The notes under the pieces are model-generated. The model was not told where the DNA came from. It ran no database searches and saw only the letters and a list, made by a program, of their open reading frames with translations. This document shows positions 1 through 64,000 of a stretch of DNA of 64,000 nucleotides, in pieces (position 1 is the stretch's first letter; each line of letters begins with the position of its first letter). This stretch comes from an uncultured Anaerolineae bacterium (GTDB lineage: Bacteria; Chloroflexota; Anaerolineae; J036; Brachytrichaceae), in NCBI GenBank assembly GCA_937959265.1, contig CALGMA010000015.1:1-64000 (forward strand), in the 5' to 3' direction. Position numbers and translations under genes: made by a program.

Positions 1-165
1 TGCCGGCGTAGTGGGCTCAGGCGCGGCCGCGGTCGCTTCAACGGGGGCAGCTGCGGTAGGCGCCGGAGCTGCTGGAGCTGCTGCGGTGCATGCAGCAAGT
101 GCTACGGATGCGGCAACAAGGCTTGCGATGATCTTTGGACATCCGAAGTTTGTCATATGGCTCAT
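1..165 (-). CDS. Lipoprotein N-terminus, cut by the window edge (probably ABC binding protein)
   Basis: Reading the minus strand from 165 gives 55 codons open to the window edge. The start has a good ribosome site (AAGGAG, 7 nt before ATG). The peptide shows a lipoprotein signal: a charged start, a hydrophobic stretch (KIIASLVAASVALAAC) and a lipobox LAAC with Cys26, followed by an Ala/Pro/Thr-rich linker. The same linker style is seen in the solute-binding lipoproteins at 15639 and 29769, so a binding protein is the likeliest identity, but no folded domain is visible. The lipoprotein signal is seen; the function is inferred. Confidence 0.72.
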   Translation of the reverse strand, partial: MSHMTNFGCPKIIASLVAASVALAACTAAAPAAPAPTAAAPVEATAAAPEPTTPA

Positions 166-226
166 GTTTGGTCTCCTTATGCGTCACTTATCTGGCTCGC
201 TTAGTTTCGCGGTTATTCAACACTAA

Positions 227-610
227 TCTAACCGCAGCCGGTTAAGCACTCTTTAAGGTTTTGTGTAACAGAAGTGAGTCGTTTGCTTAATTGTGCGTTC
301 TCTCTAACGCGCACAGGCCTTATACTCCGTAACCACCTTGTCATATTGAGTTTAAGAAAAGAAAAAGCTTTGGTTAATATTTTGATAAAAAATATTGAGC
401 GCGACTACGCGAAGGTGAGTCGCGCGAGGTGTTGAGTACATATCAACGCGGTGGAAGGGGGTTCCACCGCGTTGACCGTCCAAGAAGAGGAAGAGAAAAG
501 GAAGAAGCGCCTGAAGTTCATACTGCCATGCTGAATTTAAGCTGCCGTCAACGCATCCTCAAGCGTGTGTTAAGAGCCTAGACCTTGTGCTGTGAGTTTT
601 CGGATGGGCG
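227..610. other. Intergenic region without genes
   Basis: This stretch lies between the lipoprotein start and the end of yifB. It is more AT-rich than its surroundings around 340-400, with an AT-only inverted repeat at 376-383/389-396, and holds a perfect hairpin at 444-474. I see no tRNA or convincing short coding frame. The AT-rich part probably contains the promoter of the minus-strand lipoprotein gene, but no clear -35/-10 pair could be chosen. Confidence 0.5.
444..474. terminator. Perfect 13-bp hairpin, possible terminator downstream of yifB
   Basis: CAACGCGGTGGAA (444-456) pairs perfectly with 462-474 around a five-G loop. No T-run follows on either strand, so it is not a classical intrinsic terminator. 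It lies 137 nt past the yifB stop codon and could end or stabilise that transcript. Confidence 0.4.
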
Positions 611-2149
611 CTAAGCACCCTCTTGTCTACGCGGGCGGTACTGTAGTGCCTCAGCGAGGTGGGTTGTGGCGATCCGGTCGCTGCTGGCCATGTCGGCGAT
701 GGTGCGAGCCAGCTTGAGCACGCGATGAAAGGCACGCGCGCTCATCTGCAACTGGTTCATGGCAGCTTTCATCAGGCTGCGGCCGGCCTCGTCCAGTTCG
801 CAATAGCGCCGCAGGTCGCCCACGCCCATATCGGCGTTGCAGGCCAGGGACGTGCCACGGAAGCGGTGTGCCTGGCGGTCGCGGGCTGCCTGCACGCGGG
901 CGCGAATCGCCGCCGATGACTCGCCAGGATGTAGGTCGCTCAGCTTCTCGAAGTTCACCCGGGTCACCTCTAGATGGATGTCTATCCGGTCGAGCAATGG
1001 GCCGCTGATCTTCTTTTGGTAAGCGCTGATTTGTGCCGGCGTGCATGTGCATGGCTTGATCGGGTCGCCATACCAGCCGCACTTGCACGGGTTCATCGCT
1101 GCGACAAGCTGGAAGTTGGCCGGGAAGCTGAGCGCGCCGGAGGCGCGCGAGATCGTCACGACCTTATCTTCCATCGGTTGGCGCAGTACCTCCAGTGTGC
1201 GTGCGTCGAACTCGGGCAGCTCGTCCAGGAAGAGCACGCCGCGATGCGCCAGCGATACCTCACCTGGCCGCGGCTGTTTGCCACCGCCGATCATGCCGGC
1301 ATGGCTAATGGTGTGGTGCGGCGCGCGAAAGGGGCGTTGCTGGATCAGCGGCGTGTCCATCGGCAGCATGTCGGCCACGCTGTAGATGCGCGTGATGTCG
1401 AGCGCCTCTTCGAGCGTCAGCTCGGGCAGGATGCCCGGCAAAGCGCGCGCTAACAGCGTTTTGCCGGCCCCGGGCGAGCCGACCATCAGCACGTTGTGCC
1501 CGCCGGCAGCGGCAACTTCCAGGGCGCGCTTGGCTGCCTCTTGCCCTTTGATCTCGGCGAAATCAGTGATCGGCGATGGCATAGCCGGCGTCGCTGACCG
1601 ATGCGTCAGCAGGCCCGGCTCCACAGCCTGCAGTGGCGTCGTCCCGGTCAGTCCATTGACCAGTTGCCCCAGCGATTCAACGGCGATGACCTCGATGCCG
1701 TTGATCAGCGCTGCCTCGCCTGCATCGGCGGCCGGCACAAAGATGCGGCGGAAGCCCTGTGTCCGCGCAAAGGCCGCAACCGGCAAGACGCCGCGCACAT
1801 GTCGGACGACACCATCCAGCGCCAGCTCACCCACCACCATGGCGCCGTCCAGGCAGTCCGGGGCGAGCTGCTCCGACGCCATCAACAGGCCGAGTGCAAT
1901 CGGCAGATCATAGCTGGGACCGATCTTCTTCAGGTCGGCCGGGGCAAGGTTGACCGTGACGCGGTTGGTGGGGAAGTGCAGGCCGCTGTTGCGGATCGCG
2001 GCGCGGACGCGCTCGCCGCTCTCCTTCACTGCGGCGTCGGGTAGGCCGACCAGCGTAAACGCTGCCAGGCCGCGCCCGCTGTCCACCTCCACTTCGACGA
2101 CATGACCCTCTAGCCCGAGGATCGCACACGAATAGACCTTGGCCAGCAT
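611..2149 (-). CDS. yifB: YifB/ComM-family Mg-chelatase-like AAA+ ATPase
   Basis: 512 residues, the normal length for the YifB/ComM family. An N-terminal ChlI-like domain (about 20-140) is followed by the Mg-chelatase AAA+ domain with Walker A GSPGAGKT at 224-231, the family motif RPFRAPHHT at 272-280 and Walker B VLFLDE at 305-310. A C-terminal helical domain closes the protein. The family's relative ComM is a helicase acting in branch migration during natural transformation; a role in DNA processing is therefore plausible here. The frame extends upstream to 2344, but the start MLAKVYSCAILG at 2149 is conserved in the family and avoids overlap with the divergent phosphatase at 2193. Confidence 0.93.
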   Translation of the reverse strand: MLAKVYSCAILGLEGHVVEVEVDSGRGLAAFTLVGLPDAAVKESGERVRAAIRNSGLHFPTNRVTVNLAPADLKKIGPSYDLPIALGLLMASEQLAPDCLDGAMVVGELALDGVVRHVRGVLPVAAFARTQGFRRIFVPAADAGEAALINGIEVIAVESLGQLVNGLTGTTPLQAVEPGLLTHRSATPAMPSPITDFAEIKGQEAAKRALEVAAAGGHNVLMVGSPGAGKTLLARALPGILPELTLEEALDITRIYSVADMLPMDTPLIQQRPFRAPHHTISHAGMIGGGKQPRPGEVSLAHRGVLFLDELPEFDARTLEVLRQPMEDKVVTISRASGALSFPANFQLVAAMNPCKCGWYGDPIKPCTCTPAQISAYQKKISGPLLDRIDIHLEVTRVNFEKLSDLHPGESSAAIRARVQAARDRQAHRFRGTSLACNADMGVGDLRRYCELDEAGRSLMKAAMNQLQMSARAFHRVLKLARTIADMASSDRIATTHLAEALQYRPRRQEGA

Positions 2150-2192
2150 GGATGTCGCCGATGATAGCGTGCTTGCGCATACAATCAATCGC

Positions 2193-2990
2193 ATGTTCGA
2201 GCGCCGCCCTCTGCTGGTGGACGAGGTGTTCTTCGATTGCGATAGTACTCTCTCGACGATCGAGGGCATTGACGAGCTGGCGCGACTCAAGGGCGTGGAA
2301 GCGCGCATCGCTGCGCTCACGAATGCCGCGATGGATGGGCGCATTCCGCTTCAGGAGGTCTATGCCGAACGGCTGCGCTTGCTCGCACCGACGCGCGCTG
2401 ACCTGCGCGCTGTCGAGGAAGCCTATAAGCGCGCTGTCACGCCCGATGCGCGCGAGACGATCGCCGCGCTTCACGCGCTGGGGCGCAAAGTATTCATCAT
2501 CAGCGGTGGCCTGGCCGATGCCGTCGTCGGCTTTGGCCTATGGCTGGGCGTGCCGCGCGAGCGGATTCATGCCGTCGGCTTGTCCTATAACCAGTTGAGC
2601 GGCCGCTGGTGGGATTACCAGCGCTGCAGCGAGGTCGGTAACCCCGATGAGTCGTATCTGATGTATGACGAGTCCCCGCTTACAGTGCAGCATGGCAAGG
2701 CCGAGGTCATCCGCGGGCTGCGCGAACGCGGCTGCCGCGCGATGTTGGTGGGCGATGGGTCGAGTGATCTGGCAGCGGCACACGCTGTCAACGTCTTCGT
2801 TGGGTTTGGGGGCGTCGTGGTGCGACCGTTGGTAGCCGCCAACGCGCCGATCTTCCTGCGCTCGCCCAGCCTGGCTCCAGTATTGCTGCTGGCGCTGCGC
2901 GATGGCGAGGGCGAGCATTTGCCGGTGAAGCGCCGGGCCAGAGAACTGATCGAGGCTGACCCGGAGGCGCTGGTCGTGCGCGGGCATTGA
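2193..2990 (+). CDS. HAD-family phosphoserine-phosphatase-like hydrolase (SerB-like)
   Basis: 265 residues. The catalytic HAD motif DCDST is at residues 15-19 (nucleophile Asp15, acid/base Asp17), motif II is IISGG, the lysine lies in the QHGKAEV segment and motif IV is VGDGSSD. This pattern and the helical cap fit the phosphoserine phosphatase group, which removes phosphate from small phosphomonoesters in the cytoplasm. It is longer than a minimal SerB (about 210 residues), so the substrate is uncertain. It is divergent from yifB with 43 nt between starts. The start at 2193 was chosen because the catalytic motif lies within the first 20 residues in the family. Confidence 0.8.
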   Translation: MFERRPLLVDEVFFDCDSTLSTIEGIDELARLKGVEARIAALTNAAMDGRIPLQEVYAERLRLLAPTRADLRAVEEAYKRAVTPDARETIAALHALGRKVFIISGGLADAVVGFGLWLGVPRERIHAVGLSYNQLSGRWWDYQRCSEVGNPDESYLMYDESPLTVQHGKAEVIRGLRERGCRAMLVGDGSSDLAAAHAVNVFVGFGGVVVRPLVAANAPIFLRSPSLAPVLLLALRDGEGEHLPVKRRARELIEADPEALVVRGH

Positions 2991-3011
2991 CTGCGGGATG
3001 GGAATAGCGTC

Positions 3012-4247
3012 TCAAGCCCACCGTGCCAACGAGGCATTGCGCCGCACCGGTTGCGCTTCCGGCTGCGGCTTCCAGACGATGTGCTCTTGCACGATCATGT
3101 GGGTGCGCACCGTCTCTGTGAACACGGACGCATCGAAGTCTTCTACGAAGTGCACGCCGCGCGGTACCTGGCCATGTGCGACTGTGCGGACGCCGGCCAG
3201 CACGCCAATGGCGACCTGACGATAGGTGGCGTTCGTGCCGCGCAGGCTGCGATTGTGCATCACGTTGAAGATCCTCACATCGCGGTCGTCGTATTTCAGC
3301 CACACACCGACGAGGTCGCTGCCGATGAGAGGGATAGTCACGTTGTCGGCCAACATCAGGCGGTCGGCGGTCAGCGGCTCGTGATTCGACCTGCTGGCGT
3401 GCAATGCGGCCAGTGAGGCGGGATGGATGGCATAGGTAAACGACGCCGGCAGGTTGAATCGTCGCCCGAGGGTGACGACCTCTTCGTGTAACAGCAGCAT
3501 GCCGCGCGGGTAATTCGGCTGATCGAGGATCGGCCGGAGATGTTGGCGTGTGTCCACCGGATGGTTGAGCGCATTCGGCTGGAGCCATTCGATTTCCCCG
3601 CCGTAGCCCATCCTGCCGCCAGGGTCTTCGGCGATTTCATGGAGGAACTCCTTGCGCGACCAGGTGATAAACGGTGCACATGTATGCGGTGGTGTGTCGG
3701 CCGGTGCTGAACTGTCGAACTCGAAGAAGGCGATCTCGTGTGGCCGGCCGTGGCGCATGATGCCCTGGCTGACCCAATGGTTGACGATGCCGGGGTTCAT
3801 CCCGGTACAGAGCAGATGTGGCCGGCTCGCGAACTCGGCTCCGCAAGAGAGGATCTGGGCGTGCTGTTCCGGCACGGTGAAGCGCGCGTCGTTGAGCATG
3901 GTGTTGACGTAGCTGGCGCCAGCGCGGTGCGTCGCCCTGAGAATGGGAAGGCTGCGCGCGTCGGTCAGATCGAGGACGATGGCGATGGCGTGACGCGCGA
4001 GGATGGGCGCGAGTTCGACATCCGCGCGCTGAACATCCAGATGATGCTCGATGAAGGTGTAGCGCAGGGCGCGATGGTCGAGGAAAGGCGAATCGGTGAC
4101 GCGGCGTCGCCCATCCATCAGTACCAGCTCGCCGAACTCGTGGCGATACGCAGGCAAGAGCTGTAACAGGGCATGGGCGACGCCGCCGGATGCGCCCAGG
4201 ATCAGCAGGCCAGGGGGAAAGCCCGATGTTGCGTAGCGTTCTTCCAT
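3012..4247 (-). CDS. Saccharopine dehydrogenase / homospermidine synthase-like protein
   Basis: 411 residues. The N-terminus has a Rossmann nucleotide-binding loop (LILGASGGVAHALLQLL, about 14-30). A central TGMNPGIVNHWV segment resembles homospermidine synthases, which join polyamine units with NAD. Saccharopine dehydrogenase-like proteins share the fold, so the reaction is not fixed. No polyamine genes lie nearby: the phosphatase upstream ends at 2990 facing it, and a LysM lipoprotein lies on its other side. The fold is supported by sequence; the homospermidine role is inference. Confidence 0.65.
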   Translation of the reverse strand: MEERYATSGFPPGLLILGASGGVAHALLQLLPAYRHEFGELVLMDGRRRVTDSPFLDHRALRYTFIEHHLDVQRADVELAPILARHAIAIVLDLTDARSLPILRATHRAGASYVNTMLNDARFTVPEQHAQILSCGAEFASRPHLLCTGMNPGIVNHWVSQGIMRHGRPHEIAFFEFDSSAPADTPPHTCAPFITWSRKEFLHEIAEDPGGRMGYGGEIEWLQPNALNHPVDTRQHLRPILDQPNYPRGMLLLHEEVVTLGRRFNLPASFTYAIHPASLAALHASRSNHEPLTADRLMLADNVTIPLIGSDLVGVWLKYDDRDVRIFNVMHNRSLRGTNATYRQVAIGVLAGVRTVAHGQVPRGVHFVEDFDASVFTETVRTHMIVQEHIVWKPQPEAQPVRRNASLARWA

Positions 4248-4371
4248 ATTGAGTTGCTCGCCGGACCGGTGGATTGGGGCGACGACGGGGAGGGCGAGGA
4301 CCGGTCGGCGATCGAGCGCGCGGACTTGGACGGGGGCTGAATGAAGCGAGCAGCTTAATTCTACCTGCTTA

Positions 4372-5346
4372 TCACCGCGTGCCCTCGGCGTATACGGCGA
4401 AGCTGGCTACATTGGGCGTAGCCGTGGTCAACAACACGTCGAAAGGCAAGACTTCGTTCGGCCCTAGCGGCGCTTCGCTCAGCGTGAAGTAGCGATATCC
4501 CACCACACGTCGCTCGGCGTCGTAGATCGTCACCAGGAGGCGCACCTGGCCGGCCGTATCGGCGGTGGTATTGGCAATCTCGCCGGTGACGCGGAATTGC
4601 GGTCCTTCGGGTCGGCCCGTCACGTTCCTGACGGTGAGCGAGATGATGAGCGCGCGTGGATCCACGGCTTCTGCGCGCAGCGGTATCACACTAAACCTGC
4701 TGAAGCCCTGCGGTGGATCGGTGAACAGCACGCGGAATGGTGAGGTCTGGTTGACCGGGACAGCGCTGAGGGGAATGGAGGCGACGGCGCTCTGCAGCGC
4801 GTTGCCGGCGTCGTCTTGGAGCGTCACCAGCACCTTCACGTTGCCCATGCCCGTTGGCCCAGGATTGAACACTTCGCCCATCACGTCCAGGCTGCCTGCT
4901 GGTGAGCGGACGGAATTCAGGCCACGCACCTCGTAAGGCACCGGCGTCGGCGAAGGGATCAGCGAGCCGTCGGATGGAACCGATCGCGGCAATTGCGGGA
5001 TGATCAACTGTTGTCCGATTTGCAGGCGCGTTGCGTCGAGGTTGCCGTTTGCGGCGATCAGGTCGGCGACGCTGACCCCGAAGCGGTTGGCGATGGGGAT
5101 CAGTGTGTCGCCGGCTTGCACGACGTAGATCACTGGCGTGGGCGTGGCAATCGGCTGACTGGGCGGGGGCGGCGTCGCTGCTGCGAGCGTCGGCGTGGGC
5201 CGCGGGGTGAGCGTGGGCCGCGGGGTGGGCAAGGCGACCGTGGGAGGTGGCGTCGGCGTCTGACTGCTCACTGCGCCCGAACAACTGGCGACGATGAGCG
5301 AAGCGAACAGGCTAACGGTGCGTACGAGCGACGCGCGAGGCAACAC
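4372..5346 (-). CDS. LysM-domain lipoprotein
   Basis: 324 residues from a GTG at 5346. The N-terminus is a lipoprotein signal (SLFASLIVASC, lipid-acceptor Cys22), followed by a Pro/Thr repeat linker of about 50 residues, one LysM domain (about 74-117: YVVQAGDTL ... LQIGQQLIIP) and a C-terminal beta-rich region of two FxxxGE(V/I)xN-type repeats. LysM binds peptidoglycan or chitin N-acetylglucosamine, so an envelope-anchored protein is expected. An ATG at 5391 is in frame but would overlap the divergent gene and its promoter. The TATAAT at 5353-5358 ends 6 nt before the GTG, which suggests a leaderless message; TTG 5343 is the other option. Confidence 0.82.
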   Translation of the reverse strand: MLPRASLVRTVSLFASLIVASCSGAVSSQTPTPPPTVALPTPRPTLTPRPTPTLAAATPPPPSQPIATPTPVIYVVQAGDTLIPIANRFGVSVADLIAANGNLDATRLQIGQQLIIPQLPRSVPSDGSLIPSPTPVPYEVRGLNSVRSPAGSLDVMGEVFNPGPTGMGNVKVLVTLQDDAGNALQSAVASIPLSAVPVNQTSPFRVLFTDPPQGFSRFSVIPLRAEAVDPRALIISLTVRNVTGRPEGPQFRVTGEIANTTADTAGQVRLLVTIYDAERRVVGYRYFTLSEAPLGPNEVLPFDVLLTTATPNVASFAVYAEGTR

Positions 5347-5352
5347 GGCAAA

Positions 5353-5358
5353 ATTATA
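5353..5358 (-). promoter_or_regulatory. -10 box of the LysM lipoprotein gene (leaderless)
   Basis: A consensus TATAAT on the minus strand ends 6 nt before the GTG at 5346, placing the transcript start at or next to the start codon. It is back to back with the plus-strand TATAAT at 5375. Confidence 0.65.
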
Positions 5359-5374
5359 CCGATGGTCAAACCCA

Positions 5375-5380
5375 TATAAT
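5375..5380 (+). promoter_or_regulatory. -10 box of the cobalamin adenosyltransferase gene (leaderless)
   Basis: TATAAT lies 9 nt before the ATG at 5390. There is no ribosome site in the gap, so the message is probably leaderless or nearly so. No good -35 hexamer is visible at 17 nt. Confidence 0.65.
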
Positions 5381-5389
5381 GACGCAGCC

Positions 5390-5941
5390 ATGACGACTCA
5401 GTTTTACACGCGCACCGGGGATGACGGCTTCACCAGCTTGCTTGGCGAAGGGCGCGTCGCCAAGTACATGCCGCAGCCGGAGGCGTACGGCACGGTGGAC
5501 GAATCCAGCGCCGCTATTGGCATCGCGCGCGCTGCGGCGCAGAGCGAACGCACGCGCGCATTGTTGCTTGCAGCCCAGCGCGATCTGTATCACCTGATGG
5601 CCGAGCTAGCCGCCACGCAGCAGACGGCGCCACAATTCCGCAAAATAGACGAGCAGCGGGTGGCCTGGTTGGAAGAGCAGACCGATGCCATCACGGCGCT
5701 GATCCGGCTCCCTAAGGAATTCGTCGTGCCGGGCGATTCGCTGCCGGGCGCGTACCTTGACCTGGCGCGCACCGTTGTTCGCCGTGCGGAACGCCTGGTC
5801 GTACATCTCGTTCACGATGGCCTGGTGGAGAATGTGGAGTTGGTACGCTATTTGAATCGCCTGTCGTCGCTGTTGTTCGTGTTGAGCCTGTATGAGAACG
5901 CCCTGGCCGGCGTGAGCAACGTGACGCTGGCGAAAGGTTGA
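5390..5941 (+). CDS. PduO-type cob(I)alamin adenosyltransferase
   Basis: 183 residues, typical for the PduO-type ATP:cob(I)alamin adenosyltransferase, which transfers the adenosyl group from ATP to make coenzyme B12. The N-terminal ATP-binding signature TRTGDDGFTSLLG is at residues 7-19, and the C-terminal half carries the conserved LARTVVRRAER and YLNRLSSLLFVLS helices that form the trimer active site. The ATG at 5390 sits just after a TATAAT and aligns with the family start; upstream in-frame codons overlap the divergent promoter. No cobalamin riboswitch or other B12 gene is seen nearby. Confidence 0.92.
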   Translation: MTTQFYTRTGDDGFTSLLGEGRVAKYMPQPEAYGTVDESSAAIGIARAAAQSERTRALLLAAQRDLYHLMAELAATQQTAPQFRKIDEQRVAWLEEQTDAITALIRLPKEFVVPGDSLPGAYLDLARTVVRRAERLVVHLVHDGLVENVELVRYLNRLSSLLFVLSLYENALAGVSNVTLAKG

Positions 5942-6221
5942 ACATGCTGGTGATCAGGGCGGCTCGAAGGGTTTGAGCCACGCGAGTGTGCGTAAAATAC
6001 TTGCGTGCTCCGGCGCTGTACCGCTCATCCGCGTTCGAGCGCACCCGCGTTGCTGCGCTGCGATGAACCGTCGGCAACGGTGTGGTGTTCTAACCCTCGG
6101 TGGCCAAATCAATGCTTCCGCTGCACACGAGCACCTCTGGCCGCGTTCAGCCTGGCTGAGGACAAGGTAGGTGCGTGGACCGGCTCGGTGCACAAGGGGA
6201 GAAAGGTTTTACGGAGAAGAA

Positions 6222-7262
6222 ATGGATAAAGAGAATCTGGTCGCACTCTACCGGCAAATGGTCCTCATCCGCGTGTTCGAGGATCGCGCCGCGGAGATGT
6301 ATGCCAAAGCCAAGATCGCAGGCTTCTTGCACCTCTACAACGGGCAAGAAGCGGTCGCGGTTGGGTCGGTCTCGGCGTTGCATCCCGATGACGATGTGGT
6401 GGTCAACTACCGCGATCACGGCTGGGCGCTGGCGCGCGGTTCGTCCGCGCGCGCGGTGATGGCCGAACTATTCGGGCGCGCGACAGGCACCACCGGCGGG
6501 CGCGGCGGCTCGATGCACCTCGTGGACGTGGAAAGCCGCTTCTGGGGCGGCTACGCCATCGTCGGCGGCCATTTGCCGCTGGCTGCCGGTTTGGCTGCGG
6601 CGGCGCAATATCTCAAGACGGGCCGGGTGACGCTATGCTCGATGGGCGACGGCTCGACCAACATCGGCACCTTCCACGCTGCCATGAACTGGGCTAAGTT
6701 GTGGAATCTGCCGATCATCTTCATGGTCGAGAACAACCAGTACGCCATGGGGACGCACTACGACGTGCACAGCGCCGTGCCGATGATCCAGAAAGCCGCC
6801 GGCTACAACATGTACGCTGAAGAGGTGGACGGCATGGACGTGATGGCGGTGCGCGAAGCGGTGTGTCGCGCGGCAGAGCGCGCGCGCAAAGGGGAAGGCC
6901 CTTCCTTCCTCGACGTCGTCACCTTCCGCTATCGTGGCCATTCGATGGCCGACCCCGACGTGCAGCGCGACAAGGCCGAGATCGCGCGGTGGAAGGAGCG
7001 CGACCCGATCACGCGGTTCGCAACCGAGGTGTTGCTGAAGCGCAACCTGGTGACGCCGAAAGACCTGGACGACATCCAAAAGAGCGTTGAGCAGGAAGTC
7101 GAAGACGCGATCGAGTTTGCCGACAAAAGCCCTGAACCTTCGCTGGATACGCTCTACGATTACATTTATCAACAACCCGTTCGCAACATGCAAATCGCCG
7201 GCTCGCTCATTCGCCCGCCCACGATTGCAAAGGACATTCCCGCGAACGGCAAGCATGCGTGA
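6222..7262 (+). CDS. pdhA: Pyruvate (2-oxo acid) dehydrogenase E1 component, alpha subunit
   Basis: 346 residues. It carries the thiamine pyrophosphate motif, starting GDG at 142-144 and ending NN at 171-172, the YRDHG segment (63-67) and RGGSMH (94-99) typical of PdhA/AcoA alpha subunits. With the beta subunit it decarboxylates pyruvate or a related 2-oxo acid and passes the acyl group to the lipoyl arm of E2. First gene of a three-gene operon, 3 nt before pdhB. The start at 6222 has a purine-rich CGGAGAAG before it; an in-frame ATG at 6171 lacks family support. Acetoin dehydrogenase is an alternative substrate assignment. Confidence 0.93.
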   Translation: MDKENLVALYRQMVLIRVFEDRAAEMYAKAKIAGFLHLYNGQEAVAVGSVSALHPDDDVVVNYRDHGWALARGSSARAVMAELFGRATGTTGGRGGSMHLVDVESRFWGGYAIVGGHLPLAAGLAAAAQYLKTGRVTLCSMGDGSTNIGTFHAAMNWAKLWNLPIIFMVENNQYAMGTHYDVHSAVPMIQKAAGYNMYAEEVDGMDVMAVREAVCRAAERARKGEGPSFLDVVTFRYRGHSMADPDVQRDKAEIARWKERDPITRFATEVLLKRNLVTPKDLDDIQKSVEQEVEDAIEFADKSPEPSLDTLYDYIYQQPVRNMQIAGSLIRPPTIAKDIPANGKHA

Positions 7263-7265
7263 GAC

Positions 7266-8249
7266 ATGGCAGAAATCACTTATCGCGAAGCATTGAAGCG
7301 AGCGCTGCGCGAAGAGATGCAGCGCGATCCCACTGTTGTGATCTGGGGCGAGGACGTGGTGGCCTATGCCGGCGGCGGCGCATACGGCGTTACATCCGGC
7401 CTGGCCAAGGAGTTCCCCGGCCGCGTGCGCGATACGCCCATTGCCGAGGAAGCGATCATCGGCGTTGGCATCGGCGCAGCTATGGGCGGTATGCGTCCGG
7501 TGTGCGAGATCATGACCGTCAACTTCACACTGGTAGCCTGGGATCAGATCGTCAACCATGCTGCCAAGCAAAGCCACATGTTCAACGGCCAGATCAAGGT
7601 GCCGATGGTCATCCGCACGCCGAACGGCCATGGTCGCACCGCCGCGACGCACTCGCAAAATTTCGATGCCTGGTTCGCTCACATTCCAGGCTTGAAAGTT
7701 GTTGCACCGTCCACCCCCTACGATGCCAAAGGACTGCTGAAGACCAGTATCCGCGACGATGACCCGGTGGTATTCTTGGAGCATCTGCAGCTCTATGGCA
7801 CGCGCGGCGAGGTGCCTGACGAGGAATACCTCATCCCCATCGGCGTATCGGACTACAAGCGGCGGGGCAAGGATGTGACCCTTGTGACATGGGGGCGCAT
7901 GACGATGGAGAGCCTTAAGGCGGCGCGCATCCTGGCTGAAGAAGGTCTGGATGTCGAGATCGTGGATCTGCGTACGCTGCGCCCGCTCGACCTGTCATTG
8001 GCGCTGGAGTCGGTTCACAAGACCAACCGCGCCATCGTGGTTGAAGAAGGTTGGCGCACGGCCGGCCTGGGTGCGGAGATCGCGGCGTCGTTGCAGGAGA
8101 TGGCGTTCAACGACCTGGATGCGCCGATTGCGCGTGTGGCTGGCCTGGAAGTGCCGATGCCCTACGCCAAGAATCTAGAACGCGCGACGTTGCCGTTTGC
8201 CGAGGACGTGGTCGCTGCCGTGCATGCGATGATGCAGAAGCAATACTAA
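7266..8249 (+). CDS. pdhB: Pyruvate (2-oxo acid) dehydrogenase E1 component, beta subunit
   Basis: 327 residues, standard for an E1 beta subunit. It starts with the usual ITYREALKRAL segment, has the cofactor-facing GEDV and IAEEAIIGVGIGAAMGGMRPV regions, and ends with the transketolase C-terminal domain (VTLVTWGRMT ... VVEEGWRTAGLGAEIAA). It forms the alpha2beta2 E1 with the preceding gene, from which it is separated by only 3 nt, so the two are co-translated. Seventy-nine nt separate it from E2. Confidence 0.94.
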   Translation: MAEITYREALKRALREEMQRDPTVVIWGEDVVAYAGGGAYGVTSGLAKEFPGRVRDTPIAEEAIIGVGIGAAMGGMRPVCEIMTVNFTLVAWDQIVNHAAKQSHMFNGQIKVPMVIRTPNGHGRTAATHSQNFDAWFAHIPGLKVVAPSTPYDAKGLLKTSIRDDDPVVFLEHLQLYGTRGEVPDEEYLIPIGVSDYKRRGKDVTLVTWGRMTMESLKAARILAEEGLDVEIVDLRTLRPLDLSLALESVHKTNRAIVVEEGWRTAGLGAEIAASLQEMAFNDLDAPIARVAGLEVPMPYAKNLERATLPFAEDVVAAVHAMMQKQY

Positions 8250-8328
8250 AATCGAGGATCGAGAAGGCAGGCCGGAGAACATCCTACTCACCGAAATCTT
8301 GTCTCCTACAGATCCTTCGTTCCAGAAC

Positions 8329-9636
8329 ATGGCTACACAAATCACCATGCCCCAAATGGGGTTCGACATGACCGAGGGTACGATTGCCTCCTGGTTGAAG
8401 AAGGAAGGCGATCCCGTGGCTAAAGGCGAGCCGATCGCAGAGATCGAAACCGACAAGACGACCATTCAGGTTGAGTCGTTCAGCAGCGGTGTGTTGCGCA
8501 GGATCCTCGCTCAGGCCGGCCAAAAAGTCCCCGTCGGTCAGGTCATCGGCATTATCGCTGACCCGGATGAACAGATCGAGGGGGCGCAGCCATCTGCCCC
8601 GCCACAGCCGGCGTCTCAACCTGCGCCGGATGCGCCGAAGTCGAACGGGGCGGCACAAACGGAATCTCGGACGCAGCCGGATGCTGCTTCATCACAGGTA
8701 GTAAACGAAGGCCGGATCATCGCGACACCAGTCGCCCGGCGCCTAGCCGAGGAGCGCGGCATTGACCTGCGCTATGTGAAAGGCACCGGCCCAGATGGTC
8801 GCATTACCAAAGCCGACGTCGAGGCGTTCGTGCCGCCGCCTCCCACGCCGGAGCCGGTCGGCAAGCCGCTGGGCAGCCCGATCCTCAAGACGCCCGAGCC
8901 GGCGCCACAACCCGCGCCGGTTGCCCAGGCGGCAGCGCCGCCCGCGGCCCCTGGCGCCACGCAACCGCTCACTCGCATGCGACAGACCATCGCGGCGCGC
9001 ATGGTCGCCAGCAAGCAGCAAGTCCCGCACTTTTACATCACCGTCGCTGTGGAGATGGATGCTGCGCTGGCCTTGCGCGCGCAGATCAACGAGTCGCTGA
9101 AGCCGGAGGGGATTAAGGTCTCGGTGAACGACATGGTCATCCGCGCGGTGGCACTGGCGCTGCGCCGCTTCCCCAACATGAATGCTGCATTCACGCCGGA
9201 AGGCATCGAGATGCGCGATTACGTGAACGTCGCCAGCGCCGTAACGGTCGAGGGCGGTCTGGTCACGGTGACCGTGCGTGACACCGACAAGAAGACGCTT
9301 AAGCAGATCAGCCAGGAGATGACCGCGTTGGCCGAGCGCGCGCGGAGCAACAAGATGCAGCCGGGTGATGTGGGTGGGCAGACGTTCACCATCAGCAACC
9401 TGGGCATGTATAACGTGGAGAACTTCATCGCTATCGTCAACCAGCCCGATGCCGGCATTTTGGCGGTAGCGACGGCGGCGCCGACGCCGGTGGTGCGCAA
9501 CGGGGAGATCGTGATCCGTACCGTGATGAACATGACGCTCTCCGGCGATCACCGCTTGACGGACGGCGCCGAGGGTGCACAGTTCATCAACGAGATCAAG
9601 CGTTTGCTCGAGAATCCCTGGAGCCTGGTGCTTTAG
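8329..9636 (+). CDS. pdhC: Dihydrolipoamide acyltransferase (E2 component)
   Basis: 435 residues. Domains in order: one lipoyl domain (about 1-80) with the lipoyl lysine in ETDKTT (Lys43); a Pro/Ala linker; an E3-binding domain (131-167); a second Pro/Ala linker; and the acyltransferase core (about 205-435) with the catalytic GDHRLTDG (His408, Asp412). It transfers acetyl from the lipoyl arm to CoA. The start MATQITMPQMG at 8329 matches the lipoyl domain edge; an in-frame ATG at 8299 adds ten unlikely residues. The E3 subunit is not in this operon and must be encoded elsewhere. Confidence 0.93.
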   Translation: MATQITMPQMGFDMTEGTIASWLKKEGDPVAKGEPIAEIETDKTTIQVESFSSGVLRRILAQAGQKVPVGQVIGIIADPDEQIEGAQPSAPPQPASQPAPDAPKSNGAAQTESRTQPDAASSQVVNEGRIIATPVARRLAEERGIDLRYVKGTGPDGRITKADVEAFVPPPPTPEPVGKPLGSPILKTPEPAPQPAPVAQAAAPPAAPGATQPLTRMRQTIAARMVASKQQVPHFYITVAVEMDAALALRAQINESLKPEGIKVSVNDMVIRAVALALRRFPNMNAAFTPEGIEMRDYVNVASAVTVEGGLVTVTVRDTDKKTLKQISQEMTALAERARSNKMQPGDVGGQTFTISNLGMYNVENFIAIVNQPDAGILAVATAAPTPVVRNGEIVIRTVMNMTLSGDHRLTDGAEGAQFINEIKRLLENPWSLVL

Positions 9637-9651
9637 CGCTTGCTACTTTGT

Positions 9652-9689
9652 GCCGCTTGTCGTCCTCGACGGCAAGCGGCGCTTTTTTT
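9652..9689 (+). terminator. Intrinsic terminator of the pdh operon
   Basis: GCCGCTTG (9652-9659) pairs with CAAGCGGC (9673-9680), with an inner CGTC/GACG stem and a CTC loop. A run of seven T follows at 9683-9689. This is the clearest intrinsic terminator in the window and separates the pdh operon from murA. Confidence 0.9.
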
Positions 9690-9729
9690 GTCGCGCCAGT
9701 CTGCATCCAACGGTATGTAGTCCGACTAT

Positions 9730-11019
9730 ATGAATTCAGAGTTCATCATCCAAGGTGGCGCCCGCTTGCACGGCGAGGTCGTCGCTTCCGGCAACAAAAA
9801 TGCCGCGCTGCCGCTGCTGGCTGCCAGCCTGCTCACCGAAGAGCCGCTGATCCTGCACAACGTGCCGCGCATCCGTGACGTGGAAGTCATGGCGCGCCTG
9901 TTGCAGACGCTCGGCGTGTCGGTCGAGTGGATAGCGCCGAATAGCCTGCGCTTGCACGCGGCCGACGTAAACGCCTGCGCGCTGAGCCACGATTTGTGCC
10001 GTGAGATTCGCGCCAGCATCTTGCTGGCCGGTCCGATGTTGGGGCGCGTCGGCGGTATCAACCTGCCGCCGCCAGGCGGCGATGTGATCGGCCGCCGCCG
10101 GCTTGACACACACTTCCTCGCCTTCAGCGCCCTCGGCGCGAACATCAGCGTCAACGGTGAATTTCAGATCAGCACCTCTGGCTTGACCGGCGCCGATATT
10201 CTGCTCGACGAGGCCAGCGTGACGGCGACTGAAAATGCCATCATGGCAGCGGCGTTGGCGAAGGGCGTCACAGTGCTGCGCAATGCTGCCAGCGAGCCGC
10301 ATGTACAAGATCTGTGTCACTGCTTGAATCGCATGGGAGCGCGCATCGAGCACACCGGCTCGAACACGCTGGTGATTCATGGCCGCGACCGGCTAGGCGG
10401 GGCAGAGTTCACCCTGGGCGCCGACAATATCGAAGTCACCAGTTTCATCATCATCGGCGCGCTCTGCGCCGATGAACAGGGTCTGTGGATTCGCAACGCT
10501 GACCCGCAGCACCTGGGCATGACGCGGTTGGTGCTGCGCCGACTCGGCATCCGCTTCGAGACACATGGCGCAGATGTCTTCGTGCCAGGCAACCAGCGAC
10601 TGGTCGTCGAGCCGGAGTTCGATGGCTACATGCCGAAAATTGACGATAACCCCTGGCCGGCCTTCCCCGCCGATGCCATCAGCTCGGCCATCGTCGCCGC
10701 CACGCAGGCCGAAGGCAGCGTGCTGTTTCACGAGAAGATGTATGAGAGCCGCCTGTACTGGGTGGACAAGCTCATCAGCATGGGAGCGCGCATCGTGCTG
10801 TGTGACCCGCACCGCTGTGTGGTGCAGGGACCGAGCCGGCTGCGCGGTGAGCGCGTGCAAAGCCCAGACATTCGCGCCGGCGTTGCGCTGGTGATCGCCG
10901 CGCTGTGCGCTGAGGACGTGAGCGTGATCCAAAACGTGCAGCAGATCGATCGCGGTTACGAGCGCTTCGAGGAGAAGCTGCGCGCCATCGGCGCGCAGAT
11001 CGAACGCCGGACTGCTTAA
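9730..11019 (+). CDS. murA: UDP-N-acetylglucosamine 1-carboxyvinyltransferase (MurA), Cys-to-Asp type
   Basis: 429 residues, normal for MurA, which transfers enolpyruvate from PEP to UDP-GlcNAc in the first step of peptidoglycan synthesis. The PEP-site lysine lies in SGNKNAAL (Lys23), the catalytic aspartate in FPADAIS, and the C-terminal IDRGYERFEEKL segment is conserved. The loop that carries Cys115 in E. coli reads PGGDVIG, so the cysteine is replaced by Asp118 (codon 10081-10083). Asp at this site is known from Mycobacterium and Chlamydia, where it confers fosfomycin resistance. The FPAD-AIS segment differs from the usual FPTDMQAQ, so a paralogous MurA-like role cannot be excluded. Confidence 0.85.
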   Translation: MNSEFIIQGGARLHGEVVASGNKNAALPLLAASLLTEEPLILHNVPRIRDVEVMARLLQTLGVSVEWIAPNSLRLHAADVNACALSHDLCREIRASILLAGPMLGRVGGINLPPPGGDVIGRRRLDTHFLAFSALGANISVNGEFQISTSGLTGADILLDEASVTATENAIMAAALAKGVTVLRNAASEPHVQDLCHCLNRMGARIEHTGSNTLVIHGRDRLGGAEFTLGADNIEVTSFIIIGALCADEQGLWIRNADPQHLGMTRLVLRRLGIRFETHGADVFVPGNQRLVVEPEFDGYMPKIDDNPWPAFPADAISSAIVAATQAEGSVLFHEKMYESRLYWVDKLISMGARIVLCDPHRCVVQGPSRLRGERVQSPDIRAGVALVIAALCAEDVSVIQNVQQIDRGYERFEEKLRAIGAQIERRTA

Positions 11020-11036
11020 GCGGCCGCCGTTTGGCC

Positions 11037-11726
11037 TTACCTCGCCGAGGCGCGCGCTGTCGCAGACCGCTTCGGCGTCGAATGGCGGCGGGCCAGCGCC
11101 CAGATCAACAACGCGCCGTTCAACAGCCAGGTCATGGCGATGGCGTTCCACATCATGGCCGGCACGAGCGCCGCCGGGTCGCCGTTGATCCACGGCAGCG
11201 GTGGGTAGTAGCCATAGCCGCCCAGCCGGCCGGCGGCGATCGGCGCGTAGTCCACGATGTCGCTCAGCACGAACCACCCGAATGTGAGCATCGTGCTGCG
11301 CACGCTCGGCTGCACATACTGTAACAGCAGCAGCCCCATGATCGTCAGCCCGAGGTGTGTGGCAAACATCACCGGCCCGCTGAACACGCCGCTCAGTTCG
11401 ACGTTGCCGGTGCGCGCCCAGTACAGCGCCCAGAACGACATCGTCCACACGCCGTATTTGATGCAGAACACCGCCGCAAGCTGGTTGATCGAGTTGCTGG
11501 TGCGTTTCACGTGCATCAGGAGGAGCGCGACGCCGAACATGAGCGCCGCTAATGGACAATCGGGGATGAACGGATAGGCCCACAGTGGCGCGTTGACCTC
11601 GCCGAAGAAGCTTCCATACCAGCCGGCCGTGCCAAAGACGAACGCGAACACACAAGCGCCGAACGCTGACCAGGCCAGCGCCGGCGTCTCGATTGCCTGA
11701 TCACTCCAGGCGCGAATCCACCGCAT
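11037..11726 (-). CDS. DUF1405-family integral membrane protein
   Basis: 229 residues with about six hydrophobic segments and the signature FIPDCPLAALMFGVALLL near residue 53, which marks the DUF1405 family (Bacillus YpjA-like). The function of the family is unknown. The C-terminal tail is basic and Ser/Ala-rich. It converges on murA with 17 nt between stop codons and is divergent from the isomerase gene at 11840. No operon partners are seen on its strand. Confidence 0.75.
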   Translation of the reverse strand: MRWIRAWSDQAIETPALAWSAFGACVFAFVFGTAGWYGSFFGEVNAPLWAYPFIPDCPLAALMFGVALLLMHVKRTSNSINQLAAVFCIKYGVWTMSFWALYWARTGNVELSGVFSGPVMFATHLGLTIMGLLLLQYVQPSVRSTMLTFGWFVLSDIVDYAPIAAGRLGGYGYYPPLPWINGDPAALVPAMMWNAIAMTWLLNGALLIWALARRHSTPKRSATARASAR

Positions 11727-11782
11727 CGGTCACCTCGTGGCCAGAAGTGTAGCGCAGATGTAAATGCAATGTGCTCGACCGG

Positions 11783-11810
11783 TTGCGCCATATCGCCGGC
11801 AGCTTATGAT
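11783..11810 (+). promoter_or_regulatory. Promoter of the TIM-barrel isomerase gene
   Basis: TTGCGC (11783-11788) and TATGAT (11805-11810) are separated by 16 nt. This would give a leader of about 22 nt before the ATG at 11840. Confidence 0.45.
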
Positions 11811-11839
11811 TGCGAAAAACCTCATCGGAGCAATGCACG

Positions 11840-12727
11840 ATGCGCTTGGGAATGAGTGGTTGTTTCCTGCCTGCCGACATGAATGACTTGACGCCGGCGC
11901 TATGCCGCCGCGTGCGCGAACTCGGCTTCAGCGGCATCTTCGCGCGCTTTGCGGCCAACGATCCGCGCACGACACCGCGCCATGTTGCGCAGCGTGTGCG
12001 CGATGTATTGAACGGCGAAGGGGTGCGCCTGTATCAGGCCACGGGTTACTGGCAGAACATGATCACGCCGGATGAGACCATGCGGCGCGAGTCGGTGCAC
12101 GTGATCCAGGCAGCGCTGCGGCTGGCCGGCTGGATGGGGGCGCGGGCAATAGACACCGGCCCCGGCTCGATGCATCCCGCCGGCGCCGGCGTGCATGCCG
12201 CATCGTGGTGGCCGCATCCTTACAACTGGACGGCCGAGGCGCGCCGCCAACTGGTGAAGACGCTGAGGGAGTGCGCCCCGGCAGCCGAAGACGCCGGCGT
12301 GTATCTCAGCCTGGAGGGCGCGCAGACGGTCACCCTGGAGAACGCCCGTGTGACCCGCGAAGTGTTGGACGAAGTCGGTTCGCCCTGGGTGCAGAGCGAC
12401 TACGACTCGGCCAACTGGCTGACGTTGAAGACGGTCTACGACTCGGCAGCGGCGATCGAGTCCGACTTCGACGTGCTGGGCGATTACATCATCAGTTGTC
12501 ACGCCAAAGATGCCTGGCCGGTGAATCATCTGAACGTGCGAGTGGATCAGGGCTGTCCAGGGCGTGGGCTGGTGGACTTTCGAGCGCTCTTCCGGCGCAT
12601 GGAGGCGCTTGCGCCCGACTATCCGGTGATCGCCGAGGGCAACACGACTGAGGAGCTGCCGGAGGTCAGCGCGTTCTTCCATCGCATTGCCGATGAGCTG
12701 GGCATTCGCGTGCTGGATGATGCGTAG
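11840..12727 (+). CDS. Sugar phosphate isomerase/epimerase-like TIM-barrel protein
   Basis: 295 residues. The pattern of an AP-endonuclease-2-like TIM barrel is visible: LGMSGCF at the start, ATGYWQ, a YLSLEGA strand with a likely metal-binding Glu, QSDYDSANW, ISCHAKD and VIAEGNTTEE near the end. Members bind divalent metal and isomerise or epimerise sugars (xylose isomerase, hydroxypyruvate isomerase, inosose dehydratase relatives). Substrate cannot be predicted. The start at 11840 was chosen over the frame opening at 11810, which lies inside the -10 box. It may act with the sugar-acid genes at 22-29 kb, but that is only inference. Confidence 0.72.
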   Translation: MRLGMSGCFLPADMNDLTPALCRRVRELGFSGIFARFAANDPRTTPRHVAQRVRDVLNGEGVRLYQATGYWQNMITPDETMRRESVHVIQAALRLAGWMGARAIDTGPGSMHPAGAGVHAASWWPHPYNWTAEARRQLVKTLRECAPAAEDAGVYLSLEGAQTVTLENARVTREVLDEVGSPWVQSDYDSANWLTLKTVYDSAAAIESDFDVLGDYIISCHAKDAWPVNHLNVRVDQGCPGRGLVDFRALFRRMEALAPDYPVIAEGNTTEELPEVSAFFHRIADELGIRVLDDA

Positions 12728-12761
12728 TGGGGTCTATCCCGTCACTGCATCACGGGCGCGA

Positions 12762-12767
12762 TAGAAT
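12762..12767 (+). promoter_or_regulatory. -10 box of the threonine aldolase gene (leaderless)
   Basis: TAGAAT ends 6 nt before the ATG at 12774, with no ribosome site between. The transcript is expected to start at the ATG. Confidence 0.6.
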
Positions 12768-12773
12768 CCTCGC

Positions 12774-13862
12774 ATGGCGCTTAACGACTTCATTGATCTT
12801 CGCTCCGACACGTTGACCGTACCCACGCCAGCCATGCGCGAAGCGATGGCGGCTGCCGAAGTAGGTGACGACGTGTTCGGCGAAGACCCCACCGTCAATA
12901 CTCTGCAAGAGTTGGCTGCCGAGAAGCTGGGCCACGAGGCGGCGCTGCTGGTCAGCAGTGGCACGATGGGCAACCTGACGGCGCTGCTGGCGCATTGCGG
13001 ACGCGGCGACGCGGCGATCGTCGGCGATTGGTCGCATGTCTACACCAACGAGGCCGGCGGACTTTCCATTGTCGGCGGCATCCTGCCGTACGTCGTTCCC
13101 AACCAACCGGATGGCTCGCTCCGGCTAGAGGACATCGAGGCGGCCATTCGCCCTGACAACGCGCACTTTGCGGCGGCGCGCGTGATTGCGCTGGAGAACA
13201 CTCACAATCGCATGGGCGGCGCCTATCTCACACCGGAGTACACGCGCCAGGTTGCCGATCTCGCCCATGCGCGCGGGTTGAAGCTGCACATTGACGGCGC
13301 GCGCATCTTCAACGCCGCCGTTGCGCAGAACGTAGATGTGAAAGCCCTGGCGCAGTGTGCCGACAGCGTGACGTTTTGTCTGAGCAAAGGGTTGAGTGGA
13401 CCGGTTGGCAGCGTGCTGTGCGGGTCGAGGGACTTCATTCGCATCGCGCACAAACGGCGCAAGGTGCTGGGCGGTGGCATGCGCCAGGCCGGCGTGATCG
13501 CCGCAGCCGGCATCGTCGCTCTGGAGCAGATGGTCGAGCGCCTGCGCGATGACCACGCCAATGCGCGCGTCCTGGCCGAGGGCATCGCCCGGGTCGAGGG
13601 GCTGCACATCAACCTGGCTGGGGTGAAGACCAACATGGTGTATTTCGACCTCGATCCGGCTTTGCCGTTCGACGCTGCCGAGTTGTGCAGGCGCGCTGTC
13701 GCCGAGCGGGTGAAGATGCTGCCGACTGGTCCGCGCCGCATCCGCGCCGTGACACACTGCTATGTCTCGCGCGACGAAGTAATCGAGGCGGCGCAGGTGA
13801 TCGCGCACGTCATGCATTACAGGCAAGGTCAGGTTGCCGACGGCAAGGTTCAGGCTTACTGA
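12774..13862 (+). CDS. ltaE: Low-specificity L-threonine aldolase
   Basis: 362 residues, PLP fold type I. It opens with the family signature DLRSDTLT (residues 8-15) and has VGDDVFGEDPTVN, LENTHNRMGG, the HIDGARIFNAA cofactor-binding segment and the PLP lysine in FCLSKGLSGPVGS (Lys205). The enzyme splits L-threonine or L-allo-threonine into glycine and acetaldehyde and works with other beta-hydroxy amino acids. It is slightly longer than the usual 340-350 residues through a short C-terminal tail. The PIG-L gene follows 40 nt downstream but has its own -10 box. Confidence 0.92.
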   Translation: MALNDFIDLRSDTLTVPTPAMREAMAAAEVGDDVFGEDPTVNTLQELAAEKLGHEAALLVSSGTMGNLTALLAHCGRGDAAIVGDWSHVYTNEAGGLSIVGGILPYVVPNQPDGSLRLEDIEAAIRPDNAHFAAARVIALENTHNRMGGAYLTPEYTRQVADLAHARGLKLHIDGARIFNAAVAQNVDVKALAQCADSVTFCLSKGLSGPVGSVLCGSRDFIRIAHKRRKVLGGGMRQAGVIAAAGIVALEQMVERLRDDHANARVLAEGIARVEGLHINLAGVKTNMVYFDLDPALPFDAAELCRRAVAERVKMLPTGPRRIRAVTHCYVSRDEVIEAAQVIAHVMHYRQGQVADGKVQAY

Positions 13863-13887
13863 TGTACCAGCCGGCATCTATCCGCTG

Positions 13888-13893
13888 TATACT
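13888..13893 (+). promoter_or_regulatory. -10 box of the PIG-L deacetylase gene (leaderless)
   Basis: TATACT lies 9 nt before the ATG at 13903, just after the stop codon of the aldolase gene. No ribosome site is visible. Confidence 0.55.
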
Positions 13894-13902
13894 CCGTCGG
13901 CC

Positions 13903-14763
13903 ATGGCTACGTTGCTCGTCATCCTCGCTCATCCCGACGATGAATCGTTCGGTCCGGGCGGCACACTGGCCAAATATGCGCATCACGGCGCGGCCGTGCA
14001 TTACCTGTGCGGCACGCGCGGCGAGTCCGGCACAGTAGACGCCGAGCGCCTGAACGGCTATGCCGACGTCGCCGAACTGCGCACGGTGGAGCTGGCGTGC
14101 GCGGCGAAGGAACTGCGCCTGGCTGGGGTGCACTTCCTCGGCTACCGCGACAGCGGTATGGCCGGCGCGGCCAACAACGGCGCGGAAGGGACGCTGCACG
14201 CCGCGCCGCTAGATGAGGTGGCCAGGCGCATCGCCGACTTCATCGAACGCTTGCGGCCCGACGCGATCATCACGCACGACCAATACGGCGGCTATGGTCA
14301 TCCCGACCATGTCAGGCTGCATCGGGCAACGATGCGCGCCTATGAGCAGTTGTACGGCATCCAGTGGAAGCTGGAGCCCAACGGCCTGTGGTCGGTGGTT
14401 AAGCAAAACGTGCCGGCGCCGCGCCTGTATTTCACCGTGATCCCCAAACGCCTGCTCAAGTGGGGGGTGCGCATCATGCCGTTGCTCCGGCAGGACCCGC
14501 GCCGCTTTGGTCGCAACAAGGATATTGACCTGGCGCAGATCGCCTCGTGGGACGTGCCGGTCACGACGCGCATAGACACGCGGCGCTACTTTCACATCAA
14601 GCAAGCGGCGTCGGATTGCCACGCCAGCCAGCAACCGCCGGCGAGGGGAAGCCGGATCGTGCGCTTCCTCTTCCGACGCAATCAGGGCTTCGAGTATTTC
14701 GCGCGCGCCTATCCTCCCTATCGGCATGGCGAGAAGTTAGAGACTGGGCTGTTTGGAGATTAG
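13903..14763 (+). CDS. PIG-L family deacetylase (LmbE-like)
   Basis: 286 residues. The zinc-binding signature AHPDDE is at residues 9-14 and the second metal motif HPDHVRLH lies near 135; GTRGESGTVD is also conserved. PIG-L enzymes remove acetyl groups from N-acetylglucosaminyl compounds, including intermediates of mycothiol and bacillithiol and some antibiotics or lipids. No thiol-biosynthesis partner is nearby, so the substrate is open. The frame extends upstream to 13834, but the motif spacing and the TATACT box favour 13903. Confidence 0.88.
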   Translation: MATLLVILAHPDDESFGPGGTLAKYAHHGAAVHYLCGTRGESGTVDAERLNGYADVAELRTVELACAAKELRLAGVHFLGYRDSGMAGAANNGAEGTLHAAPLDEVARRIADFIERLRPDAIITHDQYGGYGHPDHVRLHRATMRAYEQLYGIQWKLEPNGLWSVVKQNVPAPRLYFTVIPKRLLKWGVRIMPLLRQDPRRFGRNKDIDLAQIASWDVPVTTRIDTRRYFHIKQAASDCHASQQPPARGSRIVRFLFRRNQGFEYFARAYPPYRHGEKLETGLFGD

Positions 14764-14831
14764 CGCGGAGGATTGTTCGAGCGGGGGGTGAGGAGTCGGG
14801 CGTATGGCTGATCTCCACTCGTCAACGGGTT

Positions 14832-15479
14832 ATGGGCGTCGTTTTCTTCGACATGGACAAGACGCTGCTGGATGCAAGCAGCGGCACACTCTACGTCAAA
14901 TATTTGTGGCGGCGCAACATGATATCCACGCGCGAGTTGATCGGCGTGATGGTGATCAGCCTGCAATACTCCCTCAACCTACTCAACTTCCCAAGGGCGA
15001 TGGCGCGCCTGAGCCGGCGCATTCGCGGCGGCGATGCAGCGGCGACGAAGCAGTTGTGCGACCGGTGGGTGGAGGAAGACGTGCTTCCCCACGTCGCCCC
15101 GAAAGCGCTCGACCGATTGAGGGCGCATGAGCAACAGGGCGACTACGTCGTTCTGCTTTCGGCCTCGACACAGTTCACCGTCGAGCCGGTCGCGCGCTAT
15201 CTGCGCATCCCCTACCGTTGCACAGAGCTGGAGATCGCCAATGGCAGGTTCACCGGCGGCATTGTGGGCGAGCCGTGCTATGGCGAGGGCAAGCGCATCT
15301 GGGGCGAGCGCATCGCTGCCGAGCGCGGCGTGCCGTTGAGCGCGTGCACGTTCTACACCGACTCATACTCCGACCGCGCGCTGCTGGATGTGGTAGGCCG
15401 TCCGGTGGCGGTCAATCCTGATCGGATGCTGAAACGCTATGCGCGACAGCGCGGCTGGCCCATCGAGTATTTCTACTGA
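14832..15479 (+). CDS. HAD-IB family hydrolase (phosphoserine phosphatase-like)
   Basis: 215 residues. It begins MGVVFFDMDKTLLD, where DMDKT is the HAD nucleophile motif; motif II is VLLSAST and the C-terminal acid motif is FYTDSYSD. Together with a helical cap this matches the HAD-IB subfamily, which dephosphorylates small molecules such as phosphoserine or lysophospholipids. The start at 14832 places the motif at residues 8-12 as usual; the open frame reaches back to 14547 inside the PIG-L gene but has no support there. The upstream gap is 68 nt, so co-transcription with the deacetylase is possible. Confidence 0.8.
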   Translation: MGVVFFDMDKTLLDASSGTLYVKYLWRRNMISTRELIGVMVISLQYSLNLLNFPRAMARLSRRIRGGDAAATKQLCDRWVEEDVLPHVAPKALDRLRAHEQQGDYVVLLSASTQFTVEPVARYLRIPYRCTELEIANGRFTGGIVGEPCYGEGKRIWGERIAAERGVPLSACTFYTDSYSDRALLDVVGRPVAVNPDRMLKRYARQRGWPIEYFY

Positions 15480-15570
15480 GGGTGCGTCTAAAAACTCATC
15501 TTGCGAAATGCAGTCGGGTCGGCGAAAGCACTGCCCTACCTGCCCGGTAGCCCTTCACGTGCTCAGGTGC

Positions 15571-15598
15571 TTGCATCTCTCTCTCGTAGCGCTACAAT
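15571..15598 (+). promoter_or_regulatory. Promoter of the amino-acid binding protein gene
   Basis: TTGCAT (15571-15576) and TACAAT (15593-15598) are 16 nt apart. The leader of about 35 nt contains GAAGAGGTGA before the ATG at 15639, so this gene uses a normal ribosome site. Confidence 0.65.
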
Positions 15599-15638
15599 CC
15601 CGCGCGACTGTCCATCCCACAGCGAAGAGGTGAGAACC

Positions 15639-16553
15639 ATGAAATGCACATTTATTCTGCCGGCTGCATGTCTCGTCGCCGCGATGTTGAGCGCCTGTGC
15701 AGCGCCTCCGCCCCCGCCACCGGCCTCCTCTGCGACGGCGGCGCCGCAAGCTGAATCACCGACGGCTGCGCCGGCTGCCGGCCAGAAAGACCTGCTCGAC
15801 ATCATCCAGGAGCGCGGCGTGATGCGCGTGAGCACCGACGCGAACTATGCGCCGCAGAGCTATTTCGACGAGAAGACCAAGACCTGGACCGGCTTCGATA
15901 TTGACGTGGCGTATGAAGTGGGCCGGCGGCTCGGGGTCAAGGTGGAGTTCGTCACCCCAGACTGGAGCGCGATCACGGCCGGCAACTGGGCCGGCCGCTG
16001 GGACGTGAGCATCGGCAGCATGACCATCACCCCCGAACGACAGAAAGTGCTGGACTTTACGCCGCCGTATTACTACACTGCCGGCCAGTTCGGCGTGCGC
16101 GCCGACCTGAAGGACGCCATCAAGGACCTCAGCGAGCTGGAAGGCAAGGTGGTATGCGTGGGCGAGTCCACCGTCTATGAGCAATATCTCAATGGCACGC
16201 TTGAGATGGAGGGCGAGGTTATTCCACCGCCGAAGAACACGAAAGTAGCGACGGTGAAGACCGATCTGGAATGCATCCAGTCCATGCAAGCTGGCCGCAA
16301 GGACTACGACGCTGTGTTGACAGCGTCCAACGTACTGGCCGACGCGATCAAAAAGGGAGCGCCGGTTGTGACGATTGGTTCCACTGTGTTCGCCGATCGC
16401 GTGGGCATCAGCATTGACAAAGCCGCACAGCCCAATGCGAAGTTTCTGGCAGCGTTGAGCAAGATTGTAGAAGACATGCACGCCGACGGCACGTTATCGG
16501 CCATTTCCAAAAAGTACTACGACGGCTTCGACCTGACCAAGCTGACGAAGTGA
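15639..16553 (+). CDS. Polar amino-acid ABC transporter substrate-binding lipoprotein
   Basis: 304 residues. A lipoprotein signal ends at LSAC (lipid-acceptor Cys about residue 20) and is followed by a Pro/Ala linker. The mature part is a family 3 solute-binding protein: IQERGVMRVSTDANYAPQSYFD, TGFDIDVAYEVGRRLG, SIGSMTITPERQKVLDFTPPYYYT. Such proteins capture polar amino acids outside the membrane. The start at 15639 gives the signal peptide; the frame opening at 15501 does not. The permease follows after a strong hairpin; no ATPase gene is adjacent. Confidence 0.9.
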   Translation: MKCTFILPAACLVAAMLSACAAPPPPPPASSATAAPQAESPTAAPAAGQKDLLDIIQERGVMRVSTDANYAPQSYFDEKTKTWTGFDIDVAYEVGRRLGVKVEFVTPDWSAITAGNWAGRWDVSIGSMTITPERQKVLDFTPPYYYTAGQFGVRADLKDAIKDLSELEGKVVCVGESTVYEQYLNGTLEMEGEVIPPPKNTKVATVKTDLECIQSMQAGRKDYDAVLTASNVLADAIKKGAPVVTIGSTVFADRVGISIDKAAQPNAKFLAALSKIVEDMHADGTLSAISKKYYDGFDLTKLTK

Positions 16554-16606
16554 CCCGCGGCATAGGGCAGGGCGCTTCGTCGTGGATGCAGTCCTATGCG
16601 AATGTA

Positions 16607-16639
16607 AGCTCCCAGGATTCTCTGAGAATCCTGGGAGCT
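16607..16639 (+). repeat. 15-bp perfect hairpin between binding protein and permease genes
   Basis: AGCTCCCAGGATTCT (16607-16621) pairs perfectly with 16625-16639 around a CTG loop. No T-run follows, so it is more likely an mRNA 3'-end stabiliser or partial attenuator than a full terminator. Such placement usually raises binding-protein expression over permease expression. Confidence 0.7.
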
Positions 16640-16679
16640 ATCCACAAAGTCGCACGTAACCCCGTTCCTGGCCCATCCC

Positions 16680-17561
16680 ATGGCTGCCTCGCTCCCTTCC
16701 TCGCCCGCACATAGCGAGCCGCGCCCCTCACGCGCGGCGCTTTCTTTCAAAACCCGGGTTGCGCTCGTCTGGGTCGTCATCTTTGCGTGCATCCTCACCT
16801 TCCTAGCCGCCATCCGGCTGGATACGGCTTTCATGCGCGAATGGTGGGGATTCATCGTATACGGTGCCGGCACGGACGACGTCTTTCGTGTGGGCATCGC
16901 GATGACGTTGTTCATTTCCGTCGTCTCGATCACGCTGGCGGTCATCTTCGCATTCTTCGGGGCGCTGGGCCGGCTGTCGAAGAATCCCATCGCTTATGGC
17001 GTCGCGACGTTCTACGTCTCACTGATCCGTGGGACGCCGTTCCTAATCCAGATCTTCTTGTTATTCTTCGGCTTGCCGCAGATCAACCAGCAGCTCAACA
17101 AGCTCATCCCCGGCTTCGAGCAGCAATATCCCTTCATCAGCAGTCTGCTGTTGCTGCCCGCCGTCCCTACTGGTATCCTGGCGTTGGCGATCAACTACGG
17201 CGCCTACATGACCGAGACCTTCCGTGCCGGCATCCAGTCCATCAGCAAAGGCCAGAGCGAAGCGGCATACGCGCTGGGCATGTCGCCATGGCAAACCATG
17301 CGACTGATCATCTTGCCACAGGCGTTCCGCGTCGTTATCCCACCGATCGGCAACGAGTTCATCGCCATGACCAAGGACTCGGCGCTGGTCTCGGTCATTG
17401 GTGTGCAAGAGTTGCTCTGGCGCGCGCAGAAGGTGGGCCAGCAGTATTTCCATTCGATGGAGACATTGCTGATCGCCGCAGCTTTCTACTGGCTGATGAC
17501 CATCCTGTTGCAGGCCGGCCAATCGCGCATCGAGCGTCGGCTGGCCCGCAGCGACCGGTGA
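16680..17561 (+). CDS. Polar amino-acid ABC transporter permease (HisM/GlnP type)
   Basis: 293 residues with about five to six membrane helices. The permease coupling loop reads EAAYALGMSPWQTMRLIILPQAFR, interrupted here only for description, and matches the EAA motif of the HisM/GlnP group; RGTPFLIQIFLLFFGLP is the other family hallmark. It forms the membrane channel for the binding protein encoded 126 nt upstream. The 35-residue N-terminal stretch before the first helix is longer than usual, so an internal start is possible. An ATP-binding subunit is missing from the locus and must be supplied from elsewhere. Confidence 0.88.
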   Translation: MAASLPSSPAHSEPRPSRAALSFKTRVALVWVVIFACILTFLAAIRLDTAFMREWWGFIVYGAGTDDVFRVGIAMTLFISVVSITLAVIFAFFGALGRLSKNPIAYGVATFYVSLIRGTPFLIQIFLLFFGLPQINQQLNKLIPGFEQQYPFISSLLLLPAVPTGILALAINYGAYMTETFRAGIQSISKGQSEAAYALGMSPWQTMRLIILPQAFRVVIPPIGNEFIAMTKDSALVSVIGVQELLWRAQKVGQQYFHSMETLLIAAAFYWLMTILLQAGQSRIERRLARSDR

Positions 17562-17656
17562 TCGCCGGCGCGCCTTTCTCCGTTTTCAGCTTGCCCTCAT
17601 TCGGCGCTCATACGTCCGCGTAATATTTGCTGGCGAATCTTTTGTCTGCGAACGAT

Positions 17657-18190
17657 ATGACGCCTATCGCCGCGCGCTCCCGCAAACGCTCATCTCGAAC
17701 GACCGCCGAACTGGCCGCCGAGATTCGTATTCTGATCTCGATCATCGCCAAGCTCAACTTGCGCGCCATGGAGCAGCGCCTCAATGAAACCTTGCCTGGC
17801 ATGAGCGTGTTGCAGTATGGTTTGCTGCGCCGACTGGCGGATGAGCCGTGCACACTCAGCGAGTTGAGCAACCATATGCTGCTCACCCCGTCCACGCTGG
17901 TGCCGGCGGTAGATAAGCTGGAGCGCGAGGGCTACTTGGTGCGTGGCAAAGATCCCAGCGACCGCCGGCGCACGCCGCTGATCGTCACCGAAGCCGGCCG
18001 GCGGGCGCTCCACATGCTGCCCGGCATCCAAAACGACGACGCGTTCACCCGCTCCATCGAAGCGCTTGGGCCGGCGCAGACCGAGCGCTTGCGAGCCCTG
18101 CTGCACGCCTTGCTCCTGGGTGTTGCCGGTGATCAAGCACTCGTCGAAACACTGCTGGTAAACCACCCGGAGCGCAAATGCGTTAATTGA
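17657..18190 (+). CDS. MarR-family transcriptional regulator
   Basis: 177 residues. The winged helix-turn-helix is clear in the middle: LQYGLLRRLADEPCTLSEL, then MLLTPSTLVPAVDKLEREG and the wing DPSDRRRTPLIVTEAG. MarR proteins are dimeric repressors that often sense drugs or phenolic ligands. It stands 44 nt before the ABC exporter pair, as in several multidrug exporter operons, so it probably controls that pair. The ATG at 17657 was preferred; a TTG at 17627 would add ten residues and overlaps a TAATAT that may be the -10 box. Confidence 0.83.
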   Translation: MTPIAARSRKRSSRTTAELAAEIRILISIIAKLNLRAMEQRLNETLPGMSVLQYGLLRRLADEPCTLSELSNHMLLTPSTLVPAVDKLEREGYLVRGKDPSDRRRTPLIVTEAGRRALHMLPGIQNDDAFTRSIEALGPAQTERLRALLHALLLGVAGDQALVETLLVNHPERKCVN

Positions 18191-18233
18191 GAGTCGCCGC
18201 ATAGTCTTTTGCGGGAGGAGTCATCGAAGCAAT

Positions 18234-20210
18234 ATGCGACATATACAACCATCGGGAGGTCGTCCAAGACGCCCCGATGTCCCACCGACCGATCCAAAAG
18301 CCATCCGCAGGTCGCTGGCCTATCTACAGCGTTATCGCGTGCAGGCGGCGCTGCCTTATCTCTTTCTGGTCATCGCAACGCTGGCGCAGCTTGCCGTGCC
18401 CAAGCTGGTCAGCAACATCATTGATGCCGTCACCGCCGGCGCGCGCGCGCGCTTTTTGCTCGACGCAGCGGCGCAACTACCCGAGAGCATGGCGACTCAG
18501 GCGTTGCCACGCTTGCTGGCCGCTGCCAATTTGCCGCCCGATTGGTCGCTACAGCAGCTCCTCGCCCGGCTGAATGCCGACGCCGCTAATGCGCCGGCGA
18601 TGCTGGTGTCTGCCGGTCTGGCGATCGTGGTCTTCGCCGCTGTGCGCGGCGTCTTCGCCTTCTTGCAAGCGTTCTGGGCGGAGAAGAACTCGCAAGCCGT
18701 GGCCTACGACATCCGCAACGACCTCTATGCCAAGATCCAGCAGCTTTCCTTCGCCTACCACGATCAGAACCAGACCGGCCAGCTGATGATCCGCGCGACC
18801 GATGACGTGGAGAAGGTGCGCCTATTCATCGGCCAGGGGTTGATGCAACTCGTCGGCGCATTGATCCTGATCGTGGGCACGTTGATCATCCTCTTCGCCA
18901 CTAACGCGCAGCTTGCGTTAATTACCTTGCCGATCCTGCCGATTGCGCTCATCTTGTTCATGGTGTTCGGCGCGGTGAGCGGGCCGTTGTTTGCCAAAGT
19001 GCAGATGCGCCTTTCAGAGTTGAACACCGTCCTGCAAGAGAACATCGCCGGCGTCAAAGTCGTCAAGGCGTTTGCCCGAGAGCAAAGCGAAGAAGCAAAG
19101 TTCGAGCGCGCGGCGACGGCGCTGGTCAACCAACAGCTCAAGGTCTCGCGCCTGTTCACCTTTCTCTTCCCGGTCATCTTCATGGTGGCGAACCTGGGGC
19201 AATCGGCGGTAACGTATTTCGGCGGCGCGCAGATTATCAACGGCGAGCTGACGCTTGGCCAGTGGCAACAATTCAGCCTATATCTGGTGTATCTGTTCCT
19301 GCCCATCGCCCAGCTTGGCATCATCATCACCCAGGTGGGGCAGGCCGGCGCGTCGGCCACGCGCATCTTCGAGATCCTCGATGCAAAGAGCGACGTGACC
19401 GACAAGCCGGATGCGATCACGCTGCCGCCCGTCCAGGGCCGCATTGAGTTCGATCATGTAACCTTCCGCTATGCCGGCAGCGATGCGCCGGCGCTGCAAG
19501 ATGTCAGCTTCACCGCCGAACCGGGCCAGACTGTTGCCCTGCTCGGCGCAACCGGCTCCGGAAAGACCAGCATCATCAACCTCATCCCGCGCTTCTACGA
19601 TCCCAGCGCCGGCAGCGTGAAGATTGACGGCTACGACATCCGCGATGTGACGCTCGACTCGCTGCGCTCGCAGATCGGCATCGTGCTACAGGAGACGACG
19701 CTGTTCAGCGGCACGATCCGCGACAACATCGCCTTCGGCAAGCCCGATGCGACGATGGACGAGGTGATCGCCGCCGCTCAGGCGGCGGCTGCGCACGACT
19801 TCATCACCGCGTTTCCGCAGGGCTACGACACGCCGGTGGGCGAGCGCGGCGCGACGTTGAGCGGTGGTCAGAAACAGCGTATCGCTATCGCGCGCGCCTT
19901 ATTGCTCGATCCGCGCATCCTCATCCTCGACGACAGCACCAGCAGCGTGGACCTGGCGACCGAGGTGCGCATCCGGCGCGCGCTCGACCGGCTAATGAAA
20001 GGGCGGACCAGCATCGTCATCGCCCAGCGCATCAGCACGGTGATGAACGCGGATCAAATCCTAGTGTTGGACAAAGGCCGGATCGTCGCACGCGGCAAGC
20101 ATGAAGCGTTGCTCGAAGAAAGCCCGATCTATGCCGAGATTTATCGCTCGCAGTTGGTGGATGACGCGCATCAGGATGCGCCGCAATCGTTGGCCGCGGT
20201 GATGGCGTAG
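18234..20210 (+). CDS. ABC exporter half-transporter with degenerate catalytic site
   Basis: 658 residues: an exporter-type membrane domain with six helices (about 35-385) fused to an ATPase domain. Walker A is GATGSGKTS near 438, the signature is the canonical LSGGQKQR, and Walker B reads LILDD with Asp567 where the catalytic Glu is expected. This marks the degenerate subunit of a heterodimeric exporter such as BmrCD, TmrAB or LmrCD. The partner is the next gene. A roughly 70-residue insertion between the first two helices is shared in style by both proteins. A GGAGG lies about 16 nt before the ATG. Confidence 0.9.
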   Translation: MRHIQPSGGRPRRPDVPPTDPKAIRRSLAYLQRYRVQAALPYLFLVIATLAQLAVPKLVSNIIDAVTAGARARFLLDAAAQLPESMATQALPRLLAAANLPPDWSLQQLLARLNADAANAPAMLVSAGLAIVVFAAVRGVFAFLQAFWAEKNSQAVAYDIRNDLYAKIQQLSFAYHDQNQTGQLMIRATDDVEKVRLFIGQGLMQLVGALILIVGTLIILFATNAQLALITLPILPIALILFMVFGAVSGPLFAKVQMRLSELNTVLQENIAGVKVVKAFAREQSEEAKFERAATALVNQQLKVSRLFTFLFPVIFMVANLGQSAVTYFGGAQIINGELTLGQWQQFSLYLVYLFLPIAQLGIIITQVGQAGASATRIFEILDAKSDVTDKPDAITLPPVQGRIEFDHVTFRYAGSDAPALQDVSFTAEPGQTVALLGATGSGKTSIINLIPRFYDPSAGSVKIDGYDIRDVTLDSLRSQIGIVLQETTLFSGTIRDNIAFGKPDATMDEVIAAAQAAAAHDFITAFPQGYDTPVGERGATLSGGQKQRIAIARALLLDPRILILDDSTSSVDLATEVRIRRALDRLMKGRTSIVIAQRISTVMNADQILVLDKGRIVARGKHEALLEESPIYAEIYRSQLVDDAHQDAPQSLAAVMA

Positions 20211-20297
20211 GATCCATCGCGCGCAGCGTGACGGCTCAGCGCGAAGTGTCAGCTTCAGACATGAAACTCAAGCGCAAGACGAACAAGAGGCGAAAAG

Positions 20298-22361
20298 ATG
20301 TTCAATAATCCAGAAGCAATGCGCCGAATGATGAGCCAGACGGCGCCCAAGCCGACCAACGTCTTGGTAACGCTGCAGCGTCTCTGGCTCTACTTCCGTC
20401 GGCAGTGGCCGATTTTGCTGGCCGTGCTGGCGTTCATGATCGTGTCCACGTGGGCGCAGGTGGTCAACCCGGAGTTGATCGGCCAGACGGTGGACTGCTA
20501 TCTGACGCCAATTGCAGCGAGTACCCTACGAGCGTCGGCTGGCCAGGTGCAGCAAAACGCGCAGGCGAATTGCTGGTTGGCTGCCGAGGCGCAACCCCAA
20601 GGCTTCACTCAAAGCCTGATCCGATCGGCTTTTTTGGCCGGCGGCTTCCCTTCGCCGTCGGAAGCAATCACGCCTGCCGACCGCATTGCCGGCCTCGGTC
20701 GCCTGGCGCTGTTCATCGTGTTCTTCTACGTCATCGGCGCTGCACTGACCGGCTCGATGTTCTTCAGCATGGCCTGGGTTGGCCAGCGCGTGCTACGGGC
20801 GATGCGCATTGATGTGTTCAAGCACTTACATCGTCTATCGCTGGGCTACTACACCAAGCATGACGCCGGCGACCTGATGACGCGCATCACTGCCGATGCC
20901 GAGGCGATCCAACAGGCGCTCGGCTTTGCCTTTGTCAACGTATTCAGCGGTGCGCTGCTGTTGATCTGGATCGCCTATAAGATGCTGACGCTGAGCCTGC
21001 CCTTTGCGTTGTTGAGCATGGTCGTGCTCCCCTTCATGATTGTGGCCACATTCTGGTTCTCGTTGCAGGCGCGCCGGGCCTTTCGCCAGAGCCGTAAAGA
21101 GATGGGCAGCGTCAATGCCGAACTGCAGGAGACCATCGCCGCTGTGCGCGAGGTGCAAGCCTTCAACCGTGCCGATGAGAACATCGAGAACTTCAAAGTG
21201 GTGAACGCTGCCAACCGCGACGCCAATGTGCGTGCAGTGTCGTTCACCAGCGCGCTTGCCCCGACGCTCGAAGCGCTGGGCTACGTGGCGCTGGCCATCG
21301 TCACGTGCGTGGGCGGCGCAGCGTTGCTCGGCGGTGGGACGTTGCTCGGCACGACGGTCTCGCTCGGCTTGATCATCGCCTTCCTGGGTTACGTGCAGCG
21401 CTTCAACCAGCCGATCCAGCAGATCGCCGTGCTGTGGACCAATCTGCAGAACGCCATCGCCGGCGCCGAACGCATCTTCAACTTGCTCGATGAAAAGCCG
21501 GACATTGTGGATAAGCCGGGCGCCATCGTCATGCCGCCCATTCGGGGCGAAGTGACCTTCTCGCATGTGACGGCGGAGTACAACCTGGGCGAACCGGTGC
21601 TCCAGGATGTGAGCTTCACTGCCCAACCCGGCCAGACTATCGCTATCGTTGGGCCAACTGGCGCAGGCAAGACGACGCTCATCAACCTGATCCCGCGCTT
21701 CTACGACGTGACCAATGGCGCAGTCACGATTGATAGGATTGACGTGCGCGATGTGACTCAGGAGAGCTTGCGCCAGCAGATCGGCATCGTGCTACAGGAC
21801 ACGTTCTTGTTCAGCGCGACGGTGATGGAGAACATTCGGTTTGGTCGTCCGGACGCGACGGATGAAGAATGCATGGCTGCGGCGAAGTTGGCGCGCGCCG
21901 ACCAGTTCATCGAACGCTTACCACAGGGCTACCAGACCGTGCTGGGCGAGCGCGGCGCCGGACTGAGCCAGGGACAACGCCAGTTGCTGGCCATCGCCCG
22001 CGCCGCGCTGGCCGACCCGCGCATCTTGATTCTCGACGAAGCGACGTCGTCGGTGGACACGCGCACCGAGCGGCTGATCCAGGCGGCCTTCGACCAACTG
22101 TTGCAAGGCCGCACCAGCTTCGTCATCGCCCACCGGCTGAGCACGATCCAGAACGCCGATATGTTGCTGGTGCTGAACAAGGGGCGAATTGTCGAGCGCG
22201 GCACGCACCGCGAACTGCTCGAACATAAGGGTTTCTACTACGAGCTATACATGAGCCAATTCTGGCGCGGCGATAGCCCAACATCTGGGACCAATGGCCG
22301 CGATGGTCGCGCGCCTGCGCCGGAGGGCGTGCCGCAGGCACCAAAGCTGCAGCCGGCGTGA
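20298..22361 (+). CDS. ABC exporter half-transporter with canonical catalytic Glu
   Basis: 687 residues: six-helix membrane domain followed by an ATPase domain with Walker A GPTGAGKTT, Walker B LILDEATSSVD (catalytic Glu581) and the altered signature LSQGQRQL. The altered signature faces the degenerate Walker site of the preceding protein, while this protein's intact Walker B faces the partner's LSGGQ, so the pair has one active and one degenerate ATP site. It probably exports drugs, lipids or peptides. AAGAGGCGAAAAG stands before the ATG. It is 87 nt downstream of its partner, in one operon with the MarR regulator. Confidence 0.91.
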   Translation: MFNNPEAMRRMMSQTAPKPTNVLVTLQRLWLYFRRQWPILLAVLAFMIVSTWAQVVNPELIGQTVDCYLTPIAASTLRASAGQVQQNAQANCWLAAEAQPQGFTQSLIRSAFLAGGFPSPSEAITPADRIAGLGRLALFIVFFYVIGAALTGSMFFSMAWVGQRVLRAMRIDVFKHLHRLSLGYYTKHDAGDLMTRITADAEAIQQALGFAFVNVFSGALLLIWIAYKMLTLSLPFALLSMVVLPFMIVATFWFSLQARRAFRQSRKEMGSVNAELQETIAAVREVQAFNRADENIENFKVVNAANRDANVRAVSFTSALAPTLEALGYVALAIVTCVGGAALLGGGTLLGTTVSLGLIIAFLGYVQRFNQPIQQIAVLWTNLQNAIAGAERIFNLLDEKPDIVDKPGAIVMPPIRGEVTFSHVTAEYNLGEPVLQDVSFTAQPGQTIAIVGPTGAGKTTLINLIPRFYDVTNGAVTIDRIDVRDVTQESLRQQIGIVLQDTFLFSATVMENIRFGRPDATDEECMAAAKLARADQFIERLPQGYQTVLGERGAGLSQGQRQLLAIARAALADPRILILDEATSSVDTRTERLIQAAFDQLLQGRTSFVIAHRLSTIQNADMLLVLNKGRIVERGTHRELLEHKGFYYELYMSQFWRGDSPTSGTNGRDGRAPAPEGVPQAPKLQPA

Positions 22362-22430
22362 CGTCGCGCAGTCGCGACCTTCATAACATCGCCCGTCCGC
22401 TGTGGTTGTGCATGAAGCGACGCCGGTCAC

Positions 22431-22436
22431 TACAAT
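22431..22436 (+). promoter_or_regulatory. -10 box of the SDR gene at 22447 (near-leaderless)
   Basis: TACAAT ends 10 nt before the ATG at 22447; no ribosome site lies between. The expected leader is three nt or less. Confidence 0.5.
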
Positions 22437-22446
22437 TGGCGCCATC

Positions 22447-23214
22447 ATGACCACACCTCTCAGTTTCGATCTGAACGGCAAAGTCGTCGTCGTCACCGGC
22501 GCGGGAAAGGGCATCGGTAAATCTATCGCGCTCGTCTGCGCGCAATACGGCGCGGATCTCGCCCTGGGCAGCCGCACCGTTGAGGAGTGTGAGGTGGTCG
22601 CTGCCGAGTGTCGGGCGCTCGGCAGGCGCGCCGAAGCCTGGCGTTTGGATGTGGCCGACTTGGACAGTATTCGCGCGTTCGTGAATACTGCGCTGGAGCG
22701 CTTCGGCCGCATTGATGTACTGGTGAACAACGCCGGCTACAACGCCCCCAAGTCGGCCCTCGATTACACCGAAGAGGATTTCGACCGCATCTCCGATGTG
22801 AACTTCAAGGGTGCATTCTTCATGACCACGACTGTCGTTCGCAGCATGATCGAGCACGGCATCGCCGGACGCATCATCAATATCACCTCGCAGGTCGGCG
22901 TGGTCGGCGGCCCGCTGCGCTCGATCTATGCTGGCGCCAAAGGCGCGGTGGGCCAGCTCACCCGCTCGCTGGCCGCCGAGTTTGCGCCTCACCAAATCAC
23001 GGTCAATGCCATCGCGCCAACGTTCACGCGCACCGAGATGCTGGAGAAAGCGCTGCAGAACCCGGCCTTCGCCAAGAACCTGGAGAAGATTCCGATGGGA
23101 CGCATCGCCGAGCCGGAAGAGATCGCCGGCGCAGTGGTCTTCCTTGCCTCGGATGCGGCGCGCATGATCACCGGCCAGGTGCTGTGTGTAGACGGCGGCT
23201 ATACGGCGATCTGA
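22447..23214 (+). CDS. Short-chain dehydrogenase/reductase (FabG/gluconate dehydrogenase-like)
   Basis: 255 residues, classical SDR. The NAD(P) loop is TGAGKGIG, the structural motif is NNAG, the catalytic serine lies in NITSQVG and the Tyr/Lys pair in YAGAK; the C-terminus DGGYTAI is typical. Closest in style to gluconate 5-dehydrogenase and 3-oxoacyl reductase-like proteins. It heads the sugar-acid type region and is likely to oxidise or reduce a sugar or sugar acid, but the substrate is inferred from context only. The frame opens at 22402; 22447 was chosen from the TACAAT box and the family length. Confidence 0.86.
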   Translation: MTTPLSFDLNGKVVVVTGAGKGIGKSIALVCAQYGADLALGSRTVEECEVVAAECRALGRRAEAWRLDVADLDSIRAFVNTALERFGRIDVLVNNAGYNAPKSALDYTEEDFDRISDVNFKGAFFMTTTVVRSMIEHGIAGRIINITSQVGVVGGPLRSIYAGAKGAVGQLTRSLAAEFAPHQITVNAIAPTFTRTEMLEKALQNPAFAKNLEKIPMGRIAEPEEIAGAVVFLASDAARMITGQVLCVDGGYTAI

Positions 23215-23287
23215 TCTGCGCATCGCATATCGCATCCTTCGTCTTGCGTCTGACACCGCGCCCTCGCGTTTTACGCTATACCACACC

Positions 23288-24427
23288 ATGCCCAATCAAC
23301 ATCGTGTTGCAGTGATTGGCTGCGGCTTGATCGCGCGCAATCACATTCGTGGCTATCTGGACTGCGGGCGCTACGAGATTGTTGCGCTCGCCGATCTGAA
23401 CACGTCGGCCATGCACGAGGTGGATCAACAGTTTCGTATCCTGCCCCGGCACTATACCGATGCACGGGAGATGTTAAAGCGGGAGAAGCCCGACGTAGTC
23501 TCGGTGTGCACCTGGCACATCGGTCATGCGACCTGGACAATTGCTGCGGCAGCGCATCACCCTAAAGCGATCCTGTGCGAAAAGCCGATGGCCGATACGC
23601 TCGGTCGCGCCGAACAGATGGTCATCGCCTGCCGGCGCAACCAGGTGAAGCTGGCCATTACGCATCAGCGCCGCTTCCTACCGGCCTACACGCTCGCCCG
23701 TGAGCTGATTGCACAAGGTGCCATCGGTGATGTGCTGCTGATCCAGAGCCTGGGCGGCGACGGCTTGCCCAACTACAGTTCCCACCAGACCGACATGTAT
23801 CGCTATCTGCTGGGCGACGACGAGTGCGTGTGGGTAATGGGCAACGTCGAGCGCAAGAGCGATAGATACGAACGCAACACACGCATCGAGGACTGCGCGA
23901 TCGGCGTGTTCCAGTTTCGCAGCGGCGCGCGGGCGTTGCTGTTGAGTGATCTCGTCCCCAACTACTTCCAGGGTGCGTTGATCATCGGTAGCGCCGGCAT
24001 GATCCAATTGACGACGGCGCAGGTGCAACTTCTCAACGCTGGAACGAACGGCCGGTGGCAGACCCACACCCCGGATGGCAAGTTTTTCAAGGTGGCCGAG
24101 CAAGGCACGCAGTTCGAATGGCTGGAGGGCGGGGCGGCGCAGGCCGATGAGTTGGCCGACTGGATCGAAGGCAAGATCGCAACCCATCGCGGTGAGGCGA
24201 CCCATGGCTACAAGGCGCTGGAGATGATCCACGCCGTGTATGAATCGGCGCGCTGCCATGAGAAGGTGGTGCTGCCGTTGCAGACGCGCGTCAATCCGCT
24301 TGATCTGATGGTCGAGTCGGGTCATCTTGTGCCGCAGCGACCGGGCCGCCACGACATCCGCGCCTTCCTGTTGCGTGGCGAGCGCATGATCAGCGACGAC
24401 GAGTCGGACGTGTACAACTCGCTATGA
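23288..24427 (+). CDS. Gfo/Idh/MocA-family oxidoreductase
   Basis: 379 residues. The Rossmann domain starts IGCGLIARNHIRGY, and CEKPMADT (about 97-104) is the family motif that carries the catalytic lysine. The C-terminal alpha/beta domain follows to about residue 340, with a 30-residue tail. These enzymes oxidise or reduce sugars, inositols or derivatives with NAD(P). The stop codon overlaps the start of a second family member by four bases, so the two proteins are made together and may act in sequence. A TATACC ends 5 nt before the ATG, which suggests a leaderless message. Confidence 0.88.
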   Translation: MPNQHRVAVIGCGLIARNHIRGYLDCGRYEIVALADLNTSAMHEVDQQFRILPRHYTDAREMLKREKPDVVSVCTWHIGHATWTIAAAAHHPKAILCEKPMADTLGRAEQMVIACRRNQVKLAITHQRRFLPAYTLARELIAQGAIGDVLLIQSLGGDGLPNYSSHQTDMYRYLLGDDECVWVMGNVERKSDRYERNTRIEDCAIGVFQFRSGARALLLSDLVPNYFQGALIIGSAGMIQLTTAQVQLLNAGTNGRWQTHTPDGKFFKVAEQGTQFEWLEGGAAQADELADWIEGKIATHRGEATHGYKALEMIHAVYESARCHEKVVLPLQTRVNPLDLMVESGHLVPQRPGRHDIRAFLLRGERMISDDESDVYNSL

Positions 24428-25438
24428 GCAAGATCTGCATGGCGCAATACGGCACCAAACACGGCCATGCCGAAGGCAAGTTGTTGGCCATGCAAGCCAA
24501 CTCGCAGGTCGAGCTGGCCGGCGTGTACGAACCCGATCCTGCGCAACGCGAGCGGCTGTTGCACGAGAGCGAACCGTTCCGGCGCGTCCGTTGGTTCGAT
24601 GACCCGCGCGAGATGCTGGACGACCCGGCCATCGTCGCTATTGCTTCAGAAGGATTGAACGCAGAGAGCCTGGCGCACACCGAGCAGATCGTGCGCGCGG
24701 GCAAACATGTCTGGTACGACAAGCCGGCGGGTGACGACTGGATCCATTGGCAGCGTGTGGTCCATCTGGCCGCACAGCGGGGCGTGCATATCCAGATGGG
24801 CTACATGTTCCGTTACCACAATGGTTTCCGGCAGATTGTCGACTGGGTGAAAAGCGGACTCCTTGGCCATGTCTTTGCCGTGCGCGCGCGCATGTCCACC
24901 TGGCTTACGCCGGCGGCGCGCGAAGTGATCAGCCCACATGCCGGGGGGATCTTCTACGACCTGGCCGGTCACATGCTCGATCAGATCGTCTGGTTGCTTG
25001 GCCGCCCGCAGCGCGTGACGGCCTTCCTGCGCAACGATAGCGGCATCGTGCCCGCATTCAGAGACAATACTCTTGGGGTATTCGAGTTCGAGCGGGCAAT
25101 CGCCTTCGTGGACATTGCCGCGATGGAGCCGCGACCGACGGCCCGGCGCTTCGAGGTCTATGGCGTCAAAGGCAGCGCTATCCTGCTCGACCCGTTCGAG
25201 CCGGCGCGCGCATTGCGCTTGTGTCTGGAAGAGGCCGGCGGCGGCTTCGAGGCTGGCGAGCACGTCGTCCCCGTGTCGCCGCAATCTCGCCAGCAGCTCT
25301 ACGACCTGGAGTTGGAGGCGTTCATCCGCGCCATCACTGGCGCGCAGATGCCTGACCGGCCGCTCGCGCATGAGTTGCTCGTACAGGAGACGTTGCTGCG
25401 CGCGACGGGCGGCATTTCTGAGCCGGCCTACCTTACGA

Positions 25439-25443
<5 letters not shown>
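24424..25443 (+). CDS. Gfo/Idh/MocA-family oxidoreductase, second copy
   Basis: 339 residues. The usual GxGxxG loop at the N-terminus is altered (MAQYGTKHGHAEGK), whereas the lysine motif is kept as WYDKPAGDD and the C-terminal domain has HAGGIFYDLAGHMLDQ, typical of the family. The changed loop may alter cofactor preference. It overlaps the preceding family member by ATGA. Its stop codon (25441-25443) sits inside the left target-site copy of a MITE-like element, so that insertion lies immediately behind the gene. Substrate is unknown. Confidence 0.84.
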
Positions 25444-25595
<152 letters not shown>

Positions 25596-25602
25596 GTAAT
25601 GG

Positions 25603-25608
25603 TAGAAT
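25603..25608 (+). promoter_or_regulatory. -10 box of the CAT-anticodon tRNA
   Basis: TAGAAT lies 19 nt before the mature tRNA 5' end. The -35 position falls in the end of the MITE-like element and shows no clear hexamer. Confidence 0.45.
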
Positions 25609-25627
25609 GTGCGGTGCGGATTCGCCC

Positions 25628-25700
25628 GGTGACGTAGCTCAGTCGGTAGAGCAGGGGACTCATAAGCCCTTGGTCACAGGTTCAAGTCCTGTCGTCACCA
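25628..25700 (+). tRNA. tRNA with CAT anticodon (elongator Met, or Ile if lysidine-modified)
   Basis: A 73-nt cloverleaf: acceptor GGTGACG/CGTCACC, D arm GCTC/GAGC, anticodon loop CTCATAA with CAT at the usual place, T arm ACAGG-TTCAAGT-CCTGT and discriminator A. CCA is not encoded. The first 3' pair of the anticodon stem (A31/G39) is a mismatch. Sequence alone cannot decide between elongator tRNA-Met and the AUA-reading tRNA-Ile; initiator tRNA is excluded by the paired 1-72 end and lack of three G-C pairs at the loop base. Confidence 0.92.
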
Positions 25701-25703
25701 TCG

Positions 25704-25739
25704 CAGCCCGGTCGCCTCGGCGTCGGGCTGTTCGCTTTT
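25704..25739 (+). terminator. Terminator after the tRNA
   Basis: CAGCCCG (25704-25710) pairs with CGGGCTG (25724-25730), followed by TTCGCTTTT. It ends the tRNA transcript before the dehydratase gene. Confidence 0.7.
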
Positions 25740-25773
25740 GAAGCGGCGCAGGTTGTGCTAAAACCGGCGCATC

Positions 25774-27066
25774 ATGCGCATCACTGATTTCCGCATTACC
25801 CCAATTGCCATCTCCGACCCGCCATTGCTGAATGCGGCCGGCTTGCATGCGCCATACGCCTTGCGCGTGATCGTCGAGGTGGTGAGCAACGACAACATCT
25901 ACGGTGTGAGCGAGCTGCCAGGCAGTACAGATGTGCTTGCCGACCTGGAGGGTGTGCGCCACTTAGTTGTGGGCAGCGATCCATTCCGGCTGAACGCACT
26001 CGCACGCGACATCGAGGCGCACTTCGGCGACGCAACAAGCGGCGACCGTCAACGCATGCGCACCACCATCCACAGCCGGCGCGCTGCCCGCACTTTCGGC
26101 GCAGTCGAGGTTGCTTGCTTGGATCTGATCGGCAAGGCCATTGGCCGGCCGGTGTATGACTTGTTGGGAGGCAAAGTGCGCGACCGCGTGCCGTTCTCGG
26201 CCTATTTGTTCTATAAGCACGAAGGCGCCGGTGGTGAATTGGGCTTCGCCATTGATCCAAAGGCAACTGGCTGGGACGCTGCGCGCCAGGCGGCTGCGCT
26301 CACCCCCGACGGCATCGTCGCCCAGGCGCAGGCCATGTGCCGTGAGTTCGGTTTCAAGTCGCTCAAGCTGAAGGGAGGGGTGTTCGAGCCGCAGATCGAA
26401 GTGGACACGATCTTTGCGTTGCGCGAGGCGTTCGGCCCCAGCACGCCGCTACGCCTCGATCCAAACGCGGTGTGGTCGGTCGAGACGGCCATCCGGCATG
26501 GTAGGCAGATGGAAGGTGCGCTGGAGTATCTCGAAGACCCAACGCGCGGTCAGGAAGCGATGGCTCAGGTCGCTCAAGCAGTGAACATCCCGCTGGCGAC
26601 GAATATGTGCACCACGTCGTTCGATGACATCCCCGGCAGCGTGCGGCTAGGCAGCGAACACATCATCCTGAGCGATCACCACTTTTGGGGCGGCCTGCGC
26701 GCATCGGTCGAGCTGGCCCGCATTTGCCGCATATTCGGTCGCGGGCTTTCGATGCACTCGAACAGTCACGTCGGCATCTCGCTGCGGGCCATGGCGCATC
26801 TGGCGGCGGCGGTTCCGAACCTCACCTATGCCTGCGACACCCACTATCCCTGGCAATGCGAGGAAGTGGTCGTCGGCGGACGCCTGCAGTTCGACGACGG
26901 CGATTTGGTCGTCGGCGATGCGCCCGGACTGGGGATCGAACTCGACCGCGCCATGCTGGCCAGGCTGCATGCGAACTACGTCAAGTGCGGCCTGACCAGG
27001 CGCGACGACGAGGCCGAGATGCAGAAAGTCCAACCAGGCTGGCGGTTCATGGAAACGCGCTGGTAA
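25774..27066 (+). CDS. Enolase-superfamily sugar-acid dehydratase (glucarate dehydratase-like)
   Basis: 430 residues, with the capping domain first and a barrel after about residue 150. The second catalytic strand reads KLKGGV (base lysine), metal ligands are in RLDPNAVW and YLEDP, and the C-terminal base in SMHSNSHVGIS; this Lys plus His-Asp layout is that of glucarate dehydratases and close relatives. They remove water from a hexarate to give a 5-keto-4-deoxy acid. The SDR, FAD and Gfo/Idh genes around it support a role in uronic or aldaric acid use. The exact acid (glucarate, galactarate, other) is not decided by sequence. Confidence 0.83.
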   Translation: MRITDFRITPIAISDPPLLNAAGLHAPYALRVIVEVVSNDNIYGVSELPGSTDVLADLEGVRHLVVGSDPFRLNALARDIEAHFGDATSGDRQRMRTTIHSRRAARTFGAVEVACLDLIGKAIGRPVYDLLGGKVRDRVPFSAYLFYKHEGAGGELGFAIDPKATGWDAARQAAALTPDGIVAQAQAMCREFGFKSLKLKGGVFEPQIEVDTIFALREAFGPSTPLRLDPNAVWSVETAIRHGRQMEGALEYLEDPTRGQEAMAQVAQAVNIPLATNMCTTSFDDIPGSVRLGSEHIILSDHHFWGGLRASVELARICRIFGRGLSMHSNSHVGISLRAMAHLAAAVPNLTYACDTHYPWQCEEVVVGGRLQFDDGDLVVGDAPGLGIELDRAMLARLHANYVKCGLTRRDDEAEMQKVQPGWRFMETRW

Positions 27067-27076
27067 CGTCGGCCTT

Positions 27077-27838
27077 TCAGCTCCAGCCGCTCGCGCCTTT
27101 CACGCTCCACACGGCGCCGGTGGTGTAGGTGTTGCGTTCTGAGGTTAAAAAGGCGATCACCTCGGCGATTTCTTCGGCATCGGCATAGCGGCCGATCGGC
27201 ACGCCGGGGTTCTCCAGGTGCTCCTTGGAAAAGCGTGGCACGACCATCTGCGTCAACACACGGCCGGGTTCCACGCCGTTTACAAACACGCCCTGGTCAG
27301 GGTAGGCGTTGCCGAGCGCCATGATGAGCGACCACACCGCGCCTTTGCTGACGCCATAGGGGACGTTGTGCGTCGCACCCAGCCGAGCGCCGCTGGTGAT
27401 CGTCACGCAGCGCCCCCAGCGCTGACGGAGCATATATGGGATGGCCGCCTGGTGGCAGTAGAAGACGCCGTACACGTTCACCTTCATGATGCGGTCGAAG
27501 TAGTCGCTCGTCATTTCCAGGAAGGGCGTCTCTCGACCGAAGATGCCAGCGCAGCAAACCAGGATGTCGAGCCGGCCAAATGTCTCGACTGCCTGCGCCA
27601 CCATCGCGCGCGCGGCTGCTTCATCGGCGACGTCGGTTTTGATGAACAGCGCACGCTGGCCAAGCGCTTCGATGGCGGCCAATGTCTGGGCTGCCTCGGC
27701 TTCGTCCAGGTCGGCGATGACGATGTCGCGGCCCTCCTCGGCCAGGCGCACGGCGGCGGCGCTGCCGATGCCGCGTCCGCTGCCGGTGACGATGGCCAGC
27801 CGGCGCTCCGTCGGCGCAGCAAAGCGTAAATTGGACAT
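27077..27838 (-). CDS. Short-chain dehydrogenase/reductase
   Basis: 253 residues, classical SDR on the minus strand. NAD(P) loop TGSGRGIG, CCAG in place of the usual NNAG, catalytic Ser in TITSGARLG and the pair YGVSK. The ending KGASGWS differs from the DGG... ending of most family members. It converges on the dehydratase with 10 nt between stops and is divergent from the FAD enzyme, so it is transcribed alone. It may supply an oxidation step in the same sugar-acid pathway, by context only. Confidence 0.85.
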   Translation of the reverse strand: MSNLRFAAPTERRLAIVTGSGRGIGSAAAVRLAEEGRDIVIADLDEAEAAQTLAAIEALGQRALFIKTDVADEAAARAMVAQAVETFGRLDILVCCAGIFGRETPFLEMTSDYFDRIMKVNVYGVFYCHQAAIPYMLRQRWGRCVTITSGARLGATHNVPYGVSKGAVWSLIMALGNAYPDQGVFVNGVEPGRVLTQMVVPRFSKEHLENPGVPIGRYADAEEIAEVIAFLTSERNTYTTGAVWSVKGASGWS

Positions 27839-27890
27839 AGGCGATGATTGATGGTTGTTGGTTGAAGGAAGGGTGATTTGAGTAGCACAC

Positions 27891-27896
27891 TATACT
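27891..27896 (+). promoter_or_regulatory. -10 box of the FAD oxidoreductase gene (leaderless)
   Basis: TATACT ends 7 nt before the ATG at 27904, with no ribosome site between. Confidence 0.6.
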
Positions 27897-27903
27897 CGCT
27901 GCG

Positions 27904-29457
27904 ATGATCTGTAAAGTAGATGTGGCGGTGATCGGCGGCGGCCTGGGCGGCGTGGCAGCGGCGCTGGCGGCGTGCGAGGCCGGCCGATCCGTTGTGTTGA
28001 CCGAAGCAACGGACTGGCTGGGCGGCCAGATGACCAGCCAGGGCGTAAGTGCGCTGGACGAACACGAGCACATCGAGTCCTATGGCGGCACGCCCAGCTA
28101 CATGGCGCTGCGCGAGGCAATCCGCGCGCACTACCGGGCGCGCTACGGTGTGCCGGCCATGCCCGACGGCCAGCCGCTTAACCCTGGCGATGGTTGGGTG
28201 AGCCGGTTGTGCTTTGAGCCGCGCGTCGGGCTGACTGTGTTGCAGACGATGCTCGCTCCTCATATTGTGAGCAGCCGGTTGGTCGTCTTACTCAATCATG
28301 CGCCGAAGTCGGCGGTGGTGCACGATGATCGCGTGACTGAAGTTCGGCTATGCACCACTGCCGATGAGCCTGCCGAAGCAACGATCCGCGCATGCTTCTT
28401 CCTCGACGCGACCGAACTAGGCGACCTGTTGCCGCTGACGGGAACGGAATACGTCACCGGCGCGGAGTCGCGCGCCGACACCGGTGAGCCGGACGCGCCG
28501 CCCGAAGCGCGGCCCGGCGAGGTGCAAGGCTTCACCTATTGCTTCGCAGTGGAGTACTGCCCGGGCGAGCACCATGTGATCGAGAAGCCAGCCAGCTACG
28601 AGCACATGCGCGACGCACAACCCTACACGCTGGTGTTGCGCAACAAAGACGGTAGTCCGCGCCCGTTCAAGATGTTTGCGCCAGGCGTAGCCGGCCTGCC
28701 GTTCTGGTCATATCGCCGGTTGCTTTCGCAGGCATTGCTTGATCCGCAGGGCGCATATGCCCTGCGCGATCTGGCCTTGATCAACTGGAACAGCAACGAT
28801 TACCACTGGCGCAGCATCATTGACGTTTCGCCCCAGGATCGGGCAGCGGCGCTCGACGAAGCCAGGCGGCTCTCGCTGGGCTTCCTGTATTGGCTGCAAA
28901 CCGAGTGCCCACGAGACGAGGGCGGTTTTGGCTACCCCGAACTCAAGCTACGGCCCGATGTGATGGGCACGGCCGATGGCCTGTCCAAGTTCCCCTACAT
29001 CCGAGAGTCGCGCCGGATCGTCGCGCTCACGCGCATCATGGAGCAGGATATTCTGGCCGCGTTGCGGCCGGATGCCAAGCAGGCCGCATGGCGCGATTCG
29101 ATCGGCGTCGGTTGGTATCCGATGGATCTGCATCCGGCAGTCGGCAACTCCCGCTCTATGTTTGAGCCGACCTTGCCGTTCCAGATCCCGCTTGGCGCGC
29201 TCATCCCACGTCGCACGGAGAACCTCATCGCTGCATGCAAGAACATCGGCACGACGCACCTGACCAACGGCGCGTATCGCCTGCATCCGGTCGAATGGAA
29301 CATCGGGGAGAGCGCCGGCGCGCTGGCTGCGTTTTGCTGCGAGGTTGGCGTAGCGCCGCGCGCGGCACGAGATGATGCGACGTTATTCGCGCGCTTCCAG
29401 GATCGTCTTCGCGCGCGCGGTGTGCCGCTCGATTGGTTGCCGCTGGTGGGCCATTGA
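27904..29457 (+). CDS. FAD-dependent oxidoreductase (FAD_oxidored family)
   Basis: 517 residues. The N-terminal FAD loop is VAVIGGGLGGVAAALAA, followed by GRSVVLTEATDWLGGQMTSQG, which is the hallmark of the FAD_oxidored family where a cysteine or glutamine follows the GG. A second nucleotide contact is CFFLDATELGDLL, and the C-terminal TENLIAACKNIGTTHLTNG closes the FAD site. Family members act on diverse substrates and are frequent in sugar-degradation loci of environmental bacteria. It is divergent from the SDR gene. The stop codon overlaps the -35 box of the following leader promoter. Confidence 0.82.
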   Translation: MICKVDVAVIGGGLGGVAAALAACEAGRSVVLTEATDWLGGQMTSQGVSALDEHEHIESYGGTPSYMALREAIRAHYRARYGVPAMPDGQPLNPGDGWVSRLCFEPRVGLTVLQTMLAPHIVSSRLVVLLNHAPKSAVVHDDRVTEVRLCTTADEPAEATIRACFFLDATELGDLLPLTGTEYVTGAESRADTGEPDAPPEARPGEVQGFTYCFAVEYCPGEHHVIEKPASYEHMRDAQPYTLVLRNKDGSPRPFKMFAPGVAGLPFWSYRRLLSQALLDPQGAYALRDLALINWNSNDYHWRSIIDVSPQDRAAALDEARRLSLGFLYWLQTECPRDEGGFGYPELKLRPDVMGTADGLSKFPYIRESRRIVALTRIMEQDILAALRPDAKQAAWRDSIGVGWYPMDLHPAVGNSRSMFEPTLPFQIPLGALIPRRTENLIAACKNIGTTHLTNGAYRLHPVEWNIGESAGALAAFCCEVGVAPRAARDDATLFARFQDRLRARGVPLDWLPLVGH

Positions 29458-29482
29458 CAAGGACGGCCCATCTCGTTAACAT
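29454..29482 (+). promoter_or_regulatory. Promoter of the leader peptide and liv-type operon
   Basis: A perfect TTGACA (29454-29459) and TAACAT (29477-29482) are separated by the ideal 17 nt. It is the best -35/-10 pair found in the window. Transcription would begin near 29489, about 20 nt before the leader ORF and 280 nt before the binding-protein gene. Confidence 0.75.
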
Positions 29483-29508
29483 CCGCGCCAATAGACCGAG
29501 CGACATCC

Positions 29509-29631
29509 ATGCATTTACTTCGAGTCATGCAACCACGACGTGCGACCCGTCAACCGTGTCTCTGCTGCATCGGGACGGCGTGCTTGTGTACTGCGCGGGC
29601 CGGCCGGCTTGAGGCTGACACACGCCGGTAG
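29509..29631 (+). CDS. Cysteine-rich leader peptide (candidate attenuation uORF)
   Basis: A 40-codon frame begins 20 nt after the predicted transcript start and ends at TAG 29629-29631. The peptide begins MHLLRVMQPRR and has five cysteines between residues 17 and 27 (CLCC ... CLC). Its coding sequence contains the left arm of a hairpin (TGCGCGGGC 29592-29600 pairs with 29631-29639), so ribosome position would decide the RNA fold. Cys-rich leader peptides with a basic N-terminal half are known upstream of sulfur genes in actinobacteria. It is not matched to any family I can name with certainty, and its translation is inferred. Confidence 0.55.
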   Translation: MHLLRVMQPRRATRQPCLCCIGTACLCTARAGRLEADTRR

Positions 29632-29743
29632 CCCGCGCACCTCTTTCGCCTTCGTCTGTCACGTTTCTGTCGCTGCAGTGCGCGTTCACTGCACTCTGAT
29701 TTAGGTCTATTCGTCGTTGGCGCCGAGGCGCGCGCTTCGGTGC
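29592..29743 (+). promoter_or_regulatory. Structured leader with three stem-loops before the binding-protein gene
   Basis: Three stems follow one another: 29592-29600/29631-29639 with an inner CCGGC/GCCGG (29604-29608/29624-29628); TGCAGTG 29674-29680 with 29687-29693; and GCGCCGAG 29720-29727 with CTTCGGTGC 29735-29743. The last is followed by TGTTATTCTT. This is the layout of an attenuator controlled by the Cys-rich uORF. Otherwise the 311-nt gap between 29457 and 29769 holds no gene. Confidence 0.45.
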
Positions 29744-29768
29744 TGTTATTCTTGAATGTGAGGTTCCT

Positions 29769-30998
29769 ATGAATCGTTCATCTTCTTCTGTTTCTGTGCG
29801 CGGTAGCAAACACACCCTCCCAGGCGTCCTGATGGCGTTGACGATAGCTGCATCAGCCTGCGCCGTGCAGCCGCCGCCGGCTGCCAATCCGCCTGCTCAA
29901 CCCGCCCCGGCTCAGCCTGCGGCTTCCGGCGAACCGATCTACATCGGCGTGAGCGGCCCGCTCACCGGCCCCAATGCGCGCTACGGCGTGCAGTGGAAGA
30001 AGGGCTTCGACCTGGCGCTCGATGCCATCAACGGTAAAGGCGGCGTGCGCGGGCGCAAGCTCGAATACATCTTCGAGGATTCTCAGAGCGATCCCAAGCA
30101 ATCCGTCGTCGTCGCGCAGAAGTTCGTCGCCGACCCGCGCATCGTGATCGAGCTGGGCGATTTCAGCAGCCCGGCCTCGATGGCGGCCTCGCCGATCTAT
30201 CAGCGGGCCGGCTTGGTGCAGTTTGGCTTCACTAACTCGCACCCGGATTTCACCAAGGGCGGCGACTACATGTGGAGCAACTCTGCGACGCAGGCCGACC
30301 TGTCGCCGGCCCTGGCGGAGTTTGCTCACAGCACGCTTGGCCTGAACCGCCTGGCCGTGTTCTACCTGAACACCGATTGGGGCAAGGCAACCTATGACCT
30401 GTTCCAGCAGCATGCCAAGAAGATCGGCGCGGAGATCGTCGCAGCCGAAGCGTATCTGCCCGACGAGAAAGATTTCCGTTCGGCATTGACGCGCGCGCGT
30501 GACGCCAACCCCGACGGCATCGTGCTGATCTCGTATCAGGCCGATGGCGCGCAGATCGTGCAGCAGTTGGCTACGACCGACTTGAAGGTGCCCATCGTCG
30601 GCGCGTCGTCGCTGCACTCACCCGACTTCCTGCGCCTCGGCGGCGCCGCGGTGGAGGGCGTATACATCCGCGGCCAGTTCTCGCCCGAAGACCTGCGCCC
30701 CACCGTGCAGGCGTTTGTGCAGGCCTATCGCGCCAAATACAACGAAGAACCCGACTTCTTCGCCGCGCATGCCTACGACACGATGAACATCGTCGCCGCG
30801 CTGATCGAAGTCGCCGGGCCGGATCGCCGAGCCATCCGGGACGCCTTCACCCAGATCAAGGATGTGCCCAGCGTGATCTACGGCAAGGTGACCTTCAACC
30901 CCGAGACGCGCCGCGTGGCCAACCCGCAGTTCGTGGACTTGATCGTCAAAGACGGCAAGTTCGTCACCTGGGATGGCAGCAAGCAAGCCGGGCAATGA
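29769..30998 (+). CDS. LivK-type ABC transporter substrate-binding lipoprotein
   Basis: 409 residues. A lipoprotein signal (GVLMALTIAASAC, Cys around residue 31) precedes a Pro/Ala linker. The mature part is a type 1 periplasmic-binding fold: YIGVSGPLTGPNARYGVQWKKG, then KLEYIFEDSQSDPKQSV and the hinge strands of the LivJ/LivK family. Members bind branched-chain amino acids but also amides, urea and aromatic or sulfur compounds. First structural gene of the operon at 29.7-35.6 kb; GAGGT stands a few bases before ATG. The leader peptide upstream suggests its ligand may relate to cysteine or sulfur, which is inference. Confidence 0.88.
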   Translation: MNRSSSSVSVRGSKHTLPGVLMALTIAASACAVQPPPAANPPAQPAPAQPAASGEPIYIGVSGPLTGPNARYGVQWKKGFDLALDAINGKGGVRGRKLEYIFEDSQSDPKQSVVVAQKFVADPRIVIELGDFSSPASMAASPIYQRAGLVQFGFTNSHPDFTKGGDYMWSNSATQADLSPALAEFAHSTLGLNRLAVFYLNTDWGKATYDLFQQHAKKIGAEIVAAEAYLPDEKDFRSALTRARDANPDGIVLISYQADGAQIVQQLATTDLKVPIVGASSLHSPDFLRLGGAAVEGVYIRGQFSPEDLRPTVQAFVQAYRAKYNEEPDFFAAHAYDTMNIVAALIEVAGPDRRAIRDAFTQIKDVPSVIYGKVTFNPETRRVANPQFVDLIVKDGKFVTWDGSKQAGQ

Positions 30999-31026
30999 CC
31001 CGGCGCGGTTTGTGAAAGGATCGGTT

Positions 31027-31066
31027 GGGTCGGCGAAGGCAACATCTTCGCCGACCCGGGCTTTTT
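31027..31066 (+). terminator. Hairpin with T-run after the binding-protein gene
   Basis: GGGTCGGCGAAG (31027-31038) pairs with 31046-31057 and is followed by GGGCTTTTT. It can end part of the transcripts, so binding protein would be made in excess over the permease and ATPases. The hairpin resembles the one inside the MITE-like element at 25484. Confidence 0.7.
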
Positions 31067-31091
31067 GACCCCCTCGAGGAGATCAAGCATC

Positions 31092-32132
31092 ATGCGGATG
31101 AGCAAGCGCGAGCGCGTGGAAGCCGCGCTCAAAGGCGAACCTGTGGACCGCGTGCCGGTGTCGGCCTGGCGGCATTTTGTGCCCGAGGAAGTCTCTGCCG
31201 AGCGACTGGCTGCCGCCAGCCTGGCCTACTTCCGCGAGTTCGACTGGGACTGGCTGAAGCTGAACCCGCGCGCGACATACTACGCCGAAGCGTGGGGCAA
31301 CCGCTACGATTTCGGCGACTACACCTCGGTCTTCCCCAGGCTGGTGGATGGGCCGATTCGCTCGCCGGCCGACCTGGACAAGCTGGCGCCGGTGGATCCC
31401 AAAGGCGGCATCTTCGCCGAACATCTCGACTTGGTGCGCCGCGTGAAAGCGGGCATCGGCGACGCGCACTTCGTGCAGACGGTGTTCTCGCCGCTGTCGG
31501 TGCTGGCGTTCCTGATGGCGCGCGCAGATCAGCATGACGCCGGCCAGTTGATCCAGGCGCAGTACGACGGCATCCGGCGCGCCATTGCCGAGAATCCGCA
31601 GGGCGTTCACCACGCGCTGAGCGTGATCGCCGACGCGCTGGCCGGCTACGCCGCTGCGGCTGTGGACGCCGGGGCAAGCGGCGTCTTCTTCGCCATCGTC
31701 AAGCTCGCCCGCCGGGGCGTGCTCACGGAGGCGGAATATGCCCGCTTTGGCCGCCCTTACGACCTGCGCGTGCTCCAGGCCGTGCAAGGCGCGCCGTTCA
31801 ACCTGCTGCACGTGTGCGGCCCGCAGGTGTACTTCGACGCGGTGATGGACTATCCGGTGCATGCCATCAACTGGGCAACGCTTAACCAGGATAACCCTAC
31901 CGTGGGCGCAGCGCAGTGTTTAACGCAGCGCGCGCTGATCGGCGGGGTAGATGAGCTGAGCACGCTACAGACCGGCGCGCCCGATGATGTCATCGCCGAA
32001 GCGCAACGGGCCATTCGCGCCACCGGCGGACGCCGCTTTCTGCTGTCGCCGGGCTGCGGCGTGAACATGGATGCGCCCGCGACCAACCTGCATGCCCTGC
32101 GTCGCGCCGCCGAGTTACCGTTGCCGGCCTGA
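31092..32132 (+). CDS. Uroporphyrinogen decarboxylase-like protein (possible methyltransferase)
   Basis: 346 residues. The URO-D fold is suggested by [22 protein letters not shown], interrupted for description, and the C-terminal [20 protein letters not shown]. The family contains true uroporphyrinogen decarboxylase and corrinoid-dependent methyltransferases such as MtaA and CmuA. The position inside a liv-type ABC operon and the lack of other haem genes favour a catabolic or methyl-transfer role over haem synthesis. GAGGAG lies 11 nt before the ATG. It is 6 nt before the permease gene. A partner corrinoid protein is not present in the window. Confidence 0.8.
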
Positions 32133-32138
32133 CCGCCC

Positions 32139-33977
32139 ATGCCCGAATTCACCTTGCGCGCGTTCGCCGACCAGCTCATCAACGGATTGGTCATCGGCAA
32201 CATCTACGCGCTGATCGCCATCGGCCTCGCCCTCATCTTCGGCGTGGCCAACCTAATCAACTTTGCCCATGGCTCGGTGTACATGATCGGCGCATACGTG
32301 GGATGGGTATGCGTGACCGGGCTGGGTTGGTCGCTCGGCCCGACGTTCATCGTCGTCGCCGTAGTCTGCGGGGCGCTCGGCGTGCTGATCGAGCGCTTCG
32401 GTCTGCGCCGGCTGCAGAGCGAAGCGCGCATCGCGCCGTTGCTGGCCACCATCGGCATCAGCTTCGCGCTCGACCAATTGGTGCAGCTTATCTTCACGCC
32501 CAATCCGCAGTCGTTCCCCAGCCCGCTGCCGGCGATGCGCGTCATGTTGGGCGGGGTCAGCATCGGCGCGCTCGACGCGCTCATCGCAGCCATCACGATC
32601 ACCATCGCGGCGACGTTGTTCGCCTTCCTGCGCTTCACGCGGCTGGGCTGGGCGCTGCGCGCGACGGCGCAGGACCGCGAGGCGGCGCAACAGATGGGCG
32701 TGGATGTGAACGCGATTAACGCGCTCACGTTCGCGGTTGCGGCGGTGCTGGGCGGCATCGGCGGCGTGATGATCGGCATGTACTTCACCTCGGTCTATCC
32801 GACCATGAGCTACGGCGCGATGCTCAAGGGCTTTGCGGCTAACTTGCTGGGCGGTCTGGGCAGCGTGCCCGGCGCCGTAATCGGCGGCTTGCTGCTGGGC
32901 TTGATCGAGACGTTTGGCGTCGCGCTGCTCGGCTCGACCTATCGCAACTTGTTCACCTTCGTCATCCTTATCGGGGTGCTGGTGCTGCGGCCGACCGGCC
33001 TGTTCGGCGCGCAGCGCGCGATGCCCCCTGAGCCGCTCACCGGCACGTTCGTGGCGAACAGCAAGCCGGTGCGCATCCCGTGGTTTGTGGCCGTCGGCGG
33101 GTTGGTCGCCGCTGCCCTCTTGCCCTTTATCTCATCCAACCCCTACCTCTTGCAAATCTTCACTAACGCCTGGCTGTTTGCCATGCTGGCGTTGAGCATC
33201 ACGCTGGTCACCGGCACGGCGGGGCAGATGTCGCTTGGCCAGGCGGGCTTCTTGGCCATCGGCGGCTACGCCTCGGCCCTGTTGGCCATGCGCTTGAGTT
33301 GGCCGCTGGAGCTGTCGTTGCTCGCCGGCGCGGCCATTGCGGCTGCGCTGGGCACGCTGCTCACGTGGCCGGTCTTCCGCCTGCGCAGCCAATACGTCGC
33401 GCTGGCCACGCTGGGCATCGGCGAGGTGATCAATCAAATCATCCTCAACTGGGAAGGGTTGACCAACGGCGTGTTGGGCCTGAGCAACATTCCGCCGCTG
33501 TCGTTGTTCGGCCTGCCGATCATCGAGACGGCGCCGATCTACTGGTTTGCCCTGGCGATGTTGGTCGTCGCCGCGCTCTTCCAATGGCGGCTGACGCAGT
33601 CGCATCTGGGCCGGACGTGGCGCGCCATGCGCGAAGATGAGGTCGCGGCGCGCGCCTTCGGCGTCTCGCTGAACCGCTACAAGGCGCTGGCGTTCATCGC
33701 CGGCGGGTTGATCGCCGGGTTGAGCGGGGCGTTCACGGCGCACATGTATTCGTATATCAACAACGAGACCTTTGCGGCGACGACTTCGATCCTGGGTCTG
33801 ACGATGGTGATCCTGGGCGGGATGGGCAACATGAGCGGCGCGATCGTCGGCGCCATCGCGCTGACGGCGCTGCCGGAGCTGTTCCGCCCGCTGGCCGACG
33901 CCCGATATCTGATCTACGGCATCGTGCTGCTCTTGTTGGTGCGTTTCCGCCCGCAGGGGTTGCTGGGGACGGTGTGA
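32139..33977 (+). CDS. Fused LivH-LivM branched-chain-type ABC permease
   Basis: 612 residues, twice the size of a single permease. The first half (about 1-295) is LivH-like ([26 protein letters not shown]); the second half (about 310-612) is LivM-like ([40 protein letters not shown]). Each half has about eight membrane helices, and a 40-residue linker rich in Pro and charged residues joins them. In most bacteria LivH and LivM are separate proteins, so this is a natural fusion that fixes the two halves in one chain. It overlaps or abuts livG. Confidence 0.92.
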
Positions 33978-33985
33978 GGCATGGC

Positions 33986-34879
33986 ATGTCGCTGTTAGAA
34001 GTCTGTGGTCTGCGCCGCGAATTCGGCGGGGTCATTGCGGTAGACGGCGTAGATTTGACTGTCGAGGCCGGCGAGACGGTGAGCGTGATCGGGCCGAACG
34101 GCGCAGGCAAGACCACGTTGTTCAACCTGATCACCGGCCTGGACAAGCCGGATGCCGGCCAGGTGCTGTTGGATGGGCGCCCGATCACCGGTCTGCCGCC
34201 GGAGAAGCTGGCCGCGCTGGGAATCGCGCGCACCTTTCAGCACGGGCGCGTGTTCGGCAATCTGAGCGTGCTGGATAACGTGCTCATCGGCGCGCACACG
34301 CGCCAGGCGGCGCATCGCTTGCGCGCGCCGGTGCTGGGCATGATGGCCGAGTTGGCGCTGGCGCTGATCCAGCCGCCGGCGTGGCGCGAGGAGCGTCGGC
34401 GGCTGCGCGAGGAAGCGCGCGAAGTGCTGGCGTTGTTCGGCGACCGGTTGCTGCCGCGCGCCGACCAGCCGGCCTATAGCCTCTCCTACGCCAACCGTCG
34501 GCGCACCGAGATCGCCCGCGCGTTGGCGCTGCGCCCGCAGCTGCTCCTGTTGGACGAGCCAACCGCCGGCATGAATCCGACCGAGACCGCCGAGGTGCTC
34601 GAATTCATCCGCGCCCTCAAGGGACGCGGCCTGACGATCTTGTTGATCGAGCACAAGCTGTCGCTGGTGATGCAGCTTTCCGACCGCGTCATCGTCATGG
34701 ACGACGGGCGCAAGATCGCCGAAGGCGCGCCCCAAAGTGTGCGCGACGACCCGAAGGTGATCGAAGCCTACTTGGGCCACAAGCGTCAGGGCGGCGATGC
34801 GCGGGACGCGCAGCTGGCCGGCGAAGACGATCTGCGCGCCGTCCTGCCGCAGGCGCGCCCTTCTTCGGTGAGCCAATGA
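33986..34879 (+). CDS. livG: LivG-type ABC transporter ATP-binding protein
   Basis: 297 residues. Walker A GPNGAGKTT, signature SYANRRRTEIARAL where the canonical LSGGQ is replaced, as is usual for LivG proteins (LSYGxxR type), Walker B LLLLDEPTAGMNP and switch His in LIEHKLSL. A 25-residue C-terminal extension is present. It energises the fused permease together with LivF. A GTG at 33974 that overlaps the permease stop is the alternative start; the ATG at 33986 gives the usual LLEVCGL beginning. The gene overlaps livF by four bases. Confidence 0.91.
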   Translation: MSLLEVCGLRREFGGVIAVDGVDLTVEAGETVSVIGPNGAGKTTLFNLITGLDKPDAGQVLLDGRPITGLPPEKLAALGIARTFQHGRVFGNLSVLDNVLIGAHTRQAAHRLRAPVLGMMAELALALIQPPAWREERRRLREEAREVLALFGDRLLPRADQPAYSLSYANRRRTEIARALALRPQLLLLDEPTAGMNPTETAEVLEFIRALKGRGLTILLIEHKLSLVMQLSDRVIVMDDGRKIAEGAPQSVRDDPKVIEAYLGHKRQGGDARDAQLAGEDDLRAVLPQARPSSVSQ

Positions 34880-35640
34880 ACGATCCGGTTGCGCTATCCC
34901 CGACGCCGCAAGCATCCTCGTCCGCCTTGCTCCGGCTCGAGGGCATTCAGACCTTCTACGGCGCGTTGCAGGTGCACTTCGGCTTGAATCTGCACGTCTA
35001 CCAGGGTGAGATCGTTTGCTTGCTGGGCGGCAACGCCAGCGGCAAAAGCACGACGATGAAGGTGATCCTGGGCTTGGTCAAGCCGCGCGCCGGCCGCGTG
35101 CTGTTCGACGGCCAACCGATCACCGGCCTGCCGACGCCGCAGATCATCCGACGCGGCATCGGGTCGGTGCCGGAATCGCGTCGCATCTTCTCTGAGATGA
35201 CCGTGCGCGAGAACCTGCTGATGGGCGCATACACGCGCGCCGACCGCGAGGCAGTCTGGCGCGACTACGAACGGATGCTCGAACGCTTCCCCCGCCTACG
35301 CCAGCGGCTGAACCAGCGCGCCGGCGTGCTCAGCGGCGGCGAACAGCAGATGCTGGCCATGGCGCGCGCGCTGATGAGCCGCCCGAAGTTGATCTGTATG
35401 GACGAGCCGACGATGGGGCTTTCGCCCTTGTTCGTGGATCGCGTGCTCGACCTGATCCAGCACATCAACCAACAGGGCGTGACCGTGTTCATGGTGGAGC
35501 AGAACGCCAACCTGGCCCTACAAATCGCCCACCGTGGCTATGTGCTTCAGAACGGCCACATCGTGCTGGAGGGCGCAGCGCGCGATCTGCTCGGCAGCCC
35601 AGAGGTGCGCGATGCCTACCTGGGCGGCGATGCGCGCTGA
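34876..35640 (+). CDS. livF: LivF-type ABC transporter ATP-binding protein
   Basis: 254 residues. Walker A GGNASGKSTT departs slightly from the usual GxNGAGKT by having Ala-Ser in place of Gly-Ala; the signature is LSGGEQQML, Walker B LICMDEPTMGLSP and the switch His is replaced by Gln in VEQNANL, as is normal for LivF. It starts in a four-base overlap with livG, which couples their translation. Its 3' end overlaps the convergent EamA gene by 25 bases, a tight tail-to-tail arrangement with no room for a terminator. Confidence 0.92.
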   Translation: MNDPVALSPTPQASSSALLRLEGIQTFYGALQVHFGLNLHVYQGEIVCLLGGNASGKSTTMKVILGLVKPRAGRVLFDGQPITGLPTPQIIRRGIGSVPESRRIFSEMTVRENLLMGAYTRADREAVWRDYERMLERFPRLRQRLNQRAGVLSGGEQQMLAMARALMSRPKLICMDEPTMGLSPLFVDRVLDLIQHINQQGVTVFMVEQNANLALQIAHRGYVLQNGHIVLEGAARDLLGSPEVRDAYLGGDAR

Positions 35641-36512
35641 CCGGTCAGGGCGCGCCTCACATCCATCGCGCCGGAGATGACCAGGCCGGCGACCACCAGC
35701 GCCGCGCCGCCCATGTCGAATGCGCGAATCGGCTCGCCCAGCACCAGCGCCGCTTGCAGGTACGAAAACACCGGCGCCAGCAACAACCACACGCTGGCGC
35801 GCAGCGGGTCGCGCTTTTGCAACGTGAACATCAGCGCGTTCGCGATCACCGACACCATCAGGATGGACCACGCCAGCCCGCCGACCAGCTCCGGCGTGAC
35901 CTGCAGGACGGCGTCGCCGTTCAGCGCGATGGCGAAAGGCAGCAGGAAAATCAGTCCTAGCGTCATTTGCCAGGTGTTGATGATGACGCTGGGCAGGGTC
36001 AGCGCCGTCCGTTTGAGATAGACGCTGCCAACGGCTTGACTCACCATAGCGATGACGAGCAGCACCAGCCCCTGCCAGGTGGCTGCGCTGGCCACCAGCG
36101 ATGGCATAGCGACGACGACCAAGCCGGCTGCGGCCACAGCGATGCCCAGCCACTCGTTGCGCGTCACCCGGCGACTGAGCCAGATGCTTGACAGGACGGC
36201 GACCAGGAAAGGCATGGTCGCCAGGAACAAGCTGTATAAGCCGACCGACACTTCACGCAGAGACAACCAGGCCGCGCCCAGAAAAAGCGTGCTGTTGGTC
36301 AGGCCGATGATGGCGAGCTGCCCCCACTGCTTGCCGCTCGGCAACGCGCTGTTGCGGCGAATCCCATAGCTCCAGGCCAGCATCATGGCCGCGGCAATGG
36401 CAAAGCGCATACTGAGCACCGTCAACGGCGGCTGGGACTGAAAGCCGTACTTGGCGGCTGTCGAAGCCGAAGCCCATAGGAAGACGAAAAGGAGGCCGAG
36501 GAAATTGTCCAA
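35616..36512 (-). CDS. EamA-family (DMT) transporter
   Basis: 298 residues with ten predicted membrane helices in two EamA repeats, the second starting near residue 150 (GLVLLVIAMVSQAVGSVYLKR). These drug/metabolite transporters carry amino acids, sugars or small metabolites out of the cell. Last gene of the minus-strand operon nudC-eamA-eamA. Only 36 nt separate it from the preceding EamA gene, so the two may be a paired transporter. Its 3' end overlaps livF. Confidence 0.85.
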   Translation of the reverse strand: MDNFLGLLFVFLWASASTAAKYGFQSQPPLTVLSMRFAIAAAMMLAWSYGIRRNSALPSGKQWGQLAIIGLTNSTLFLGAAWLSLREVSVGLYSLFLATMPFLVAVLSSIWLSRRVTRNEWLGIAVAAAGLVVVAMPSLVASAATWQGLVLLVIAMVSQAVGSVYLKRTALTLPSVIINTWQMTLGLIFLLPFAIALNGDAVLQVTPELVGGLAWSILMVSVIANALMFTLQKRDPLRASVWLLLAPVFSYLQAALVLGEPIRAFDMGGAALVVAGLVISGAMDVRRALTGQRASPPR

Positions 36513-36548
36513 GACGAGTTGCGTTTCGCGCTGTCGGGTGAAGATGCG

Positions 36549-37439
36549 TCAGGCTGCCCGCTGAGTAGTCACGGTCAACACGCCGGCCAGCACAGCCGCA
36601 CCGCCGATCAACTGTTGCGGAGTGGGTTGCGCGCCGAAGAGCACAAGCGACCACCCAATCGTCACCACCGGCGTCAGGGTGAGCACGAGCGTAAGCATCG
36701 AAATCTTCAGTCGGCGCAGTGACAGATAGTACAGCGAGCGGCTGATCACCACATCTACCGTGCCGGCTACAACGAGCAGCGGCCAGGCGTCGGCTCCTGG
36801 CCAGATCAGCGTGCCCTGCAGACTGGCCGAGATGAGCAGGAAGCCGGTCGTGCAGATCAGCCGCCAGGTGAAGAATTCGACGAAATCAATGCCGCCGCTT
36901 TGGCGCTTGACAATCGCCGCATGCATCGCATAAAGGAAGGCCGATCCGACTACCATCAATGAGCCCAGGCGAAAGTAATCGCCCGGCTGAAAGGTGATGA
37001 TTGCCACGCCGGCAATGCAGATTGCTGCGCCGGTCAGTTGCGCGCGGGTCAACCGTTCGCGCAGCCACACCAAACCGAAGCCGAGCCCGAACAGCATGGA
37101 TGTCTGCGAGAGCAAGGCGGCTGTGCCCGGATCAACGAAACCGATGGCGATGTAATTCACGGTCGTACTCACTGCGACCAGAGCGCCGATGGTGAGGAAG
37201 AACGGCGCGCGATGGACGAAGGTCTGCCAATCGAGCTTGCCCTTGGCGACGGCGAACGCGCTGACCTGCATCGTCGCTGTCGCCAGCACGAACAGTACGG
37301 ATGTGATCGGTGGCAGCACAGCATGCAGTGCGCGTGCGAAGACGAAGTGCAGGCCGTCCACCGCGAGCAGGGCGAGGACGAGCGCGAAGGCAGGCAGGCC
37401 GGTCGAAGCCTGGGCGAGGGCAGGGGGATTCGCTTTCAT
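36549..37439 (-). CDS. EamA-family (DMT) transporter, second copy
   Basis: 296 residues with ten predicted helices in two EamA repeats; the repeat boundary is near residue 150. It belongs to the same broad family as the next gene but is clearly diverged from it. Its start overlaps the stop of nudC by ATGA, so it is translationally coupled to the nucleotide hydrolase. The substrate is unknown; metabolite efflux is the family default. Confidence 0.85.
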   Translation of the reverse strand: MKANPPALAQASTGLPAFALVLALLAVDGLHFVFARALHAVLPPITSVLFVLATATMQVSAFAVAKGKLDWQTFVHRAPFFLTIGALVAVSTTVNYIAIGFVDPGTAALLSQTSMLFGLGFGLVWLRERLTRAQLTGAAICIAGVAIITFQPGDYFRLGSLMVVGSAFLYAMHAAIVKRQSGGIDFVEFFTWRLICTTGFLLISASLQGTLIWPGADAWPLLVVAGTVDVVISRSLYYLSLRRLKISMLTLVLTLTPVVTIGWSLVLFGAQPTPQQLIGGAAVLAGVLTVTTQRAA

Positions 37440-38272
37440 TGCGCCTGCTGCGCGAGCCAGTGTTCGATCAACTGGCGCGCGATGCTGAGCGGTGCAGGAA
37501 GAGCGGGCCGGCCGTTGCGGAGGTCGTCTTTGGTGAACCAGCGCGCATCGTCCAGCTCATTGTTGTCTATGCGGAGTGTGCCGCCCGCGTAACGGGCATA
37601 GAAGCCGCACATGAGCTGGTGTGGGAAGGGCCAGGGCTGGCTGCGCCAATAGCGCACGTCGCATACCTCGACCCCCGTCTCCTCCATGATCTCGCGTTCC
37701 ACGTTCTGTTCCAGCGTCTCGCCCGGCTCGACGAAGCCGGCCACCAGCCCATAGCGCGCGCCCCAGCCGGGTTTATGCGTCATCAAGATGCGGTCGCCGT
37801 CATACACCAGCGTAATTGTGCATGGGCTGACGGGTGGATAGGCGGTAAAACTGCAGCGCAAGCAGCGTTTGCCCCATTCGCCCGAGATTGGGGCGAGCGG
37901 TGCGCCGCAGTTGGCGCAGTAGTTGCTCGCGCGTTGCCAGTGCAACATTTGTGTCGCATAACCGGCGACGGTATACAGCCGGTCGTCAACCCGGCCGTAC
38001 AGGTCGCGCAGGCTGATGGCGCGGTAGCCTTCTGGCAGGGCAATATCGTCGGGGACGGCACAAGCCAGGCAGGCCGTGGCGTCTATCTCGCCGAGCAAGA
38101 TTGCGTTGCTGGGGCGTTCCAGTCCGGGCAAATGCGAAGCGCCACTGGGCAGGCGTACCTCGTCGCTGTTCATGGCGACGATTAAGCCGTGCTGGTTGAC
38201 GGCAAACCACAGGCCAATTTCAGGGAGAGGTTGGTTGTTCGGATAAGCGCGTTTGAAGTCAGGTGCAGGCAT
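37436..38272 (-). CDS. nudC: NAD(+) diphosphatase / NADH pyrophosphatase
   Basis: 278 residues. A zinc ribbon (CANCGAP ... CLRC) is followed by a Nudix domain whose box fits G-x5-E-x7-REUxEExGU (GFVEPGE ... REIMEETGVEV) and by the NudC-specific SQPWPFPHQLM segment. The enzyme hydrolyses NAD(H) to NMN and AMP and removes NAD caps from RNA. The start at 38272 (MPAPDFKRAY) was chosen over the frame opening at 38356, which would enter the divergent promoter zone. First gene of the minus-strand operon with the two EamA transporters. Confidence 0.92.
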   Translation of the reverse strand: MPAPDFKRAYPNNQPLPEIGLWFAVNQHGLIVAMNSDEVRLPSGASHLPGLERPSNAILLGEIDATACLACAVPDDIALPEGYRAISLRDLYGRVDDRLYTVAGYATQMLHWQRASNYCANCGAPLAPISGEWGKRCLRCSFTAYPPVSPCTITLVYDGDRILMTHKPGWGARYGLVAGFVEPGETLEQNVEREIMEETGVEVCDVRYWRSQPWPFPHQLMCGFYARYAGGTLRIDNNELDDARWFTKDDLRNGRPALPAPLSIARQLIEHWLAQQAQ

Positions 38273-38348
38273 GGTTGTCGCGAGCCGGATTCTCCCACCG
38301 ACTGGCAGAGAAGCAAACCGGCTGGGTATGCCATGGTCGCTTTGCCAG

Positions 38349-38377
38349 TTGTGCAATGCGTCGTGCCGTCATATATT
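38349..38377 (+). promoter_or_regulatory. Promoter of the betaine transporter genes
   Basis: TTGTGC (38349-38354) and TATATT (38372-38377) are separated by 17 nt. The leader of about 20 nt carries a strong ribosome site, GAGGAGGT, before the ATG at 38405. Confidence 0.65.
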
Positions 38378-38404
38378 TTGCTTGTCACGTCAGAGGAGGT
38401 TTCT

Positions 38405-39433
38405 ATGTCCGAGAAACGTTTTCATGGATTGCCCCATCTTCTGCCATGGGCGTTGGCTGCCCTGATGGCGTTAGCTGGGTGCCGACAGGCTCCTGCCGCG
38501 CCGGTTGCACCTGCTGAAGCGCCAGTTGCGCCCACTGCCGTGCCCGCACAGCCGGGCGGCGAGAAGCCCGTCATCAAGCTGGCCGAGAATCCGTGGACGG
38601 GTTCGTCGGTCAATGTATACGTGGCCAAGCAGCTCCTGGAAGAAAAGTTGGGCTATACCGTCGAGGTCGTGACCGTTGACGAGAACGCGCAGTGGCCGGC
38701 AGTCGCCAAAGGTGACATCAGCGCCATCCTGGAGATTTGGCCTTCGGGTGAGACGCATCAAAAGGGCCTGAAGCAGTATGTCGAGGGTGACAAGACCGTT
38801 GTCCACCTGGGCGAACTCGGCGTCGTGGGCAAGATCAGCTGGTATGTACCCAAGTACGTAGTGGACGCGCATCCCGAGCTGGCTACGTGGGAGGGCTTCA
38901 AGAATCCGGAGTTGACCAAGTTGTTCGCCACGGCCGAAACTGGGGACGCCGGACAGTTCCTCGCCGGCGATCCGAGTTGGGTGCAATACGACGAGGAGAT
39001 CATCCAAAACCTGGCCCTGAATCTGAAGGTTGTGCGTGCCGGCAGCGAACAAGCAGTGTTGGCCGCGCTCGATAGCGCCTACAGTCGTAAGGAGCCGATC
39101 CTCTTCTACCTATGGACGCCACACTCGGCACACAACAAATATGAGCTAGTGCCGGTAAAGCTACCGGAGTACACCAACGAGTGCTACGCGGAGGCAAACG
39201 CCGGCAAGAAGGCGTGCGACTATCCAAAGGACGTGCTCTTCAAGGTCGCTAATGCGAAGCTCAAAGAGACCGCGCCGGACGCTTTCCAATTCCTGGCGAA
39301 CATGAAGCTGACCGACGCCGATCAGATCAGCATGATCGCCGATGTAGAGCTGAACAGTAAGACGCCGGCCGAAGCGGCCAAGACCTGGATCGAAAGGAAT
39401 GAGGCCGTTTGGTCGCAGTGGTTGCCAAAGTAA
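38405..39433 (+). CDS. Glycine betaine/proline ABC transporter substrate-binding lipoprotein
   Basis: 342 residues. Lipoprotein signal ending LMALAGC, Pro/Ala linker, then an OpuAC/ProX-type binding domain: ENPWTGSSVNVYVAKQLLEEKLGYTVE (described in part), AILEIWPSGE, SWYVPKYVVDAHPELATWEG and FYLWTPHSAHNKYELVPVKLPEY. Tryptophans that form the aromatic box for trimethylammonium compounds are plausible at these sites. It captures glycine betaine or a related compatible solute. A strong GAGGAGGT precedes the ATG. The ATPase and permease genes follow on the same strand. Confidence 0.9.
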   Translation: MSEKRFHGLPHLLPWALAALMALAGCRQAPAAPVAPAEAPVAPTAVPAQPGGEKPVIKLAENPWTGSSVNVYVAKQLLEEKLGYTVEVVTVDENAQWPAVAKGDISAILEIWPSGETHQKGLKQYVEGDKTVVHLGELGVVGKISWYVPKYVVDAHPELATWEGFKNPELTKLFATAETGDAGQFLAGDPSWVQYDEEIIQNLALNLKVVRAGSEQAVLAALDSAYSRKEPILFYLWTPHSAHNKYELVPVKLPEYTNECYAEANAGKKACDYPKDVLFKVANAKLKETAPDAFQFLANMKLTDADQISMIADVELNSKTPAEAAKTWIERNEAVWSQWLPK

Positions 39434-39499
39434 TGTTTTGAACCACGAAGTGTGCGCATGATGCTTTGTGGTCCTCACGGCCTTCGCGGTTGATTCGCG

Positions 39500-40501
39500 A
39501 TGCTCGTCTGTACCGCGATCTGGAAGATCTTTGGTCCGGCGCCGGAGCAGGTGTATGCAGCGGTCGCATCCGAAGCTTCGACCGGCAAGCTGGCTTACCC
39601 CGACCATGTCATCGCCGTCCGCGACGTGTCGTTTGAGGTGCGCAAGGGCGAGACGTTCGTGGTCATGGGGTTGTCCGGCAGCGGCAAGAGCACGTTGGTG
39701 CGTTGCCTCACCCGCCTCACCGAGCCGACGGCTGGCGAGATCCTGATCGAAGGCCAGGACGTGCGCCGCATGAACGACGAAACGCTGCGCAACTTGCGCC
39801 GGCACAAGGTCAGCATGGTCTTTCAGAACTTCGGGCTGCTGCCGCACCGGCGTGTGCTGGATAACGTGGCCTATGGCCTGGAGGTATGTGGCGTGGACAG
39901 GCGCATACGCCACGCCCGTGCCATGCAGATGATCGAGCTAGTCGGTCTAAAAGGATGGGAGCACCAGTACCCACGGCAGCTCAGCGGCGGTATGCAGCAG
40001 CGCGTCGGCCTGGCGCGCGCCCTAGCCGTGAACCCAGACATCCTGTTGTTCGATGAGCCGTTCAGCGCACTCGATCCACTCATCCGGCGTGAGATGCAGG
40101 ACGAATTGCTGCGCTTGCAGAGTACGCTGCACAAGACCAGCGTATTCATCACGCACGACTTCGCCGAAGCGCTCAAGATCGGCGACCGTATCGCCATCAT
40201 GAAGGACGGTCGGTTCGTGCAGGTGGGTGCGCCACAGGAGTTAGTGCTGCAGCCAAAGGACGACTACGTGCGCGCGTTCGTAAAGGATGCGCCGCGCGCC
40301 AAAGTGCTCACCGCTGATGCGATCATGTGCCCGCTATCTGGCTTCGCCTCGAACGGGCGCACCGTCGCCGCGGATGTGCATCTCGAAGCACTGTTGCCCA
40401 TGCTGGCCGAGAGCGACGCGCCATTGACCGTGACGCGCGACGGCGTCTCGGTCGGTGTGGTAGATCGCGCCTGCGTGATTCGAGCTTTGATAGACGGTTA
40501 G
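39500..40501 (+). CDS. proV: Glycine betaine/proline ABC transporter ATP-binding protein
   Basis: 333 residues. It starts with the ProV/OpuAA-type IWKIFGPAPEQ segment, then Walker A GLSGSGKST, signature LSGGMQQRVGLARAL, Walker B ILLFDEPFSALDP and switch His in FITHDFAEA. The C-terminal 60 residues hold at most a single remnant of the CBS pair that senses ionic strength in OpuA, so osmotic gating may differ. It powers the double permease encoded 260 nt downstream. No clear gene lies in that gap. Confidence 0.92.
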   Translation: MLVCTAIWKIFGPAPEQVYAAVASEASTGKLAYPDHVIAVRDVSFEVRKGETFVVMGLSGSGKSTLVRCLTRLTEPTAGEILIEGQDVRRMNDETLRNLRRHKVSMVFQNFGLLPHRRVLDNVAYGLEVCGVDRRIRHARAMQMIELVGLKGWEHQYPRQLSGGMQQRVGLARALAVNPDILLFDEPFSALDPLIRREMQDELLRLQSTLHKTSVFITHDFAEALKIGDRIAIMKDGRFVQVGAPQELVLQPKDDYVRAFVKDAPRAKVLTADAIMCPLSGFASNGRTVAADVHLEALLPMLAESDAPLTVTRDGVSVGVVDRACVIRALIDG

Positions 40502-40761
40502 GTGAATGGCGAGTTGGGCCTGCGGTCGGCGTACGGATTTACAGTCGCCGCTACGCTCCACCGTGCCTTAGCACATTTCATCGCAAGTGGTTTGTGCGCT
40601 ACGGCTGCGCACGACCTTTTGACCAAACGGTGGATCGAGCTTGCGGGTGGCTATTGACTCGAGTCGTTCGAGTTTTGGTTGGGCGTCTTCTTCGAGCAAG
40701 CGTCGAAGAGTGGCTGTGCCGACTCGATTGATCGGCCACTGGATTGAAACTTGGATCTATC

Positions 40762-42744
40762 ATGGCTGCACCTTCGCCTACGCTCATTCGACCGGTCGCA
40801 TCGGCTGGCCTGGCCCGCGCAGTGCGCTGGTTCGGCCTGATCGCTCTGCTGGCCGGCGTCTATCTGACCTGCCAACTCGTCCCCGACTTGACCGACGAGT
40901 TTCCCAAGCAGTGGAACCTTGGTGTGCGCGAGGCTGTGGACGATTTTTCGCGCTGGGTGACGAGCAACCGTCTCACTCACCCGGCGTTCGCCTATTTCTT
41001 CGATCCGCTCAGTGCTGCGATTGATGCGTTCGTACGGGCGGTCGAGCATGCGCTGCTCAACACTCATTGGGCCGTGATCATCGGCGTGACGGCGCTGGCC
41101 GGTTGGCTACTGGGCGGCTGGCGGCTGGCGCTGGTGGGCACACTCGGTTTCTTCGTGTGTGGGCTGATGGGGCTGTGGCCGCAGACGATGCAGACGCTGG
41201 CGCTGATGAACGTGTCGGTGTTCATCGCGCTGCTGATCGGCATCCCGCTCGGCATCGTATGCGCACTGAGCGACCGCTTCGACCGCTTTCTCCGCCCGAT
41301 CCTTGACGCGATGCAGGTGATGCCGGCGTTTGTATACCTCATCCCGGTCGTGCTGTTCTTCGGCGTGGCGCGCGCGCCGGCCATCGTCGCCACTGTGATC
41401 TACGCCATCCCGCCGGCGGTGCGGCTGACCAACCTCGGCATTCGCGAAGTGCAGCCGGCGACGGTCGAAGCAGCCCGCGCTTTTGGCTCCACGCGTTGGC
41501 AGGTTCTACGCAAGGTGCAGCTCCCGCAGGCGTTGCCGTCCATCATGACCGGCGTCAATCAGACGATCATGATGGCGCTCGGCATCGTCGTCATTGCGGC
41601 GATGGTTGGCGCAGGCGGGCTAGGTCGCGAGGTGTATCTCTCGCTGCAGCGCTTGCAGGTTGGGCGCGCGTTCGAGGCTGGTCTGGCTATTGTGCTTATC
41701 GCTATCATCCTCGATCGGCTGAGCGAGGGGCTGAGCAGGATTGACCTGACACAGTACGCAACCCGCGATATGCACGGTGTCGAACGATGCGTGCAGGACC
41801 CCAAACGCAATCCTGCGCTTGAGGTCTTGCGTCAATCGTCTCTCGTTGGCGCACTCGCCATCGTTCTCGGCACTATGCTGTGTGTCCTCGCCTTCCAAGA
41901 CACCTTCCCGAGTGCCTGGCGCTTGCCGTTGCATGAGCCGGTGGATGGCCTGGTGCGCTGGATGCGCGACAACCTATTTTTCCTCACGCGCCCGCTGAGC
42001 GACTTCATCACGCGCTACTTGTTGAACCCGTTTCGCGATTTGCTGCGCGACGCACTCCCCTGGCCGGTGGTAATTGCTGCGGTTGCCGTCGTCGCCTACC
42101 TGGTTGCGGGTTGGCGGTTGGCGTTGAGCTGTGTGCTTGGCTTGTTCCTGCTTGGCTTGTTGGGTATGTGGCCACAAAGCATGGACACGCTTAGCCAGGT
42201 GCTCGTTACCACCGCCATTACCGTGCTCCTCGCATTGCCGGTCGGCGTTCTTGCTTCGCAGTCGGACGATGTACGCCGGGCGCTGCGCCCTGTGCTGGAC
42301 TTCCTACAGACCGTGCCGACGTTCGTGTTCCTCGTGCCGGTGGTGATGCTGTTCAGTGTCGGGCGTGTGCCGGGGATCATCGCGTCGGTGCTCTACGCCA
42401 TCCCGGTTGGTATCCGGCTAACCGATCTGGGTATCCGCCAGGTCTCGCCGGATGCCGTCGAGGCAGCAACAGCCTTTGGCAGCACGCGCGCTCAGATCAT
42501 TGCCAAGGTGCAGTTGCCACTGGCGAAGCCGGCCATCGTGCTTTCGATCAATCAAATGATCATGATGGTGCTGGCCATGGTGGTGATCGCCGGCATGGTT
42601 GGCGGCGCCGGCCTGGGACTGGAGGCGGTGATCGGCCTGACGCGCAGCGAGACCGGCATCGGTATCTCAGCCGGTTTGTGCATCGTCATCCTGGCGATGA
42701 TCTTGGATCGCATCACGCAGGCCTGGGCGCAACGGCAGGGATGA
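40762..42744 (+). CDS. proW: Tandem-duplicated ProW-type betaine ABC permease
   Basis: 660 residues containing two complete permease units in one chain. Unit 1 (about 1-325) and unit 2 (about 355-660) each repeat the order WxVxxGVxxxAxxLxGGWRLAL, GLMGLWPQTMQT / GLLGMWPQSMDT, then the coupling loop (VEAARAFGSTRWQVLRKVQL and VEAATAFGSTRAQIIAKVQL). ProW normally works as a homodimer, so this fusion makes the dimer within one polypeptide and frees each half to specialise. The start at 40762 (MAAPSP) is preferred over 40744. No strong ribosome site is seen. Confidence 0.9.
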   Translation: MAAPSPTLIRPVASAGLARAVRWFGLIALLAGVYLTCQLVPDLTDEFPKQWNLGVREAVDDFSRWVTSNRLTHPAFAYFFDPLSAAIDAFVRAVEHALLNTHWAVIIGVTALAGWLLGGWRLALVGTLGFFVCGLMGLWPQTMQTLALMNVSVFIALLIGIPLGIVCALSDRFDRFLRPILDAMQVMPAFVYLIPVVLFFGVARAPAIVATVIYAIPPAVRLTNLGIREVQPATVEAARAFGSTRWQVLRKVQLPQALPSIMTGVNQTIMMALGIVVIAAMVGAGGLGREVYLSLQRLQVGRAFEAGLAIVLIAIILDRLSEGLSRIDLTQYATRDMHGVERCVQDPKRNPALEVLRQSSLVGALAIVLGTMLCVLAFQDTFPSAWRLPLHEPVDGLVRWMRDNLFFLTRPLSDFITRYLLNPFRDLLRDALPWPVVIAAVAVVAYLVAGWRLALSCVLGLFLLGLLGMWPQSMDTLSQVLVTTAITVLLALPVGVLASQSDDVRRALRPVLDFLQTVPTFVFLVPVVMLFSVGRVPGIIASVLYAIPVGIRLTDLGIRQVSPDAVEAATAFGSTRAQIIAKVQLPLAKPAIVLSINQMIMMVLAMVVIAGMVGGAGLGLEAVIGLTRSETGIGISAGLCIVILAMILDRITQAWAQRQG

Positions 42745-42782
42745 GGTCGATTCTTGATTGATGATTGGCGGATTGATGTGTG

Positions 42783-43346
42783 ATGATTAAAACTATGCAC
42801 ATGAACATCGTCCTGACCCTCACCGGCCCCGACCGGGTTGGCCTGGTCGAAGCCGTCACGAAAGTCGTGCTCGACCGCGGCGGCAACGTCGAGACCAGCC
42901 GCATGGCCCGCCTGGGCGGCGCGTTCGCCATCCTGATGCTGGCCTCGTTGCCGGCGGGCCAGTTGGCCGAGCTGGAGCGCGCATTCGACGAACTGATCGG
43001 GCAAGGCTACAAGCTCACCCTCAGCGAGACTGAGCAGGCGCACGTCGAGCGATACGCTGGTTGGCAGCCGTTTCAGATCGAGGTGCACGGCGCCGACCAC
43101 GAGGGCATCATTCACCATGTCGCACAGTCGCTGGCAGAACGCGGCATCACCATCGAATCCATGGACACAGCGACGACCTCGGCGGCCATGAGCGGCGACG
43201 CGTTGTTCTCGATGACGGCGCTGGTGCTTGCACCGCCCGGCCTGGTGCGCGACGACTGGGAGACAGCATTGCAACGCGTGGGGCGCGAGGTGAACGTAGA
43301 TATCTCAGTCACTGCGGCAACGCCTAACGCGCTCCGAGCGCGTTAG
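42783..43346 (+). CDS. Two-ACT-domain regulatory protein (GcvR-like)
   Basis: 187 residues. Two ACT domains are visible: MNIVLTLTGPDRVGLVEAVTKVV (first, described in part) to about residue 85 and PFQIEVHGADHEGIIHHVAQ from about 95. The arrangement is that of the glycine cleavage repressor GcvR and related proteins, which sense glycine or other amino acids and act through protein partners. Its place directly behind the betaine transporter fits a glycine-linked signal, since betaine is degraded to glycine. In-frame ATGs at 42795 and 42801 are alternative starts. The stop lies in a hairpin shared with the convergent gene. Confidence 0.78.
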   Translation: MIKTMHMNIVLTLTGPDRVGLVEAVTKVVLDRGGNVETSRMARLGGAFAILMLASLPAGQLAELERAFDELIGQGYKLTLSETEQAHVERYAGWQPFQIEVHGADHEGIIHHVAQSLAERGITIESMDTATTSAAMSGDALFSMTALVLAPPGLVRDDWETALQRVGREVNVDISVTAATPNALRAR

Positions 43347-43349
43347 GCG
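43321..43349. terminator. Bidirectional 13-bp hairpin overlapping two stop codons
   Basis: CGCCTAACGCGCT (43321-43333) pairs perfectly with 43337-43349 around CCG. The stop codons of the ACT gene (43344-43346) and of the convergent GNAT gene (43343-43345) both lie in the right arm. There is no T-run; it may act as a shared 3'-end or transcript-protecting structure. Confidence 0.65.
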
Positions 43350-43906
43350 TCGCGACGTTGTGACCACTCACGCCGCAACAGCCCATACAGCGCAGTGTCC
43401 GAAACCTCGCCGTTCACGATCCATCGCTCGCGCAAAAGCCCTTCACGCTGGAAGCCCAACCGCTCCAGCGCCTTGGCCGATGCCACGTTGCGCGGGTCAA
43501 TATCTGCTTCCAGCCGGTTGAGGTCGAGCGTTTCGAAGGCGTAGCGCACGAACGCGCCCAACGCTTCGTGCATATAGCCCTGTCCCCAAAACGCTCTTCT
43601 GAGCGCGTAGCCGATTTCGGCGCGCCGGCTGATCTGGTGAAAATTGAACAGTGTGCAGGTGCCGATGAGGACCGCGTCCTCATTGCGTTCGATGCCCAGG
43701 GTTAATGCCTCGCCCGTTCGGTAGTCGTCCTGAACGCGCTCGAACAGGCGTCGCGCTTCGGCCATATCCGTCATGGGCGGCGAACTCCAATAGCGCATCA
43801 CGTCGGGATGTGAGTGCATCTCGAACAGGGCGGGGATATCCGACTCGATCAGCCAGCGCAGGGTGACTCGGTTGGCGGATATCGTCATTTGTTGGCACAG
43901 TGTCAT
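43343..43906 (-). CDS. GNAT-family N-acetyltransferase (RimJ/RimL-like)
   Basis: 187 residues. The acetyl-CoA site is seen in RRAFWGQGYMHEALGAFVRYAFE, and EADIDPRNVASAKALERLGFQREG is the RimJ/RimL-type C-terminal part. Such enzymes acetylate protein N-termini or small molecules. The start at 43906 overlaps the stop of the choline dehydrogenase gene by one base (TGATG), so the two are translationally coupled. The frame runs further upstream inside betA but has no support there. An ATG at 43888 is the alternative start. Confidence 0.85.
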   Translation of the reverse strand: MTLCQQMTISANRVTLRWLIESDIPALFEMHSHPDVMRYWSSPPMTDMAEARRLFERVQDDYRTGEALTLGIERNEDAVLIGTCTLFNFHQISRRAEIGYALRRAFWGQGYMHEALGAFVRYAFETLDLNRLEADIDPRNVASAKALERLGFQREGLLRERWIVNGEVSDTALYGLLRREWSQRRDA

Positions 43907-45585
43907 CAAGGATTCCTCCCTGCGGTCGGAATGACAGTTGGTTGATAACGGTAGAACGGCGCGTGCTCCGGCGGCAGCGGCGTGTTGCCCAGGATCAGGT
44001 CGGCGGCCTTCTCGGCGATCATCATCGTCGGCGCGTAAATGTTGCCGTTGGTGACGTAGGGCATGACCGACGCATCCACTACCCGCAACCCGTCCAGGCC
44101 GTGCACGCACATCGAGTTCGGGTCGGTCACGGCCATCGCGCCGACTCCCATCCTGCATGTGCAGCTCGGATGCAGCGCCGTCTCGCCGTCGCGCGCCACC
44201 CAGTCGAGGATTTCTTCATCGGTCTGCACCTGCGGCCCCGGTGATCGCTCGCCGCCGTTGAACGGTTCGAGCGCCGGTTGATTCAAGATCCGGCGCGCGC
44301 AATGAATCGCCTCGGCCCACTCGCGGCGATCCTCGGGTGTAGAGAGGTAGTTGAAGCGCAGCGCCGGCTTGGCTGTTGGGTCGCCGGACTTCAGCTTGAC
44401 GCAGCCGCGCGAGTTCGAGTACATCGGCCCGACGTGCACCTGATAGCCATGTCCGCCGCGCGGCGCGCTGCCATCATAGCGAATGGCAAGCGGCAGGAAG
44501 TGAAACATCACGTTTGGGTATTCGACCTCGTTGTTGCTGCGGATGAAGCCGCCGGCCTCGAAGTGATTCGTCGCCGCCGGTCCCCTCTTGAACAACACCC
44601 ACTGCAGGCCGATCCACGGCTTGTTGTACCACGTGAGCGCGGGCTGCATGCTGACCGGCTGTTTGCAGGCATACTGCACATACACCTCCAAATGGTCTTG
44701 CAGGTTCTCGCCCACGCCGGGCAGGTCATGCGCGGGTGTGATGCCCAGTGCGCGTAACTCCTTCGCATTGCCCACGCCCGACAGCATGAGTAGCTGGGGT
44801 GAGTTGATCGCGCCACCACACAGGATCACCTCTTTGCCGATGGCGCGCTCCACATTTCTCCCGCGTGTGTATTCGACGCCGATAGCGCGTCGGCCCTCGA
44901 ATAGCACGCGCGTAACGAGCGTGCGCGTGGTGACCTTCAAATTGCGACGGTGCATCACCGGGTGCAGATAGGCGCGTGCCGCGCTCAGCCGCCGGCCGCT
45001 GCGGATATTGCGGTCGAACTTGGCGAAGCCTTCCTGGCGATAGCCGTTCACGTCGTCTGTGAGTGCGTAGCCGGCCTGCTGCACTGCCTCAAAGAACGCC
45101 TTGAACAGCGGGCTCTCTGCTGGGCCGCGCTCCAGCACCAGCGGGCCCTTATCACCGCGCCACTCGTCGGCGCCGGCCAGGCACGTCTCCATGCGCTTGA
45201 AGTAGGGCAGGCAATGTGCGTAGTCCCAGTGAGCCATGCCTGGGTCGCGCGCCCATTTCTCGTAGTCCAGCGGATTGCCGCGCTGGAAAATCATGCCATT
45301 GATGCTGCTGCTGCCGCCGAGCACTTTGCCGCGCGCATGATAGATGCGTCGGCCGCCCATGAATGGCTCCGGCTCGGATTCGTATTGCCAGTCGTAGAAG
45401 CGGTTGCCGATCGGGTAGGCCAGCGCAGCAGGCATGTGGATGAAGATGTCCCACCAGTAGTCCGGCCTCCCCGCTTCCAGCACCAGCACGTTGTGCGATG
45501 GGTCTTCACTCAGGCGGTTGGCCAGCACGCAGCCGGCCGATCCACCGCCAACGATGATGAAATCGTAGTGTCCTCTGGCGTTCAT
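43906..45585 (-). CDS. betA: Choline dehydrogenase-like GMC oxidoreductase
   Basis: 559 residues, the normal BetA length. FAD loop GGGSAG at 13-18, GMC signature 1 [13 protein letters not shown], signature 2 [16 protein letters not shown], and C-terminal active-site region HPSCTCRMG with the late [10 protein letters not shown]. Close agreement with E. coli BetA is visible in [23 protein letters not shown] and CLPYF. It oxidises choline toward betaine aldehyde at the membrane. The neighbouring betaine transporter supports osmoprotectant synthesis and uptake in one locus. A betaine aldehyde dehydrogenase is not in the window. Confidence 0.9.
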
Positions 45586-45603
45586 AGTGAATCAGGGTAG
45601 GGC

Positions 45604-45609
45604 TATTAT
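45604..45609 (+). promoter_or_regulatory. -10 box of the thioesterase gene (leaderless)
   Basis: TATTAT ends 7 nt before the ATG at 45617, without a ribosome site. The box lies 19 nt from the divergent betA start. Confidence 0.55.
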
Positions 45610-45616
45610 TGCATCC

Positions 45617-46528
45617 ATGCTGCTCGTTCACACCAGCGCCTTCAAAGTGCGCTTCTATGAATGCGACTTGTATGGCCATGTCAACAACGCCAACTATCTG
45701 CGCTACATGCAAGAGGCGGCCTTCGAGGCGTCGGCGGCTGCCGGCTATGATCCGCAGCGCTATGCGCAGATGGGTCGCATATGGTATGCACACGCCACGG
45801 ATATCGAGTACATTCGGCCAGCAAAGTACGGTGACACGGTCGCGGTGAAAACCTGGGTGGCCGACTTCCGACGCGTCACCTCACGCCGCGCCTATGAGCT
45901 GCATTCGATAACGATGGGCGCACTCATCGCCAGGGCAACTACGGACTGGGCTTTCCTCGATGCAGCGACGCAAAAGCCTGCTGCGATACCGGATGAGCTG
46001 ATCCGCGCCTTCTTCCCCGAAGGCTTGCCTGAACGACATCTTCATCGCGAGAAGTTTCCATCCGCACCGCCCGCGCCCAAGGGCGCATATCGCCTGCGCC
46101 GGCGTGTGCAATGGCGCGAGTGCGACTCGGCCGGCCATGTGAACAACGCCATCTACGCCGAATGGGCCGAGGAGTGCGGCATGCAGTGCATTGCACACTA
46201 TCGCTGGCCGGTCACGCGCATGGCTGCAGCCGGCGTTGGCATTTTCTACCGGCGCATGTGGATCGAGTACCTACGGCCGGCGTTGTTCGATGACGAGATT
46301 GAGGTCGTCGCCTGGTTGTCCGAGGTCAAGCGCGCGACGGCCATGCGTCACTTCACTGTGACGCGTCTATCCGACAGCGCGCTGCTTGCGCGCATCAATG
46401 TGCTGGGTGTGTGTGCCGATGTGCGCACCGGCGCGCCCCGGCGCATCCCTCAGGCGATGCTCGATGACTTCGCGCCGAACATCGCAGTCTGCCCGGTAGG
46501 CGATTGCGGTGAGGAGGAGAGGCGGTGA
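45617..46528 (+). CDS. Tandem hotdog-fold acyl-CoA thioesterase
   Basis: 303 residues containing two 4-hydroxybenzoyl-CoA thioesterase-type hotdog domains. The first (about 5-130) has VRFYECDLYGHVNNANYLRYMQEA (part), the second (about 155-280) has VQWRECDSAGHVNNAIYAEWAEE. In both, the catalytic Asp is in the ECD motif and HVNN follows. Most relatives have a single domain and assemble as tetramers; here two domains are fused. It hydrolyses acyl-CoA thioesters, chain type unknown. It overlaps the methyltransferase gene by four bases. Confidence 0.88.
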   Translation: MLLVHTSAFKVRFYECDLYGHVNNANYLRYMQEAAFEASAAAGYDPQRYAQMGRIWYAHATDIEYIRPAKYGDTVAVKTWVADFRRVTSRRAYELHSITMGALIARATTDWAFLDAATQKPAAIPDELIRAFFPEGLPERHLHREKFPSAPPAPKGAYRLRRRVQWRECDSAGHVNNAIYAEWAEECGMQCIAHYRWPVTRMAAAGVGIFYRRMWIEYLRPALFDDEIEVVAWLSEVKRATAMRHFTVTRLSDSALLARINVLGVCADVRTGAPRRIPQAMLDDFAPNIAVCPVGDCGEEERR

Positions 46529-47178
46529 AGTGCTGTGCTGGATCGAACTGCCGGGCGTTCGAGAGCGTCTTTAACGCATCGTATGCCGAGGACGACCTAG
46601 AGGACTATCGAAAGCATGGGCCGGCCCGGGCGACGCGCATGCTATTGCAGGCCATTCAGGATGCGACGCCGGTCGCCGGCGCGACGCTGCTCGACATCGG
46701 CGGAGGCGTAGGCGCGGCACATCACGAACTTTTGAAGGCTGGCGCGCGCTCGGCGGTGGATGTGGATGGCTCAAGTGCCTTTTTGGCGGCTGCGCGCCGG
46801 GAGGCTGAACGACTGGGTCACGCCGATCGCGTGACGTATCTACACGGCGACTTCGTCGCGCTGGCCGGCGAAGTCGCGCCGGCGGATATTGTCACGCTCG
46901 ACCGGGTGATCTGCTGCTATCCCGACATGCCAGAGTTGGTCGGCGCAGCCGCCGAGCGGGCGCAGCGCGTCCTTGGCCTGGTCTTCCCACGCGACGCGTG
47001 GTGGACGCGCGCCGGCGTGTGGTGCGTCAACCTGTTCGAGCGCCTGCGCCGTGATTCGTTGCTGTTCTACGTCCATCGCGTTGCAGAGGTGGATGCGGCC
47101 GTTGGACGCAGCGGCCTGAGTTTGCGGTTTCATCGCCGCGTCGGCATCCTGTGGCAGGTGCGCCTATACGTGCGGTGA
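46525..47178 (+). CDS. Class I SAM-dependent methyltransferase
   Basis: 217 residues. The SAM loop is LLDIGGGVGAAHHELL (about 50-65), followed by acidic VDVDGSSAF and DIVTLDRVICCYPD. The overall style resembles magnesium-protoporphyrin O-methyltransferase-like proteins, but no pigment genes are near, so the substrate is unknown. The start is GTG within the GTGA overlap with the thioesterase stop, with GAGGAGGAG just upstream. An operon of these two genes is likely. Confidence 0.83.
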   Translation: MKCCAGSNCRAFESVFNASYAEDDLEDYRKHGPARATRMLLQAIQDATPVAGATLLDIGGGVGAAHHELLKAGARSAVDVDGSSAFLAAARREAERLGHADRVTYLHGDFVALAGEVAPADIVTLDRVICCYPDMPELVGAAAERAQRVLGLVFPRDAWWTRAGVWCVNLFERLRRDSLLFYVHRVAEVDAAVGRSGLSLRFHRRVGILWQVRLYVR

Positions 47179-47182
47179 TGTC

Positions 47183-47211
47183 GTGCCGTAGTTGCCGGCT
47201 GTTCACGGCAC
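47183..47211. terminator. Weak hairpin between convergent genes
   Basis: GTGCCGT (47183-47189) pairs with ACGGCAC (47205-47211). It lies between the methyltransferase stop and the lipoprotein stop and may end transcripts from either side. There is no T-run. Confidence 0.3.
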
Positions 47212-47970
47212 ACGGATCACGGCGAACACGCGGTTGCCGAAGAATTGCCCACTCGGATCTTTCAAGCGCCAAGTGGTCGTGTAAACGCCGGGTTGCGTCG
47301 GCGCGGTCAACGGCACGCTGATATCTACCACACCGTTGCTCGGCGTCGGCCGGATCGGCTCGCTGCCGGTCGGGTGCATGGGCGTATCGGAGAAGAAGGC
47401 AATGGTGTAGCCCTCGCCCCAATCGCAGCCGCTGGTATTGCGCATGCGCCAGGTCTTGGTGAAGGTCGCGCCGGCGGCGATTGGCGTGCCGTCTGGAATG
47501 CTGACGTCCTCGACGAATGCAGCCGTCAGGATACACCCGCCTGGGCCGGCAACCAGCGTGGTCTCAATCGGCGGCAGAGAGGCGGGCGGCTCCTCGCCGA
47601 TGACGAGCGTAATCGTATAAGGCTCACTGGCGATGCCGGTGGCATCCACGGCCACCGCGCGCAGTTGTAGCCGCCCTTGCGCGCGCGGGGTGTACTCGAT
47701 GCGCGTGGAGAACGTGAGCGATGGCTCCGGGTTAGGCTGTGTGGCGACGATTTGCTCGTCGAGCATAATTTCAACGCGGATCACATTTCGGCTGGCGACG
47801 GCAGCGATCGTGAGCGGGATCGTTTCGCCGGGTTCATAGCGCGCCCCGTCCGGCGGGGTCACGATCGCAACCATCGGCTTGAGGTCGCTCGGAGGAGGAT
47901 TGCTGCAGGCAGAGATTCCAACGAGAAGCGCTGCGGCAAACGCGCGCCAGCCGAGCTTTCGTAGCGCCAC
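47203..47970 (-). CDS. Lipoprotein with NBR1-like Ig domain
   Basis: 255 residues. The lipoprotein signal ends LLVGISAC (Cys22). A bacterial Ig/cadherin-like domain follows (about 30-125: VAIVTPPDGARYEPGETIPL, VDATGIASEPYTITLVI). The C-terminal 105 residues resemble the NBR1 central Ig domain: FTKTWRMRNTSGCDWGEGY, then VPLTAPTQPGVYTTTWRL. Such domains are common in extracellular proteins of Chloroflexota and mediate binding. The role is unknown. The GTG start at 47970 follows a TAAAAT by 6 nt, so the message should be leaderless. Confidence 0.8.
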   Translation of the reverse strand: MALRKLGWRAFAAALLVGISACSNPPPSDLKPMVAIVTPPDGARYEPGETIPLTIAAVASRNVIRVEIMLDEQIVATQPNPEPSLTFSTRIEYTPRAQGRLQLRAVAVDATGIASEPYTITLVIGEEPPASLPPIETTLVAGPGGCILTAAFVEDVSIPDGTPIAAGATFTKTWRMRNTSGCDWGEGYTIAFFSDTPMHPTGSEPIRPTPSNGVVDISVPLTAPTQPGVYTTTWRLKDPSGQFFGNRVFAVIRVP

Positions 47971-47976
47971 GTCGCC

Positions 47977-47982
47977 ATTTTA
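47977..47982 (-). promoter_or_regulatory. -10 box of the NBR1-like lipoprotein gene (leaderless)
   Basis: TAAAAT on the minus strand ends 6 nt before the GTG at 47970, with no ribosome site. Confidence 0.55.
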
Positions 47983-48101
47983 GACGAACGGGACTGCCGA
48001 AGGGGCCACACGAATCGTACGGTTGCCGCAGACTGAGCCTGCTGAAGCCGGTCGAAGCCCGCGGGCCGGCGCATTCTCATGCTAATCATGGCTGATGCGG
48101 T

Positions 48102-48107
48102 TACAAT
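48102..48107 (+). promoter_or_regulatory. -10 box of the MFS transporter gene (leaderless)
   Basis: TACAAT ends 9 nt before the ATG at 48117. No ribosome site lies between. Confidence 0.55.
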
Positions 48108-48116
48108 GCACGCCCA

Positions 48117-49487
48117 ATGCAGCAGACAATCGAAAGCGCGCAGGATGGGCTTACGACAGTCCAGGAAGCTGTAAAGGCACCCGTTCACCTGCTGGAAGCA
48201 CGTCGTAACTTACACCGGCTGCAGACTGTCATCCGTTTTGCCTCGCTCGCAACTTCCGCGCTGGTCGTCGCGCTGCCGATCTATTCGAGTAACTTCAATG
48301 CCAGCGGCCTGGAAAAGGGCTTGCTTTTCGCTATCCCGGCCTTCATGATGGCCATCGCCCGACCGATCATCGGGCGCAGCATGGACCTCTACGGCCGCCG
48401 GTTCTTCCTGTGCCTGGGCGTCGGCATTTTGTTACTGGCGATGGTGTTGTTCATCTTCGCCCGCGAGTTCAGCTTCGGGCTCGGGGGAATAACGATTCAG
48501 GCGGATGCATCATTCGCGGTGACCATGCTCTTCATCGCCCGCACGGTTCAGGGCTTCGGGCTGGGCACGATGTTGCTCTCTTCATACACCATCACGGCGG
48601 ATCTGGCGCGACAGAGCGGCCGCGGCTCTAGCTTTGGCTATACCGAGGAAGCGCAATACCGGGGCGGGTTGTATGGCGGTCTGATCGCCGTTCCTATCCT
48701 GCTGCTGTTCGGTTTCGATCCCACGCATGGGTTGCGATTGAATCAAACGGTGTGGTCGGTGATCTTCGTGGTGTATGCGCTTGGGGCGCTGCTCGCCCTC
48801 GTCCTGGCGGTGCGCACGGTGCCGGAGACGCGCAAATACGCCTTGATCGAAGCGGAGCGTGAGGAAGCGATTCAGCAGAAGATAGACCCGCAGTTGTACG
48901 TCTTGATGGCGATCGTCATGCTGACCACCGCTTCATCTTATGGGTTGGCGCCGTTCATCCTGACTTTCATTCAAGATCATCTCACGCAGAATCTGCTGCT
49001 GATTGCTATGGCTTACATCCCGGCAGCGCTGATCTGGGCGTTCTTGCCCTCACGCCTGGGTCAGGTTGCGGATCGCGTCGGGCGCAAGCCGCCGATGGTC
49101 GTTGGCCTGACGATGAGCGGCCTGTTCTCGCTCACCATCCCTTTTCTGAGCATGGTCTTCCCTAGCGTCAACATGGCCATCTTCGCGCTCATGCTCTTCG
49201 CGACGCTCGAAGCAGCCTGCTATGCTGCCGCCGTGCCGGCCGAGCAAGCGATGGTCGCCGATATGACCGGTGGCAAACAACGCGGCATCGGTTTCGGCTT
49301 GTATACCCTGGCGCAGTCCATGGGACAGGTGTTCGGCCCATTGCTGATGGGCGTGCTCTACGACTGGGATCGCGCCGGACCCTTTCTGGCCAACGCCGTC
49401 ATTTTGATCATCGGCAGCTTGTTGGTGGTGTCGGTGCTGCAGGATCCGGCCAAACGGCGCCGCTCGCTCGTGAGCATCGGTAAGTGA
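48117..49487 (+). CDS. Major facilitator superfamily transporter
   Basis: 456 residues with twelve predicted helices. The MFS loop motif between helices 2 and 3 is GRSMDLYGRRFF, and its counterpart in the second half is GQVADRVGRKPP. A 35-residue charged N-terminal stretch precedes the first helix, and a long cytoplasmic loop (about 240-260, ETRKYALIEAEREEAIQQK) joins the halves. Drug or metabolite efflux is the likely role, without substrate evidence. Its stop overlaps the deacetylase gene's possible GTG start, suggesting one operon. Confidence 0.88.
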   Translation: MQQTIESAQDGLTTVQEAVKAPVHLLEARRNLHRLQTVIRFASLATSALVVALPIYSSNFNASGLEKGLLFAIPAFMMAIARPIIGRSMDLYGRRFFLCLGVGILLLAMVLFIFAREFSFGLGGITIQADASFAVTMLFIARTVQGFGLGTMLLSSYTITADLARQSGRGSSFGYTEEAQYRGGLYGGLIAVPILLLFGFDPTHGLRLNQTVWSVIFVVYALGALLALVLAVRTVPETRKYALIEAEREEAIQQKIDPQLYVLMAIVMLTTASSYGLAPFILTFIQDHLTQNLLLIAMAYIPAALIWAFLPSRLGQVADRVGRKPPMVVGLTMSGLFSLTIPFLSMVFPSVNMAIFALMLFATLEAACYAAAVPAEQAMVADMTGGKQRGIGFGLYTLAQSMGQVFGPLLMGVLYDWDRAGPFLANAVILIIGSLLVVSVLQDPAKRRRSLVSIGK

Positions 49488-49492
49488 TTGCC

Positions 49493-50587
49493 ATGCCTGC
49501 GGTCGGCTATCTCTATGATCCCATCTTCCTGGCACATGATCTGCCGGGGCATCCAGAGAACGCCAAACGCTTGCAGGCGATCATAGACCTGCTGCGCGAG
49601 CGGGATGCGCTGGCTTCACTGAACGCCCTGCCGTTCAGAGCGGCCACTTTCGAGCAATTGACCGCGTTGCATTCACCGCTCTACGTCTCGCGGGTGTATG
49701 CGCTCAGCGAGCGCAGGCGCGGCGCGCTCAACCCCGATACCTACGTCACGGCTGCCTCTTTCGATGCCGCAGCGATGGCCGTGGGCGCCAGCCTTGCTGC
49801 AACCGAGGCCGTCTTGAAAGGCAAGATGCAGCGCGCCTTTGCGCTGGTGCGGCCGCCAGGGCATCACGCTTTCGCCGACCACGGAGAAGGATTTTGCCTC
49901 TTCAACAACATCGCGTTTGCGGCCAAGCACGCGCTTGATGACATTGACGCGGAACACGATTACGCCTGGTCGCCTTCGGCAGTGCGCAACCATCGCAACG
50001 CCCGGCCAGAACGCGTGATGATCGTGGACTTCGATGTGCATCATGGCAACGGCACACAGGCTCTCTTTTACGACGACCCGCGCGTGCTCTACTTCTCGGT
50101 CCACGAGTATGGCTGGGTGTACCCCGGCACCGGCGCCGCCGATGAACGCGGCAAGGGCGTAGGTCGCGGGGCGACGATCAACGTGCCCTTGCCGCCGGAA
50201 ACGGGCGACTTTGGATACGCGCTCGTCTTCGATGAGATCCTCGTCCCGGCCGCGCGACGGTTCGCCCCCAACTTGCTGCTGGTCTCGGCCGGCTTCGACG
50301 CGCACTGGCGCGACCCGCTGGCACACATGCACGTCTCGCTGGCCGGCTTTGCGCGCATGATGCGCGTGCTCTGCGATTTGAGCGATGAGCTGTGCGGTGG
50401 AAGGATGGTCGTCGTGCTCGAGGGTGGCTATGATCTGCAGGCGCTCAGCTATGGCGTGCTCAATGCGTTGCGCATCATGCAGGGCAACCTCGCCGATGTC
50501 GAAGATCCACTCGGCCCATGTCCGGCGGAGGAAGTGCCGGTCGAAGACTTGATTGCTACCTTCGCGGTGCTCAACGGCCTGAAGTGA
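49493..50587 (+). CDS. Histone deacetylase-family (AcuC-like) deacetylase
   Basis: 364 residues. The zinc-dependent deacetylase fold is marked by HPENAKRLQAI, RPPGHHAFADHGEGFCLFNN with the His-His pair, the metal site DFDVHHGNGTQ, SVHEYGWVYPGTG, and late VSAGFDAHWRDP and LEGGYDLQAL. The bacterial family removes acetyl groups from polyamines, proteins (AcuC) or other amides. ATG at 49493 is used; a GTG at 49484 overlapping the MFS stop would add three residues. The DUF6483-like gene follows 5 nt downstream. Confidence 0.9.
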   Translation: MPAVGYLYDPIFLAHDLPGHPENAKRLQAIIDLLRERDALASLNALPFRAATFEQLTALHSPLYVSRVYALSERRRGALNPDTYVTAASFDAAAMAVGASLAATEAVLKGKMQRAFALVRPPGHHAFADHGEGFCLFNNIAFAAKHALDDIDAEHDYAWSPSAVRNHRNARPERVMIVDFDVHHGNGTQALFYDDPRVLYFSVHEYGWVYPGTGAADERGKGVGRGATINVPLPPETGDFGYALVFDEILVPAARRFAPNLLLVSAGFDAHWRDPLAHMHVSLAGFARMMRVLCDLSDELCGGRMVVVLEGGYDLQALSYGVLNALRIMQGNLADVEDPLGPCPAEEVPVEDLIATFAVLNGLK

Positions 50588-50592
50588 ACACC

Positions 50593-51261
50593 ATGCGCTA
50601 TTCACAAGACTACATCAAACGCATGATCGAGCAGTTCGGTGAGTTTTTGCTCGCGCTCAAGCAACTGCTCACCGAGGACAGGCGCGCGGAGGCCCGCGAA
50701 CAACTCGATCTGGCCTACCGTGAACTGTTGGGCATGGCGCCGCAGTTCGTCCGCGATGTGCCCGACGACTACTTGATCCTGGCGACCGGCCTCACCCAAG
50801 TCGGCGACATGAATAAAAGCGTCGTGCTCGGCGAGTTGTTGAGCGCCGACGGCGACTGGCACGCCCTGGCTGGCGAATATGACGTGGCACAGGCCTGCTA
50901 TCTGAAAGCGGCCAACGTGCTGCTCGAGGCGCTGTTGCGGCAGCCTTTTGGTGTCGCCAAAGACGACATCGCGCGGGTGGATGCGCTGGTTGAGAAGTTG
51001 GCGCATTTCGATGTGCCGTTCGAAACGCGTGAGCGCCTGTTCCGCTATCACGAGCGCATTCATCGCTTCGCCGATGCCGAAGACGACCTGTATTGCCTGC
51101 TCGAGGCTGCGCCGGAGGATGAATCGCTGCTTGAAGCGGGCGTGGTGTTTTACGAGCGACTGCTGCGACTCAAGAATCATGAGTTGCTGCTGGGCGGCCT
51201 GCCGCGCGACGAAGTCGAAGCCGGCCTGGCCGAGCTAGAGGCGCGGCGTCCGCCTGCTTGA
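50593..51261 (+). CDS. DUF6483-like tetratricopeptide-type helical protein
   Basis: 222 residues, almost all helical. The N-terminal MRYSQDYIKRMIEQFGEFL resembles the DUF6483 family, whose function is not known; the rest (about 90-210) looks like helical repeats (YLKAANVLLEALL, LYCLLEAAPEDESLLEAG). There is no signal peptide, so it should be cytoplasmic. The gene lies 5 nt behind the deacetylase gene and is probably co-translated. Family assignment is from memory of the N-terminal motif and is moderate. Confidence 0.68.
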   Translation: MRYSQDYIKRMIEQFGEFLLALKQLLTEDRRAEAREQLDLAYRELLGMAPQFVRDVPDDYLILATGLTQVGDMNKSVVLGELLSADGDWHALAGEYDVAQACYLKAANVLLEALLRQPFGVAKDDIARVDALVEKLAHFDVPFETRERLFRYHERIHRFADAEDDLYCLLEAAPEDESLLEAGVVFYERLLRLKNHELLLGGLPRDEVEAGLAELEARRPPA

Positions 51262-51330
51262 CGCGCGCCGCGGGCGACAGGCAGATACCCGATACCGAAA
51301 ACCAAACACCAAACACCAAACGCAATCCAC

Positions 51331-52614
51331 ATGTCCATCACCGTCTTACTTGGCGCCCAATGGGGCGACGAAGGCAAAGGCCGGATCACCGATGCGCTGG
51401 CGGCGGATGCGGACATCGTCGCGCGCTTCAACGGCGGCGACAACGCCGGTCACACCATCACCATCGGTTCGCGGGTGTTCAAGTTGCACCTGTTGCCGGC
51501 CGGCATCTTCCGTGAACGATGCCTGAACATCATCGGCAACGGCGTCGTGCTCAATCCGATCCACTTTCTGAAAGAGCGCGATGAGATCGTCGCTGCCGGA
51601 TTTCCGGTCACGCCGGAGAACCTGCAGATCAGCGAGGCCGCGCACGTCATCCTGCCGGGGCACATCGCGCTCGACGCCGCGCGCGAAGCGACTCGAGGCG
51701 GCATCGGCACCACGCAGCGCGGCATCGGTTTTGCCTACAGCGACAAGGCGGCGCGCCTGGGGCTGCGCGCAGGGCTGATGCGCGACCCCGAGCGATTCGC
51801 CAGCGCTGTATACGAGCACACCCAACGTGTCAATCGCTTACTCGAGCGCGAATACGAGCGGCCGCCGCTCGACGCCCAGGCAGTCGCCGACCAGTACGCC
51901 GAGGCGGCGCGACAAGTCACGCCCTACCTGGCCAACACCTTTCGCACGCTGCATCGCGCCCTGGCGCAGGGCAAGCGCGTGTTGGCCGAAGGCGCGCAAG
52001 CCGTCATGCTCGATATTGACCACGGCACGTATCCGTTCGTCACGTCGTCCAGCGCAACTATCGGCGGTGTATTGACCGGCCTGGGCGCGCCGGCCCAAGC
52101 GATCACGCGCGTCGTCGGCATGGCGAAAGCGTTTTGCACGCGCGTCGGCGCGGGGCCGTTCGTCACCGAGCTGGACGGCGAGCTGGCGCTGCGCTTGCGC
52201 GGCACCGGCGCGAACCCATGGGACGAATACGGCGCGACAACCGGCCGGCCGCGTCGCGTGGGATGGTTCGATGGCGTGGCGCTGCGCTATGCCGCGCAAA
52301 TGAATGGCCTGACCGAGCTGGCGCTCACCAAGCTGGACATCCTCACCGGCCTGGACCCGCTGCGCATCTGCGTGGCTTACGCATACCGCGGCGCGCAACT
52401 GGAGGATTTCCCGCAGGATAGCGAAATCCTGGCGCAGTGCCGGCCGATCTACGAAGAGCTGCCGGGGTGGAAGGACGATGTCACATCGGTCCGCAGCTTC
52501 AATGATCTGCCGGCGGAGACACGCGCCTACATCGCCCGGATCGAGGTGTTGGCCGGGGTCCAGGTGACGATGGCCAGCGTGGGGCCTGAGCGCGAACAGT
52601 TGGTGATGCGTTAG
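51331..52614 (+). CDS. purA: Adenylosuccinate synthetase
   Basis: 427 residues, standard length. The GTP/IMP site starts GAQWGDEGKGRITD (residues 8-21) with catalytic Asp in GDEGKG; the usual Lys-Ile-Val is Arg-Ile-Thr here. Catalytic His is in NAGHT. IMP-binding GTTQRGIGFAYSDK and the C-terminal LPGWKDDV and RIEVLAGV segments agree with PurA. It makes adenylosuccinate from IMP, aspartate and GTP in AMP synthesis. It stands alone: 69 nt separate it from the preceding gene, and recA has its own promoter. Confidence 0.95.
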   Translation: MSITVLLGAQWGDEGKGRITDALAADADIVARFNGGDNAGHTITIGSRVFKLHLLPAGIFRERCLNIIGNGVVLNPIHFLKERDEIVAAGFPVTPENLQISEAAHVILPGHIALDAAREATRGGIGTTQRGIGFAYSDKAARLGLRAGLMRDPERFASAVYEHTQRVNRLLEREYERPPLDAQAVADQYAEAARQVTPYLANTFRTLHRALAQGKRVLAEGAQAVMLDIDHGTYPFVTSSSATIGGVLTGLGAPAQAITRVVGMAKAFCTRVGAGPFVTELDGELALRLRGTGANPWDEYGATTGRPRRVGWFDGVALRYAAQMNGLTELALTKLDILTGLDPLRICVAYAYRGAQLEDFPQDSEILAQCRPIYEELPGWKDDVTSVRSFNDLPAETRAYIARIEVLAGVQVTMASVGPEREQLVMR

Positions 52615-52653
52615 CGCGCCATCCCAACGGCAGCCGGGGATGACGGCAGCGCC

Positions 52654-52681
52654 TTGCTCACCGATACGAACGCGATATAAT
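52654..52681 (+). promoter_or_regulatory. Promoter of recA
   Basis: TTGCTC (52654-52659) and a consensus TATAAT (52676-52681) are separated by 16 nt. Transcription would begin near 52688, inside the SOS box. Confidence 0.7.
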
Positions 52682-52683
52682 TA

Positions 52684-52695
52684 GAACAGTTGTTC
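52684..52695 (+). promoter_or_regulatory. SOS (LexA) operator of recA, GAAC-N4-GTTC
   Basis: GAACAGTTGTTC is an exact match to the GAAC-N4-GTTC box used by LexA in Gram-positive-type SOS systems. It starts 3 nt after the -10 box and covers the transcript start, the ideal position for repression. Confidence 0.8.
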
Positions 52696-52748
52696 GGGTG
52701 GCCGCCCCAGGCTGGTGAACATCCGGCGGCGTTCCAAGGAGAAGAGAA

Positions 52749-53816
52749 ATGGCAGCAGATGCAAAGAAGAAGGCGCTTGATATCGCGCTTGCCTCGATCC
52801 TCAAGGCTCACGGCGATGGCGCGGTCATGCGCCTGGGGGAAGCATCCCAGATGAACGTGGACGTCATTCCAACCGGCAGCCTGGCGTTGGACATTGCGCT
52901 TGGCGTCGGCGGCATCCCGCGCGGGCGAATCACCGAGATCTACGGCCCCGAATCTTCGGGCAAAACCACGATTTGCCAGCACGTCGTGGCGCAGGCGCAA
53001 AAGCGCGGCGGCATCGCGGCCTATATTGACATGGAGCACGCCCTCGACCCGGCCTACGCGGCACGCTGCGGCGTGAACGTGAATGACTTACTCATCTCGC
53101 AGCCTGATACGGGCGAGCAAGCGTTCGACATCGCCGAGCAGCTCATCCGCTCCAACGCAATTGACGTCGTGGTGATTGACTCGGTGGCCGCGCTGGTGCC
53201 AAAGGCCGAGATCGAGGGCGAGATTACCGACATGCAGCCCGGCGTCCAGGCTCGGCTGATGAGCAAGGCGCTCCGGCGGCTGGCCGGCGTGATCAAGCAG
53301 ACCAACACAGCTATCATCTTTACTAACCAGCTCCGCCAGAAGATCGGTATCATGTTCGGCAACCCGGAGACCACGACCGGTGGCATGGCGCTGCGTTTCT
53401 ACGCTTCGGTGCGCCTGGACGTGCGCCGGGTGCAAGCCATCAAGTCGGGCGGGGAAGTGACCGGCAGCCGCACCCGCGTGCGCGTGACCAAGAACAAGGT
53501 GGCGCCGCCCTTCAAAGAAGCCGAGTTCGACATCATGTACAACGAGGGCATCAGCACGCTCGGTGATATGCTGGATGTGGCTACCAGCATGAATATCGTC
53601 GAGAAGCGCGGCACGTTCTTCATGTACGACGGCTCGCGCATCGGCCAAGGACGCGAAAACGCCAAAGCCTACCTAGCCGAGCATCCCGAGGTCGCCGCCA
53701 AGATCGAAGCGCAGGTGCGCGAGTCCATCGCCAAGGGTCAAGCCGCCCAGTTCGCGCCGGTAACCAAGCCGGAGGCCGGCGAGGAAGACGAAGGCACAGA
53801 CGAATTCGACGATTGA
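52749..53816 (+). CDS. recA: Recombinase RecA
   Basis: 355 residues. Walker [10 protein letters not shown], the MAW-like [17 protein letters not shown] segment, L2-adjacent [21 protein letters not shown] and a Glu/Asp-rich C-terminal tail match RecA. It binds single-stranded DNA, drives strand exchange and triggers LexA self-cleavage. AAGGAGAAGAG precedes the ATG. The operator upstream shows SOS control. It is transcribed alone, with a terminator close behind the stop codon. Confidence 0.97.
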
Positions 53817-53818
53817 GC

Positions 53819-53840
53819 GCCGGGTCAACCGGCACCTTTT
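53819..53840 (+). terminator. Terminator after recA
   Basis: GCCGG (53819-53823) pairs with CCGGC (53829-53833) around GTCAA, followed by ACCTTTT. The stem is short, so efficiency may be moderate. Confidence 0.55.
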
Positions 53841-53878
53841 CAATCGCGCCGGCGGGGGCCAAGCTGCATGCCGCGCTA

Positions 53879-53972
53879 CGAGGGCGGATGAGAGTCGAAC
53901 TCACCGCAGCTTGCCGGGCAACCTGCCACTGGTTTTGAAGACCAGGACGCCCACCGGGGCGCATCCACCCTC
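53879..53972 (-). tRNA. selC: tRNA-Sec (TCA anticodon)
   Basis: A 94-nt cloverleaf with all features of bacterial tRNA-Sec: 8-bp acceptor (GAGGGTGG/CCGCCCTC) stacked on a 5-bp T stem, discriminator G, a 6-bp D stem (GCGCCC/GGGCGT) with a four-base loop, a long variable arm (GCAGGTTGCC/GGCAAGCTGC) and anticodon loop CTTCAAA with TCA at 53936-53938. CCA is not encoded. It lies on the minus strand between recA and xseB. Known role: carries selenocysteine to in-frame UGA codons. No selA, selB or selD gene is in the window. Confidence 0.93.
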
Positions 53973-53986
53973 TCGGACAGGGTTTC

Positions 53987-53992
53987 ATTGTA
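53987..53992 (-). promoter_or_regulatory. -10 box of tRNA-Sec
   Basis: TACAAT on the minus strand ends 14 nt before the mature tRNA 5' end. No clear -35 was found. Confidence 0.5.
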
Positions 53993-54141
53993 GCGTGATG
54001 CGCGTGCAGGAGCACGTGTATGCCGGCGATGATGCACGGCAGGGCGCGCCTGTCATTACTTCCTGCGCCTGCTTCGATTGGCAAATACGCCCGATATGCT
54101 CTGGCTGGTCCATTCGTTACACTATGCAGTAACATTCGCGC

Positions 54142-54354
54142 ATGGCCAAAAAGGAGACCGCCGGAGCAAACATCGAACAGCTCACGTTCGAGCAGGCCTT
54201 TCAACAACTGGAGGCGATTGTGGCGCAACTCGAACGCGGTGAATTGCCCCTCGACCAATTGCTGGAACTCTACGCGCATGGTCAACGACTGGTTGCGCAC
54301 TGCGTGCAGCTCCTCGACCGGGCGGAGCTGCGGGTGAGAGAGGTGAAGGATTAG
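54142..54354 (+). CDS. xseB: Exodeoxyribonuclease VII small subunit
   Basis: 70 residues, typical of XseB, a helical hairpin protein with EQAFQQLEAIVAQLERGELPL (part) and the following LELYAHGQRLVAHCVQLLD helix. Several copies bind the XseA large subunit for processive degradation of single-stranded DNA. The large subunit gene is not next to it. A TAACAT at 54130-54135 ends 6 nt before the ATG, so it too may be leaderless. Confidence 0.9.
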   Translation: MAKKETAGANIEQLTFEQAFQQLEAIVAQLERGELPLDQLLELYAHGQRLVAHCVQLLDRAELRVREVKD

Positions 54355-54416
54355 TGCGCGTCCCCCCCTTGCTACGCAGAGGCGGCCGGCGGAAATCCCC
54401 ATCTCTACTTCCAAAG

Positions 54417-55157
54417 ATGGTTGGCACAATCCTGAACGTGGTCACAGTGCTGATCGGCACGGCGCTGGGGGTCGCGCTGGGCAACCGCCTGTCGGCGCGG
54501 ATGCGCGAGACGGTGCTCACCGGCCTGGGCCTGAGCACCGTCGGCTACGCCGTCCTCAACATCGTGGACGCGATGGCCGGCCAGCAGAACGCGCCGTTCA
54601 AGTTCATCGTCATCCTGCTGAGTATTCTCATCGGCGGCGTGGTTGGCGAGTGGATGGACATTGACGGGGCGTTGCATCGCTTTGGCGCGGCGCTGGAGCG
54701 GCGCTTCGCCAAAAGCGATGACGCCGAGCGCACTGCGCGCTTCATTCGCGGCTACGTCGCCGCCAGCCTGGTGTTCTGCGTCGGGCCGATGACCATCCTC
54801 GGCTCGATCCAGGATGGCCTGAGGGGGGACTACTCGCTGCTGACCATCAAGAGCACGCTCGACGGCTTCGCCGCGCTGGCCTTTGCGGCGTCGCTGGGCA
54901 TCGGGGTGGGCTTCTCCGTCATCACCATCGTTGTGGTGCAGGGGGGCATCGCCCTGCTGGCCGGCCAGCTCCAGGGCTGGTTGACCGCGCCGATGCTGGC
55001 CGTGCTGTCGGCCACCGGCGCATTGCTCATTATCGGCATTGGCCTCACCCTGCTCGACCTGAAGAAGATTCGGCTGGCCAACTACCTGCCCGCGCTGGTG
55101 ATCGGGCCGGCCATTGTGGCCGCGCTCGGCGCATTCGGATTGCCGGGCTTCGCCTAG
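54417..55157 (+). CDS. DUF554-family membrane protein
   Basis: 246 residues with about six helices. The start VGTILNVVTVLIGTALGVALG, the central FCVGPMTILGSIQDGL and the IGLTLLDLKKIRLANYLPAL end are hallmarks of the DUF554 (YdfK/YqgA) family, whose role is unknown. The frame reaches back to the xseB stop (54354) but the family start is MVGTILN at 54417. Its 3' end overlaps der by four bases in convergent orientation. Confidence 0.88.
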   Translation: MVGTILNVVTVLIGTALGVALGNRLSARMRETVLTGLGLSTVGYAVLNIVDAMAGQQNAPFKFIVILLSILIGGVVGEWMDIDGALHRFGAALERRFAKSDDAERTARFIRGYVAASLVFCVGPMTILGSIQDGLRGDYSLLTIKSTLDGFAALAFAASLGIGVGFSVITIVVVQGGIALLAGQLQGWLTAPMLAVLSATGALLIIGIGLTLLDLKKIRLANYLPALVIGPAIVAALGAFGLPGFA

Positions 55158-56656
55158 CGCTCATCCCGCCGCCCGCGGAAGATCAGGCGGATCGGCGTGC
55201 CGAGGAAGGTGAAGGCTTCGCGCAGGCGGTTCTCCAGGAAGCGCTGGTAGGTGAAGTGCACCAGTTGCGCGTCGTTGACGTGAAAGACGAAGGTGGGCGG
55301 GTTGACCCCCACCTGCGCGGCCATGTAAATCTTCAGGCGTTTGCCGGCGCGCGTCGGCGGCGCGTGCCGTTCGCTGGCTTCGCGCACGATGCGCATCAGG
55401 TCGCCGGTCGGGATGCGCATGGCGCGCGCCTCGTTCACGCGCAGGGCGGTCGGCAGGATGTGGTCGGTGCGAAAGCCGGTCTTGGCGCTGACGAACAGCA
55501 CCGGCACATAGGCCATGAAGTTCAGCCTTTCCTGGACCAGCTTCAGGAAGTCCTGCATCTTGGCCGTCAGCAGGCCCAGCCCTTCCACCGGCTGCGCCGC
55601 GCGGGCCACCTTCTCCGCGCTCTCGATCAAATCCCACTTGTTGACCACGACGACCACGCCCTTGTTCTCGTCGAGGATGTAGCCGGCGATGTGTTCGTCC
55701 TGGGCGACCACGCCTTCGGTTGCGTCGAGCAGCAGCAGCGCCACATCGCTGCGCTCAACCGCCTTGAACGCGCGCAGCACGCTCCACTTCTCCACGCCGG
55801 GGGTGATGCTGCCGCGCTTGCGGATGCCGGCGGTGTCTATCAGGGTGATGGGGGTCACGCGCGTCGGGTGGGGCGTGACGCCTGAATCGTCGCGGATCGC
55901 CCCGTCGGCCTCCGCTTCCACGAACTCGATGCGCGTGTCAATGGCGTCGCGCGTGGTGCCCGGCACGTCGCTCACGATCACCCGCTCCTCGCCGATCAGG
56001 CAGTTGAATAGCGAAGACTTGCCGACGTTGGGGCGGCCCACCAGCGCAATCTTGACCGATTCATCCGGCGCGGCTTCCTCCGCCGGCTGGGGTGGGATGG
56101 CCGCGACGATGGCGTCGAGCAGGTCGCCGACGCCGTTGCCGTGGATGCCGCTGACGGGATAGACCTCGCCCAGGCCGAGCTTATAGAACTCGACGCTGGC
56201 GTCGCGCGGTGCCTGCGCCTCGGCCTTGCTCGCTGCGATGATGATGGGGGGCGTGGATTTGCCCTGGCGCTGGCGTTGGCCGATCAGCTTGCGCAGGATT
56301 TCGGCCACGGCTTCGTCGGCTGCCGTCAGTCCGGCCTGCGCGTCCACGGTGAACACAAGCACATCGGCCTCGGCGATGGCGATCTCGGCCTGTTCGCGAA
56401 TCTCGCGCACGAAGTCCACCGATGCTTCGGCGAGCGCCGGCTTGTCCTTGCTGCGCAACGGCTCCAGCGGCTCGATGCCGCCGGTGTCCACCAGCGTGAA
56501 CTCGACGCCGCGCCATGCGACCGGCGCCTGAATGCGGTCGCGCGTGGTGCCGGGGCGGTCGTCCACCACCGACAGGCGTTCGCCGATCAGCCTGTTGAAC
56601 AAGGTGCTCTTGCCGACGTTCGGGCGACCAACGAGCGCGACGAAAGACTTCTTCAT
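55154..56656 (-). CDS. der: Ribosome biogenesis GTPase Der (EngA)
   Basis: 500 residues, longer than the usual 440-460. Two GTPase domains are present, with GRPNVGKS at 10-17 and 207-214, and a C-terminal KH-like domain from about 395. Der helps assemble the large ribosomal subunit. The second domain has a canonical NKWD base-recognition motif, but in the first the corresponding segment reads SKAE. The second domain carries a roughly 20-residue insertion (acidic then Pro/Thr) between switch I and the DTAG motif. It is transcribed away from the aquaporin and convergent with DUF554. Confidence 0.94.
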   Translation of the reverse strand: MKKSFVALVGRPNVGKSTLFNRLIGERLSVVDDRPGTTRDRIQAPVAWRGVEFTLVDTGGIEPLEPLRSKDKPALAEASVDFVREIREQAEIAIAEADVLVFTVDAQAGLTAADEAVAEILRKLIGQRQRQGKSTPPIIIAASKAEAQAPRDASVEFYKLGLGEVYPVSGIHGNGVGDLLDAIVAAIPPQPAEEAAPDESVKIALVGRPNVGKSSLFNCLIGEERVIVSDVPGTTRDAIDTRIEFVEAEADGAIRDDSGVTPHPTRVTPITLIDTAGIRKRGSITPGVEKWSVLRAFKAVERSDVALLLLDATEGVVAQDEHIAGYILDENKGVVVVVNKWDLIESAEKVARAAQPVEGLGLLTAKMQDFLKLVQERLNFMAYVPVLFVSAKTGFRTDHILPTALRVNEARAMRIPTGDLMRIVREASERHAPPTRAGKRLKIYMAAQVGVNPPTFVFHVNDAQLVHFTYQRFLENRLREAFTFLGTPIRLIFRGRRDER

Positions 56657-56745
56657 GACGAAAAACGGCCGCGAGGGCGCATGACCAAAGTGTATCGCAG
56701 GTCTATGCGCCTACCGCAGCCGTTGTGCGTCGGGTGTGATGGGAT

Positions 56746-57480
56746 TCAGCGCCGACCGGTGTTGCGCGTGGGAGTTGTGCGCGGCGGCGCGTTCGGGTCA
56801 AGCCCGTAGCGCGCGACTGCGGCGGCGGCAGCCGCGCCAAGGATGGGGCCGATGATGTAGATCCAGATGTTGTCCAGCTTGCCGGCCACGATCGCCGGAC
56901 CGATTGAGCGCGCTGGGTTCACGCTGGCCTCGCTGATGCCGCCCCCGCCCAGGATCACCATGGCCAACGTCAGGCCGATCGCCAGGCCGGCGAAATCGCC
57001 CGCTTTGCCGTAAGCCGCGCCCATCACTGCCACAAAAGCCAGGAAGAACGTCAAGATCACCTCGGTGAACAGCGCGCCGATAGAGTTGGTGGCGGCGGCG
57101 TTGTAGCTGAACGCGCCGAAGTAGTTAGCTGCGGCGCTGGTGACGCCGTTCTGCGTCACGGGTGACAGGATGCTGTTCAGCGCTAGCGCTGCGACCAGGC
57201 CGGCGATGATCTGCGTGATGATGTACGTTGCGGCTTTGGCCCAGTCCATGTTGCCGGTAATGGCGATGGCGGTCGTCACCGCCGGATTGAGATGCGCGCC
57301 GCTGACTTTGCCGATCGAGTAGGCCGCGAAGATCACGGCGAGGCCGTGGCCTAGTGCTGGCAAGACCGTCCCCGCTGCGTAGCTGGGCGCGGTTTTTGCG
57401 AACCATACCGTCCCCGAACCGATGAAGACCAGCGCAAATGTGCCAATGAATTCAGCCAATAAGGCTTTCCAGTTGATCAT
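56746..57480 (-). CDS. Aquaporin/MIP-family channel with TIP-like filter
   Basis: 244 residues with six helices and two NPA half-helices (HLNPAVT at 63-69 and VNPARS at 187-192). By alignment with E. coli AqpZ around the NPA boxes, the selectivity filter is His45, Ile176, Ala185, Arg191 rather than Phe/His/Thr/Arg. That set resembles plant tonoplast intrinsic proteins, which pass water and also ammonia or urea. AAGGAG stands before the ATG. It is transcribed alone on the minus strand. Channel identity is sure; substrate is inference. Confidence 0.9.
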   Translation of the reverse strand: MINWKALLAEFIGTFALVFIGSGTVWFAKTAPSYAAGTVLPALGHGLAVIFAAYSIGKVSGAHLNPAVTTAIAITGNMDWAKAATYIITQIIAGLVAALALNSILSPVTQNGVTSAAANYFGAFSYNAAATNSIGALFTEVILTFFLAFVAVMGAAYGKAGDFAGLAIGLTLAMVILGGGGISEASVNPARSIGPAIVAGKLDNIWIYIIGPILGAAAAAAVARYGLDPNAPPRTTPTRNTGRR

Positions 57481-57579
57481 GTATGCTCACTCCTTCTCCT
57501 GTGATTGATATTTCGTTGATCTGACGACAGAGACAACACCGCCCGCAGGCTAAAGTGCCGTGACGATGGTGACGCATTC

Positions 57580-59016
57580 TCAGCTTTTGGTCAACGCATG
57601 CACGGCGCGCACGGCCTCGTCGCAGCGGTCGGCGGCCACGATCATGCTGATCGCACATTCGGACGACCCTTGCGCGATGGCAAACACGTTGATGTTCTGC
57701 GCGCCCAGCGCGCTGAACACGCGGCCGCTGACGCCGGGCGTCTCGCTGATGCCCATTCCGACGGCGGTGATGATGGACGCCTCATCGAACGTCTCGATCG
57801 GATTGATTTCGCCGTGTTCCATCTCTCGACGGAATTCGGCGCTCAGTTCGGCGGCCACACTCGGCGCAGCGGTTTTCGGGATGACAAAGCAAATGTTCTG
57901 CTCAGATGACGCTTGCGAGATCATCAGCACGCTGGTGTTTGTGCGCGCCACAGCCATGAACGTCCGTCCGGCGATGCCCGGTACACCCTTCAACCCGCCG
58001 CCCGATACGGTCATCATGCTCACGTCCTTGATGGCGGTCACTGCCTTGATGACGCTGCTGCTCGGCGCGAGGTCGCTGCGATGCACGATGAGCGTGCCCG
58101 GATGCGCCGGGTTAAAGGTGTTCTTCACGCGCAGGGGGATGTTTTTCTCCACCAGTGGCGCGATCGTCATAGGATGTAGCACCGATGCGCCGAAGTAAGC
58201 CAGCTCGCTCATCTCTTGCGCGGTCAGCACCTCGATAGTGCGCGCGTTCGGCACGATGCGCGGATCGCCTGTCAGGACACCGTCCACGTCGGTGTAGTTA
58301 TAGACCTCGTCGGCATTCAGTACTGCGGCGATGATGCTGGCGCTGTAGTCGCTGCCGCCGCGCCCAAGCGTGGTGGGCACGCCGGCCGGTGTGGCGCCGA
58401 TGAAGCCGGTCACGACCGGCGTCACGCCGGCCTGCAACAACGGCATCAATCGTGCGGCCACCCGCTCGCGCGTGGGGCCCATCAGCGGTGTGGCCGATTG
58501 GTAACGGTCGGTGGTGATGATGAAGTCGGTGGCGTCGAGCGGCTCGGCCATTACGCCGATGCTGCGGATCGCGCCGGCCAGGATGCGGGCGGCCATGCGT
58601 TCGCCCAGGCCGGCGATGGCATCGAGCGCGCGCGGGGTGACTTCGCCCAACACGCGCACGCTGGCGCAGAGCATCTCGAAGCCGCTGAGCAGGTGGTCAA
58701 TCTCCTCACCGATGCGTTGGCGCTCGTCGGCGTTGCTGATGGTCGCTTCGATCGCGGCGTGGTGTTTGTCGGCTAGCATGCGACGAGCGCGCGGGTAGCT
58801 CTCACCGTCGCCGGCGGCGGCCGACCGTGCTGCGTTCAGCAGCAAGTCGGTCACTTTGACTGTGTCGCGTGGGTCTGCTGATTTGCCCATCGCGGATGTC
58901 ACGACCGCCACGTGATCCCAGCGCATGGTCGCATCGCGGACGATTTGTGCGGTTTGACGGATTGCGGCGCCGTCGCCGACGGACGTGCCGCCAAATTTGA
59001 GGACTGCCAGTGACAT
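57580..59016 (-). CDS. lysC: Aspartate kinase
   Basis: 478 residues. The kinase domain starts LKFGGTSVGD (6-15) and has TTLGRGGSDYSASI, YTDVDGVLTGDPR and the metal-site segments of the amino-acid kinase fold. Two ACT domains follow from about residue 330 (SMMTVSGGGLKGVPGIAGR; ITAVGMGISETPGVSGR), the site of feedback control by lysine or threonine. It phosphorylates aspartate, first step to Lys, Thr and Met. It is monofunctional, without a homoserine dehydrogenase domain. A tRNA-Arg gene is divergent from it. Confidence 0.94.
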   Translation of the reverse strand: MSLAVLKFGGTSVGDGAAIRQTAQIVRDATMRWDHVAVVTSAMGKSADPRDTVKVTDLLLNAARSAAAGDGESYPRARRMLADKHHAAIEATISNADERQRIGEEIDHLLSGFEMLCASVRVLGEVTPRALDAIAGLGERMAARILAGAIRSIGVMAEPLDATDFIITTDRYQSATPLMGPTRERVAARLMPLLQAGVTPVVTGFIGATPAGVPTTLGRGGSDYSASIIAAVLNADEVYNYTDVDGVLTGDPRIVPNARTIEVLTAQEMSELAYFGASVLHPMTIAPLVEKNIPLRVKNTFNPAHPGTLIVHRSDLAPSSSVIKAVTAIKDVSMMTVSGGGLKGVPGIAGRTFMAVARTNTSVLMISQASSEQNICFVIPKTAAPSVAAELSAEFRREMEHGEINPIETFDEASIITAVGMGISETPGVSGRVFSALGAQNINVFAIAQGSSECAISMIVAADRCDEAVRAVHALTKS

Positions 59017-59058
59017 GGTGCGTTGTTGAAAAAGCGCTGCAGATTATAGCCAGCGCTA

Positions 59059-59087
59059 TTGAATGCGCACCAAACCACTGCTACAAT
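59059..59087 (+). promoter_or_regulatory. Promoter of tRNA-Arg
   Basis: TTGAAT (59059-59064) and TACAAT (59082-59087) are separated by the ideal 17 nt, 15 nt before the mature tRNA. Confidence 0.75.
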
Positions 59088-59102
59088 CGAAGACAGGAAA
59101 TC

Positions 59103-59174
59103 GCCCCTATAGCTCAATGGATAGAGCGCCGGCCTCCGGAGCCGTAGATCGCAGTTCGAATCTGCGTAGGGGCA
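59103..59174 (+). tRNA. tRNA-Arg (CCG anticodon)
   Basis: A 72-nt cloverleaf: acceptor GCCCCTA/TAGGGGC, D arm GCTC/GAGC, anticodon loop CTCCGGA with CCG, T arm CGCAG-TTCGAAT-CTGCG and discriminator A. CCA is not encoded. It reads CGG codons. Confidence 0.95.
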
Positions 59175-59177
59175 AAA

Positions 59178-59215
59178 GAGGGGCGAACTTCTTGGCTCAA
59201 AGAAGTTCGCCCCTC
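59178..59215 (+). terminator. 16-bp hairpin after tRNA-Arg
   Basis: GAGGGGCGAACTTCTT (59178-59193) pairs perfectly with 59200-59215 around GGCTCA, followed by ATTATTATT instead of a T-run. It starts only 3 nt past the tRNA and should end its transcript. Confidence 0.75.
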
Positions 59216-59219
59216 ATTA

Positions 59220-59459
59220 TTATCGTTCGACCGAAACGCCGCCGGTTGAGTGAGCGGTGGATGTGGGAGCAAGCATCGCGATCGGCGCGGCTATTGTCCG
59301 GCGCAGCGCTTCTAAGCGATCCAGCTCTGCCAGCAGGCGAATTTGTCGAACGCGGAAGGATTCGGCTTGCACCCCGTCTGCCCAAGTCAAGTCGTGATGA
59401 ATGCTCGTCAGTTCCTTTCTCAGGTAGGCGATCGTTTCATCGAGTAATTGTCTGTTCAT
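59220..59459 (-). CDS. Small coiled-coil protein, unknown function
   Basis: 79 residues. The sequence alternates Leu/Ile with charged residues (LLDETIAYLRKELTSI, RVRQIRLLAELDRLEALRR), as expected for a short antiparallel coiled coil; the last 20 residues are Ser/Thr-rich. I do not recognise a family. There is no good ribosome site before ATG 59459, and an upstream in-frame start at 59507 is less likely. It converges on the tRNA-Arg hairpin. Coding is plausible because the composition is protein-like and no better frame covers the region. Confidence 0.45.
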   Translation of the reverse strand: MNRQLLDETIAYLRKELTSIHHDLTWADGVQAESFRVRQIRLLAELDRLEALRRTIAAPIAMLAPTSTAHSTGGVSVER

Positions 59460-59594
59460 GGTGATATTGGAGGAGTGGTCTGCCAAAAGCCGGTTGCGGG
59501 CGCTCACAGCAGTGCATATTTCCCTGGAAACGCTTTCATCGCGAGTCTCGCAATAACCTTACTGTGAACGTATGAAATCTGAGTAAATACTAAG

Positions 59595-59683
59595 TTAAGC
59601 ATCCTTTTGCTTACTGCTTCACCTTTTCTTTTCGTGGAATTAACTTTTAGTTAATAGAATATGCCTATAGAGGTTATTTAACA
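59595..59683 (+). promoter_or_regulatory. AT-rich phoU upstream region with TTAA(C/T) repeats
   Basis: TTAAGC (59595), TTAACT (59640), TTAATA (59651) and TTAACA (59678) lie upstream of phoU; the middle pair is 11 nt apart, the spacing of PhoP/PhoB-type direct repeats. A TAGAAT at 59654-59659 may be the -10 box. The 223-nt gap from 59460 holds no gene. Confidence 0.3.
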
Positions 59684-60366
59684 TGGCAAGTTCTCCACGG
59701 GTTCGCTCCGTGCTAGACCATAGCATAGATGAAATTCGTAACGATATTCTCCGCATGGGGAGCTTCATCGGAGAACAGATCGTCAATTCTGTTCGCGCAC
59801 TCAAGGATCGCGATCTGTCGCTGGCGCATCGGGTCGTTGAATCCGATCAGCGCATCAACGAGCTACGTTACCGGGTCGAGTCTGAGTGTGTGCGTACGAT
59901 TGCGACGCAACAACCGGCGGCGAAAGACCTGCGCTCTATCATCGCTGCCATTCACATGGCCGGCGAACTGGAGCGCATTGCCGACCACGCGAGCGGCATT
60001 GCTTCCATCGCCATTCGAATTGGGGATGAGCCGTTGGTCAAGCCGCTCATTGACATCCCCCGCATGCAAGAAATTGCCTGTGAGATGGTTCGGGATGCGC
60101 TGGATGCGTTCGTGCAGATGGACGCTGAAGCTGCGAAGGCCGTAGCAGCCCGCGATCAGGAAGTGGACGATCTATATGTGCAGGTTCTGCGCGAGCTACT
60201 GACGTTCATGATGCAGGATCCAAAGACGATCACACAGTCGACGTATCTGCTGTGGGTTGCCCACAACCTCGAGCGTATCGCCGACAGAGCGACCAACTTG
60301 TGTGAACGCGTGATCTTCGCCGCGACTGCGGAGCTGGGGGATTACAAACCGGGTCGAACCGAATGA
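59683..60366 (+). CDS. phoU: Phosphate transport regulator PhoU
   Basis: 227 residues, the family length. It consists of two PhoU three-helix repeats, each with the metal-binding ExxxD pattern (HMAGELERIADHASGIA near 95 and VAHNLERIADRATNLCERV near 193). PhoU restrains the Pst phosphate transporter and PhoR kinase when phosphate is high. GAGG lies 9 nt before ATG. The response regulator follows 69 nt downstream; pst genes and a kinase are not in the window. Confidence 0.93.
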   Translation: MASSPRVRSVLDHSIDEIRNDILRMGSFIGEQIVNSVRALKDRDLSLAHRVVESDQRINELRYRVESECVRTIATQQPAAKDLRSIIAAIHMAGELERIADHASGIASIAIRIGDEPLVKPLIDIPRMQEIACEMVRDALDAFVQMDAEAAKAVAARDQEVDDLYVQVLRELLTFMMQDPKTITQSTYLLWVAHNLERIADRATNLCERVIFAATAELGDYKPGRTE

Positions 60367-60435
60367 TGTGCCGTCGTTGTGCGCAGCCGATCGAGTCGCA
60401 GGCTGGCGTTCGGTGCATGTAACGGTGACAGAGAT

Positions 60436-61104
60436 ATGCCCAAGGTTCTGATTGTCGAAGACGAAACGATTCTGCTCGATTTACTGGCCAAGCACCTGGA
60501 GAGCGAAGGTTACACAGTCATCACGGCTACGAGTGGCGATGACGGTTTGGAGATTGCGCGGCGTGAGCAACCGGATATCTGTGTGTTGGATGTGATGCTG
60601 CCTGGCTTGGATGGCCTGTCGCTGTGTCGCATCCTGCGGCGTGAGTCGGACATGGCGATCATTCTGCTGACCGCGCGCGCTGGTGAAATAGATCGCGTCA
60701 TTGGGCTGGACAACGGCGCCGACGACTACGTGGTTAAGCCGTTTAGCTTACCCGAGCTGACCGCGCGTATCCGAGCCGCCTTGCGGCGCACACCCAAGCG
60801 CATGGATAGCCTGCTGCGAGCCGGCGACGTGCAGCTCGACCTGGTCTCGCGACGAGTCTTCCTGGGTGACAAAGAGATCAAGCTCAGTCACAAGGAGTTC
60901 GAGCTGCTCGCCACACTCATGCGCAACAAAGGCGCCGTGCTCTCCCGCGAGTTTCTCATCACGCAGGTGTGGGGTTATGACTTCGACGGTGACGTGCGCA
61001 CGGTAGATGTGCACGTACGTTGGCTGCGCGAGAAGATCGAGAAAGACCCATCTCACCCCGAACACCTGCAGACCGTGCGTGGGGTGGGGTATCGCATAGA
61101 CTGA
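60436..61104 (+). CDS. OmpR/PhoB-family response regulator
   Basis: 222 residues. Receiver domain with acidic pocket VEDE, phospho-acceptor Asp52 (CVLDVMLPG), Thr79 and Lys101 (VVKPFSLPEL), followed by a winged-helix DNA-binding domain (about 125-222; LSHKEFELLATLMRNKG, DVHVRWLREKIEKDP). Placed directly after phoU, it is probably the PhoB/PhoP of the phosphate response. No histidine kinase follows: the next gene is on the other strand. The start at 60436 gives MPKVLIVEDE, the usual beginning. Confidence 0.92.
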   Translation: MPKVLIVEDETILLDLLAKHLESEGYTVITATSGDDGLEIARREQPDICVLDVMLPGLDGLSLCRILRRESDMAIILLTARAGEIDRVIGLDNGADDYVVKPFSLPELTARIRAALRRTPKRMDSLLRAGDVQLDLVSRRVFLGDKEIKLSHKEFELLATLMRNKGAVLSREFLITQVWGYDFDGDVRTVDVHVRWLREKIEKDPSHPEHLQTVRGVGYRID

Positions 61105-61108
61105 ACGT

Positions 61109-61513
61109 TCATTGCCCTTCGCGCAGCTTGCGAATCTGATCGGCAATCCGTGTCTCGTCGAGCTGCGCATCCGACGTGGCCTCGCCCCCCTCGGCCTGAG
61201 CCATGCTTGAGGTTGGAGATGGTTGGGGCGTAGGAGACAAGCGCTGCCGTGTGTGCGTGACTTGCTGACGAGCCTCCACTTCATCCAACAAGCGCTGCAG
61301 TTCGGCGATCTCATCCCTCAGCCGGCCGGCCAGCGCATCGTCCCCGCGCTTTTCTGCCCCGGCCAGATCTTCTCGCAGGGTCTCGAGTTGTGACCGCGCT
61401 TCGTCTAGCAACCTGTCGCGGCGCCGGTTGGACGATGCCCGCGCTGGGCCTCCGCAGAAGGCGCTGCCTACAGTCGAGCGAATGAGCAATTTCACGCGGT
61501 CGAGGAACTTCAT
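61109..61513 (-). CDS. Short PspA/IM30-like coiled-coil protein
   Basis: 134 residues. The N-terminus MKFLDRVKLLIRSTVGSAF resembles the amphipathic membrane-binding helix of PspA/IM30, and the middle (about 40-85) is a coiled coil of LETLREDLAGAEKRGDDALA type. The rest is a Pro/Thr/Ser linker and a short C-terminal helix. Full PspA is about 220 residues, so this is a shortened relative at most. It overlaps the stop of the SDR gene by ATGA, and the two form a minus-strand operon. Function is unknown. Confidence 0.6.
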   Translation of the reverse strand: MKFLDRVKLLIRSTVGSAFCGGPARASSNRRRDRLLDEARSQLETLREDLAGAEKRGDDALAGRLRDEIAELQRLLDEVEARQQVTHTRQRLSPTPQPSPTSSMAQAEGGEATSDAQLDETRIADQIRKLREGQ

Positions 61514-62229
61514 CGGGCACCGAAGAGCGACAGACGTTGGCCATTCATGTTGGCTGCGGCGTCGGAGCACAGATACAACATCGCGCCGGCGATGTCCTCG
61601 GCTGTGGTGAACTTTGCATAGTCGGCGTCGGGCTTTTCGGCGCGCATTTGTGGTGTGAGGATGGCGTTAACGAGGATGATATTGGCGGTTGCGCCGGTGC
61701 CCCTGAATTCGTCGGCCAGGGCCAGGGTAAGCGTCTCGCTGGCCGCCTTGCAGGCTGCGTAGGCAGCGTTCGTGTGTGAGGGCTTTTGGGCCTGTGGTGA
61801 GGACACCAGGATGAAGCGGCCGCGGCTGGCCTTGAGCGGCTCGACAAAGGCGCGCATCACGTTCCATGTCGTCTCAATCAGGAGCTGCTTCAGCAACACC
61901 CAGTCGTCGTCGGGGAACTGAGCGATCTTCTGCCCGCCGCGGTAGCCGCCGACGAGGTGGAGCACAGCGTCCACGCGCCCGTGTCGTTGCTGGATTTGCT
62001 CCGCCCATGTGTGCGTCTGTTCTGCGTCGAGCAGGTCCACCGTGGCCCGATGATGCCTTTCCGGCGGCGCACCGAGCGACGCGATGAGCGCGTCGAGCTT
62101 GGATGCATCTCGGTCCACCAACGACAGCGCTGCGCCGGCGCGTGCGAAGGCCTCGACGACCGTGGGGCCGAGGCCGCCAGTTGCGCCGGCGATGGCGACG
62201 ACTCTGCCGTCCAGGGGTGTGTTCATCAT
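61510..62229 (-). CDS. Short-chain dehydrogenase/reductase
   Basis: 239 residues. NAD(P) loop AGATGGLGPTVV, HLVGGYRGG in place of the usual NNAG segment, catalytic serine in ILVSSPQAQKP and YAACK. The substrate is unknown. A perfect TATAAT on the minus strand ends 6 nt before the ATG at 62229, so the message is leaderless. The following short PspA-like gene is coupled through ATGA. It is divergent from the methyltransferase at 62354. Confidence 0.84.
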   Translation of the reverse strand: MMNTPLDGRVVAIAGATGGLGPTVVEAFARAGAALSLVDRDASKLDALIASLGAPPERHHRATVDLLDAEQTHTWAEQIQQRHGRVDAVLHLVGGYRGGQKIAQFPDDDWVLLKQLLIETTWNVMRAFVEPLKASRGRFILVSSPQAQKPSHTNAAYAACKAASETLTLALADEFRGTGATANIILVNAILTPQMRAEKPDADYAKFTTAEDIAGAMLYLCSDAAANMNGQRLSLFGAR

Positions 62230-62235
62230 AGATGG

Positions 62236-62241
62236 ATTATA
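62236..62241 (-). promoter_or_regulatory. -10 box of the SDR gene at 62229 (leaderless)
   Basis: Consensus TATAAT ends 6 nt before the ATG, the clearest leaderless promoter in the window. Confidence 0.7.
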
Positions 62242-62335
62242 GGATGGGGTACGGCTGCTCTGTGCCGTCGAGTTGAACAGACGGGATGCATGGCCGCGCA
62301 GCTGGGATGCAAGTGAGGCGATATCTCCATGCCAT

Positions 62336-62341
62336 TACAAT
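62336..62341 (+). promoter_or_regulatory. -10 box of the methyltransferase gene
   Basis: TACAAT ends 12 nt before the ATG at 62354, leaving a leader of about five nt with no ribosome site. Confidence 0.45.
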
Positions 62342-62353
62342 CTTCAGACACTG

Positions 62354-63106
62354 ATGTGCGAATTGTCTGATGCCTCGCCGACATTGACCTCGAAAGCCGC
62401 CGAACGCGGTAATCCATCGTTCGTGTGGCGCGCAGGTCAGGAGCGCCGATTGGCTATGCTGAATGCGGCGGCGCCGTTAGCCGGCAAGCGCGTGCTGGAG
62501 TTCGGCTGTGGCATCGGCACCTATATGCGCGAGATCCGCCGCTACACGCCGCACGTGTTCGGCTTCGATATCGAAATCGAGCGGTTGCAGACCGGTCGCG
62601 TGCTGGGGGTGGAGGGGCTACTGGCTGCTGCGGCTGAGCGGCTGCCGTTCGCGGATAACGCGTTCGACGTGGTGTTCAGCAACGAGGTGCTCGAACACGT
62701 TCAGGACGACCGCGCGGCTTGTCGCGAAATTGCACGCGTGCTGTGCCCTGGCGGCCGGGCGGTGATCTTTGTGCCCAACCGGCTGTATCCCTTTGAGACG
62801 CACGGCATCTACTGGCGCGGCCAATATCATTTCGGCAATAAGCCATTTGTGAACTGGTTGCCGGACGCGGTTCGCAACACGCTCGCGCCCCATGTGCGCG
62901 CCTACACGTCGCGACAGCTGCGCGCGCTGTTCGACGGTACGCCCGTGCGCCTGGTCTTGCATACACAGGTGTATCCGGGCTTCGACAACATCGTCGCGCG
63001 CACCGGCGTCGCCGGTCGGGCCCTACGTGCAGCAGCGCATGGGTTCGAATCGTCGCCATTGCGCGTATTCGGGCTCTCGCATCTGCTGGTGGTGGAGAAA
63101 GTGTGA
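62354..63106 (+). CDS. SAM-dependent methyltransferase (type 11 domain)
   Basis: 250 residues. The SAM loop is VLEFGCGIGTYMREI, followed by FGFDIEIERL, RLPFADNAFDVVFSNEVLEHV and RVLCPGGRAVIFVPN, the standard order of the type 11 domain. The C-terminal 80 residues are a family-specific cap. It overlaps the downstream GT-C glycosyltransferase gene by one base (TGATG), so a role in envelope glycan or lipid modification is plausible. The start at 62354 was chosen over a frame opening at 62273 that crosses the -10 box. Confidence 0.85.
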   Translation: MCELSDASPTLTSKAAERGNPSFVWRAGQERRLAMLNAAAPLAGKRVLEFGCGIGTYMREIRRYTPHVFGFDIEIERLQTGRVLGVEGLLAAAAERLPFADNAFDVVFSNEVLEHVQDDRAACREIARVLCPGGRAVIFVPNRLYPFETHGIYWRGQYHFGNKPFVNWLPDAVRNTLAPHVRAYTSRQLRALFDGTPVRLVLHTQVYPGFDNIVARTGVAGRALRAAAHGFESSPLRVFGLSHLLVVEKV

Positions 63107-64000
63107 TGCCGCGCGTGCGCCAGCCAATGCTGTCCGACTTCATCCTGCTGGTTGCGCTGATGTTTGTCGTCTTCACGCTGGGTCAGGCACTAGTCGAATA
63201 CCTTGCCCTGGCTGGCGAAGCGATTCGCTATCCCTATCCGCTTGAGTATGGTGAAGGCCCGATGCTCGATCAGGTCATGCGGCTGGTGCACGGCGAGGCC
63301 ATCTATCCGGCTGCACTAATGCTCCCGCCGTATCGCGTAACCTATGATCCCCCCCTGTTCCACCTGGTGCAGACGCCGTTCATCTCCGCTGGCAGCCCGG
63401 CTTTCACGTTTGGACGTGCTGCATCGCTGATTAGCGCATTGGCCAGCGTGGTCTTTCTAACACTGATTGCCCATCGCCTGACCGATGACTGGATGGCCTC
63501 ACTCGTCGGGGGATTCTTGCTGCTGGCTTTTCCGCACGTCGCGTTCTGGTCGTTATTCAGCCGGGCCGACACGCTAGCCCTGGCGCTGAGCCTGGCTGGG
63601 CTGTATGTTGTCCTGCGATGGTCGCAACACTGGCTGGGCCTGGCGATCGCGACAGCGCTGTTCGTCCTGGCGATCTATACGCGGCTCAACTTCGTCCTGG
63701 CCGGCCCGGCGACGGCAACGCTATGGCTGGCCTCGCAGCGACGACGGCGCGAAGCGCTGGGGTTGCTGGCCGGCGTTGCCGGTGTGTCGCTGGCGATCTT
63801 CCTCGCGCTCAATCTCGTCACTGCTGGTGGGTTCTCCCAGCATGTCATCACCGCACGCTTGATCGGCTTCAGCCTCTTTCCGGTGATCGGCCAGTTCATC
63901 AATCTGTTCGTGCATGCAGCGTTCGTCATTATCGGGGGCATCCTCTTTTTGGTACTCGAGCGCACTACCGAGCCGACGCGATCCTGGCACTTCGCGCTGA
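63106..64000 (+). CDS. GT-C-type membrane glycosyltransferase, 3' end outside the window
   Basis: 298 codons open to the window edge. ATG at 63106 overlaps the methyltransferase stop in TGATG. The first helix (DFILLVALMFVVFTLG) is followed by a conserved acidic loop, EYGEGPMLDQV, then IYP and YDPPLFHLVQTPF, the layout of dolichyl-phosphate-mannose-type (ArnT/PMT-like) transferases where loop acids bind the lipid-linked sugar. At least seven helices are seen. It probably adds sugars to envelope glycans or proteins. Confidence 0.8.
   Translation, partial: MPRVRQPMLSDFILLVALMFVVFTLGQALVEYLALAGEAIRYPYPLEYGEGPMLDQVMRLVHGEAIYPAALMLPPYRVTYDPPLFHLVQTPFISAGSPAFTFGRAASLISALASVVFLTLIAHRLTDDWMASLVGGFLLLAFPHVAFWSLFSRADTLALALSLAGLYVVLRWSQHWLGLAIATALFVLAIYTRLNFVLAGPATATLWLASQRRRREALGLLAGVAGVSLAIFLALNLVTAGGFSQHVITARLIGFSLFPVIGQFINLFVHAAFVIIGGILFLVLERTTEPTRSWHFAL

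Follow-up and report, generated by a model that had tools for sequence, protein, structure and literature searches.

The window, the whole stretch of 64,000 nucleotides analysed here, belongs to a 4.0-Mb assembly (G000). Candidatus Roseilinea and a Thermoflexales MAG are among the closest named relatives of this assembly in our scan, and the host genome is that of a Roseilinea-like Chloroflexota. The locus under study carries an operon in the order livK, URO-D methyltransferase, LivHM, LivG and LivF, headed by a leader with a promoter, a short upstream open reading frame (uORF) containing cysteine codons and several predicted RNA structures. Its features are as follows.

27904-29457: FAD oxidoreductase gene, upstream of the leader
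29454..29482, + strand: sigma-70-type promoter TTGACA-17-TAACAT, 10/12 matches, kept in the same-genus leaders
29509..29631, + strand: uORF (leader peptide) of 40 codons, ATG at 29509, stop codon TAG; frame free of gap events across seven aligned leaders
29534..29588, + strand: predicted helix P0, in which 29534-29544 pairs with 29579-29588; 95.7% of cells paired
29557..29568, + strand: first Cys cluster C-L-C-C, codons 17-20; variable, lost in G005 (locus L021)
29581..29589, + strand: core Cys pair C-L-C, codons 25-27; invariant as C-[LMV]-C in 8/8 same-genus genomes
29592..29639, + strand: hairpin A, with an energy below controls
29641..29674, + strand: pyrimidine-rich tract (Y 0.79), a possible Rho entry site
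29674..29693, + strand: hairpin B
29718..29745, + strand: hairpin C, resembling a terminator but with a weak U tract, just ahead of the livK Shine-Dalgarno sequence
29769..30998, + strand: LivK-type binding protein (Peripla_BP_6), nearest solved sequence 3hut
31065..32132, + strand: URO-D family protein, an MtaA/CmuA-like methyltransferase with H-x-C...C; judged by eye, an ATG near 31092 is the likelier start
32139..33977, + strand: fused LivH-LivM permease
33974..34879, + strand: LivG-type ATPase
34876..35640, + strand: LivF-type ATPase

Layout and predicted folding of the leader

Three promoter-like sites were found in the 3.4 kb scanned, against 0.5 expected, and the uORF is the short frame directly behind the promoter of the leader, with 26 nt between the -10 element and its ATG. 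The transcript start is unmapped; a 5' UTR of about 19 nt is predicted, and the uORF is probably not leaderless. The encoded peptide of 40 amino acids has five cysteines within eleven residues, and 137 nt separate its stop codon from the livK start. An earlier inspection of the DNA without database searches (the sequence-only reading) had proposed this promoter, the 40-codon uORF with its five clustered cysteines and the stem-loops before the operon, all of which held. Folding of the leader recovered hairpins A, B and C and added helix P0.

The Cys codons fall in the 3' arm of the predicted P0, so that base pairing by itself could account for the retention of some of them. Hairpin A has its 5' arm starting 2 nt past the last Cys codon, and in its outer helix the 3' arm starts with the final base of the stop codon. 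Six same-genus leaders were tested, and in each of them the energy of A was lower than that of all 257 control windows within 400 nt. The tract behind A had a pyrimidine fraction of 0.71-0.79 in 7 of the 8 same-genus leaders and 0.62 in L025, and the genome encodes a rho gene; this rut-like tract was chosen after the fact. Across the leader helices 93% of cells pair, compared with 29-48% when the partners are slid. Covariation in these helices was not above shuffles, and paired positions seldom vary.

When a ribosome footprint was included in the folds, a ribosome placed on codon 27 or at the stop codon abolished hairpin A, and one placed on codon 25 left it at 0.75. The pairing of hairpin C fell in only 3 of 6 leaders. 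No conserved antiterminator pairing was found in the footprint folds of the six leaders or in the covariation check, and the downstream switch therefore remains unresolved. The Shine-Dalgarno sequence was unpaired at 0.02-0.68 across folds, and its accessibility hardly shifted with ribosome position.

Conservation within the genus

The same-genus set comprised nine genomes including that of the window, eight of them with a LivK ortholog. The leader was present in all eight, and the ninth genome (G001) had neither LivK nor the leader. The TTGACA element was found in 8/8 leaders, with TTAACAT or a sequence near it as the -10 element, so the promoter ahead of the uORF is kept in relatives, with the transcript start itself inferred. 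The uORF was open in 8/8 genomes, with C-[LMV]-C-[TI]-A-R-A invariant. The CLCC cluster ahead of this pair is not conserved: the number of extra cysteines beyond the pair was three in the window, L022, L003, L004 and L024, two in L023, one in L021 and none in L025, and their codon positions shift among the leaders. The sequence-only reading had stressed the whole Cys cluster, which held in part, since CLCC is dispensable and the conserved element is C-L-C at codons 25-27, set against the hairpin. It had also named missing conservation of the frame or Cys codons in relatives as a refutation; this was not met, as frame and pair are kept in all eight orthologous leaders. The genes upstream of the leader differ across the genus (FAD oxidoreductase, cystathionine beta-synthase and others), and the leader therefore travels with livK. 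In one genome (G003) a divergent cystathionine beta-synthase gene adjoins the leader, a neighbour seen in that genome only and not counted as evidence.

Gap events were compared in the seven leaders that align throughout, with L025 excluded. None occurred in the 120-nt frame, against 11 in the 148 columns from the stop codon to livK, 10 of which were not multiples of three (Poisson P=1.3e-4; Fisher 1.3e-3). Among the 11 events, two overlap and one sits in the stop codon, and one of four alignments placed an 18-nt, frame-keeping event inside the frame. Divergence was alike in the two regions, at 0.35 for codons 1-24 and 0.34 for the DNA behind the stop codon (six leaders; L004, near-identical to L003, was left out). 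Zero stops in the uORF frame had p=0.026 by column shuffle in the six leaders. Amino-acid selection on the whole peptide was not significant in a column-shuffle BLOSUM test of the same leaders (p=0.13), in which two other frames outscored that of the uORF (p=0.033 and 0.021); peptide-wide amino-acid selection is not a defining trait of leader peptides. Synonymous change at the Cys codons, which the sequence-only reading had proposed as a check, was not seen inside the genus, where no TGC/TGT exchange occurs at the pair; one exchange was found, between the more distant leaders of G330 (TGC) and G765 (TGT). The frame thus appears to be kept for the Cys pair and its position, not for the peptide.

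One rival explanation is a structured RNA that is not translated (a riboswitch or another cis element), with the Cys codons arising by accident from helices P0 and A. In its favour, the invariant nucleotides coincide with predicted helices, and the third codon positions of the uORF, far from being the most variable, vary least. Against it, the ORF has no frame-breaking indels while indels are frequent behind it, and further leaders whose sequences cannot be aligned also have Cys pairs (see below). L025 retains TGC-N-TG-TGT despite divergence of the segment that aligns with the 5' partner of P0 (a shifted pairing is possible). Finally, the leader had no Rfam match at gathering scores, and a single 13.9-bit chance match at E<=10. 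We consider this rival unlikely.

An RNA model of P0 and A, built from the eight same-genus leaders, matched in 10 of 396 class genomes, namely once at the livK leader of each of the eight source genomes and weakly, at E of about 0.005, in G009 and G093; the 501 bases surrounding the G009 match showed nothing comparable, and it was rejected. The Cys-pair block TGYNTGTGYAYYGCNCGNGC was likewise rejected as a general motif. It matched in 15 of 396 class genomes, eight times at the livK leader; the other seven matches lay by eye in or across protein-coding frames and were dropped as chance (one match with the reversed control). No shared short Cys-pair uORF was found before the examined CBS and cysK-like genes of the genus. 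Four CBS loci have one long frame with C-I-T-C in common, which we tentatively take to be the antisense of another gene.

Leaders of related loci

LivK was searched for at E<=1e-80 and found in 14 of 396 class genomes and 10 of 400 phylum genomes (five common to both). Further searches gave 1 of 6 genomes in the genus of G188 (G188 itself), 2 of 26 and 2 of 46. Together with L032 and L037 these yielded 23 distinct loci. We treated them all as Chloroflexota, although L037 carries a Bacteroidetes label; it may be mis-binned, an inference from the closeness of its leader to that of L032. Two loci (G106 and G488) were excluded from the leader count for a contig edge upstream, leaving 21. A Cys-pair uORF was found in 15 of these, the eight same-genus loci and G011, G188, G154, G330, G765, L032 and L037. 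Two others, G666 and G744 (loci L145 and L150), carry a SAM-I riboswitch (RF00162; 85.5 and 84.9 bits, cut-off 44.4), which is absent from the window. The remaining four have neither device: G013 and the distant homologs in G702, G579 and G607, at 47-54% identity.

Outside the genus, the uORFs align to the window leader nowhere beyond the Cys pair. Directly before their stop codons they read SCRCVHVCCR (G011), DCCCSRGYTLPR (G188), RCVCCQRER (G154), TCLCR and ACLCS (the sister pair G330 and G765), and YCRCR and YCSCR (the sister pair L032 and L037). Thirteen leaders were folded, and each has a hairpin beginning 0-5 nt past its Cys codons. The stretch from the uORF to the first gene contains terminator-like hairpins in G188 and G154, and in the two further genomes G137 and G118 described below (shuffles expect 0.5-0.7 each). 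In a broader set of LivK loci, Cys-rich uORFs preceded 17/72 loci versus 11/72 on the control strand, with Chloroflexota accounting for 8/72; before non-Chloroflexota LivK loci they were hardly commoner than in the control (10/64 versus 9/64).

These leaders bear on two further rivals. In the first, the nascent C-x-C-x-A-R-A peptide would stall the ribosome as an arrest peptide or redox/metal sensor, without a shortage of Cys-tRNA. For this speaks that T/I-A-R-A is fixed within the genus besides the Cys codons. Against it, the A-R-A codons double as the 5' arm of hairpin A, and other lineages retain the Cys pair only, with different neighbours, which leaves this rival very unlikely. The second is translational control, in which stalling would free the livK ribosome-binding site. 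It is a variant of our preferred explanation, compatible with its sensing step, and remains possible. Some folds do pair the Shine-Dalgarno sequence, and PMC13236596 cites translation attenuation of mycobacterial cysteine genes. Against it stand the stop-to-start distance, the nearly constant predicted accessibility of the Shine-Dalgarno sequence across ribosome positions and the terminator-like hairpins in G188, G154, G137 and G118.

The best evidence that Cys uORFs of such a build take part in cysteine control at the level of the phylum is the operon of G137 and G118. A pattern derived from G330 and G765, TGYNTGTGTMGNTAGCGRG (C-x-C-[RS]-stop followed by CGRG), was searched in a 278-genome class sample containing neither source genome, and matched in G137 and G118 only (2/278). 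The reversed control gave four matches, and the matches alone therefore mean little. Both genomes have a TTGACA-17-TATAGT promoter, a short uORF ending in CLCR before its stop, a hairpin and a terminator-like stem before the first gene. The genes behind it encode a ThiS-family protein (52.2 and 45.1 bits in G137 and G118; cut-off 22.5), a rhodanese-MoeB protein (538 and 539 bits; cut-off 449) and a cysteine synthase (362 and 368 bits with the cysM model, cut-off 394; 335 and 347 bits with the cysKM model, cut-off 344). Such a ThiS/MoeB/cysteine-synthase set resembles a sulfur-carrier route to cysteine.

How far the device exceeds chance depends on the statistic. The uORF ranks first by Cys density among the 801 ORFs of 15-80 amino acids in the window, and because it is the best of so many small ORFs, its density is partly a selection effect and proves little alone. 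A crude statistic, the highest number of cysteines in any 10-residue stretch of the uORFs within 450 nt, gave p=0.032 (genomic background) or 0.057 (shuffles) for the window leader. For 11 leaders it gave p=0.038 or 0.055, and without the window 0.10 or 0.12, near chance. A sharper test, run on 14 leaders, required a promoter scoring 10/12 or better and a Cys-pair ORF whose start lies no more than 80 nt from it. Such a promoter was present in eight (G330, L032 and L037 are among the six without one), and five of these eight had the ORF, where 1.2 were expected (P=0.0018; without the window 4/7, P=0.005); two of the three misses are SAM-I leaders. The hairpin-energy ranks were 0 for the genus and 0.008-0.016 for G330, G765 and L037, and unremarkable singly in G011 (0.19), G188 (0.19), G154 (0.13) and L032 (0.09). 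Combined, they gave p=4.7e-4 for six representatives and 0.008 for five without the window. These P values are guides only, because the tests were framed after the leaders had been inspected. A functionless chance Cys-rich frame can point to the choice among 801 ORFs and the near-chance density tests; against it, frame and CxC are kept in 8/8 genomes and similar devices precede sulfur operons, and we hold it to be very unlikely. The case for a feature above chance rests on retention of the frame, on the invariance of CxC and on the leaders related to it, not on Cys density.

Possible ligand, proposed mechanism and known systems

No ligand was adopted from the LivK sequence, because the nearest solved chain is an unassigned binding protein. 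Against the NCBIfam LivK-type model the protein scored 127 bits (cut-off 477), far below what a classical LivK of branched-chain amino acid importers would reach. The URO-D protein matches the family of MtaA/MtbA/CmuA, methylcobamide thiol methyltransferases, with scores below the curated cut-offs. It shares H-x-C...C, the zinc-thiol motif of MtaA-type enzymes, with 11 of 13 homologs. H-x-C is missing from a twelfth (36% identity), and the last (37%) was not covered by the comparison. Its sole solved relative at E<=1e-5 is a methylcobalamin:coenzyme M methyltransferase (E=1e-8). Downstream of livK, the methyltransferase gene is present in the genus and in L032, L037, G106, G188, G765, G666 and G744 (where the locus edge cuts it), and not in G011, G330, G154 and G013. 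LivHM-G-F is present in G011, G330 and G154, and was not found in the available stretch of G013. Between livK and LivHM, the Cys-uORF locus of G011 has a TIGR04029 protein (104 bits, cut-off 101), a TIGR04030 relative and an acyl-CoA-dehydrogenase-type flavoprotein, whose best matches, all below cut-off, include 3-sulfinopropanoyl-CoA desulfinase, SfnB and DszC. G154 has a luciferase-like monooxygenase stretch in the same place. In other phyla, with flanks of at most 4 kb, relatives of the TIGR04027 monooxygenase occur at 16/73 LivK loci and TIGR04029/TIGR04030 relatives at 28/73, many at 30-40% identity, and a MetQ-like gene at two. Our best guess for the ligand, inferred without binding data, is a sulfur compound, perhaps with a C-S bond that is cleaved or demethylated. 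The link to sulfur supply had been a guess in the sequence-only reading. It has gained independent support, because SAM-I precedes the orthologous operon in two genomes, a like-built Cys leader precedes a cysteine-synthase operon in two others, and the operon's URO-D protein bears the thiol-methyltransferase-type H-x-C...C.

We propose that the 280-nt leader is likely a cysteine-responsive, ribosome-mediated attenuator on a sulfur-uptake operon, most probably acting on transcription. Sequence comparison supports the promoter, the frame, the CxC pair, the hairpin and the sulfur-type regulation of relatives, and with them the interpretation of the sequence-only reading; ribosome stalling, the response to cysteine, its direction, the termination step and the ligand are inferred. 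In the proposed mechanism, the transcript would begin just after 29482 and the 40-codon frame would be translated at once. With Cys-tRNA scarce, the ribosome would wait at C-L-C (codons 25-27), with hairpin A 2 nt ahead; once on the final Cys codon it would cover the 5' arm of A, which would be blocked, and transcription would proceed into livK and the operon. With ample cysteine, the ribosome would continue to the stop codon, located at the distal arm of A, and depart, and A would form. The transcript would then end before livK, either at hairpin C or between A and C through Rho acting on the pyrimidine-rich tract. Cysteine shortage would thus induce the operon. The substrate imported by LivK would most likely be an organic sulfur compound, and the MtaA-like protein would carry out thiol-methyl chemistry on it.

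Cys-codon leaders have been described in Actinobacteria, for the cys operons of Mycobacterium and Propionibacterium and for cbs of Bifidobacterium (PMC1262725, PMC4633059), and Canestrari 2020 reportedly also concerns such leader peptides in that phylum. Like the window leader, they have a uORF close to the promoter, ahead of sulfur genes, and its Cys codons lie towards the end; they differ in phylum and operon. The Cys codons of the window leader are directly followed by a strong hairpin that extends to the stop codon, whereas no conserved terminator hairpins were found in Mycobacterium (PMC1262725); mycobacterial polycysteine uORFs are leaderless, in contrast to what is predicted here. Poly-Y tracts have been suggested as Rho sites (PMC1262725), and six mycobacterial Cys sORFs as a group showed no significant positive G/C skew, gaining it once the Cys codons were omitted (PMC9094748). 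In trp-type attenuators, regulatory codons precede one hairpin arm, the stop codon lies at the other and a terminator-like hairpin precedes the first gene. The window leader shares this layout, but no conserved antiterminator was found in it and its relatives and the U tract of hairpin C is weak. Attenuation of the tnaC type (cited in PMC1262725) is Rho-dependent and uses a Trp-bound arrest peptide. The window similarly has a pyrimidine-rich tract close behind the uORF, with Cys codons in place of the arrest peptide, and a role of Rho in it is conjectural. In the open-access literature searched, with limited coverage, we recognised no Chloroflexota Cys leader, the published cases found being actinobacterial only. 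This is weak evidence of novelty, because the search covered open-licence papers only. The leader is thus probably of a known kind, that of the actinobacterial Cys leaders, in a new Chloroflexota form on a LivK/methyltransferase/LivHM-G-F operon.

A bolder reading, which we could as readily see fail as hold, is that Chloroflexota have a class of cysteine attenuators in which the Cys codons directly adjoin a hairpin positioned at or behind the stop codon. This class would control both sulfur-carrier cysteine biosynthesis and an unrecognised importer of a methylated or C-S bonded sulfur source. A SAM riboswitch would be swapped in elsewhere, and the partner enzymes would vary, with a thiol-methyltransferase in the window and a desulfurising-type flavoprotein set in a relative. 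Here the cysteine-leader device appears in a phylum other than Actinobacteria and in several unalignable leaders, and the genes behind it have matches solely in transport families of the branched-chain type. Regulation by the leader gives this orphan transporter a testable function, and the exchange with a SAM-I riboswitch means that two unrelated sensors serve the same genes.

Genes upstream of the leader in the same genus

In G003, of the same genus as the window, roughly 100 nt separate the leader promoter from the start of a divergent cystathionine beta-synthase gene on its upstream side:
L023:2182-3576, (-), cystathionine beta-synthase, divergent (TIGR01137, 538 bits, above the cut-off)
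Close homologs of this gene (89-97% identity) were present in 7 other same-genus genomes, on a different contig or at a distance. The FAD oxidoreductase gene upstream of the leader was broken across frames in G002 (L022:2170-3668) and was not found in G005, where MLE-family gene fragments (81-92% identity) were left before the leader (L021:3097-3611).

Elements and partners of LivK genes elsewhere

SAM-I riboswitches precede the LivK/URO-D genes in two more distant genomes of the same phylum, both from one family:
L145:1243-1336, SAM-I riboswitch
L150:1171-1264, SAM-I riboswitch
The distant homologs at L148 and L149 have TTGTTTATATTGTTGATCG in common immediately upstream of livK, possibly a promoter or operator. 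Relatives of TIGR04027/04029/04030 lie beside LivK orthologs of other phyla (L035, L036, L084 and others), and likewise accompany the ortholog of the chloroflexotal G011 (L158:5843-8295); their role is unknown. In the open-access literature searched, a single paper mentions KPN_01858, and four other names looked for occur in none. In G154, also of the Chloroflexota, the livK match is spread over two frames (L160:7930-8985, (-)), and the gene is thus frameshifted or misassembled. Close to the livK locus of another member, G188, lies a 6S RNA gene:
L141:3568-3750, 6S RNA gene (51 bits, cut-off 46.4)

Further features of the window

Two other features were recorded in the window itself:
31025-31059, strong terminator-like hairpin between livK and the methyltransferase gene (15 pairs, T-rich tail)
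53880-53972, (-), tRNA-Sec gene (72.6 bits)
The hairpin could give binding protein in excess over the remaining operon genes. Because of the tRNA-Sec gene, the window's genome may employ selenocysteine.
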